Positions 1 through 37,648 of a DNA stretch of 37,648 nucleotides are shown piece after piece. The notes beneath the pieces were generated by a model. The model did no database searches and was not told where the DNA came from. It saw only the letters and a list, made by a program, of their open reading frames with translations. The stretch is from Candidatus Berkelbacteria bacterium (GTDB lineage: Bacteria; Patescibacteriota; UBA1384; DTJR01), in contig JAPLVK010000022.1 in assembly GCA_026397175.1 (NCBI GenBank), forward strand, positions 88,509 through 126,156, read 5' to 3'. The stretch's first letter is position 1. Every line of letters starts with the position of its first letter. The position numbers were made by a program, and so were the translations under genes.

Positions 1-984
1 CCTTAAATGCTGACAATTATGTCTTATATTTCTAAGCATTCTCTTTTTAGTTTTTGTTCGCAATAAAATATGATGAGGAAAAACAATATAGCCCAAAAAA
101 TCAATGCCTTGGTTCCATTTTCGCAAAACAATTTTATCAGGATGAAGTTCTAATTTAAGCTTTTCGGCAAGAAACGATCTGATTATTGGGATCATACTTG
201 CCAGGTGATCGCGGTTACAGCTTAAAACTATAAAATCATCTGCATAACGGATATAATATTTTTCTTTCAGGGTTCTTTTGATAAAATGGTCAAGGGGGTT
301 CAGGTAAATATTGGAAAATAATTGACTGGTTAAATTCCCCAAAGGTGTTCCCCGGCCGCAGGCCGCCGTCTCTCTCTCTATATTTGCTCCGACGCAAGCA
401 AATCGAGCTCCTGAGGGGTAACTGGCAATGACCTCCTCTAGCAACCATAACAAATCAGGATCAGATATTTTCTTTGAAATTAAGTCAAAAAGTATTTTAT
501 GATCAATCGAATGAAAAAATTTTCTAATATCGCATTTCAATGCCCAGACCGTTTTGGTATCGTTCCTCGATAACTTCCAGGCGAATTCTTTTAATCTTAA
601 AACCGCTTTATGAGTTCCTTTGCCGATACGGCTGGAATATAAATCAAAAATAAAGATATTTTCAAAAACAGATTCGATGACTCTGATTATTGCATGATGC
701 AGGACTCGATCTCTGACACTGGCTTTATGGATTTGCCTTAATTTTGGGTCATGAATATAAAATGAGATATAATGTCCATGGTGATATGTCTTATTTTTCA
801 GGTCATCGTGAAGAGAAATAAGATTTTCGGCTAAGTTGTGCTCGAAAACTTGCACATCAACTTTGTTTTTCTTCCCCTCCCTAAATTCTTGCCAAGAAAC
901 CAATAAATTCCTTTTAGAAATAATTTGATCGAAAAGGCCTTGATGCAAAATGATACCATTTTTAGTGATATTGCGATTATCCAT
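1..984 (-). CDS. DGR-type reverse transcriptase, C-terminus truncated by window edge
   Basis: Manual reverse-complement translation is open from ATG at 984 to position 1: MDNRNITKNGIILHQGLFDQIISKRNLLVSWQEFREGKKNKVDVQVFEHNLAENLISLHDDLKNKTYHHGHYISFYIHDPKLRQIHKASVRDRVLHHAIIRVIESVFENIF...KCDIRKFFHSIDH...GTPLGNLTSQLFSNIYLNPLDHF...YYIRYADDFIVL...FLGYIVF. Contains the LGNLTSQ motif typical of DGR RTs and the YADD catalytic box. Not in the ORF track because it runs off the edge. Confidence 0.93.
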   Translation of the reverse strand, partial: MDNRNITKNGIILHQGLFDQIISKRNLLVSWQEFREGKKNKVDVQVFEHNLAENLISLHDDLKNKTYHHGHYISFYIHDPKLRQIHKASVRDRVLHHAIIRVIESVFENIFIFDLYSSRIGKGTHKAVLRLKEFAWKLSRNDTKTVWALKCDIRKFFHSIDHKILFDLISKKISDPDLLWLLEEVIASYPSGARFACVGANIERETAACGRGTPLGNLTSQLFSNIYLNPLDHFIKRTLKEKYYIRYADDFIVLSCNRDHLASMIPIIRSFLAEKLKLELHPDKIVLRKWNQGIDFLGYIVFPHHILLRTKTKKRMLRNIRHNCQHLR

Positions 985-1302
985 AAAACCTACAATTTTT
1001 ATTTATGCATAAATATTACCGTATCTAAAATTCCCAAAAAAGACAGATTCACTATCGGCAGCAAATGTGAAAATATTACCCTTGAAATACTCGAAAAATT
1101 ATATGAAGCTAATTCAAAATATGGACAAGATCGTCTTTTAATCTTGCAAACTGTCGATACTAAATTAAAAATATTACAAGCTCTGGTCAAGGCGCTGTTT
1201 GATGTTAAAGCAATTAGCGATAAAAGATTTTTTCAGCTTTCGGAAAGATTAATTGAAATTGGTAAAATGCTTGGCGGCTGGATTAAAACGACCAAAAAAT
1301 AG
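943..1302 (+). CDS. avd: Avd-like DGR accessory protein (four-helix bundle; 23S rRNA intervening-sequence-like family)
   Basis: ORF 925..1302; Met at 943 is an alternative start. HKTYNFYL...IPKKDRFTIGSKCENITLEILEKLYEA...LQALVKALFDVKAISDKRFFQLSERLIEIGKMLGGWIK matches the Avd pattern, including the terminal IGKMLGGW motif; adjacent to the RT and TR. Confidence 0.85.
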   Translation: MQNDTIFSDIAIIHKTYNFYLCINITVSKIPKKDRFTIGSKCENITLEILEKLYEANSKYGQDRLLILQTVDTKLKILQALVKALFDVKAISDKRFFQLSERLIEIGKMLGGWIKTTKK

Positions 1303-1359
1303 AATAAAAAAACATAAAAGGAGCCATCTTTTTAATCAGACCACTCCTTTTATTCGTTA

Positions 1360-1480
1360 GACTTCGGGAGAAGGAAACACCGAGATTGGGATTCACATTG
1401 TCGGGCCTGTTCCTGTTGACATTGACACCGTCGGACTTGAAGTAGCCGACATAGACGAGGTTGCCATCAGAATCGCGGCG
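1360..1480 (-). repeat. DGR template repeat (TR)
   Basis: Minus-strand sequence CGCCGCGATTCTGATGGCAACCTCGTCTATGTCGGCTACTTCAAGTCCGACGGTGTCAATGTCAACAGGAACAGGCCCGACAATGTGAATCCCAATCTCGGTGTTTCCTTCTCCCGAAGTC aligns without gaps to two repeats in target genes; A residues here are replaced by other bases in the VRs. Adenine-rich (AAC/AAT) codons. Confidence 0.93.
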
Positions 1481-1704
1481 TTTCTTTATGTTTTTCCGTC
1501 CATGCAACGGCTTAGAATTATAAATCAATAATTGTAGTGGTTATGAAAACCAAGACAATTGCCTGTATAAATATGCGGTGGAATTGAAAACCACACTGGA
1601 AAAACATAAGCAGTCTAATTCTTGGCGAGATGAATTCGTAAACTCATCTTCATTAGCCATTATTCAGGATAGTACTTATTTTTTCTAAAATCCAGCCACA
1701 AAAA

Positions 1705-1843
1705 TCTGTCGACCGCGATTCGACTTGGCTCATCGAAGTCCGGGGTTTATCCCGACGGATGTCGGGGGCGGAACCCCAGCACCAGAGCGAAGCTCGGTGC
1801 GGGGCAAGTCAAAGTATCAAAAATCAAAATTCAAAGGTTCATT
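1705..1843 (-). repeat. Duplicated VR-downstream flank, copy 1 (contains hairpin 1774..1804)
   Basis: tctgtcgaccgcgattcgacttggctcatcgaagtccgg...ccccagcaccagagcgaagctcggtgcgggg...aaagtatcaaaaatcaaa is repeated at 2763..2904. Confidence 0.85.
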
Positions 1844-2735
1844 GACTGCGGGAGAAGGAAACACCGAGAATGGGATCCACACTGCCGGGCCCGCTCCCGT
1901 AGACATCGACACCGCCGGACTCGAAGTCGCCGACAGAGACGAGGCGGCCATCAGAAGCGCGGCTGGATGTCCATTCATATTTTGTAGGCAGTAGATATTG
2001 ATCATTGGCTTGTTTATATACTTCTAAATCGTAAAGAGCCTCGTCACGACTACGACGAGCTAAGGAAGTGATCCTTAAGCTTGCTAGCCGTTCGGCCGCT
2101 GGTTCCCAGACTGCTGCATCAGCGCTAATAACTAGAGGCCTTAACTCTTCTTTTTGAGCTTCAAACTCCGCAATGGCTTCTTGGTATTCTGGCGGTATCT
2201 CTTTGTCGGCAAAAACTTCTTCTCGCAAATATTTAACCAGTTGTTCGGTTTGATCAAGATAATTTTTGCTGGTTGAATCAGGAATAAACTCTTTGGTCAC
2301 CAATGCCCAGCGTTTGGCGGGTACTTTTCCCAAAGTTGCTTTAGTATTGGGCAACTCTAGCTTGTCGCCGGGTATTTGATCACTGCGGAGAATGAGAAAT
2401 TGGCCAAGTTCTTTAGCTTTTTCCAACTCTTCGGGCGAGAAAAGAATCGGTGGTAATTCAGTTGGAACTGCTTCCGGACCGAAAGATGATTTTCCAATTG
2501 CTTCCGGACCAAGAAAGTCAGCACCCATAATTTCTTTGGCTTCTTCCACTGATACTTTGGATTCGGTTGATTCTGTCCCGAACAGCCCTTTCAACTCTTT
2601 GATCTTGCCAAGCACAACTTGAAAATCCTCGTCTGTTCGGGCGTGACTTCTAAGTTCGGCAATTTCAGAAGCAAGCGATACACCCGCCGCTTCTTTTTCT
2701 GCTTCCTCTGCCGGTGATGGTCCAAATTCTGACAT
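1839..2735 (-). CDS. DGR target protein 1: stand-alone variable-domain protein
   Basis: 298 aa; C-terminus ...RASDGRLVSVGDFESGGVDVYGSGPGSVDPILGVSFSRSQ* is VR1. The region LPPILFSPEELEKAKELGQF...YLDQTEQLVKYLREEVF...YQEAIAEFEAQKEEL... is paralogous to the C-terminal part of the 953-aa protein. Confidence 0.9.
   Translation of the reverse strand: MSEFGPSPAEEAEKEAAGVSLASEIAELRSHARTDEDFQVVLGKIKELKGLFGTESTESKVSVEEAKEIMGADFLGPEAIGKSSFGPEAVPTELPPILFSPEELEKAKELGQFLILRSDQIPGDKLELPNTKATLGKVPAKRWALVTKEFIPDSTSKNYLDQTEQLVKYLREEVFADKEIPPEYQEAIAEFEAQKEELRPLVISADAAVWEPAAERLASLRITSLARRSRDEALYDLEVYKQANDQYLLPTKYEWTSSRASDGRLVSVGDFESGGVDVYGSGPGSVDPILGVSFSRSQ
1844..1963 (-). repeat. DGR variable repeat 1 (VR1), 3' end of target gene 1
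   Basis: Gapless alignment to TR at offset +484: 17 differences, 16 at TR adenines; one T->G at + strand position 1928. Confidence 0.93.
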
Positions 2736-2762
2736 ATTATTTTATCTTAGTTTATAATTTTT

Positions 2763-2904
2763 TCTGTCGACCGCGATTCGACTTGGCTCATCGAAGTCCG
2801 GAGTTTATCCTGAGCGAAGCCGAATGGGGCGGAACCCCAGCACCAGAGCGAAGCCCGGTGCGGGGCAGGTTAAAGTATCAAAAATCAAATTTCAAAGGAT
2901 CATT
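2763..2904 (-). repeat. Duplicated VR-downstream flank, copy 2 (contains hairpin 2835..2865)
   Basis: Near-identical to 1705..1843; hairpin ccccagcaccagagcgaagcccggtgcgggg conserved. Confidence 0.85.
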
Positions 2905-5761
2905 GACTGCGGGAGAAGGAAACACCGAGAGCGGGATACACACGGCCGGGCCCGTCCCCGCTGACAGAGACACCGCCGGACTCGAAGTAGCCGACATAGA
3001 CGAGGCGGCCATCAGAATCGCGGCGATTAGTGCAATCGTATTTATCCTCCATCAATCGTTCACCGGTAGTCTGAAAGTAGGTAATATCACCATACAAGGA
3101 TTCGACCGGTGATTGACGGGTGAGCTGATTCAATTTCAATGCCTCAAGCCGACGAGCCGCTTCTTTCCATTCTGCTTCGTCAGAACTTTTGACTATTTTA
3201 GCAATGTCGGCCTTTTCTTTATCAAACTCTGCAATTGCTTCGGCATACTCGACCAGCATAGTTTCATCCTTGAAAACCTCATTTCTTAGGTAGTCAGCTA
3301 AAGCTTGAGTTTGTTCTAAATAATCTTTTTCAAGCGAGCCGGGGATACATTCTTTTGATGTCAGAATCCAACCATATTTGGGAGCTTCCTTGGTGTAAAA
3401 ATCAGATTTTAATTTCCATTCGTCATCTCTTGAGGCCAGTATTTTACCCTTGCCCTCGCTAGCCAGAGCTTCGTTTAACATATCATGGATTTCGAGCATT
3501 GTAATCGGCTTACCATCCTTATTCTCGATGGCTTGAAATCGTAAATACTGTCCCAGCTCCCTCGCTCTTTCAAGTGTTTTTCTGGAAAATAGAATGGGCG
3601 GGATTTCGGAAATCTCAACTTTATCCAAGAACGCACTCTTAATATGATCGGGGCCGATAAAGTTTGTTATTCCTTTGGCTTTTTCTTCATCGGTGAGGTC
3701 TTGATCCAGAATCTCTCTAGCAATTTTCATTTGTTCTAGTATTTCGCCAGACAAAGGAGTTTTTTCTCCCGAAAGAGCTGCTTTGACTGAATCTGGAATA
3801 TTTGGATCTGCCATCATGTCGTCTATTTCTCTGTCAACACGATGTTTTGGAACAGATTCTGGTTGGCCGTCTTCAACTTCTTCAAATTCATCAACATCTA
3901 TTTTTTCTATATGAGACAAGAAGCCCATCTCTGAAGGCAAGATATACGGTTTCGATGATGCCGGTTCGTTGGCAACTTCTCCGGAAATTGGGCGATAAAA
4001 GCTTTCGTCCTCTCCAGCATCGACATCAAAACCGTATGCTTTTAGTATTTTCTTAAAAACATCTTTTTCTTGTGACAGGGCTTCAAGATGCGGGTTTTCG
4101 TTGATCTCGCGACTTAAATTTACCCTTAAATGCTCCGCGAATGATCGGCCTGATACCCCAGACACGAGTCGAAATAGAGTTCCGGAATCGAAGAAGGTCT
4201 TTGTCAGGTGGACTTCGACACCACCCGGATTAATTTTATTTCGATAAAAATCACTCTGAAGTTCTTCGGCACTAAATTTGCCGGCAAACGCTTTTTGGGT
4301 AAACTCGGCTGCTCGACAAAGCTGATCTAACATTTCGACATCATTTTTCGATAGAGGCAAAAATCCGGATTCGTGCATAAAACTGGATAACAAGACCTGC
4401 TTAGCTTCGTCGCTATCCATAAAGGGAACCGAGATTGATACAAATTCTCTGGCAATGGCCGGGTCCATCTCCTCTCTCTGTTGATGTTGCTTAGACCGTA
4501 GATTGCCGGTAGCTATCTCATGAAAATTATCTTTAGTAAAGACCTGACCGTTAAAACCGGGCAGATTTATTCCTTCGCCCGGATGCGCCTGCCAGATTCT
4601 TTTAAGTGACAATAGCGAAGCGGTTTGTCCAGATGTTACTTCATCGCTGACTATACCGCTGGTTTCTCCCGATAGTACTCGGGCGTAAGGGCCTTTTTGC
4701 ATCGTACTTTCAATTTTTCCTTCCGTATTAGCTTTGATTATAGGTTTTCCAAAAAGATCGCGCGTCGTTGTCTCCGACGACCACGAAACGACTTCAAAAT
4801 TGTTCTCTTCGCCAACTATTTGTCGCATGGCAAACACAGCTAGAGAAGTTTTTCCGGTGCCGGTAGGACCGCCTAAAAATATTTTGTATCCTGCGCTAGT
4901 TAGCTCGCTGATCCGATCGAACAATGCCTGGCGGGATTTGGTAAGAGCAAAACCAAACTCTCTCATCTGGTGCCTGGTTTTTAGCAGCCGATAGCTCTCG
5001 AGAAGTCCCGACTCTCTGACTCCGAGTCGTGCTTCCTTGGTTTTTATTCTTTGCTCAAGGTTTTCGATAATCTCAAGATATTTTCCAAGATTGCGATCAA
5101 TAACCCCTGTTGGCACCGAAGCGCTCTGCGGATCGAGGTTTCTGGGTTCATTTTGAATTTGTCGATACCTAGCTCTGGCGGCATCAATGGCATTTTCCAA
5201 GGTGATTAAATCCGTAATCGGTGTTTTAGCATCCTTCCTTAGCGAGGTCTCCTGACTAAATACTTTTACAAATTCTTCCCTGACTTGAGGGTGAGAAAGC
5301 AATCTAATGATGTTGCCTTCAATTTCTTTATCAACCTCATTACCTGTTGGTTCTTCTGTCGAGACATCTTGTTTTTCTTGACCTAACTCGCTTAAAAAGG
5401 CATCGGTTAGTTCATCTCCACTTTTATCTTGAAGAAGACCAAACTCTGCAATCCTTTTTCTTTGTTGTTCCACCGCTGGTAAGTTACTGGGATTGATTAA
5501 ATGCTCGTCAGCCAAAGCCATAACATCCAAAAGCATCGCGTCCACCTGATCACGATTCAGTTGTGGTTGGTCGTTGGCATCAGCTAATTCCTCTTGATGA
5601 CGGCGTAACATCCGCATGACAGAGTGAGCTGCAGGATAGAAAGATCTGCGCTCGTAAGCAGGTTGACGATTTTCGACATCATCATACTGACCCTCGATTT
5701 CCGCCGGTCTCGCCTCGGTAGAACCGATGTCTGTTTCTCCTGGTGTTATAGTTTCTGGCAT
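2900..5761 (-). CDS. DGR target protein 2: MoxR-like AAA+ ATPase with C-terminal variable domain
   Basis: 953 aa; Walker A GGPTGTGKTSLAVFAM, downstream GIVSDEVTSGQTASLLSLKRIWQ (Walker B-like), FHEIATGNLRS (sensor-1-like). C-terminus RRDSDGRLVYVGYFESGGVSVSGDGPGRVYPALGVSFSRSQ* is VR2. Confidence 0.9.
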   Translation of the reverse strand: MPETITPGETDIGSTEARPAEIEGQYDDVENRQPAYERRSFYPAAHSVMRMLRRHQEELADANDQPQLNRDQVDAMLLDVMALADEHLINPSNLPAVEQQRKRIAEFGLLQDKSGDELTDAFLSELGQEKQDVSTEEPTGNEVDKEIEGNIIRLLSHPQVREEFVKVFSQETSLRKDAKTPITDLITLENAIDAARARYRQIQNEPRNLDPQSASVPTGVIDRNLGKYLEIIENLEQRIKTKEARLGVRESGLLESYRLLKTRHQMREFGFALTKSRQALFDRISELTSAGYKIFLGGPTGTGKTSLAVFAMRQIVGEENNFEVVSWSSETTTRDLFGKPIIKANTEGKIESTMQKGPYARVLSGETSGIVSDEVTSGQTASLLSLKRIWQAHPGEGINLPGFNGQVFTKDNFHEIATGNLRSKQHQQREEMDPAIAREFVSISVPFMDSDEAKQVLLSSFMHESGFLPLSKNDVEMLDQLCRAAEFTQKAFAGKFSAEELQSDFYRNKINPGGVEVHLTKTFFDSGTLFRLVSGVSGRSFAEHLRVNLSREINENPHLEALSQEKDVFKKILKAYGFDVDAGEDESFYRPISGEVANEPASSKPYILPSEMGFLSHIEKIDVDEFEEVEDGQPESVPKHRVDREIDDMMADPNIPDSVKAALSGEKTPLSGEILEQMKIAREILDQDLTDEEKAKGITNFIGPDHIKSAFLDKVEISEIPPILFSRKTLERARELGQYLRFQAIENKDGKPITMLEIHDMLNEALASEGKGKILASRDDEWKLKSDFYTKEAPKYGWILTSKECIPGSLEKDYLEQTQALADYLRNEVFKDETMLVEYAEAIAEFDKEKADIAKIVKSSDEAEWKEAARRLEALKLNQLTRQSPVESLYGDITYFQTTGERLMEDKYDCTNRRDSDGRLVYVGYFESGGVSVSGDGPGRVYPALGVSFSRSQ
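2905..3025 (-). repeat. DGR variable repeat 2 (VR2), 3' end of target gene 2
   Basis: Gapless alignment to TR at offset +1545: 17 differences by manual count, all at TR adenines. Confidence 0.94.
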
Positions 5762-5779
5762 AATATATGTTTTTACAAA

Positions 5780-8572
5780 TTAAATGCTACCAAGCTTACG
5801 AAATTCGGCCGCTTTTTTTATTATCTCCCATGATTTTATCATCTGGCTATGGTGCATTGCAACTGCTTGCGCAATATCAGTAGCCACCACAGCTGATCCT
5901 GGGCTTTCTGGCGTATCAAACATATCAACTACCGGCATGGATTTTTCAGTAAATCCGACAGCATTAACTATGACGCCCACTTTTCTTAAGTCATCTACGA
6001 TCGCTTTTGATCGGGCAGCTGCCTCTACATGCAACGAATAATTACACGATTCTTTGCCACAAGCACTGCACCAAAGATTGCCGTCCGAGAGAATTGTTAA
6101 TGTCTTTACCATCTTTCCCGACATTATTTTAGTAACAGTTTCGGGTTGAGACATTAGAGCGTCTCTGTACGCTTCAAGTGCACCAACCATGTCGCCGGCA
6201 CCTTGCTCGGTTTGATCAAGAAGCTTATAAAGTTCCGCTAATTGCGTCATTGTTATCTCTCGCTCTCCGGAAGTCAACTCGCGAAATTTATCTTTCCCAT
6301 GAATCGAGAGTAAGTGGTTACTGATGAATGGCAGCTCGGATAATTCTCCGGCAAAATATTTTAGCTGTTGGTTGATTTCGAATCCATGATAAAGAGCGGA
6401 CATGACAAATGTTTTCTGATATTCCTTGAGGGAATGTCCATTACGATCGCTTGCTTCCATTGAAGCAGTTAGGTCAAGAAGAAAGTCGTTGGAAAAATCA
6501 ATGGGGAGTTTAATCTCTCGTTCGCCTCGTTTTACTTTTTCGAAACCATAGGGATCATCGCTTCCCGAGAGCAAGTCAATTGCTGCCGAACTGGGATCAA
6601 CTAGGTCATCCCCTAAACTCTGACGGGACTGAATAATTCTGGTCTTGTCGGGCAAGCGATAAGCAACCAAGAAAAGTTCAAAAAACTTTTTCCATTCATC
6701 ACCAAGGGTTGAATCTCCTATCTTATCTATAGTATTTTCCCGAGGAATTTTAGTTTGGTTGGCTTCATCTATATATTTCACAACCCGTTCCCATTCTTCA
6801 GGAGAAATCCCATATTCTTTCAAAAATTCTTCCTGCATCCTTTGTTTTGCAGTATCTTCGCTCCCTAAAATCTCGTTGTATTTATTTTGCAAAAACTGGT
6901 TGAATTTCTCGAGTTGGTCTTGGGTTAGTTCTAGCCCTTCATCTTCAGTTTCACCCTCGTAACCTGTTTCGCCATCTTCTTTCTGCTCACGCATTTCTTC
7001 GCCACCGCCACTGCCACCTTCCTCTTTTTCTTTCTCCTCCTCTTCATCGTCTTTTTTAGGAGGAGTTGCGTCAATTCTTTTCCAAATCCCTTCTGTAATA
7101 TCAAAAAATTCCGTCCATGCATGTTTGGTACCGGCGAGTGGAGCAAATCCAAATCGTTTGTCGGTAACATAATAGCCGGTGACCATTCGGGCTGGAATTC
7201 CAAGTGATCTTAGCTGGGCTATTAAATAAAAATTAGATACATCGCAATCAGCCTTTTTAACATTCTCGAGTGTTTTAAAATATTCCTGACCCGCTTGACC
7301 GAGCATTGCTCCGACTTCATCCGAATTAACATATTCGAAATCCTGGCGAATCTGACCGACTATCCTTTTTGCCATTGCACTAGCAGAGATATCGGTTTTG
7401 CCCAATTCGTCTAAACGGGCAGATGTTTCCGGACTGAATAAATCAGAGGCAGCCACCGAAGACTTTTCTACCTCGGTTGGATCAAGTGACATAAAATCAG
7501 GGGCTTTTTTTTGAACAACAAATTCAAACTCATACTCCTGCCCGATTTCTTCTGTGTCTGATCGCAAATCAGCAGAAATGAGGCAGATGCCTTTCGGGTC
7601 TCGTTTAATAACTAGACCAGGGGTCAAACTGCCTCTAATAATCTCGGCGCCGGCTGGCAATGGAATGATGAGCGGTCCATCGGCTAATTTCTGCCCATCG
7701 GTACCCTTAAATTGATACTGTTTTATTTCCTCGTTCTCATCAATTTCCAGCCCCTCAACGCTTTGGGCAGTTTGCGGAGTCGCAACCACTTGCATACTCT
7801 CCCAATCAACACCATCAAATACTTTTTCGCGGTAATGGCCGCCAAAAAATGGATAAACTCTTTGCAAAATCTCGCTCTCATTGAGCGGCTCGCCCTCGTT
7901 GTCTTCGGTAGATGGTTTAAACGAATCGCCAACAGTTTCTTCCAGCTGCCGGTCCAACTCCATGGCTTGCTGAATTATTGGCGTAATAAATCTTTGGTAA
8001 TAATCAAGTTTTCTGTCAATTGACACCGCGCCATCAGCAATAGCATCCAGAGGATTCCCACCGGTGCGTTTACTTGCCGGCAAGGACTCAAAAGATATTT
8101 TAAGCTCACTGGACATTTCGGGAAAACTGCCAGTCGCGACATATTGGAAACAGGCATTTGTTGCTTCGCGCTTATACGAGTCTGCAGGGGGTAAACCAGC
8201 TAAGACCTGCTCAAGGTTCTGTCGTTCCGATTCTCTTAATCGCTGTGCCGCCCCCCATAAGGCGATATTTCCGATGACCTCCGGGTCCGTTTCCGAAAGT
8301 GTTTTAATGTCTTCTGTTTTCTCACTGCGTAAAATATTTGCAATTTCAGATTGTCTCATCGCCGTTGTGGCAGCGGTAACCTCGGCTTGTTCTGTATTTT
8401 TAAATAATTCAGGGTTGACAACAACGGTATTGCTATCAGTATCAACACTCAATTTTTGGCTAACATTGCGATCCCATAGAATTTGATAGCCTAAAATATT
8501 CGCAATCCGTGGGGTGGGTATCGCTTCAATGGTTACTTCCTCTTGACCATCAATTGGTTCGTTTTCTGGCAT
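5780..8572 (-). CDS. Transglutaminase-like plus von Willebrand factor A (vWA) domain protein, partner of the MoxR-like ATPase
   Basis: 930 aa; ADCDVSNFYLIAQLRSLGIPARMVTGYYV...TKHAWTEFFDITEGIWKRIDATPP (Cys-His-Asp transglutaminase-like core), acidic/Gly linker, then LLDLTASMEAS (MIDAS-like DxTxS)...LTILSDGNLWC...VGVIVNAVGFTE. 18 bp upstream of the AAA+ gene. Confidence 0.8.
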   Translation of the reverse strand: MPENEPIDGQEEVTIEAIPTPRIANILGYQILWDRNVSQKLSVDTDSNTVVVNPELFKNTEQAEVTAATTAMRQSEIANILRSEKTEDIKTLSETDPEVIGNIALWGAAQRLRESERQNLEQVLAGLPPADSYKREATNACFQYVATGSFPEMSSELKISFESLPASKRTGGNPLDAIADGAVSIDRKLDYYQRFITPIIQQAMELDRQLEETVGDSFKPSTEDNEGEPLNESEILQRVYPFFGGHYREKVFDGVDWESMQVVATPQTAQSVEGLEIDENEEIKQYQFKGTDGQKLADGPLIIPLPAGAEIIRGSLTPGLVIKRDPKGICLISADLRSDTEEIGQEYEFEFVVQKKAPDFMSLDPTEVEKSSVAASDLFSPETSARLDELGKTDISASAMAKRIVGQIRQDFEYVNSDEVGAMLGQAGQEYFKTLENVKKADCDVSNFYLIAQLRSLGIPARMVTGYYVTDKRFGFAPLAGTKHAWTEFFDITEGIWKRIDATPPKKDDEEEEKEKEEGGSGGGEEMREQKEDGETGYEGETEDEGLELTQDQLEKFNQFLQNKYNEILGSEDTAKQRMQEEFLKEYGISPEEWERVVKYIDEANQTKIPRENTIDKIGDSTLGDEWKKFFELFLVAYRLPDKTRIIQSRQSLGDDLVDPSSAAIDLLSGSDDPYGFEKVKRGEREIKLPIDFSNDFLLDLTASMEASDRNGHSLKEYQKTFVMSALYHGFEINQQLKYFAGELSELPFISNHLLSIHGKDKFRELTSGEREITMTQLAELYKLLDQTEQGAGDMVGALEAYRDALMSQPETVTKIMSGKMVKTLTILSDGNLWCSACGKESCNYSLHVEAAARSKAIVDDLRKVGVIVNAVGFTEKSMPVVDMFDTPESPGSAVVATDIAQAVAMHHSQMIKSWEIIKKAAEFRKLGSI

Positions 8573-8643
8573 ATGACCTTTATTTAGTTAAACGGAAATT
8601 TGGAAATCTTTGCCTATAAAATATGTAAGTTGAGTCCTGAAAA

Positions 8644-9261
8644 TTAGAATTTTATCTTTGCAATTTCCTTTTCAAAAAAATGTTGGATTTGTTTTTTGGT
8701 TGTTTTCTTTTTCAAAAATATTATGTTTATGTCTTTAATGTCTTCCAGATAAATTAATTGTTCCAAAAAAAGCCGAGCGCTGAACTCATCACCATATTTT
8801 TTTTTGGCTAATTTGATAATTTCTTCCAAAGTACAATATTTTTTAGAAATAATAAAATACAAATCCACATAATCTTTAAAAGATCCCCTTCTTCCGATTG
8901 TATGAGCTTTACTGGCAGCGATTTCTTCAATTTGCAAAAGGTTAACATTTTGGTATTCTATTGGTTTTAAAACAATCCCGAAAGGGTAATATAAAAAAGT
9001 AAGCTTAACATCATCTACGAAAACCGTTAATTCGCCAGAGTTATTAATAGTTGGTCTAATTTTACTTTTAGGGAAAACCTGATTAACTTGATATAACAAT
9101 TTTTTGTCTATTTCTTTTGTGGAAAAAAAATCAAAATCCACTGAAATTCGATGTCCGATTTGCAAAGCCAAACTCGTTCCACCAGCAAGATAAAATTTTT
9201 TGAATTGGGATAATCTGGGAAATATTTTTTTATTTTCCGCTTTTAGCACTTCTGGGTACAT
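8644..9261 (-). CDS. AbiEii/AbiGii-type nucleotidyltransferase toxin-like protein
   Basis: FYLAGGTSLALQIGHRISVDFDFFSTKEID...LLQIEEIAASKAHTIGRRGSFKDYVDLYFI: NTase core typical of the AbiEii family. The ORF extends to 9288; start at MYPEVLK preferred. Confidence 0.85.
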   Translation of the reverse strand: MYPEVLKAENKKIFPRLSQFKKFYLAGGTSLALQIGHRISVDFDFFSTKEIDKKLLYQVNQVFPKSKIRPTINNSGELTVFVDDVKLTFLYYPFGIVLKPIEYQNVNLLQIEEIAASKAHTIGRRGSFKDYVDLYFIISKKYCTLEEIIKLAKKKYGDEFSARLFLEQLIYLEDIKDINIIFLKKKTTKKQIQHFFEKEIAKIKF

Positions 9262-9580
9262 AATTAAATTCCTTTTTATCAATATCAAAAATCAATGAAA
9301 GCAACCGTCGGGTTCTTGGTTTTATTGCTGTTACCGGAATTTCCAAAAGAATTTTTTTTATTGCATCTTGACCGTAATATTTTCTCAACCATTTCCAATG
9401 GTCAAGATCGCCATAATTTATTGTTTGAATGATAACTGTTTCTTTCTCTTTTTGAGGATTTATTTTGGCAAAGTCATAAGACCAAAAAAACGGCTTAAAA
9501 GATTGGGGTAATTTTGATTGGTTCCTATGGTTTAGATCATCCATAATATTTTTTCTTCTTACAAAATCACCGGTAGTCAT
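9230..9580 (-). CDS. DUF6922-like antitoxin candidate
   Basis: LPQSFKPFFWSYDFAKINPQKEKETVIIQTINYGDLDHWKWLRKYYGQDAIKKILLEIPVTAIKPRTRRLLSLIF; overlaps the 5' end of the AbiEii-like gene. Confidence 0.75.
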   Translation of the reverse strand: MTTGDFVRRKNIMDDLNHRNQSKLPQSFKPFFWSYDFAKINPQKEKETVIIQTINYGDLDHWKWLRKYYGQDAIKKILLEIPVTAIKPRTRRLLSLIFDIDKKEFNYVPRSAKSGK

Positions 9581-9621
9581 AACGCTATTATATCAAAATT
9601 TCTAGAAGCTATCCACTTTTT

Positions 9622-10302
9622 TTACGCATTTAGGCCGTCTTTGAGACGGATGATTTTTTTGCAGACCTTGGCTACATCCAAGTTGTGAGTAACGATCAAA
9701 AATGTCTTGTTCTCTTTGCGATTGAGTTTTTTCAAAATTTCCATAATCTCTAGCGAGGTCTTGCTGTCAAGCTCGCCAGTTGGCTCATCAGCCAAAATTA
9801 AAGCCGGATCATTTATCAGCGCTCGGGCAATCGCCACTCTTTGCTGCTGACCGCCGGAGAGTTCGTTTGGTTTGTGATTTATGCGATCTTGTAACCCAAG
9901 TAATTTTAAAAGTTTTTTAGCTCGTTCTTTTCTTTCTTTTGTTCGCATTCCCCCATATTTTCCAGCCAGCATCACATTTTCTAGTGCTGTCAAAGTGGGG
10001 ATTAAATTGAAGCCCTGAAAAATAAATCCGATTTTTTTGGAGCGAATTTTGTAGGCCTTTTTTTCTTTGAGCCGCGACATATCAACGCCATCAATTTCAA
10101 GCGTGCCTTCGTCTGGGCGATCAAGGAGTCCCAAAATGTGCATTAAAGTTGATTTGCCGCAGCCCGAAGGTCCGATAATTGCCGAAAAATCTCCTTCTTT
10201 AACTTCAATATCAACTCCGCGCAACGCAGCAACTATATTTCGCTTCGACATCTTGTATGACTTTTTTAAACCCTTAGCTTTAACAATTATCTTTTCTTTC
10301 AT
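9622..10302 (-). CDS. ABC transporter ATP-binding protein (MacB/LolD-like)
   Basis: GPSGCGKSTLMHILGLLDRPDEG, LSGGQQQRVAIARAL, LILADEPTGELDS. Confidence 0.95.
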   Translation of the reverse strand: MKEKIIVKAKGLKKSYKMSKRNIVAALRGVDIEVKEGDFSAIIGPSGCGKSTLMHILGLLDRPDEGTLEIDGVDMSRLKEKKAYKIRSKKIGFIFQGFNLIPTLTALENVMLAGKYGGMRTKERKERAKKLLKLLGLQDRINHKPNELSGGQQQRVAIARALINDPALILADEPTGELDSKTSLEIMEILKKLNRKENKTFLIVTHNLDVAKVCKKIIRLKDGLNA

Positions 10303-10351
10303 GATTCAACTTTATAAACTTTATTAACTTTTAACTTTATTAACTCGCGAG

Positions 10352-11551
10352 CTACAGCTCGCGGACCGCATCCACCACATTTAATTTTGACGCCCGAATT
10401 GCCGGAATAATCCCGGCTAAAATTCCAACCACAAATGAAAAAACAATTACCGCTATCAGAAAATTCGGTTCAATTAGAAAAATTTCCGCCCCCTTCGCCG
10501 CCATTTTGTTGTTGATAATATCTGCAGCCAAAACGCCAAGTCCCATACCGATCGCGCCGCCGACTAAACCGATAATTCCCGCTTCGAGCGTATATTCAAA
10601 CGCAATTGATCGAGGTGAGGCGCCGATTGCTTTTTTGATTCCGATTTCTTTGGTTCTCTCCGAAATTGACATCACCATGGTATTGACGATCGAAAACAAT
10701 CCGACAATTAGTGCCAGCATGGCCGAGCCCAAAATTATGGCGTTCATCGTCGCCGAGGCCTTGTCAATTAATTCCCCCATTTTTACCGGCGACATCACGG
10801 ACACATCTTTGCCGAATTGATCTTTGATTTCAGTGGCAACTTTCTCCGAATCGTAACCATCTTTCCACGAAACGCCGGCCATTGAATTTACATCCTCCGC
10901 TTTCAATCGGTTTTGAACGAAAAGCGATTCCATAAACGGATTTGACTCAATCAGCATTTCTCTCGCCGGCGTGATTGACATAAAAACATAATCGTCTGGG
11001 CCGGTCATGGTTTTATTGACAACGCCAACGACTCTAAATTCACGACCGTGAATTTTGTATGTATCGCCTGCGTGAAGTTTTTTGTCGGTGGCAATATTTA
11101 TGCCAATTGCAATTTCGTTGTCGGTAGATCCCGCACCCACCATTTTGCCTTCGCGCATATCCATCGTTTCCCAATTTCTATTTTTAAATTCGGAATTGAA
11201 ATCCGTGGCATAAATTGTCGCTGGCTGGCCCATATTCATTGAAGCGTTATCCGGATTCTGATCTTCGACCAACATCGAAACCATCGCCCCGACTTTATCC
11301 ACTCCATCAATTTGCGCAATTTTATTGATGGTATCAATCGGCAAAGTGCCAGATGACATTCCGTAAGAAGAGCCCTTTGGCGAAATAGTGATTTGCCCTG
11401 TGATATATTTTTTGCCGCCATCTATCATTTTGTTTAACTTGAGTGCCATCGAGCCCATCACCGTAAAAGCAAAAATTCCGATGACAATTCCAAAAATCGT
11501 CAAAAAAGTTCTGAATTTCCTGCGCCACATATTTCTAAAAATCTCAATCAT
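10352..11551 (-). CDS. ABC transporter permease (MacB/FtsX family)
   Basis: N-terminal TM with KFRTFLTIFGIVIGIFAFTVMGSM; C-terminal FtsX domain MSISERTKEIGIKKAIGASPRSIAFEYTLEAGIIGLVGG. Confidence 0.92.
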   Translation of the reverse strand: MIEIFRNMWRRKFRTFLTIFGIVIGIFAFTVMGSMALKLNKMIDGGKKYITGQITISPKGSSYGMSSGTLPIDTINKIAQIDGVDKVGAMVSMLVEDQNPDNASMNMGQPATIYATDFNSEFKNRNWETMDMREGKMVGAGSTDNEIAIGINIATDKKLHAGDTYKIHGREFRVVGVVNKTMTGPDDYVFMSITPAREMLIESNPFMESLFVQNRLKAEDVNSMAGVSWKDGYDSEKVATEIKDQFGKDVSVMSPVKMGELIDKASATMNAIILGSAMLALIVGLFSIVNTMVMSISERTKEIGIKKAIGASPRSIAFEYTLEAGIIGLVGGAIGMGLGVLAADIINNKMAAKGAEIFLIEPNFLIAVIVFSFVVGILAGIIPAIRASKLNVVDAVREL

Positions 11552-11674
11552 TTTTTTAATTTATTTCTACCTCGCTATATTAAAACGAAATTCAAAAAAT
11601 ATCAAGAGTTCCACTCTAAAACAAAATTTTCTTTTTTTGCTATAATAAATTAAACAACAATCCCAAGGAGGGTT

Positions 11675-13534
11675 ATGTATTGCTCTAAATGCGGAAAGAA
11701 ATTGTCGGATAAAGATAAATTTTGTCCGAAGTGTGGTCGTGATAATTCGGAGAAATCCAGTGAAGTCCACGAGGAAAAAGATAAACCCGAAGAAAGTACT
11801 AAACCCGTTGAGGCCAAACCGCCCAAAAAAGCCAATTCCGGATTGGTGTGTTGCGGAATTTTACTTTTATTAATCGGCGTTCCGATGATTTTCTCTATCG
11901 GCGCATACTCAAAGACGGCCAAATCCGGCACTTCCCCCGCCCCCGATGCTTTCGTGAAAGGTTTAACCGTGGTTTTGCTTGCCCTCGGTGCAGCTCTTTT
12001 GGTCTGGATAATCGTTTCTTTAATCAAATCATTTATCAAAAAACCAATTAAGACCGCGATCGTTCTTGGGTCGGTCCTTGTTTTCGCCGGCGTGATTATT
12101 CTCCTTAGCTACTCTTATTCTAAGTCCAGCGCCGCCGATAATTTTAACCTTATCCAAAGTGGACTTGCAGACACCCTCGCCGCCCAGTCGCTTGGCGATG
12201 ATATCGTCGCCGAAAAAAGCGACGCTAAATTTTCATCGGTTCACGAAAAATCACAAAAAGCGGTTGACAATTTATCGAAAATTCGTCCGCCCGCTTCTTT
12301 AAAGGACTACTACAATGCAATCAATGATTGGGCTAATAAGATTAATGATTCGGATAAAACCAAAACCAAATGGGCGAAGCGACCAGACGCGCCCGATGGG
12401 TTAAAAACCGCAATTAGCGGAAGCGTAGCCAAAAATCTTTTTCAGGAATCCCTAAATAAAATTGCCGGCGCGAAGGACTATGGTGATTGGGCAATTAAAA
12501 TTTCAGACAAAGACACGATGCGCTACATTTCTGCCGAACTTCAGGCACAGTATATTGCGCTTGGTGATATTTCCATCTCTTATGATGCGCCTTCATCAAA
12601 TTATTTAGCCGAAATTTTCTTTACGCCGGCGCAAGCAAAAAATACGCTGAAATTTCCTCGGGGCCGCTGTCCGGACTTTGGTCCTTGCCACACAGATTTA
12701 AAAAAGAAATTGCCACCGACTTATCAGTCGGCTCACAATTATTCGGTCAGCGACCCGGCGGCGCCGGCGCAGTGGAGCGCGGCTTGGGACGATATGTTAA
12801 AGACAATCACAATTGACGATGGTTATAATGTCGGCGGCGCCGGTATCACTCAAGGAAAGAAAGACGCGCCGCCAATTTCACCGATGCAGCAGGCGTTCAA
12901 TGATGAATGCACAGCTAAGGGTGGAACTCCGGGCGGCGCGGGCGGAGTTAAAGATCGCTTGCCGACAACATTATCTTCCGGCTACAACTGTGACTATAAA
13001 AACAATGGTCATTCTTGCTGGGATTTTTTGACCACCGGAGGTGGGAGATTTATGGGCGGAGATAGCGGCTGTCTGGAGCAAGGACTTTTGCCTCGCCCGG
13101 TGCCGACTCCCGTGCCAAATAACGGCGGCGGGAATAACGGCGGAGGTGGAAACAAAACTTCTACGCCCAAAAAGACCGCAGCTCCGACACATGACGGCAC
13201 TTATCGCGTTACCTACTCGGCAGCCCATTGCAATATAGATGTTCCCGGTGGATACAATTCATTTTTTGATGCCGCCGGTGTTTCGGACACAATCGTAGTC
13301 AGCTCAAATCGTGTTCACAATTTTGACAGCTCAACTTCGGCGATTGATTCATCCGGCAATGCTACTTATAATTATAATTTTAGTTACGGCGGCGCTAGTA
13401 GCGCGCAATTAACACAGACCTTTCATTTTAGCTCAAACAATGTAAGCGGCGAGGTGTCTTTCAATGTACAGGCCTATACTGAAGGTGCCTCCGGCACAGC
13501 AACCTGTTCGGAGTCGTTTTCTGGATCAAAATAA
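11675..13534 (+). CDS. Zinc-ribbon, membrane-anchored, secreted protein of unknown function
   Basis: 619 aa; N-terminal MYCSKCGKKLSDKDKFCPKCGRD, TM segments, long extracellular part with CWDFLTTGGG, Pro/Gly-rich linker; paralogous to 17970..19619. Confidence 0.75.
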   Translation: MYCSKCGKKLSDKDKFCPKCGRDNSEKSSEVHEEKDKPEESTKPVEAKPPKKANSGLVCCGILLLLIGVPMIFSIGAYSKTAKSGTSPAPDAFVKGLTVVLLALGAALLVWIIVSLIKSFIKKPIKTAIVLGSVLVFAGVIILLSYSYSKSSAADNFNLIQSGLADTLAAQSLGDDIVAEKSDAKFSSVHEKSQKAVDNLSKIRPPASLKDYYNAINDWANKINDSDKTKTKWAKRPDAPDGLKTAISGSVAKNLFQESLNKIAGAKDYGDWAIKISDKDTMRYISAELQAQYIALGDISISYDAPSSNYLAEIFFTPAQAKNTLKFPRGRCPDFGPCHTDLKKKLPPTYQSAHNYSVSDPAAPAQWSAAWDDMLKTITIDDGYNVGGAGITQGKKDAPPISPMQQAFNDECTAKGGTPGGAGGVKDRLPTTLSSGYNCDYKNNGHSCWDFLTTGGGRFMGGDSGCLEQGLLPRPVPTPVPNNGGGNNGGGGNKTSTPKKTAAPTHDGTYRVTYSAAHCNIDVPGGYNSFFDAAGVSDTIVVSSNRVHNFDSSTSAIDSSGNATYNYNFSYGGASSAQLTQTFHFSSNNVSGEVSFNVQAYTEGASGTATCSESFSGSK

Positions 13535-13560
13535 TTTAGCAATTAAAAATTGGGGGCATA

Positions 13561-14913
13561 ATGAAATATCTAAAGCTTTGTTTTGCGGCAAGTATAATTT
13601 TTGTTTTGGCTTTTGTGGGTGCAACAAAAACGAGAGCCGATGGAGGAATTTTTGTTCCAACTGATTTTTCCGGATACGAAACCGGCCAGAGAGCATTTAT
13701 TTATTTTGCCAATCAATCTGAAACTCTAGTCGTCTCGGCCAATTTTCGGGGCGATGCCAAGGATTTTTCTTGGGTTGTTCCGGTTCCGGCCAAGCCCGAA
13801 ATTGATAAAGCGGATTCGAGTTTATTTACCACTCTGGAGCGGATAACTCGGCCTGTAAGTACTTCGACGAGCTTTAGTTTGGGTGCGGCGACCAGCGATT
13901 TAGCACCTCAATCGAACTCGGTACAAGTAGTTGAACAAAAACAAGTTGGTATTTACGACACAGCGATCCTTAAAGCAACTGACGAGAATGCGCTTTCAGC
14001 GTGGCTTAACGCTCATGGCTATAGTTTTCCCACTGATAAAAACAGTGAACTCAAAAATTATGTTGATAATGACTGGTATTTTACGATCGCCAAAATCCAA
14101 ACGGAATTAGAAAACGATCCTTCAACAAACCGCCAGCTTGCGAAGGGAACGCTAACGCCGCTTAAACTGACATTTTCATCAGACAAAATTATTTATCCGA
14201 TGAAGCTCACCGGTATTGCTTTGCGTTTTGTGCAGCCAAGCGCAACCGCGACCGCAAGCGCGGGTGCGACTATTCCACCGGGCGCCATCTCCGAAACCGT
14301 TTCTCTCGATATGCCGATTGAGCTATATATTTTGTCCGACAACAAAGTTAATGCGGATGCACTCAAAACAGAGTATGGCAACTATCTCAATGAAACGAAC
14401 ATAAAAAACTTGAATACTGATCTAGGATCAAGTTTGATGCCGGCAGATCAAAAATTATTCTTGACCAAACTGACTGCAACTCTCTCGGCCAACACAATTT
14501 CTGATGATTTTACACTAATCAATGCTTCCGATAATCAGATTTATCCAAAGCCGGTTAATAAAACAACGGAGTTCTGGCTGACAAATTTGCTGTTTCTGGT
14601 ACTTGTCCCGCTAGCCATTATCTTTTTTCCGGTTCCGCTCGGTCTCATTTTTACCGTCTTTGTTATCTTGCAGACCTATGTCAAGAAAAAATGGCTGTAT
14701 ATTGTTGGCAGTATATATCAGATTTTGTTCTGTCTTACCCTTGTGATAATCGGTCTGGTTATAGTGTCAGGAAATAGCTCCGATATTTCCGGGCTCTTTC
14801 TCGAAAATGGTTTTATCGGTGGCATAATTGCGCTTTTAGTAACTCTTGTTTTTGGCATTTATGTGACAGTTAAAATGTTCAAGCACTACAAAATAACCTT
14901 CAAGTCAAAATAG
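13561..14913 (+). CDS. DUF2330-like secreted/membrane protein
   Basis: Signal peptide, then ADGGIFVPTDFSGYETGQRAFIYFANQSETLVVSANFRGDAKDFSWVVPVPAKPEI; C-terminal TM helices. Confidence 0.75.
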   Translation: MKYLKLCFAASIIFVLAFVGATKTRADGGIFVPTDFSGYETGQRAFIYFANQSETLVVSANFRGDAKDFSWVVPVPAKPEIDKADSSLFTTLERITRPVSTSTSFSLGAATSDLAPQSNSVQVVEQKQVGIYDTAILKATDENALSAWLNAHGYSFPTDKNSELKNYVDNDWYFTIAKIQTELENDPSTNRQLAKGTLTPLKLTFSSDKIIYPMKLTGIALRFVQPSATATASAGATIPPGAISETVSLDMPIELYILSDNKVNADALKTEYGNYLNETNIKNLNTDLGSSLMPADQKLFLTKLTATLSANTISDDFTLINASDNQIYPKPVNKTTEFWLTNLLFLVLVPLAIIFFPVPLGLIFTVFVILQTYVKKKWLYIVGSIYQILFCLTLVIIGLVIVSGNSSDISGLFLENGFIGGIIALLVTLVFGIYVTVKMFKHYKITFKSK

Positions 14914-14934
14914 AGGGCAGCTAGGGGACGGCAG

Positions 14935-15058
14935 CTAGGGGACGGTTCTCTTTTACAGGAGAACATTCGGCTTTTTATTTGAGCTCGTGATGATTCTTTA
15001 TTCTGGTTCCCCTAGTCCAAAACGCCAAATCAACAGGTTAAAAGAGAACCGTCCCCTT
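14935..15058. repeat. REPIN/MITE-like element, copy A
   Basis: Inverted termini aggggacggttctctttta ... ttaaaagagaaccgtcccct. Confidence 0.75.
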
Positions 15059-15179
15059 TAAGTTCCCTTACACGAGATTACTATAATGCAATTATGGATT
15101 TGTCCAGAAGGATCAATCAGCAGTTTAGTTTTTAAACATTCAGTGATAATATTTATAGTAACAATTAAGAAGGAGCGGA

Positions 15180-17024
15180 ATGCATCCGGAATTGCCAGGT
15201 AACGACGAAGAATTTAAGTTTGTTTCACCGGAACATGTTCAGATTACTGACCGTAATTACGAACAATATTTAACAAGATTTGCTCTGGACGAAACGATGC
15301 TTTACGGCAAAACAATATTAGATGTTGGGGCCGGGCTTGCGACATTTGTTGACACAGCAAATGAGCGATTAAAAAGCGAAGGTGCTACTGCTTGGGCAGT
15401 TGATCCCATCTATGCCCTTGCGGGCAAGACTTACGAAGAATTTACCGAACTTATTAAAAATTCAGGACTTGGTTTTTCCCCGGGTTACGCCCCTGGCTGC
15501 GAGAATATTTTATCAGACGGATTAGAAGGACTTTATGATGCTTACAAAAACAGATTACGCAAGTCACCTTCGAGTTACATAGCGGGCAGCCACCAAGAAC
15601 TTCCCTTTGCAGATGGAAGCATTGATCTGATTTTGGCTCATAATAGTATTACAGTTTTTGATGAAGATATTTATTACCAATACAACGCAATGAGGGAATG
15701 CCTTAGAGTTATCGCCGAACATGGCGAAGTCAGGTTGACTCCGGTTCCGCCAAGTTTTTACTGGCAAAGTGAATCCGATCTAAAAATTATAAAATCTTCT
15801 GATCCTGAAGATGCGCGAGCAGTAGTCGACGGAGATCCGAATCTGGATTATGTCCAGTTAGTCGCTTTTCAGGCTTTGCAGCAGAGGGGAGCTAAAATTT
15901 ATCTGGAAGCAGTTCAACGAGGTTCAGCAAAGGGCAATTCGTCCTTAATTTTAAGAAAGGATGATGCTATTCCGGAGATCAAAAATCTGCCCGATCTACA
16001 CGAGGAGTTGTTACATTTGGATTTTTCGGGAGATATCCAATCAATTCAATACGAAACGGTATGGCGAAGCGATGATGCGCCCTCCATAACTCCTGCAACA
16101 TCCAGAGAGGAATATCTTGACTGGATGAGAGAGCTCGCCGAGCCGACGAAAGAGACCGAAACTGAATATCAAGAAACGCTTGGCCGACTTAGAGATAAAT
16201 TGGTAGATGATTTGATTGCCCTATCTCGAATGGATTTAAATTCACAAGATGATTGGCGCTTGATAATTGCAAGAGCGGCCGAGATGAGAGACGAGACCGT
16301 GGGTGAATATCCGCCCATATTTCGAAATTGTATCATCACATCTTATAGTATTTTTGAAAACATCGAGGACAGACTCCGGATAGAAGATAGAGTGGCATCT
16401 TATTCTCATTATCAGAAAGTAGTTGAATGGAAAAACGATTTTATTACTACCATACGGGATGTTGAATCAAATCAGATGGGAAGCGAGATTATTGCGGCAA
16501 TTTGGTTGTTTTCGAAAATATTTTCCGATAAATACTACAAGCTAAAAGGCAGGCCACTTAATAGATATCTGGAAAGATACGAATTTGGAATTATTGCAGA
16601 GCGTTTAGGCAAAGACACAATCAAACATGTTTTAGGGGGAACTGAAGCGACGGTTAAAGTGGCATCGGTGGAACAAGACATTGTGAATCAAACAGATCTG
16701 GAGATCATCTACCAAGGGATGTCATATCCTGTTCAAATAAAAAGGGTCAATCCAACCGCTCACGGAGAAATTACTTGTCAACTAATAAAGTCTAGCGGAA
16801 CATCCAGCCGACCACCAGGCACATTACAACAGGCTCTATCTGCGCTAAAAACCACCTCTGTTTTTGACGGGTTGATCTTAATTGAGGTCCCGATAAATTT
16901 AGGAGTTGATCTGGGATTTAGTAACTTAACCGGGAAACCGCGGCAAGATTATTTGGACACAGCAAGCCAAGGTGATTTCGGAAAAAATTTAAAAGCGATT
17001 CTAGAAATGGAGAAATCAGCTTGA
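15180..17024 (+). CDS. SAM-dependent methyltransferase-like protein with long C-terminal extension (possible PD-(D/E)xK-like region)
   Basis: ILDVGAGLATFVDTANERLKSEGATAWAVDP..., ELPFADGSIDLILAHNSI..., MRECLRVIAEHGEVRLTP; C-terminus TDLEIIYQGMSYPVQIKRV. Confidence 0.7.
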   Translation: MHPELPGNDEEFKFVSPEHVQITDRNYEQYLTRFALDETMLYGKTILDVGAGLATFVDTANERLKSEGATAWAVDPIYALAGKTYEEFTELIKNSGLGFSPGYAPGCENILSDGLEGLYDAYKNRLRKSPSSYIAGSHQELPFADGSIDLILAHNSITVFDEDIYYQYNAMRECLRVIAEHGEVRLTPVPPSFYWQSESDLKIIKSSDPEDARAVVDGDPNLDYVQLVAFQALQQRGAKIYLEAVQRGSAKGNSSLILRKDDAIPEIKNLPDLHEELLHLDFSGDIQSIQYETVWRSDDAPSITPATSREEYLDWMRELAEPTKETETEYQETLGRLRDKLVDDLIALSRMDLNSQDDWRLIIARAAEMRDETVGEYPPIFRNCIITSYSIFENIEDRLRIEDRVASYSHYQKVVEWKNDFITTIRDVESNQMGSEIIAAIWLFSKIFSDKYYKLKGRPLNRYLERYEFGIIAERLGKDTIKHVLGGTEATVKVASVEQDIVNQTDLEIIYQGMSYPVQIKRVNPTAHGEITCQLIKSSGTSSRPPGTLQQALSALKTTSVFDGLILIEVPINLGVDLGFSNLTGKPRQDYLDTASQGDFGKNLKAILEMEKSA

Positions 17025-17032
17025 ATATAAGT

Positions 17033-17120
17033 TAGGGGACGGTTCTGGTTCGACTCCGCTCCAACGGGGCCCATTTGGGGCTCACCATTAAAATCTTTTA
17101 CTCCTGATAATTCGGTATTT
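17033..17120. repeat. Partial REPIN/MITE-like element, copy B
   Basis: aggggacggttctggttcgactccgctccaacggggcccatttggggctcaccattaaaatcttttactcctgataattcgg matches the reverse complement of the right end of copy D (22632..22811). Confidence 0.7.
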
Positions 17121-17131
17121 TTTGTTGAAAT

Positions 17132-17953
17132 TTATTTTTCGATTTTTTTATTTCTGGGTAAAAAATTATTCGTGGACACGACTGATCTGCCTAATTCTTT
17201 TTCAAGTTCTCGTCTGGCATTTCCGGCAATTTTTCCGCCTCTGTTCGCATCATGTCTGAGTTTTGGCACACCTTCCGATTTTTCTACTTTGTGAATTTCT
17301 GTAGTTGATCTTTCGCCAAGCATATTAAAAATCAATTCAAAATCATTCATATGATCACGCAAGTTCTCCCGTTTAAGTCCTTTGAGTTTTTTGTATTCAC
17401 TCGGCACTACACCGAAAGTGGCTTTGGAAATTTCGGCGGTCAAAATTTCATAGTCATTCTGCTCTCTGGCACCTCGTTTATGCCATTCGTCAGTCAATTC
17501 TTCGCGAATAGTGATACCACGCATTCGTTTTTCAATCCAGTCCTCGCTATAACCTTTGAGTTTATAGAGCATCCGGGTTCTCTTGGTTGCCAGTTCAGGA
17601 TCATCAATTTCTTGTACTCGTTCGTAGCCAACTCTTGCTAACCAGCGTTTAAATGGTTCGGCTTTGGGCGATGGTATCGACTGAATTATCCGGAAGATAC
17701 CCTCTGTGTTGGCACAATCGGTTTCACGCATCTTGCCATCAGGAGCAATCATTTTCAACTGTCTACAAATTGTAGATAGTTGAAAAGCGGCTTCGTCTTT
17801 TACCCGAGCCTTCATTGCTGTCCAGTAAACACTTGGTCTGCCGCTTTCTGTTAGCGCTTCAACTATATCGACAACCGAAAACCACCATTCATTTTTGTAA
17901 ATAACTTTTCTTATTTCTTTTCCCTGAAAAAGGGCTATTTTTGTAGTTTTCAT
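17132..17953 (-). CDS. Bro-N / phage antirepressor-like (DinD-like) protein
   Basis: ALFQGKEIRKVIYKNEWWFSVVDIVEALTESGRPSVYWTAMKARV...IQSIPSPKAEPFKRWLARVGYERVQEIDDPELA. Confidence 0.8.
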   Translation of the reverse strand: MKTTKIALFQGKEIRKVIYKNEWWFSVVDIVEALTESGRPSVYWTAMKARVKDEAAFQLSTICRQLKMIAPDGKMRETDCANTEGIFRIIQSIPSPKAEPFKRWLARVGYERVQEIDDPELATKRTRMLYKLKGYSEDWIEKRMRGITIREELTDEWHKRGAREQNDYEILTAEISKATFGVVPSEYKKLKGLKRENLRDHMNDFELIFNMLGERSTTEIHKVEKSEGVPKLRHDANRGGKIAGNARRELEKELGRSVVSTNNFLPRNKKIEK

Positions 17954-17969
17954 TTTTTTGATCGTCCCC

Positions 17970-19619
17970 TTAATCTATTTGATTGCGGCTGCCGGAGAAC
18001 GAGCCCGAGCAGGTTGTTTGGGGACCACTGCCAAACATCCAATAACCGTTCAGGTTTCCGCTAACTGTTCCCGAGTCAGTAAAACGAGCAGAATATTCGG
18101 TATGTTCTGTTGCGCCAGCGTCGGCATCGGTGTATGAAGTTGAGACACTCCCGTCAGAGGCAATCGTCGGATTAGAAGGCGGATTGGCCACATTTGTGTA
18201 CCATCCCGAATAATAGATCTTGCCTTGTTGAACTGTAAATGAGCTCATGAAATTTCTGATGTCGCTATTTAAGCTGGTAGAACTGTCGGCTGTTGAGCAG
18301 GAAACAGAAGGTGTGGTGCTATAACTTCCATCAAAGGGGTACGCGTTAGTAGTTTTCTCTGGAACCGGAGCTGGAGCTGAAGTATAATCCGGAATGGGAG
18401 TTGAATTTGAAGGCGGGTTTGTATGATAACTCGGGGCAGCGGTTATTTCGGGAATTGGTGTAATCTGTTGAATGGCTTTGGCCAAAAGATTAACTTGCGG
18501 GCAATCGCCGTCACCACCGGAAAACGGAAGTCCCGAATCAGTCAAAAAATCCCAACAAGTTCCACCTTTGGGACCTTTGAAGGTGCAGGTTTGCCCGCTT
18601 TCGGTTGTCGGCATACGATCCTTCACTCCACCCGAGGGTGTTGTCCCGTTTTTTGCTTTGCAAGCATCCTGAAAAGCAACCATCGCTGGGGGCTTTATGT
18701 CGTTATTACCGACTGTTGCACCAGTAGTGCTTATTGGATAACCTTCATCTTTAAGCTTTCCCCAAGCCACTTGCCAGTCCTTAGCGGCATCGGCATTACC
18801 GGTTTTATAATAATTTTGAGCTGCTGTGCGCAAGGGTTTAATCCCCTCGTTTAGTTTTTTAATGCAGTCAGCTTTGTTTTTGCGATTTGAGAAAACCATA
18901 ATATGTCCACGGCCATAGTAGCAAGTCGCGCCAAAGGTGGTCGCAGCCAAAGCCGTGTCGTGCGGACCTTCGGCAATATTGGCATTTGAAAGTGCATCAA
19001 GATAAATTTCCTCGCTATGCAGTCGCGCGCCAATCCACTTCATTGCATCTTTATTATTTTGTGAAATAGCATAATCGCCAAAGATCTGATAGCGGTCAAT
19101 ATTGTCCAAGACCTCGTCGTAGGTGTCGGAAGCGTCTTTGGCGGATAATTTTATAGTGGATGCATCCGGGGCATCAGCCACCTTATCCCAGTTGTTTTTG
19201 CTCGAGTTGCTTTGCACTTGAGCGCCCCAATTGTGTACCGCTATGGCAAAAGGAAATGTTCCGCTTGAAAAATTTGTCGCAACTATTTGTTGACCAAAAG
19301 TCGCGTCATTCTCCGCCTGCTGGAGTGATGCATTAGTTGGGGTCTTGCCAAGATTATCGCCTTCTTGCTTGGCGACATCAATCTCGGTCACGGCCTCTTT
19401 AATCTTAGCGATGTCCGACACCGTGGCGGACTTGGGCATATGTACCAAAATATAATTGTAAAAATTCCCAAAGAGAGCTCTGATTCCAACCAAAAGCGCC
19501 ACAGCGGCAGCAATAATCAGTATTTTCTTGAAAACACTGACTTTCTTTTTCTTTTCTGTCTTCTTTTCCGTCTCCGGTTTCTCTCCCTCTTTTTGTGCCA
19601 TATTATTATTATACAACAA
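17970..19619 (-). CDS. Membrane-anchored secreted protein of unknown function, paralog of 11675..13534
   Basis: N-terminal Lys-rich segment plus one TM; KNGTTPSGGVKDRMPTTESGQTCTFKGPKGGTCWDFLTDSGLPFSGGDGDC parallels KGGTPGGAGGVKDRLPTTLSSGYNCDYKNNGHSCWDFLTTGGGRFMGGDSGC. Confidence 0.75.
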   Translation of the reverse strand: MLYNNNMAQKEGEKPETEKKTEKKKKVSVFKKILIIAAAVALLVGIRALFGNFYNYILVHMPKSATVSDIAKIKEAVTEIDVAKQEGDNLGKTPTNASLQQAENDATFGQQIVATNFSSGTFPFAIAVHNWGAQVQSNSSKNNWDKVADAPDASTIKLSAKDASDTYDEVLDNIDRYQIFGDYAISQNNKDAMKWIGARLHSEEIYLDALSNANIAEGPHDTALAATTFGATCYYGRGHIMVFSNRKNKADCIKKLNEGIKPLRTAAQNYYKTGNADAAKDWQVAWGKLKDEGYPISTTGATVGNNDIKPPAMVAFQDACKAKNGTTPSGGVKDRMPTTESGQTCTFKGPKGGTCWDFLTDSGLPFSGGDGDCPQVNLLAKAIQQITPIPEITAAPSYHTNPPSNSTPIPDYTSAPAPVPEKTTNAYPFDGSYSTTPSVSCSTADSSTSLNSDIRNFMSSFTVQQGKIYYSGWYTNVANPPSNPTIASDGSVSTSYTDADAGATEHTEYSARFTDSGTVSGNLNGYWMFGSGPQTTCSGSFSGSRNQID

Positions 19620-19622
19620 ACT

Positions 19623-19820
19623 CTATTCGCACGCTTCTTCCCAGGTTCGCAAGCATTTTGATTTCTGTTCACACCATGAATATCCAGCTGAACCGATGCA
19701 GCCGTGTGAGTCCCGATCCCCGCCAATCAATTGGTTGTTTTGCTTGGCTTTATACCAAATAAATCCCAAAGCTAAAATAATTATTAGAATAATCGCCGCG
19801 ATCAAAAATTTTTTGCTCAT
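19623..19820 (-). CDS. Small membrane-anchored Cys-containing protein
   Basis: 65 aa; N-terminal TM then GGDRDSHGCIGSAGYSWCEQKSKCLRTWEEACE. Confidence 0.65.
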   Translation of the reverse strand: MSKKFLIAAIILIIILALGFIWYKAKQNNQLIGGDRDSHGCIGSAGYSWCEQKSKCLRTWEEACE

Positions 19821-19831
19821 ACAAACTCAAC

Positions 19832-20206
19832 TTAACTATTTTTTGTTTGCTTCTTTTTTATCCAGTTTAAAATAAATAAAACTCCTATCACGAATGCAGG
19901 GCCGCCAATTATCAAAGAAGGTGCCCATATATTCCCCTCGAACCGGCTAGATGTTAACACCCATGTAATATATGCAATACCAGCGAGAATAAATACGACT
20001 CCACCTACTATTTCATGCTTCCATGAAATTACCACGACAGCCAGTAGGGCAAGAGCGGGAATATTATGCATAAATAACCCGATCGCAATATCCTTGGCAC
20101 TTAATCCCGGTTCGAAAACATCTAGCGAAAACATCATCAAAAAGAGAACAAACACTATTGATAGAATTCTTGGAGTCCATATCCTTAACGAGCTCACTTT
20201 ACTCAT
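19832..20206 (-). CDS. Hypothetical multi-TM membrane protein
   Basis: 124 aa with four hydrophobic helices. Confidence 0.65.
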   Translation of the reverse strand: MSKVSSLRIWTPRILSIVFVLFLMMFSLDVFEPGLSAKDIAIGLFMHNIPALALLAVVVISWKHEIVGGVVFILAGIAYITWVLTSSRFEGNIWAPSLIIGGPAFVIGVLFILNWIKKKQTKNS

Positions 20207-20232
20207 ATATATTTATTATAGCACTTAAGCAT

Positions 20233-20375
20233 AGGGGACGGTTCTTTTTTCTCCTGATGATTCGGCGTTTTTATAAATAAGAACGCGACGATCTTTTCTA
20301 CAATCGGAATATAGTATAGAACATTCAAGAAAGAGAAAAGTCGAGGTTAAAAGAGAACCGTCCCCTTTTTCTTCT
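20233..20375. repeat. REPIN/MITE-like element, copy C
   Basis: aggggacggttctttttt ... ttaaaagagaaccgtcccct; interior matches the reverse complement of copy D minus an internal segment. Confidence 0.8.
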
Positions 20376-20378
20376 TGG

Positions 20379-21605
20379 CTAGTCCCATTTGGTGCAACTT
20401 TTACCGGCGAGATGGCCGCTTGACCACGCCCATTGCAGATTGAATCCGCCGGAGTCGCCATCAACATCCATTATTTCACCGGCAAAATAGAGTCCTTTTA
20501 TTTTTTTTGATTCTAGCGTTTCGCTGTTTATTTCGTCAGTTGAAATTCCTCCGCGCGTAACTTGCGCTTCTTTTAGCGGGCGAAGTTTCGAGATGTTTAG
20601 AGTTAGCGATTTTAAATTTTTGACAATTTCTTCCCTTTGAATTTTGGAAATTTCGGCGGCGATTTTATTATCAGAAATTTTTGATTCGTGCAAAATTATT
20701 GGAATTAATTTGGCTGGCACCAATCCAACTAGCGCGTTTTTTGTTGACTTTGCGCCCGATGAATTAAAAATTTTAGCGATCATCTCGTCAAGTTCTTTTG
20801 CTGATTTTTCCCCAATAAAATCGAGTTTTACTTGTACGGTTTTATTCCCCACGAAAGGCGCAATAATTCCTGCCTGCGACATAATCGCGGGACCGGACAA
20901 ACCAAAATGTGTAAAAATCAAATCGCCGGATTTTTGGGAAACCAATTTTTCGTCAACAAAAAAACTTGCTTGCGCTTCGACTTTTAAACCTTGCACATCC
21001 GTGACCCAAGTTTCTTTTGTCTCAAGCGGAACAAGGGCAGCGTAAATATCTTCAACTTTGTGTCCGATATTTTTCATCCAAAAATGTCCGTCGCCTGATG
21101 AGCCAAATTGGTGCGCCGCCCGCCCGCCGGTAGTTAGAATTAATTTGCCGGAATTAATTTTCGATCCGTCAGCCAACACAATTTCCCAACCATCATTTTT
21201 TTCGATTTTTTTGACTTCGGCATTTAATTTTATATCAACTTTTAGCCGCTCCAATTCGTGCGCTAAAATATCAACCACGCTCGCCGCCTGATTCGTCCGC
21301 GGGAACATTCGCCCACGGTCCTCTTCTTTTAATATAAGACCTAAGTCGTCAAAAAATTTCATGGTTTTATGCTGGTCAAATGCGGATAAAACATTTTTGA
21401 TAAATTCTGGACTCGAGCCGTGATAATTTTCAACTTTTGCAAACTTGTTAGTGATATTGCACCGGCCATTTCCGGTTGCCAAAATTTTCCGCCCGATTGC
21501 CTCATTTTTTTCAATCAAAATAACCGAAGCACCATTTTGTTTTGCTGTGATTGCCGCCATGATCCCGGCCGGCCCCGCCCCGATTATCGCCACATCATAT
21601 TTCAT
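20379..21605 (-). CDS. HI0933/YhiN-family NAD(P)/FAD-dependent oxidoreductase
   Basis: MKYDVAIIGAGPAGIMAAITAKQNGASVILIEKNEAIGRKILATGNGRCNITN; C-terminal GLYFAGEIMDVDGDSGGFNLQWAWSSGHLAG. Confidence 0.92.
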   Translation of the reverse strand: MKYDVAIIGAGPAGIMAAITAKQNGASVILIEKNEAIGRKILATGNGRCNITNKFAKVENYHGSSPEFIKNVLSAFDQHKTMKFFDDLGLILKEEDRGRMFPRTNQAASVVDILAHELERLKVDIKLNAEVKKIEKNDGWEIVLADGSKINSGKLILTTGGRAAHQFGSSGDGHFWMKNIGHKVEDIYAALVPLETKETWVTDVQGLKVEAQASFFVDEKLVSQKSGDLIFTHFGLSGPAIMSQAGIIAPFVGNKTVQVKLDFIGEKSAKELDEMIAKIFNSSGAKSTKNALVGLVPAKLIPIILHESKISDNKIAAEISKIQREEIVKNLKSLTLNISKLRPLKEAQVTRGGISTDEINSETLESKKIKGLYFAGEIMDVDGDSGGFNLQWAWSSGHLAGKSCTKWD

Positions 21606-21734
21606 AATTATGGGCAAATTATACCTTAATTATAGATAAAAATAAACGACCACCGCACATTTGCATAAATACCGTTTTCCATCTTGAAAAAAATCCTATT
21701 TTAATATAAAATCTTCATAGTTCTTAAAAAACAA

Positions 21735-21809
21735 TCCGGGGTAGCTCAATGGCGGAGCAAGAAGCTGTTAACTTCAAGGTTGTCGGTTCGAGTCCGACCC
21801 CCGGAGCCA
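21735..21809 (+). tRNA. tRNA-Asn (GTT), CCA encoded
   Basis: Cloverleaf by eye: acceptor TCCGGGG/CCCCGGA-G-CCA, D arm GCTC..GAGC, anticodon loop CTGTTAA, T arm GTCGG TTCGAGT CCGAC. Confidence 0.93.
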
Positions 21810-21860
21810 ATTTATATGTTACGAGTTTTCCTCCCCCGCCACGGCGGGGTCGGCAGGCAG

Positions 21861-22199
21861 TTACTTTCCGATTTTTTTCGCGATATTTTGGTTAAGTGTC
21901 TCACGCCATTTTTCGGTATAAGTTTTTTCGCGCTTTTCGTTTCGTAAAATTTCATCGCAAAATGCCGCTACATCGTTGCCGGTAATTTCCAATACCCGTT
22001 TACCGTTTGCCGCGCCTTCCTCGAAGAAATCGAGTAAGTCCTTGAAGATATCAGTGGAACTAAGTCCCGAACTCTTCCATATATACTGCTTCATTTCATC
22101 GTAAACGACTCGATAATCTTTGGGCAGCGCTTTTGCGCGTGCCTCCATCGCATTCCACTCTTTTTTATCCCCAATGATTTTTTTCAAAAATTCATTCAT
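21861..22199 (-). CDS. DUF1048 family protein
   Basis: 112 aa; KKIIGDKKEWNAMEARAKALPKDYRVVYDEMKQYIWKSSG...; follows a PadR regulator with 8-bp overlap. Confidence 0.8.
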   Translation of the reverse strand: MNEFLKKIIGDKKEWNAMEARAKALPKDYRVVYDEMKQYIWKSSGLSSTDIFKDLLDFFEEGAANGKRVLEITGNDVAAFCDEILRNEKREKTYTEKWRETLNQNIAKKIGK

Positions 22200-22521
22200 T
22201 TTCTTTCTCCTTTAATTCATTAATTTTTGATGATACAAAATACCATTTTGCCCAAAAATTTTGCAGCTCCTCGCGACCCGTTTTGGTAAGTAGGTAAAAC
22301 TTGCGTGGCGGCCCAATTTCGGACGATTTGTTCTCGATACTAACAAATTTATTTTTTTCGAGCCGCACCAAAATAGTATAAACCGTGCCTTCTACCACAT
22401 CTACAAAACCCAGTTTGCGCAGCTGGCCAGTTATTTCATAGCCGTAGGTTTTATCTCGACCGATGATTTCGAGCACACAACCTTCGAGTACGCCCTTTAG
22501 CATTTCCGTGGTGTTTTCCAA
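22192..22521 (-). CDS. PadR-family transcriptional regulator
   Basis: LKGVLEGCVLEIIGRDKTYGYEITGQLRKLGFVDVVEGTVYTILVRLEKNKFVSIENKSSEIGPPRKFYLLTKTG. Confidence 0.93.
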   Translation of the reverse strand: MENTTEMLKGVLEGCVLEIIGRDKTYGYEITGQLRKLGFVDVVEGTVYTILVRLEKNKFVSIENKSSEIGPPRKFYLLTKTGREELQNFWAKWYFVSSKINELKEKENE

Positions 22522-22631
22522 GTTACTACTCCTTTCTTTGTTAATTATCTATGTAGTATTAATTACTACCACTATATAGTATCACACAGTAATACACATT
22601 TTCAACTCAATGGTAAAAAATTACGAGGTCA

Positions 22632-22811
22632 AGGGGACGGTTCTCTTTCAACCTCGACTTCTCTCTTTCTTGAGTTTTCTATATTCCAATAGTAGGAAAA
22701 ACCGTCGTGTTCTTAATTTGTAAAAACGCCGAATTATCAGGAGTAAAAGATTTTAATGGTGAGCCCCGAAGGGGTCCCGTTGGGGCGGAGTCGAACCAGA
22801 ACCGTCCCCCT
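22632..22811. repeat. REPIN/MITE-like element, copy D (longest)
   Basis: aggggacggttctctttcaacctcgac ... gtcgaaccagaaccgtcccc; shares segments with copies B and C. Confidence 0.8.
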
Positions 22812-22828
22812 ACCTAGAAATTTATAAA

Positions 22829-24340
22829 TTATTTTCCGATCGCATAAAGATAACCATCTTCCGAAGTGAAGTAGATCGTACCATCAGCACCAATAGCCGG
22901 AGATGCCTCGGTGATTCTATCGCCGGTCTCGAAGTCCCATTTGAGCTTGCCATTTTTATCAATAGCGTAAAATTTATGATCAAATGCGCCAAAATAGGAT
23001 GTGCCATCTTTGTCGGCCAGCACAAAACTTGGCAAACCAAAATCAATGCCTTTCGGGTCCGGATTCCTGCCGGTCTGATACGACCATTTAATTTCTTGTG
23101 TCTTTGCATCAATAGCCATAAATTTACCCTGTGGATTGCCAATGTAGATCAGGCCGTCCGGGGTTAGAGCCGGAGTAATAATGCCGGCAATAACTTCAGC
23201 GTCAGGACTTATTTCCATTCCTTGCGGTCCTCCCTGTGCACCTGTTTGTACACCTGCTTGTGCACCCGCTTGTGATCCTCCTTGAGCCACTCCCTGTGCG
23301 CCTCCTTGCGGTTCTCCTTGGGCCGCTCCGCTAGTAGCGTTGCTGCAAGGTGCCGGTGGTGGCGGGCAAGCAGCTGGCGCTTCGTTTGATGTTGCGCCTG
23401 GCGTTACACTTGATGTTACGCTCTGAACCGTCGTCACAATTGCCTCCGGCCCTTTTTTCCAAACTAGCTTGCCATCAGTTGAAAGTACAAATAGATCCGG
23501 CGAGGCGGCGAAATATAACAAGCCGTCGTAGCCAATAGCCGGCGACCCGACTCGTAGCATTTTTGTGTCATATGTCCAAAGCGATTTACCATCTTTATCA
23601 AAAGCATAAATATTACCATCCGGACCGAAGTGAGCATCGCCGCCGCCAAGATAAATATTGCCGTTTTTATCAATGCTCGGCGGGTAGGAAATTGTGCCCT
23701 TAGTCTCATATTTCCACCTTTGAGTGCCGTCGGAATTTATGGCGTAAAAAAACTTGTCCCAGGAGCCCTGATAGATGACGCCATCCGGCCCGATTGTTGG
23801 ACCAAAAACCATGGTGTTGCCGGATTTAAACTCCCATTTTTTACTGCCATCAAGTGCGGAGATAGCAATTAGGGATTTATCGGAATCAAAATACAAGGTC
23901 GTTCCGTCGGCTGACAATCCCGGACCCTGTGTGGAGATATATTCTTGGACCCATTTTAGGGAACCATCGGCATTCAAGGCGGTTATTTTGTTGTTGCCCG
24001 CAACAAACACAGTTCCATCTTTAGATATAGTAACACTATTGGCCCCAATCCCTTCCTTGCCACCAATTTGATATTTCCATTTCAACTGGTTGGTTGCGGG
24101 ACCGGAAATATCGGCATAACCGGTGTGATTGTAGTTGCCATGAAACATCGGCCAAGGACTATCGCTTTTTGGCCACGAAGCAGAAGAAACCGTCTTTGAG
24201 CTGGAAGCAGAGCTATTGTTATTCTTTGTTTTTAATTTAAACAAATAATAACCGCCCGCAGCCAAAACGGCAATTGCAACTATAATAAACGCAATAATTA
24301 GAACCGGTTTTTTCTTGGATTGTTGTTTTAACTCGTCCAT
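22829..24340 (-). CDS. Membrane-anchored PQQ-like beta-propeller repeat protein
   Basis: N-terminal TM; repeated blades of the type IGADGTIYFTSEDGYLYAI / DKNGNIYLGGGD / GPDGVIYQGSWDKFFYAINSDGTQRWKYE. Confidence 0.88.
   Translation of the reverse strand: MDELKQQSKKKPVLIIAFIIVAIAVLAAGGYYLFKLKTKNNNSSASSSKTVSSASWPKSDSPWPMFHGNYNHTGYADISGPATNQLKWKYQIGGKEGIGANSVTISKDGTVFVAGNNKITALNADGSLKWVQEYISTQGPGLSADGTTLYFDSDKSLIAISALDGSKKWEFKSGNTMVFGPTIGPDGVIYQGSWDKFFYAINSDGTQRWKYETKGTISYPPSIDKNGNIYLGGGDAHFGPDGNIYAFDKDGKSLWTYDTKMLRVGSPAIGYDGLLYFAASPDLFVLSTDGKLVWKKGPEAIVTTVQSVTSSVTPGATSNEAPAACPPPPAPCSNATSGAAQGEPQGGAQGVAQGGSQAGAQAGVQTGAQGGPQGMEISPDAEVIAGIITPALTPDGLIYIGNPQGKFMAIDAKTQEIKWSYQTGRNPDPKGIDFGLPSFVLADKDGTSYFGAFDHKFYAIDKNGKLKWDFETGDRITEASPAIGADGTIYFTSEDGYLYAIGK
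23221..23330 (-). repeat. 12-bp coding tandem repeat (4-aa G/A-x-Q-G units)
   Basis: Protein AAQGEPQGGAQGVAQGGSQAGAQAGVQTGAQGGPQG; DNA units such as cctgtttgtaca/cctgcttgtgca/cccgcttgtgat. Confidence 0.85.
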
Positions 24341-24447
24341 TCCCCCTCCATAGAGATAAAAATTGTATCTGATTAAAGTATATCAAACTGTCTGAATAAA
24401 AACATTTTATTCGCTTTAGTCCCCGATCTGCTATACTTAAATAAGAT

Positions 24448-26196
24448 ATGGATCAAACTTTTTTAATTGAATTTGGTGGCGTTTTGGTGATTGCGGCGGT
24501 TTTGGGCATTGTCGCAAGGTTTTTTAAGCAGCCCTTAATTCTCGCTTATCTTGTCGCCGGAGTTCTAATCGGTCCGTTTGCTTTCGGTTTAATTAAAAAT
24601 GGCCAAATTATTGAGACATTTGCCTCGATCGGAATTATTTTTCTTTTATTTTTAGTCGGGCTGGAGCTTGACCCGAAAAAACTTTTTGAAATCGGAAACA
24701 CCGCTTTGATCGCCAGTTTTTTTCAGATTGTTTTTTCCGGCGCGCTTTATCTTTTGGTCTCCAAACTTTTCGGCTTCAGCAGCATTTCAAGTATTTATCT
24801 GGCCATTGCCTTTACTTTTTCTTCGACCGCAATTATCGTTACGCTTTTGTCAAACCGAAACGATTTGGACTCGCTGCACGGCAAAATTATCGTGGGAATT
24901 TTGCTGGTGCAGGATTTCGTGGCGATTTTCTTGCTGACCATAATGTCTGGCGTCAACACTTCCGCCTCGCATCTTGCACTTTTTCAATTTATTTATCAGC
25001 TTGTTTTCAAGGCGCTGGCTCTTTTTATTACAACTTATTTGGTTTCAAAATATGTTTTCCCGCCGATTTTTAGGCGCATCGCCAAAACCCACGAACTTTT
25101 GTTTTTAACCAGTTTGGCTTGGTGTTTTTTCTTGGTGATTGTTTCAATCTCGATGGGATTTTCGGCCGAAATCGGCGCGTTTTTGGCCGGAATTTCGCTG
25201 GCAACCCTGCCCTACTCCACCCATGTCGCTGCAAAAGCCAAACCGCTTCGGGATTTTTTTATCATGATCTTTTTTATTTATCTTGGCACAAATCTTATTT
25301 TCACCGATATTGTCATCGCAATCAAACCAGCGATTATTTTTTCGCTTTTGATCTTGCTGGTTAATCCCGCCATTGTTACTTTGGTCGTGTCGTTTCTTGG
25401 CTACAAAAAAAGAACCAGCTTCATCACCGGGATCACCTTAACGCAAATTTCCGAGTTTTCGTTTATCATAATTGCGCTTGGTGTTAAACTCAATATTTTA
25501 GAAAAAAATGCGCTGACGCTGACTTCCTTGGTTGCCATTATCACCGTTTTTATTTCGACATATCTTATTGCCAATTCGAACAAACTTTATCATTTTTTAA
25601 GACCATATCTTGGCTTTTTGAACTCCGGTCATAAAAAAGATGATCTCGATAATTTGCCGGACGAGCTAAAAGATCACATTATTTTAATCGGCTATCATCG
25701 CATGGGTGGCAAAATTTTAGAAACGCTCAAAGAGCAAGGCGAAAAAGTGGCGATTATTGATTATGACCCGCGGCGCATCAAGGAGCTGATTGATCAAAAA
25801 GAAATTTGCGTTTACGGCGATGCGGTTGATCACGACATCGTGGATCTTTTGAGTTTATCGAAAGCCAAAATGGTCATTTCGACAATAGATAAAATCGAAG
25901 AAAGCGAAATGGTTTTAAAAACATATAAGCAGATAAATCATCATTTAAAGTTTATTATGACGGCGTCCGATAAAGACGAGGCGGTCGAATTATATGGCAT
26001 CGGCGCGGATTTGGTGATTGTTCCTTCGATGATCTCGGGTGATTATTTATCTTTCATTTTAAAACGACTCAAAAAAAATGAGGTTAAAATTGATGATCTA
26101 AAAAAACAAGAACTCGCCTCGCTTCAAAACCATACGCAAGATGTGATGGTTGAAAAATTTACGAAAGTGGCTGAAAGCGACAAAGCAAAGGCCTGA
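24448..26196 (+). CDS. Monovalent cation:proton antiporter (CPA2/KefB-like) with TrkA-N domain
   Basis: LILAYLVAGVLIGPFAFGL, FLLFLVGLELDPKKL, FSAEIGAFLAGISLA; C-terminal HIILIGYHRMGGKILETLKEQGEKVAIIDYDPRRI. Confidence 0.93.
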   Translation: MDQTFLIEFGGVLVIAAVLGIVARFFKQPLILAYLVAGVLIGPFAFGLIKNGQIIETFASIGIIFLLFLVGLELDPKKLFEIGNTALIASFFQIVFSGALYLLVSKLFGFSSISSIYLAIAFTFSSTAIIVTLLSNRNDLDSLHGKIIVGILLVQDFVAIFLLTIMSGVNTSASHLALFQFIYQLVFKALALFITTYLVSKYVFPPIFRRIAKTHELLFLTSLAWCFFLVIVSISMGFSAEIGAFLAGISLATLPYSTHVAAKAKPLRDFFIMIFFIYLGTNLIFTDIVIAIKPAIIFSLLILLVNPAIVTLVVSFLGYKKRTSFITGITLTQISEFSFIIIALGVKLNILEKNALTLTSLVAIITVFISTYLIANSNKLYHFLRPYLGFLNSGHKKDDLDNLPDELKDHIILIGYHRMGGKILETLKEQGEKVAIIDYDPRRIKELIDQKEICVYGDAVDHDIVDLLSLSKAKMVISTIDKIEESEMVLKTYKQINHHLKFIMTASDKDEAVELYGIGADLVIVPSMISGDYLSFILKRLKKNEVKIDDLKKQELASLQNHTQDVMVEKFTKVAESDKAKA

Positions 26197-26299
26197 TATT
26201 ACAAAATTTCTGGTTTTTTCTCCTTATATTTTATTCGACTAATGGACGACCGTCAGCTAGTCAAATATTTTACAGTTTAAAAAGATTCAATTATTTGCT

Positions 26300-26341
26300 T
26301 TTAATATACAAATTTTCCGTACGGAAAATTTGTATATTAAA
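26300..26341. terminator. 42-bp perfect palindrome in a convergent intergenic region (possible bidirectional terminator)
   Basis: tttaatatacaaattttccgt|acggaaaatttgtatattaaa; 21-bp arms, no spacer. Confidence 0.6.
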
Positions 26342-26398
26342 TTAGATCTGTTAGCTACTAAATAATTTTTAAATTTTCCATCTGGCAATATATTTTAA

Positions 26399-26424
26399 CT
26401 TTTCTCACGACCGTGAGAAAAGTA
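26399..26424. terminator. Second inverted repeat in the convergent intergenic region
   Basis: acttttctcacg-ac-cgtgagaaaagt; 12-bp arms, followed by AT-rich sequence. Confidence 0.55.
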
Positions 26425-26474
26425 TATTAAAAAATTAGCTGGCATTTAACTGGCCACTTAACCCCAACCTCTAT

Positions 26475-27512
26475 CTAATTCAAATAATCTTTGAGCCGTC
26501 CGGATTTTTCGTGTTTATTGAGTTTTTGGAGTGCCTTGGCTTCGATTTGGCGAATAAATCGCATTTTCAAAATTTTTTGTTCACGGGGTAAAAGATGCTG
26601 CAAAAATGCATCTAAATCGCCTCTCATCATCGAGCGAATCGTAACCTCCTCCGGCGAAAGTGAATCCTTGTCTTCGATAAAATCGCCAAGCTTTGAGTCC
26701 TCTTCCTCGCCAACCGGCGACTCAAGCGACACTGTTTCCTGTGAGATTTTCATAATGTGCTCGACTTTTTCTTTGGCAATCCCCATTTCTTTGGCCACCT
26801 CTTCGGTGTTGGGCTCACGGCCAAGCTCCTGCACCAATTGTCTTTGGACTCGAATCATTTTGTTGATTGTTTCTACCATGTGAACCGGAATTCTGATCGT
26901 TCGAGCATGATCGGCAATGGCTCGCGTGATGGCTTGTCTTATCCACCAGGTCGCGTAAGTCGAAAATTTGTAGCCCTTGCGATAATCAAATTTTTCGACC
27001 GCGCGCAAAAGTCCGGTGTTTCCTTCTTGAATTAAGTCCAAAAGCGACAAACCGCGGCCAATATATTTTTTGGCGATTGAAACCACCAACCGAAGATTGG
27101 CCTCCGCCAATTTTTTCTTAGCAACCTTGTCGCCGGCCACTACTCGTTTGGCCAGTCGCATTTCTTCGTCCGCGGTTAAAAGTGAAACCTTGCCGATTTC
27201 GCGCAAATACATACGGACCGAGTCGTCGGAAATTTCCGGCAACTCCGGTTGTTTTGCACCCTCTTCTTCGTCACTTAAAAGCGCGGCCGTATCAATGAGG
27301 CGTTTTTTTTCTATAACCTGAATGCCTTTGTCAAAAAAAACATCGTAGAGTTCATCTAAAAGGGCAATATTTTTTTCCGGTTCGGGAATTGCTTGCAAAA
27401 TTTCCTGCTCGGTTACAAAGCTATGAAGTTCGCCTTTTGTAACAAGTTTTTCGACAATTAAACTCATCCTTATCCTGTTATCAACCGGCATTTTAATTGC
27501 TCTTTTTGCCAT
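26475..27512 (-). CDS. rpoD: RNA polymerase primary sigma factor (RpoD/SigA) with shortened region 4.2
   Basis: [83 protein letters not shown]-terminus [39 protein letters not shown]. Confidence 0.93.
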
Positions 27513-27535
27513 ATTTTCCCTTTAAATTTTTAGTT

Positions 27536-29251
27536 TTATTTTAAACTTTTTTGAAGCTCACCCATCAGCTCTTTGACTTTTTCGATGTCGCCTTGGCTTT
27601 CCGCTTCAGAGATTAAATGGGCAAAATCATTTTTGATCGTTTCTTTTTTTGCTGCTGAAAGTTTTGATTTTGTTGCGATAAAGTCACGAAATGCCGCTTT
27701 TTCGTCCTCTTGGATTTTAACATCCCACATTAAAGATCGAACAGCCAAAAGTTCCCGAATATCGCGGGGCAACTTGTCCTTTAGCTTCTTCAGGCATCCC
27801 TTTTCTTCCTTATTATTATAGCAGCTTAAAATTGAGTTGTAAATCTCTTTATATTTGTCATTTTCAAAATCCATATTTTTGTCCATGGTTAATCCGCCAA
27901 CCAAGTTCGGAAAATCAATTAAAAATGAAATAAAATCGCTTTCAAAATCATCTTTGATTTCATTTTTTTGCAAATCCGGTTTTGATTTTACTTTGACTTT
28001 TGAAAGCGCTTTTTCGACCGAAATTTCGGGAACTTGAACGATTTTTGCCAAATACGAGATGTAGTGGGCTTTTTCGATTTCGTCTTGCATCCTTGAAACA
28101 AAATTTAGGGCTTGGCGCATTAATTCTTTTTTATCTTGAACGGTTAATGGTTCCGAATTCTTTTGAAATTTTTGCACTAACCACTCAACCGGCGGCTGCG
28201 CTTTTTCGATAACTTTTATCCACTCGCTTTTATCTTCTTTTACTAATTCGCCGACATCTTTATATTTTTCAATTTTAGTCAATTTAATATCAAGTCCAAG
28301 TTCAAGCGCGAGGGAAACGGCGGATTTAGCCGCCTTTTGTCCGGCCTCATCTTCGTCAAAAGAAAAAATAATATTTTGGCTGTAGCGCGACAAAACCTTA
28401 AGATGCTCCTGCGTCAGCGCCGTTCCGGATGTCGCCACCACTTCAAAAACACCGGCCTCGTGCGACATTGCCACATCCATTTGCCCCTCGACCACAACCA
28501 CCCGTTTTTTTTCTCTTATTGCGTCTTTGGCTAAATTTATGCCATATAAAACCCTCGATTTTTTAAAAACCGCCGTCTCCGGAGTGTTTAAATATTTGGG
28601 GTGCGGGGAAAGCCCCTTTGGCAAAACATCCTCTAAAATTCTGCCCGAAAATCCAATCACCTGCCCCAGCGTATCTAAAATCGGGAACATGATGCGATAT
28701 TGAAATCGCTCCGGATGGCCCGCGCGCGACAGATCAAAATCAGAAAATTTATGATGAAAATAATATTTTTTGAGTTCATCGGTATGCGGAGCATAGCCGA
28801 TTTTAATTTTCACGATCGTATTTTTACTTAAACCCCGTTGCAAAAGATAGTTTAAAGCCGGTGCGCATTCCTTTTGAAACAATGACTGTTTAAAAAATTT
28901 GGCGGCTAAAAGATTGATTTGCAAAATTTTATCTTTTTCGTTTTTCTCTTTTACTACCTGTTCTTTGGGTCTAAAATCAACCTGAACCCCCACTCTCTCT
29001 CCTAAAATCCGCAACGCCTCCGGAAAAGTATAATTTTCGATTTTCATAAAAAATGTAATAACATCGCCACCCTCGGAACATCCGAAACATTTGAAGGTCT
29101 GTCTTTCGGGCGAGACCATAAACGAAGGGGTTTTTTCGCTATGGAAAGGACAGCAGGCCGAGTGGTTGATGCCCACTTTCTTAAGTTGAAGATATTGCCC
29201 GATAAATTCGACAATATCAAGCCGCTTTTTTATTTCATCAACATTGTCCAT
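27536..29251 (-). CDS. dnaG: DNA primase
   Basis: CPFHSEKTPSFMVSPERQTFKCFGCSEGGDVITF zinc-binding domain; VVVVEGQMDVAMSHEAG TOPRIM; dnaG-rpoD synteny. Confidence 0.95.
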   Translation of the reverse strand: MDNVDEIKKRLDIVEFIGQYLQLKKVGINHSACCPFHSEKTPSFMVSPERQTFKCFGCSEGGDVITFFMKIENYTFPEALRILGERVGVQVDFRPKEQVVKEKNEKDKILQINLLAAKFFKQSLFQKECAPALNYLLQRGLSKNTIVKIKIGYAPHTDELKKYYFHHKFSDFDLSRAGHPERFQYRIMFPILDTLGQVIGFSGRILEDVLPKGLSPHPKYLNTPETAVFKKSRVLYGINLAKDAIREKKRVVVVEGQMDVAMSHEAGVFEVVATSGTALTQEHLKVLSRYSQNIIFSFDEDEAGQKAAKSAVSLALELGLDIKLTKIEKYKDVGELVKEDKSEWIKVIEKAQPPVEWLVQKFQKNSEPLTVQDKKELMRQALNFVSRMQDEIEKAHYISYLAKIVQVPEISVEKALSKVKVKSKPDLQKNEIKDDFESDFISFLIDFPNLVGGLTMDKNMDFENDKYKEIYNSILSCYNNKEEKGCLKKLKDKLPRDIRELLAVRSLMWDVKIQEDEKAAFRDFIATKSKLSAAKKETIKNDFAHLISEAESQGDIEKVKELMGELQKSLK

Positions 29252-29305
29252 AACAAAAATTCCGATCTGGTCTTATTGAATCCTAAATGGGGAAAAATGC
29301 AAATG

Positions 29306-29839
29306 CTAGTTTCTTGGTAAGCCGGGGTTGGTTGGTTCGGGTTCAATACTCGGCGATGTATCTTTGGGTGTGTCGGAATGTTTGCCTTCGGTTTGCTCCG
29401 TATAAATTTCAGCGCGGGTTTTACCAGTTTCTGCATAGCGCTTCGCCTCATCTATAATTCGGTAAAGCAAACCAAAATTTTTCTGGGAAATATTCCTTTT
29501 TGGTGTTCTAAATTCATGCCTCCCGCCAAATTCAACTACTTCGACCCTAACGCGTTGGTCTTTTTCGCTGGGATGGGGATAGTGATACCCCTTGTGATAA
29601 AATGGATGATCGAGCTGATCGATGTAGTAACGATCTTCGCTCAATGGCAGCCCCCCGGAATCAAATCTCTCATTCAACCTATACTTCTCGCTCGTTGTAA
29701 TTCGTGTAATCAAAGCGATTGCTTTTGCAGATTCGCTTTCCGGCAGATAGGCAATTTCCCAGCGGATTGAACCATCCTTCGTCTGTTGGCTCAAAACCGT
29801 CGGCCGCCCAAATCCATCTTTTTCTATAATATTAATCAT
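29306..29839 (-). CDS. Hypothetical protein
   Basis: ORF extends to 29989, but a start at MINIIEKDGFGRPTVL (29839) avoids the terminator-like hairpin at 29891-29915. Confidence 0.55.
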   Translation of the reverse strand: MINIIEKDGFGRPTVLSQQTKDGSIRWEIAYLPESESAKAIALITRITTSEKYRLNERFDSGGLPLSEDRYYIDQLDHPFYHKGYHYPHPSEKDQRVRVEVVEFGGRHEFRTPKRNISQKNFGLLYRIIDEAKRYAETGKTRAEIYTEQTEGKHSDTPKDTSPSIEPEPTNPGLPRN

Positions 29840-29890
29840 CTTTTTATTTATATCACTTATAAAAAATAATTCAAAACGAATAACATAACC

Positions 29891-29915
29891 AAAAAGAGCT
29901 GTTTTGAGGCAGCTC
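29891..29915 (-). terminator. Probable Rho-independent terminator of the cupin gene
   Basis: Minus strand: GAGCTG-CCTCAAAA-CAGCTC-TTTTT. Confidence 0.6.
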
Positions 29916-30010
29916 CTTCGGGTGTCTAGCAACCGAACTGTAGCTCGGTTGCGCAGCTCTATCAACTTAAGTGTACCACACTGTGTCAAGAGCCATTGAT
30001 CGAAATCCCT

Positions 30011-30412
30011 TTAACTCTCTGTTGTTTGCCCGTCAAATTCCGGGGCGTCGGCATTCGCTTCTTGTTTGGTCTTGCGCTCAATTTGATCTTTGTGATGAGC
30101 GGGCGAATAAATCGTGTAAAGTTTGAGATCGTCCGATTCGGAGGTGTTGATAATATTATGCTGGGCACCGGACGGCACAACCACCGCAAAACCATCTTTT
30201 AGCTCATATTCGTTGCCGTCAATAATGCACTTGCCCGTGCCTTTTTCAAAACGGAAAAACTGATCATTTTCTTCGTGAACTTCCATGCCGATTTCTTCTT
30301 TCGGTTTAAGACACATTAAAACCAGTTGGCTGTGCTTGCCAGTGTACAAAACCTTGCGAAAACTCTCGTTTCGCAAAGTTAACTCTTCAATATTTTGACA
30401 AAACCCTTTCAT
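30011..30412 (-). CDS. Cupin-domain protein
   Basis: LVLMCLKPKEEIGMEVHEENDQFFRFEKGTGKCIIDGNEYELKDGFAVVVPSGAQHNIINTSESDDLKLYTIYSPAHH. Confidence 0.88.
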   Translation of the reverse strand: MKGFCQNIEELTLRNESFRKVLYTGKHSQLVLMCLKPKEEIGMEVHEENDQFFRFEKGTGKCIIDGNEYELKDGFAVVVPSGAQHNIINTSESDDLKLYTIYSPAHHKDQIERKTKQEANADAPEFDGQTTES

Positions 30413-30469
30413 AGAACTCCTTTCCTTATTTTTCTTTATTCTAGCAGGTTTGGGTAATTTTTAAAATCC

Positions 30470-30510
30470 CTTGAAAATTGATGAAATTAGGGTACTCTTG
30501 GGGGCAGAAG
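30470..30510 (+). promoter_or_regulatory. Putative promoter upstream of purL
   Basis: aaatccc-TTGAAA-16 nt-TACTCT; near-identical arrangement upstream of purB. Confidence 0.55.
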
Positions 30511-30618
30511 TATAAGACAGAAACCAGGTCAAGTACTTGGCATTTGACAACTAGAGAAAGGAGTTTCTAGTAATTAGTTATTAAGCGCGCAAGCGTAAGA
30601 AAAGGGTGAATATCTCGC

Positions 30619-33495
30619 TTGACCACAAAACAAAGAGCTAATCCGCAAGACCAAGCTCCGATCAAGAAGTTCCTAATCCGGCAGGAAACCGGCGTCGATA
30701 CAACGCAAGCAGTAAGAGCGTTGTTTGCTGAATCCGGTTATCCCAACGTCTCCGTCAGTTTAGACACGGTTTACCGTGTCCAGGGCGACTTCGATTTCAA
30801 GAAGCTTCGCCCCCTGCTTGTCAACCCGCAAGCCGGTCAATCCTGCACGGATATCACCGGCAAGCGCTCAAATCAATCCAAGAAACGCGGGGTCGTCGAG
30901 ATTGCCTATCGGCCATCAGTAACCGATCCTGAGACGAAGTCGGGTCTGCAAGCTGCCCAGCTAATGGGAATCTCTGGAGTTGAGTGGATCAGAGTATCGC
31001 AACTCTACACTATCTACGGCGTGGACAACGAGACAGCCGAGAAAGTGCTGACTTCATCTCAGCTCTACTTCAACCCGGCGGTTCATGTTGTAGCCAAGGG
31101 TAGCATCTATAAGAGGTCGCTCAAGCCCAGTGGCAAACCCAAGCCGCAAGAGTACTTCAGCTTGAGCGGCCTCACGATCGAGCAATTGCTGGCATTGTCC
31201 GAACAGCAAAGGTGGATGGCTCCGGCCAACCAGCTTCTGAAGCTGCAGTGGTACCAGGATAATCTCCAGCACCGGCCATTTACCGACTCTGAGATCGAGA
31301 TGCCTGTGCAATGGTGGTGCGACCACTGCTTGCACACGACCTGGCTTGCCCTCGGCATCTTCCAGGCCATGAGGAAGGCAGTTAAGGAATTCGGTCCGCC
31401 CGAGTACGTCTCCGTGCTCAAGGGCAATTGCGGCGCCATGTACTTCTACGAGGACATGGTCATCACAATCAAGGGCGAGAGCCACAACCATCCAACCTTC
31501 CGATTCGCGCTTGGCGGGATCGAGACGGAACACGGCGGCGTCCATCGTGACATCTACGCCATGTTCCAGGGCGGCGAGATCTTGGGCGGTTCACAGATCA
31601 TGGGTACCGCATGGCCTGGGATTCCTGCAGTCGAATATGTTCCCGGCGCCACCCACTCCCGCGTGATCGTCACCCAGACCATCGCCGGCACCCGTAACTA
31701 CAATAACGCTTCCGGAGTCCCGATTCTCGACGCGTTGTGGCGCGAAGAAGAGGGCCTGGTCAAACCGTGGGCACTCGGTGTCGCGATCGGCATTCAACCG
31801 CTTTACTCGATTGAAGAGATTGAACCCCGAGAGGGAAACTTTCTCTACATCATCGGCGGTGAAACCGGACGCGACGGCGTTCACGGCGCCACCGGAAGTT
31901 CGACTGGCAACCGAGCGAGCGCAGCAGTAGTTGAATCCACTGAGGTTCAGATCGGCATGCCGATCACTCAGCGCGGTCCGGCCATGCTCATCCCCAAAGT
32001 TCGCGACAAGAAACTGGCACGGCAGTTCTGGGACTCGGGTGCCGGCGGCATATCGTGCATCATTGGCGAAGCCGCCAAGCACTGTGGTCTCTCTGCCGAC
32101 ATCACCGGTTTGCCGGTTAAGAACACTAGCCTAACCTCGAAGGAGAAGCTCCTATCCGAATCGCAAGAGCGTTTCGGGGCAGATGTACCGCCTGAGTGTG
32201 CTGCAGATTTCGAAGAGGAGTGCCGGCTTTGGGAAGTGTCGTTCTTCAAGATCGGCGTCTTCCGCAACGATCGGCGGCTGGTGATACGCGACGGCGACGA
32301 AATCGTCGCTGATCTCGATCTCAGTTTCTTCTGGGACGAAGTCCCTTACGAAGAGCTGACGGTGGAAAAGCCCAAGGCGACGAGAGTGCCGGCGATTTCT
32401 CTCAACTATGCAGAAACATATCAGTACAATCTGGAAGACTTCACTACAATCGCCGGCTGCTACAACATGGCTGATCAGTCAGCCGCCCACATCCAGTTCG
32501 ACAAGACCGTCGGCGGCAAGACCCACATCACCCCGTGGCTGTCCGGCGATGTTCCGACCGACTTTGCCGCGCTCGCGCCAATGTTTGGCAAGGTTTATGG
32601 AGCTGTCCTGACCAAGGCCTTTGTCCCTCACTGGGGTAAGGTTGATCCAGTCGGCTCGGTGCGATGCCTGATGGCATTAGCGCTTTCGCGCATCGTTGCC
32701 GCGGGTGTCGCCATCGAGGACTCGTGCCTCTGCGACAACTTCTACAACCCGACCAAGACACCGGAGCAGCGCTGGTATCTCCAGCAGATGGTGTTGGAGA
32801 TGATCCGATTCGGCAAGAAGACACGACTGCCGATCTCGGGCAAGGACTCCAGCTCCGGGTACTATGTGGACCCCACTGGGGAAACCCACTATGTGCCCCA
32901 TATCTTCGTGCCGAGCATCTTAGGCAAGATGCCGGACATTCGCAATGCCAAGACCAAGGCGTTCGCGAACCCAGGCGACAACATTTACCTGATCCGGCCG
33001 TCGTGCGAACCCAACATGGCCGGTTCAGTTGCCCTGCGTGAGCTCATCGGCTTAGACGATCTCGGCGATCTTTGCCTGCCGTGGGTCAATGACGAGGAGG
33101 AGCTGATCTGGCTCTGGCACAAGATACACGAGCTCCATAACTGCTTCTCGAGCATCGCGGCTGTCGGCGAGGCCGGCGCTTTCATGCAGGCCTTCTACGG
33201 CTGCCAAGCTAGCGGGCTCGGAGCAAACCTAACCTTCAGCGAAGACGATGATGAGGCGGCTCAATGGGACCTGCTCGGCGAGTGCCCGGGGAGCTTCTTG
33301 GTGAGCCTATCGGGTGAACTGCCAGTCACACTAGCCCCGCTGGGCCATAAAGTCGGGCAAGTCGTTAACAGTCCCGGCCTCAACATCCAGGTCGATACAC
33401 TCCGCCCAAGAACGAGCACACTACTCCATCGGAAGAACTGGCCGGAACTAGTTCAATCCTGGCGAACGGGGTTTAAGGAGGTGGTGTACCCATGA
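30619..33495 (+). CDS. purL: Phosphoribosylformylglycinamidine synthase, synthetase subunit with N-terminal PurS-like region
   Basis: KGESHNHPTFRFALGGIETEHGGVHRDIYAM, GGETGRDGVHGATGSS, PISGKDSSSG; N-terminal VVEIAYRPSVTDPETKSGLQAAQLMGISGVEWIRV resembles PurS. TTG start. Confidence 0.92.
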   Translation: MTTKQRANPQDQAPIKKFLIRQETGVDTTQAVRALFAESGYPNVSVSLDTVYRVQGDFDFKKLRPLLVNPQAGQSCTDITGKRSNQSKKRGVVEIAYRPSVTDPETKSGLQAAQLMGISGVEWIRVSQLYTIYGVDNETAEKVLTSSQLYFNPAVHVVAKGSIYKRSLKPSGKPKPQEYFSLSGLTIEQLLALSEQQRWMAPANQLLKLQWYQDNLQHRPFTDSEIEMPVQWWCDHCLHTTWLALGIFQAMRKAVKEFGPPEYVSVLKGNCGAMYFYEDMVITIKGESHNHPTFRFALGGIETEHGGVHRDIYAMFQGGEILGGSQIMGTAWPGIPAVEYVPGATHSRVIVTQTIAGTRNYNNASGVPILDALWREEEGLVKPWALGVAIGIQPLYSIEEIEPREGNFLYIIGGETGRDGVHGATGSSTGNRASAAVVESTEVQIGMPITQRGPAMLIPKVRDKKLARQFWDSGAGGISCIIGEAAKHCGLSADITGLPVKNTSLTSKEKLLSESQERFGADVPPECAADFEEECRLWEVSFFKIGVFRNDRRLVIRDGDEIVADLDLSFFWDEVPYEELTVEKPKATRVPAISLNYAETYQYNLEDFTTIAGCYNMADQSAAHIQFDKTVGGKTHITPWLSGDVPTDFAALAPMFGKVYGAVLTKAFVPHWGKVDPVGSVRCLMALALSRIVAAGVAIEDSCLCDNFYNPTKTPEQRWYLQQMVLEMIRFGKKTRLPISGKDSSSGYYVDPTGETHYVPHIFVPSILGKMPDIRNAKTKAFANPGDNIYLIRPSCEPNMAGSVALRELIGLDDLGDLCLPWVNDEEELIWLWHKIHELHNCFSSIAAVGEAGAFMQAFYGCQASGLGANLTFSEDDDEAAQWDLLGECPGSFLVSLSGELPVTLAPLGHKVGQVVNSPGLNIQVDTLRPRTSTLLHRKNWPELVQSWRTGFKEVVYP

Positions 33496-34217
33496 AGTCC
33501 AGACGAGGCAAGATCGGAGTAGCCTACTTCCCCGGTACAAACTGCCAAGCTGAGAGTAAGAACGCGATCGAAGCCTGCGGGGTGAATGTCGAGCTCGTTC
33601 AATACCAACTCGTCCTCGGCGGACAGGTGAACATGCTTGACTACATCGCCTGGCTCATCGCCGGAGGCTTCAGCTGGGGCGACCACTACCTCTCTGGCCG
33701 CATCGCCGGCAAAGTCATGCGCGACAAATTCATGGAGTTCGTAGCCACCGGCCGGCCTCTCTTGGGCATCTGTAACGGTGACCAAGTCATCTTCGAGGCA
33801 GGCCTGTTCGACTCGCCAACTCACAAAGGCGGCGCACTGGTCCAAAACGCCTGCGGTCACTTCGTGTCTCCCCCCACCGGCATTGAACTCGTCGTCGAAA
33901 AGACGGGCACGCCCTGGACTGAGGGCATCGAAGGAGCTGTCCTGCGTATGCCGGTTGCTCACGGCGAAGGTCGCTGGCTACCACCGGAAGGCGGCGCACC
34001 GCACCTGACGCCGGCTTACCGTTATGTTCGCGACGGCAAGCCGACCATGACTTTTCCCCATAACCCGAGCGGTTCGCCTGACGGCATCGCCGGGTTCGTC
34101 TACAACAATGTCTGCGGCATGATGCCGCATCCCGAGCGCGTTGCCCGCGAAGAGCTGGGCTACGCGCCAGGATTGCTCATCATCCGCAACTTCGTCAACT
34201 ACGCCCTGGGGGCCTAA
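33492..34217 (+). CDS. purQ: Phosphoribosylformylglycinamidine synthase, glutaminase subunit
   Basis: VAYFPGTNCQAESKNAIEACG, LIAGGFSWGDHYLSG, PLLGICNGDQVIFEAGL, GMMPHPERV; 4-bp overlap with purL. Confidence 0.94.
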   Translation: MKSRRGKIGVAYFPGTNCQAESKNAIEACGVNVELVQYQLVLGGQVNMLDYIAWLIAGGFSWGDHYLSGRIAGKVMRDKFMEFVATGRPLLGICNGDQVIFEAGLFDSPTHKGGALVQNACGHFVSPPTGIELVVEKTGTPWTEGIEGAVLRMPVAHGEGRWLPPEGGAPHLTPAYRYVRDGKPTMTFPHNPSGSPDGIAGFVYNNVCGMMPHPERVAREELGYAPGLLIIRNFVNYALGA

Positions 34218-34238
34218 AGCCTCCCACGACTAAACCAA

Positions 34239-34285
34239 AGGGGCGGAAAATTTCGCGCAAGCGAAATTTCCGCCCCTTTTTGATT
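34239..34285 (+). terminator. Rho-independent terminator after purQ
   Basis: aaaggggcggaaaatttcgc-gcaa-gcgaaatttccgccccttttt. Confidence 0.85.
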
Positions 34286-34293
34286 TTATTTTT

Positions 34294-34330
34294 AAATCCC
34301 TTGAAAATTTATTATTTTAAGGTACACTTT
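34294..34330 (+). promoter_or_regulatory. Putative promoter upstream of purB
   Basis: aaatccc-TTGAAA-16 nt-TACACT; parallels the purL promoter. Confidence 0.55.
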
Positions 34331-34421
34331 TCCCAAGAAACAGACGACGCAAAAATGTTTCGCAGTTGTTTGTTTGGAGTTTGAAAACTAGAGAACAAAG
34401 AAAGAAAAGGAAGGGATCAAA

Positions 34422-36053
34422 ATGCCGACCGTCGCACAACTCGTCGCAGGTTACGGGCCGGACTTCCCATCGCTTGCGGAGCTTTTTGCTCTTGAGCCAA
34501 ACGATCAAGAACTTCTTGCTCTTATGGCTCCGATTCCGGAGCTCGGGCGCTATTTCAAGAGCGTCGTGTCTCTGCGCAATGTTACCAGCGACTATGCCGT
34601 TGGGGTAACCCGATTTCGCGTAATTGCCGAAGCATTGCTCGCCTTAAGCGACACACTTTCCATCTACAACGGTTTGCACGCTGACAAAAAGGTAGTTCAT
34701 TCTTTATCGAAAAAAGACCATGAATTACTTCTTCGTTTGGCGCGCAGCCCGGGCGATGTTTTTCGTGCCCAGAAGATGGAAAAGTTCACCGAGCACGACA
34801 CCGCGGCCGCGATCGGATACACGAAGATAAAGATGGGAGTAACATCTAAACGGCTTGAGAAAGTGATGGAAGGCGCCGGTTTCGGCCTGACATCAGAAGA
34901 TACTATGGGGCCGGTCTTCGGCCTGGTCGCCAACTGCCTGGTGTTCGGTAATTTCATTCCGAGATTGCTGAACTTTATGGAGCGCTGCCTTGATTATGTG
35001 GACTTCTGCGAGCAAGACGGACCATTGGTCTTGCCCGGTGAAACCCATCAGCAGGCAGCCGAACCGACCACTTTCGGCAAGCGGGTGCTTACCAATCTGT
35101 TTCCGATTTGGCAAGCCCTCGAGAGAATGTCATCCGATGGGCACTTTATGCCCTTCTCTGGCAAATTCGGCGGGGCCATCGGTAATATGACCAATCTCAA
35201 GGCCGCTTATCCCGACATTGATTGGGATATTCACGCATACAAGCTCATCAACGACCGGCTGGGTTTGAGCTACGATGAAATGACTTTCCAGTCGTCAACT
35301 TACGGACTCGAAGCAATCCATTTCAGCGAAATCGCCAACATCCTAACCCATCTGGTCAAGTTGGTAGAGGACTTCATGAATATGGGCAGTTGTCCATATC
35401 AGGGGTTCGTCAAACTCAAGAAAAAGGGCACGGTAGGATCAACAGCTATGCCAAACAAGAGTAACCCCTGGGCCCAAGAAGGCGCGGTGGCTATGCTGCT
35501 TGACACCCAAAGCCAGCTTGATTTTCTGGCCAGATCTCTGCCGAGATTTCCCCGTGAGGGAAATATGGCTCGGTCTTACCTGATGCGAACCATCGGCCGA
35601 CGGTTTATGCCTGCATTCATCGCGCTTGATCGAATAGACGGCGAGATGATTGGCGACATGCGAAAGCGCGGCTATGTGCCAAATCTCCCCAACATCCAGG
35701 AATATTTCGATAAATACCCTGGTATGGCGGGAAGCTCTATCCAGACAGTCCTGAAGCGCGAGGGAATCGAAGGTGATGCTTACCGAGCAATCGAGAAAAT
35801 CGCCATTAATCCCGATGGCACTTACGCCAACGCCGCACAATTCCGCTCCGGACTCGAGGAGGTTATGGCGGAATTCAACCTGCCGGACAAAGTGCGCGAT
35901 GAACTGCGTTTGATTTTGGAGCCATCCGGCAACATCGGCGATGCAGACATCTTGGCTAAAAGATGGGCCTCTGTCCTTCGCGAAGATATCGCCGGGTATC
36001 GCCAAATGTGCACAGTGCATCCACACTCGCTCGTTGATGATGAGACCTCCTAA
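34422..36053 (+). CDS. purB: Adenylosuccinate lyase-like protein
   Basis: Fumarase/lyase signature GTVGSTAMPNKSNPWAQEGA; position within a purine gene cluster. Confidence 0.88.
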   Translation: MPTVAQLVAGYGPDFPSLAELFALEPNDQELLALMAPIPELGRYFKSVVSLRNVTSDYAVGVTRFRVIAEALLALSDTLSIYNGLHADKKVVHSLSKKDHELLLRLARSPGDVFRAQKMEKFTEHDTAAAIGYTKIKMGVTSKRLEKVMEGAGFGLTSEDTMGPVFGLVANCLVFGNFIPRLLNFMERCLDYVDFCEQDGPLVLPGETHQQAAEPTTFGKRVLTNLFPIWQALERMSSDGHFMPFSGKFGGAIGNMTNLKAAYPDIDWDIHAYKLINDRLGLSYDEMTFQSSTYGLEAIHFSEIANILTHLVKLVEDFMNMGSCPYQGFVKLKKKGTVGSTAMPNKSNPWAQEGAVAMLLDTQSQLDFLARSLPRFPREGNMARSYLMRTIGRRFMPAFIALDRIDGEMIGDMRKRGYVPNLPNIQEYFDKYPGMAGSSIQTVLKREGIEGDAYRAIEKIAINPDGTYANAAQFRSGLEEVMAEFNLPDKVRDELRLILEPSGNIGDADILAKRWASVLREDIAGYRQMCTVHPHSLVDDETS

Positions 36054-36104
36054 CTTCGGCCGTATGGCCAGGAAATTCTGACAAAAGATGGGAGATGGAA
36101 GAAC

Positions 36105-36656
36105 ATGGACGGACTTTATGCCGCTTTGGATCCTGTTGAGGTAGTCGTGATCGAAGGAAGTGAGAGTGACGATTGGTTGATCTTGGATTCCAAGCTACCA
36201 GAGATTTTTGCTGAGGTGGGCATTAACTACAGGGTCACGGTAGCATCTGCCCACAGACATGCATGCCAAGGTCTTCTCCCCGACTACCTCAAGTTTTGCT
36301 GGGAATCCGGAACCAGAGAATATGTCGGTATTGCAGGGATGGCAGCTGTTTTGCCTGGCATTATTGCTGCCAACCTTTCCGAAGCGATCGTTTATGGAGT
36401 TCCTGTGCCAAACGAGAAGGACTTCCTTCGCGATTTGGCAGCTCTTCTGGCGATAATCGAGTCCCCTCCTGGTACTGTTGTTCGCTGTTGCGGCCGAGGT
36501 CCCGAAGGATTGACTAACACGGCTTTGGCAATCTGCCAGGATTTTTCGATTCCCAGGAGCAACCCCAAAATCTATGCGCAAACCCTGGCAGAATACAGAC
36601 AGACAGCAGCCAAAAAGAAGCCGATGATTCCGAATCATACACCCCAGAGGAAGTAG
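36105..36656 (+). CDS. purE: PurE-like 5-(carboxyamino)imidazole ribonucleotide mutase / AIR carboxylase
   Basis: VVIEGSESDDWLI...VTVASAHRHACQ...YVGIAGMAAVLPGIIAANL.EAIVYGVPV. Confidence 0.85.
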   Translation: MDGLYAALDPVEVVVIEGSESDDWLILDSKLPEIFAEVGINYRVTVASAHRHACQGLLPDYLKFCWESGTREYVGIAGMAAVLPGIIAANLSEAIVYGVPVPNEKDFLRDLAALLAIIESPPGTVVRCCGRGPEGLTNTALAICQDFSIPRSNPKIYAQTLAEYRQTAAKKKPMIPNHTPQRK

Positions 36657-36695
36657 ATCCCTGGCATTGCCAGAAACAAGAAAAGAGGGAAAAAA

Positions 36696-37550
36696 ATGGG
36701 ATCTGTCAAAGACCTCATGGTTCAGCACCCAATGTATATTCCTCCGGCGCCACACAAACAGGGAATTGGCCCTTGGCGCGTCAAGGGAACATTCTCGGTC
36801 GGCGACCTCAAGTACCTGATCAAGCCGGTCGAGATTCCAAACAAGGGTGTCGCGCTCGCTATGATGGCAGGGCTTTACTGGGAGCATGCGGCCACAGTCG
36901 GCTTCCAGAATTCCTACGCCGGTATGTTGGATACCGATGACCGGATCACCGACGCCCAAACCCTGCTCGACCAAGGGGACCTGTCCAATGTCGTCGTCAT
37001 GCACCTCGCCGTTACACCGCACATGTATGCGCCCGACGGCAAGCTCACCGACGAGATTCGTGGCATCTATCATCGGCTGATCTCGAGCGGTGACCTGACT
37101 AACTATGTTGGCGACTGCGAATGCATCTTCCGCTTTGGTCTGCCCCTCGGCAGTTCCTACTATAAGCGAATTGCCATCGCGGCTGGCCTTGGCGACGAGT
37201 ACGAGCAGGTCGCCAAACTCGAGGAAACTATCCAGTTCCTGGACCAGATCCGCGGAATCACCGGGATTCTCGACAAGCCGGAGATGGTCACGGTTCTCAA
37301 GATGATGGGTCTCGATCGGATCCCTAACCCCGGCTACATCGGTACCAAGCCCTATCTGAACTTCGACGCGAAGTTTGATCCGGGCGGTGATGAGCACTAT
37401 AGCTTCACTGAAGCTCAAGATGCACTTCACCTTAACCGTCGCAACTGGAAAGGACTGCTATCCCGGCTCGTAGACAACTCCTATGACCAGTGGGACTACT
37501 GCCTGGAACTGTCAAGTACCCATTTTTTAGACAAGCTGTCTGCACATTAG
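36696..37550 (+). CDS. purC: Phosphoribosylaminoimidazole-succinocarboxamide (SAICAR) synthase-like
   Basis: MGSVKDLM...GTFSVGDLKYLIKPVEIPNKGVALAMMAGLYWEHAATVGFQNSYAGML; cluster context. Confidence 0.82.
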   Translation: MGSVKDLMVQHPMYIPPAPHKQGIGPWRVKGTFSVGDLKYLIKPVEIPNKGVALAMMAGLYWEHAATVGFQNSYAGMLDTDDRITDAQTLLDQGDLSNVVVMHLAVTPHMYAPDGKLTDEIRGIYHRLISSGDLTNYVGDCECIFRFGLPLGSSYYKRIAIAAGLGDEYEQVAKLEETIQFLDQIRGITGILDKPEMVTVLKMMGLDRIPNPGYIGTKPYLNFDAKFDPGGDEHYSFTEAQDALHLNRRNWKGLLSRLVDNSYDQWDYCLELSSTHFLDKLSAH

Positions 37551-37648
37551 TTTGTTTTTCAAATTGTATTGCTCTATGAATTTTTGAGGCGACATTTTTA
37601 GTTTTGTGTGAATCCTTTTGTTATTGTAATAATAAATAGTTTGATAAA

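Follow-up and report, generated by a model that had tools for sequence, protein, structure and literature searches.

Antisense avd and frame-disrupting repeats in the DGRs of a Patescibacteria clade

The locus and its genes

The stretch of DNA analysed here (the window) comprises 37,648 nucleotides from a Candidatus Berkelbacteria bacterium and opens within the gene for a DGR reverse transcriptase (RT). The RT gene, a template repeat (TR) and two variable repeats (VRs) are on the minus strand, and between TR and RT, on the plus strand, lies avd (Table 1). This is the layout that a preliminary description of the window had given, and it holds: the plus-strand open reading frame (925/943-1302) matches the profile NF033474 DivGenRetAVD with 85.8 bits (cut-off 80) and Pfam bAvd PF22296 with 65 bits (cut-off 40). 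Mismatches to the TR fall at TR adenines in 18 of 18 cases for VR1 and in 16 of 17 for VR2. With a DGR-type RT beside the TR, mismatches lying at TR adenines in all cases but one, VRs at the 3′ ends of target genes, and an Avd, the locus is, judged by its sequence, a real DGR of an RT clade that is found across the Patescibacteria. The target gene of VR2 encodes an AAA_5-domain ATPase (Pfam AAA_5, 28.3 bits) whose C-terminus carries the variable region; a transglutaminase-domain gene (5780-8572) follows.

Table 1. Features of the DGR locus, in window coordinates.
Feature	Position	Strand	Basis or remark
DGR reverse transcriptase, 5′ part	1..984	-	RVT_1, GNLTSQ and YADD motifs, contig view
Short mid-RT repeat	369..379	.	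TCTCTCTCTCT (AGAGAGAGAGA on the RT strand); 11 nt, RT core +566
avd	943..1302	+	ATG 943, stop 1300-1302; NF033474, PF22296, homologous starts in paralogues
5′ ends of avd and RT, overlapping head-to-head	943..984	.	42 nt; from sequence
Candidate spacer (Sp-like) RNA, antisense of last 40 avd codons	1183..1302	-	Folding excess across 160 loci
Gap from TR 3′ end to avd stop	1303..1359	-	57 nt; clade median 21 nt
Template repeat (TR)	1360..1483	-	A-biased TR/VR alignment
Variable repeat 1 (VR1)	1844..1963	-	TR/VR alignment; 3′ end of target gene 1839-2735
Variable repeat 2 (VR2)	2905..3028	-	TR/VR alignment; 3′ end of target gene 2900-5761

The Avd profile match opens only at residue 17 of the frame read from position 925, i.e., at window position 973, and the sequence AAAAGG precedes the ATG at 943, so that this ATG is the likely start of avd. 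The RT frame has an ATG at 984, and matches RVT_1 with 96 bits; identity among the paralogues is 52-56%. It extends over 328 aa inside the window and about 381 aa in the contig, crossing a short N gap within the gene just upstream of window position 1, so that the start of the window flanks a scaffold gap.

The 5′ ends of avd and RT had been described as overlapping by about 40-60 bp, and measured from the RT ATG at 984 the overlap is 42 nt with the ATG at 943 and 60 nt with the TTG at 925; an alternative in-frame RT start, TTG 948, shrinks it to 6 nt. Of the RT N-terminus whose conservation had been put forward for checking (900-984), the part from about residue 17 (window position ~936) is conserved and residues 1-16 are a non-conserved leader, so that ATG 984 is not forced by the data. 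The avd ATG at 943 is the antisense of the RT His14 codon CAT, and in relatives the homologous CAT sits just before the RT core. By the geometry of the mapped strands, a transcript reading from TR to RT would be antisense to all of avd, as had been stated. A promoter and terminator scan of window positions 850-1700 gave no excess over shuffled sequences, and a phmmer search of the PDB with the Avd query gave nothing useful.

Arrangement in relatives and the RNA between TR and RT

The source genome contains five related RTs. Four of the five DGRs have avd head-to-head with RT, all four in the order VR-TR-antisense avd-RT: the starts overlap by 42 nt in the window copy and by 21 nt in C20b, the start codons share CATG in C20a, and the starts are 88 nt apart in C26. 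The fifth RT (C11) has a canonical, codirectional avd. An RT-based search, blind to avd, yielded 80 loci from Patescibacteria/CPR genomes, and in all 79 with enough sequence avd was adjacent and divergent. After loci from a 382-genome sample of the phylum had been added, the non-redundant set comprised 166 loci, with avd adjacent and divergent in 163 of 163, the other three ending at contig edges; this is the survey of Avd orientation in related CPR DGRs that had been proposed, and its outcome is uniform. The nearest-ATG pairs of avd and RT overlap in 57 of the 89 loci with an in-frame avd. Among more distant Patescibacteria RTs, avd is mostly codirectional or elsewhere, with three divergent cases, and an approximate RT tree (FastTree) requires seven changes of avd orientation. 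The control outside the Patescibacteria consisted of eight fetched phage DGR loci, in which annotated avd was codirectional and upstream of RT in six of six.

The DGR of Bordetella phage BPP-1 (mtd-avd-TR-brt) is like that of the window in having RT, Avd and an A-specific TR/VR pair, with the VR at the 3′ end of the target and the TR upstream of RT. In BPP-1, avd is codirectional and precedes the TR, and a separate spacer lies between TR and RT (PMC12875486), whereas here an antisense avd lies between them; the window copy thus departs from the canonical BPP-1-type cassette, in which avd comes before TR and shares its strand with TR and RT. The BPP-1 spacer RNA has a folded structure to which RT-Avd is recruited and from which cDNA is primed (PMC12875486). 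In the Patescibacteria clade the median distance from the TR 3′ end is 21 nt to the avd stop and 420 nt to the RT core, so that a spacer RNA of the BPP-1 type would here have to be antisense avd.

Folding z-scores were computed per locus over 160 loci and give a clade-level rather than a single-locus signal: antisense RNA of the 40 codons at the end of avd folds more stably than its synonymous shuffles do (mean z -0.87, p = 6e-15), and the remainder of avd shows no folding excess over such shuffles. Where avd carries a C-terminal extension the signal shifts into it, and the codons of the avd C-terminus show slightly higher synonymous conservation. Sense avd RNA also has excess structure (z -0.64), so that the signal is not purely antisense. 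Per-locus scores were used because the avds are too divergent for consensus RNA folding, which found nothing over 40 avds; Rfam gave no match to a spacer RNA family. These results support, short of proof, an Sp-like element in the antisense of the avd 3′ end, and lend statistical weight to the earlier suggestion that avd coding sequence constrains the RNA downstream of TR. A LOOT RNA (RF03000) was seen about 100 nt after RT at one locus (L057:6054-6171); this RNA is common among Patescibacteria, passing the cut-off in 35 of 191 genomes, and its positions in the 191 made no link to DGRs evident.

Repeats at the junction and within the RT gene

On inspection, many avd frames and some RT frames of relatives were found to have no start codon, with runs of C7-C9 or CT/GA sitting between the avd ATG and the conserved avd core. 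A simple-sequence repeat is present in the ~60-nt avd/RT junction of 107 of the 166 loci, a density of 10.4/kb (107 in 10.2 kb) against 0.06/kb in the flanks (1.08 Mb), i.e., 170 times higher. The units are G (90 loci; G7-13), GA/AG, CT, GT, and the pentamers CTGTC/TGTCC, the repeats other than homopolymers spanning 11-40 nt, and about 30 changes of repeat class are needed on the RT tree. The preliminary description had overlooked that the start overlap is, in most relatives, the site of a frame-disrupting repeat, and that the RT of the window has a short repeat at a second site. In the window itself, positions 925-1000 contain no junction repeat, and the RT frame is intact.

In 93 of 106 junction-repeat loci, just one of the three phases gives access to the avd ATG. 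As sequenced, it is in frame (ON) in 33 of the 106, about one third, compared with 57 of 57 loci without a repeat (p = 1e-20), and out of register (OFF) in 73, about two thirds. By HMM score the OFF avds are without decay (128.6 bits vs 128.4 for ON). Only two of the 73 have an ATG beyond the repeat; 24 have a GTG, TTG or ATG there, so that in some of them translation could still begin past the repeat. For RT, 38 loci have no ATG, GTG or TTG between repeat and core. The phase that is open for RT is the one open for avd in 24 of 24 single-phase loci without a later RT start (expected 1/3; p = 3.5e-12), and in a control of loci where RT has a later start of its own, the phases agree in 7 of 11. 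Of the hints at a function for the start overlap, this agreement is the strongest; antisense frame bias could be partly behind it, and the control argues against bias as the full account. Every surveyed locus is one consensus sequence, and no variation of repeat length within a population was seen, which counts against a switch. Two near relatives (L045 and L047, 91.7% identical, a comparison between species) have repeats of 13 and 17 nt, ON and OFF, respectively, and a same-genus search for allele pairs returned one pair at 85% (L271/L273). Over the clade as a whole, both in-frame and out-of-frame alleles exist, and repeat length sets the frame.

Many RT matches in the 382-genome sample break off near model position 180, and exactly there lies a (GA)n tract of 16-39 nt or another repeat. 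RTs split at codon ~180 have a repeat in 12 cases and none in one, intact RTs have one in five and none in 61 (p = 1.5e-9); since split RTs were deliberately fetched, the ON/OFF ratio for the mid-RT site is biased, while the association of split with repeat is affected far less. The two repeat sites, junction and mid-RT, exclude each other (p = 1.8e-9), occurring together in only three loci, all with a weak AT10. The C20a RT, modelled with AlphaFold2 (mean pLDDT 87), has a single segment with pLDDT below 50, residues 181-196. The clade as a whole carries simple-sequence repeats far above background, either in the start region or in this tolerant RT loop; the 36 of 166 loci without either repeat, and the window copy with no more than a short one, count against reading them as a switch. 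In the eight phage loci no comparable repeat was found in RT or avd. The AG tract of the window leaves the RT frame intact and is short for a switch; it would be a weak switch or else what remains of one. Two contigs (L137 and L145) end at the mid-RT repeat position (+544 and +549), as expected of a repeat of variable length.

A third site lies near RT +350, where (GA)n occurs in other DGRs, among them C11, whose avd is codirectional and whose tract measures 21 nt; in L222 the RT is split by it. (GA)9 is present in 31 of 113 RT-positive genomes vs 12 of 269 others, and 14 of 28 (GA)9 loci inspected, from different genomes, are in DGR genes. Three loci without other repeats have tetranucleotide repeats just past RT, possibly a further switch site: TGGA x8 in L024 (+1032 from the RT core), TGGA x10 in L033 (+1068) and ATAG x8.5 in L080 (+1107).

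A hypermutator that may itself be switched

It is probable that these loci represent a DGR with the fixed order target(VR)-TR-antisense avd-RT, in which the antisense of avd encodes the spacer and slippery repeats cause phase variation. Read from the opposite strand, the 3′ end of avd would also provide the spacer RNA, for the recruitment of RT-Avd and the priming of cDNA. Strand slippage would add or remove repeat units in the shared start region, thereby moving the avd ATG, and in many loci also the RT ATG, in or out of frame and switching hypermutation on or off in each cell; in other lineages the repeat would instead sit in RT, in its only disordered loop. Losing Avd or RT abolishes the activity of BPP-1 in E. 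coli (PMC12875486), and since both are needed there, a switch should affect the entire element. The sequences suggest, then, a mutator that may itself be randomly switched on and off. The more specific reading, of a contingency-locus hypermutator in which one repeat sets both genes in phase and antisense avd is the spacer, and which has been regained many times at further sites in Patescibacteria DGRs, is favoured with less assurance. For the window copy specifically, it is the architecture that is observed, its own short RT repeat being in frame.

That the head-to-head layout would serve mainly for antisense regulation, the avd mRNA and the TR/RT transcript pairing and limiting each other, is unlikely: every locus of the clade has the full antisense geometry that this would need, but the repeats, their frames and the mid-RT repeats are left unexplained. 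Such regulation is compatible with phase variation. A good deal less probable is programmed ribosomal frameshifting, or slippage of RNA polymerase, at the repeat, by which Avd and RT would be made from every allele and the expression level set. It would suit the 73 of 106 avd frames that are out of register yet conserved, and homopolymer runs are common slippage sites; however, repeats of GA, CT, GT or pentamers, 11-40 nt long and not known as frameshift signals, occupy the same site, and a fixed recoding signal should prefer one phase, whereas ON is found in about one third. Slightly less credible still is a repeat acting in promoter spacing or as an RNA element, rather than as a reading-frame switch; its position between divergent genes is one at which the promoters of both could well lie, but unrelated units do equally well, the frame statistics depend on the repeat, and an equivalent repeat lies inside RT codons, with frame splits. 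An assembly inversion (at 985-1350, as the preliminary description had allowed) or a chance open reading frame can be dismissed despite the N gap in RT just upstream of the window, since Avd scores above a curated cut-off and the paralogues and 163 relatives share the order.

The phase-variation reading has parallels in the contingency loci of Campylobacter, Neisseria and Haemophilus, where reading frames likewise contain repeats of dinucleotides and longer units, about one third of them in frame. Repeat switches in these genera mostly govern surface and modification genes; the repeat in Patescibacteria would instead act on a targeted mutator, where two divergent genes can be set by a single repeat. 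Phase variation in C. jejuni involves poly-G/C tracts of 7 or more (PMC4965091), as in the Patescibacteria junctions. The clade of the window resembles DGR clade 2 of Roux et al. 2021 (Patescibacteria) in host group and as an RT-based clade, and may belong to it; the lower than average activity reported for clade 2 fits a random switch (PMC8144416). Neither avd nor its orientation is mentioned in the main text of that paper. In the literature searched, which lay outside the main surveys of cassette layout, no link between DGRs and repeat switches was found; others may already have described divergent avd in CPR DGRs, and repeat control is expected to be the part that is new.

DGRs are the best-known natural targeted mutators, and the phase-variation reading bears on how hosts limit their cost. 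If it is true, a heritable random switch would keep the DGRs of most Patescibacteria cells off, and metagenome reads should show its signature without further work. A spacer RNA that runs antisense to the gene of its own cofactor would be a compact case of two-strand coding, testable by synonymous mutation. Tracts of (GA)9 or longer also lie in, or at the 5′ end of, long non-DGR open reading frames of Patescibacteria (L217, L218, L226, L230, L232, L234, L237, L239 and L240), which are candidates for other phase-variable genes.
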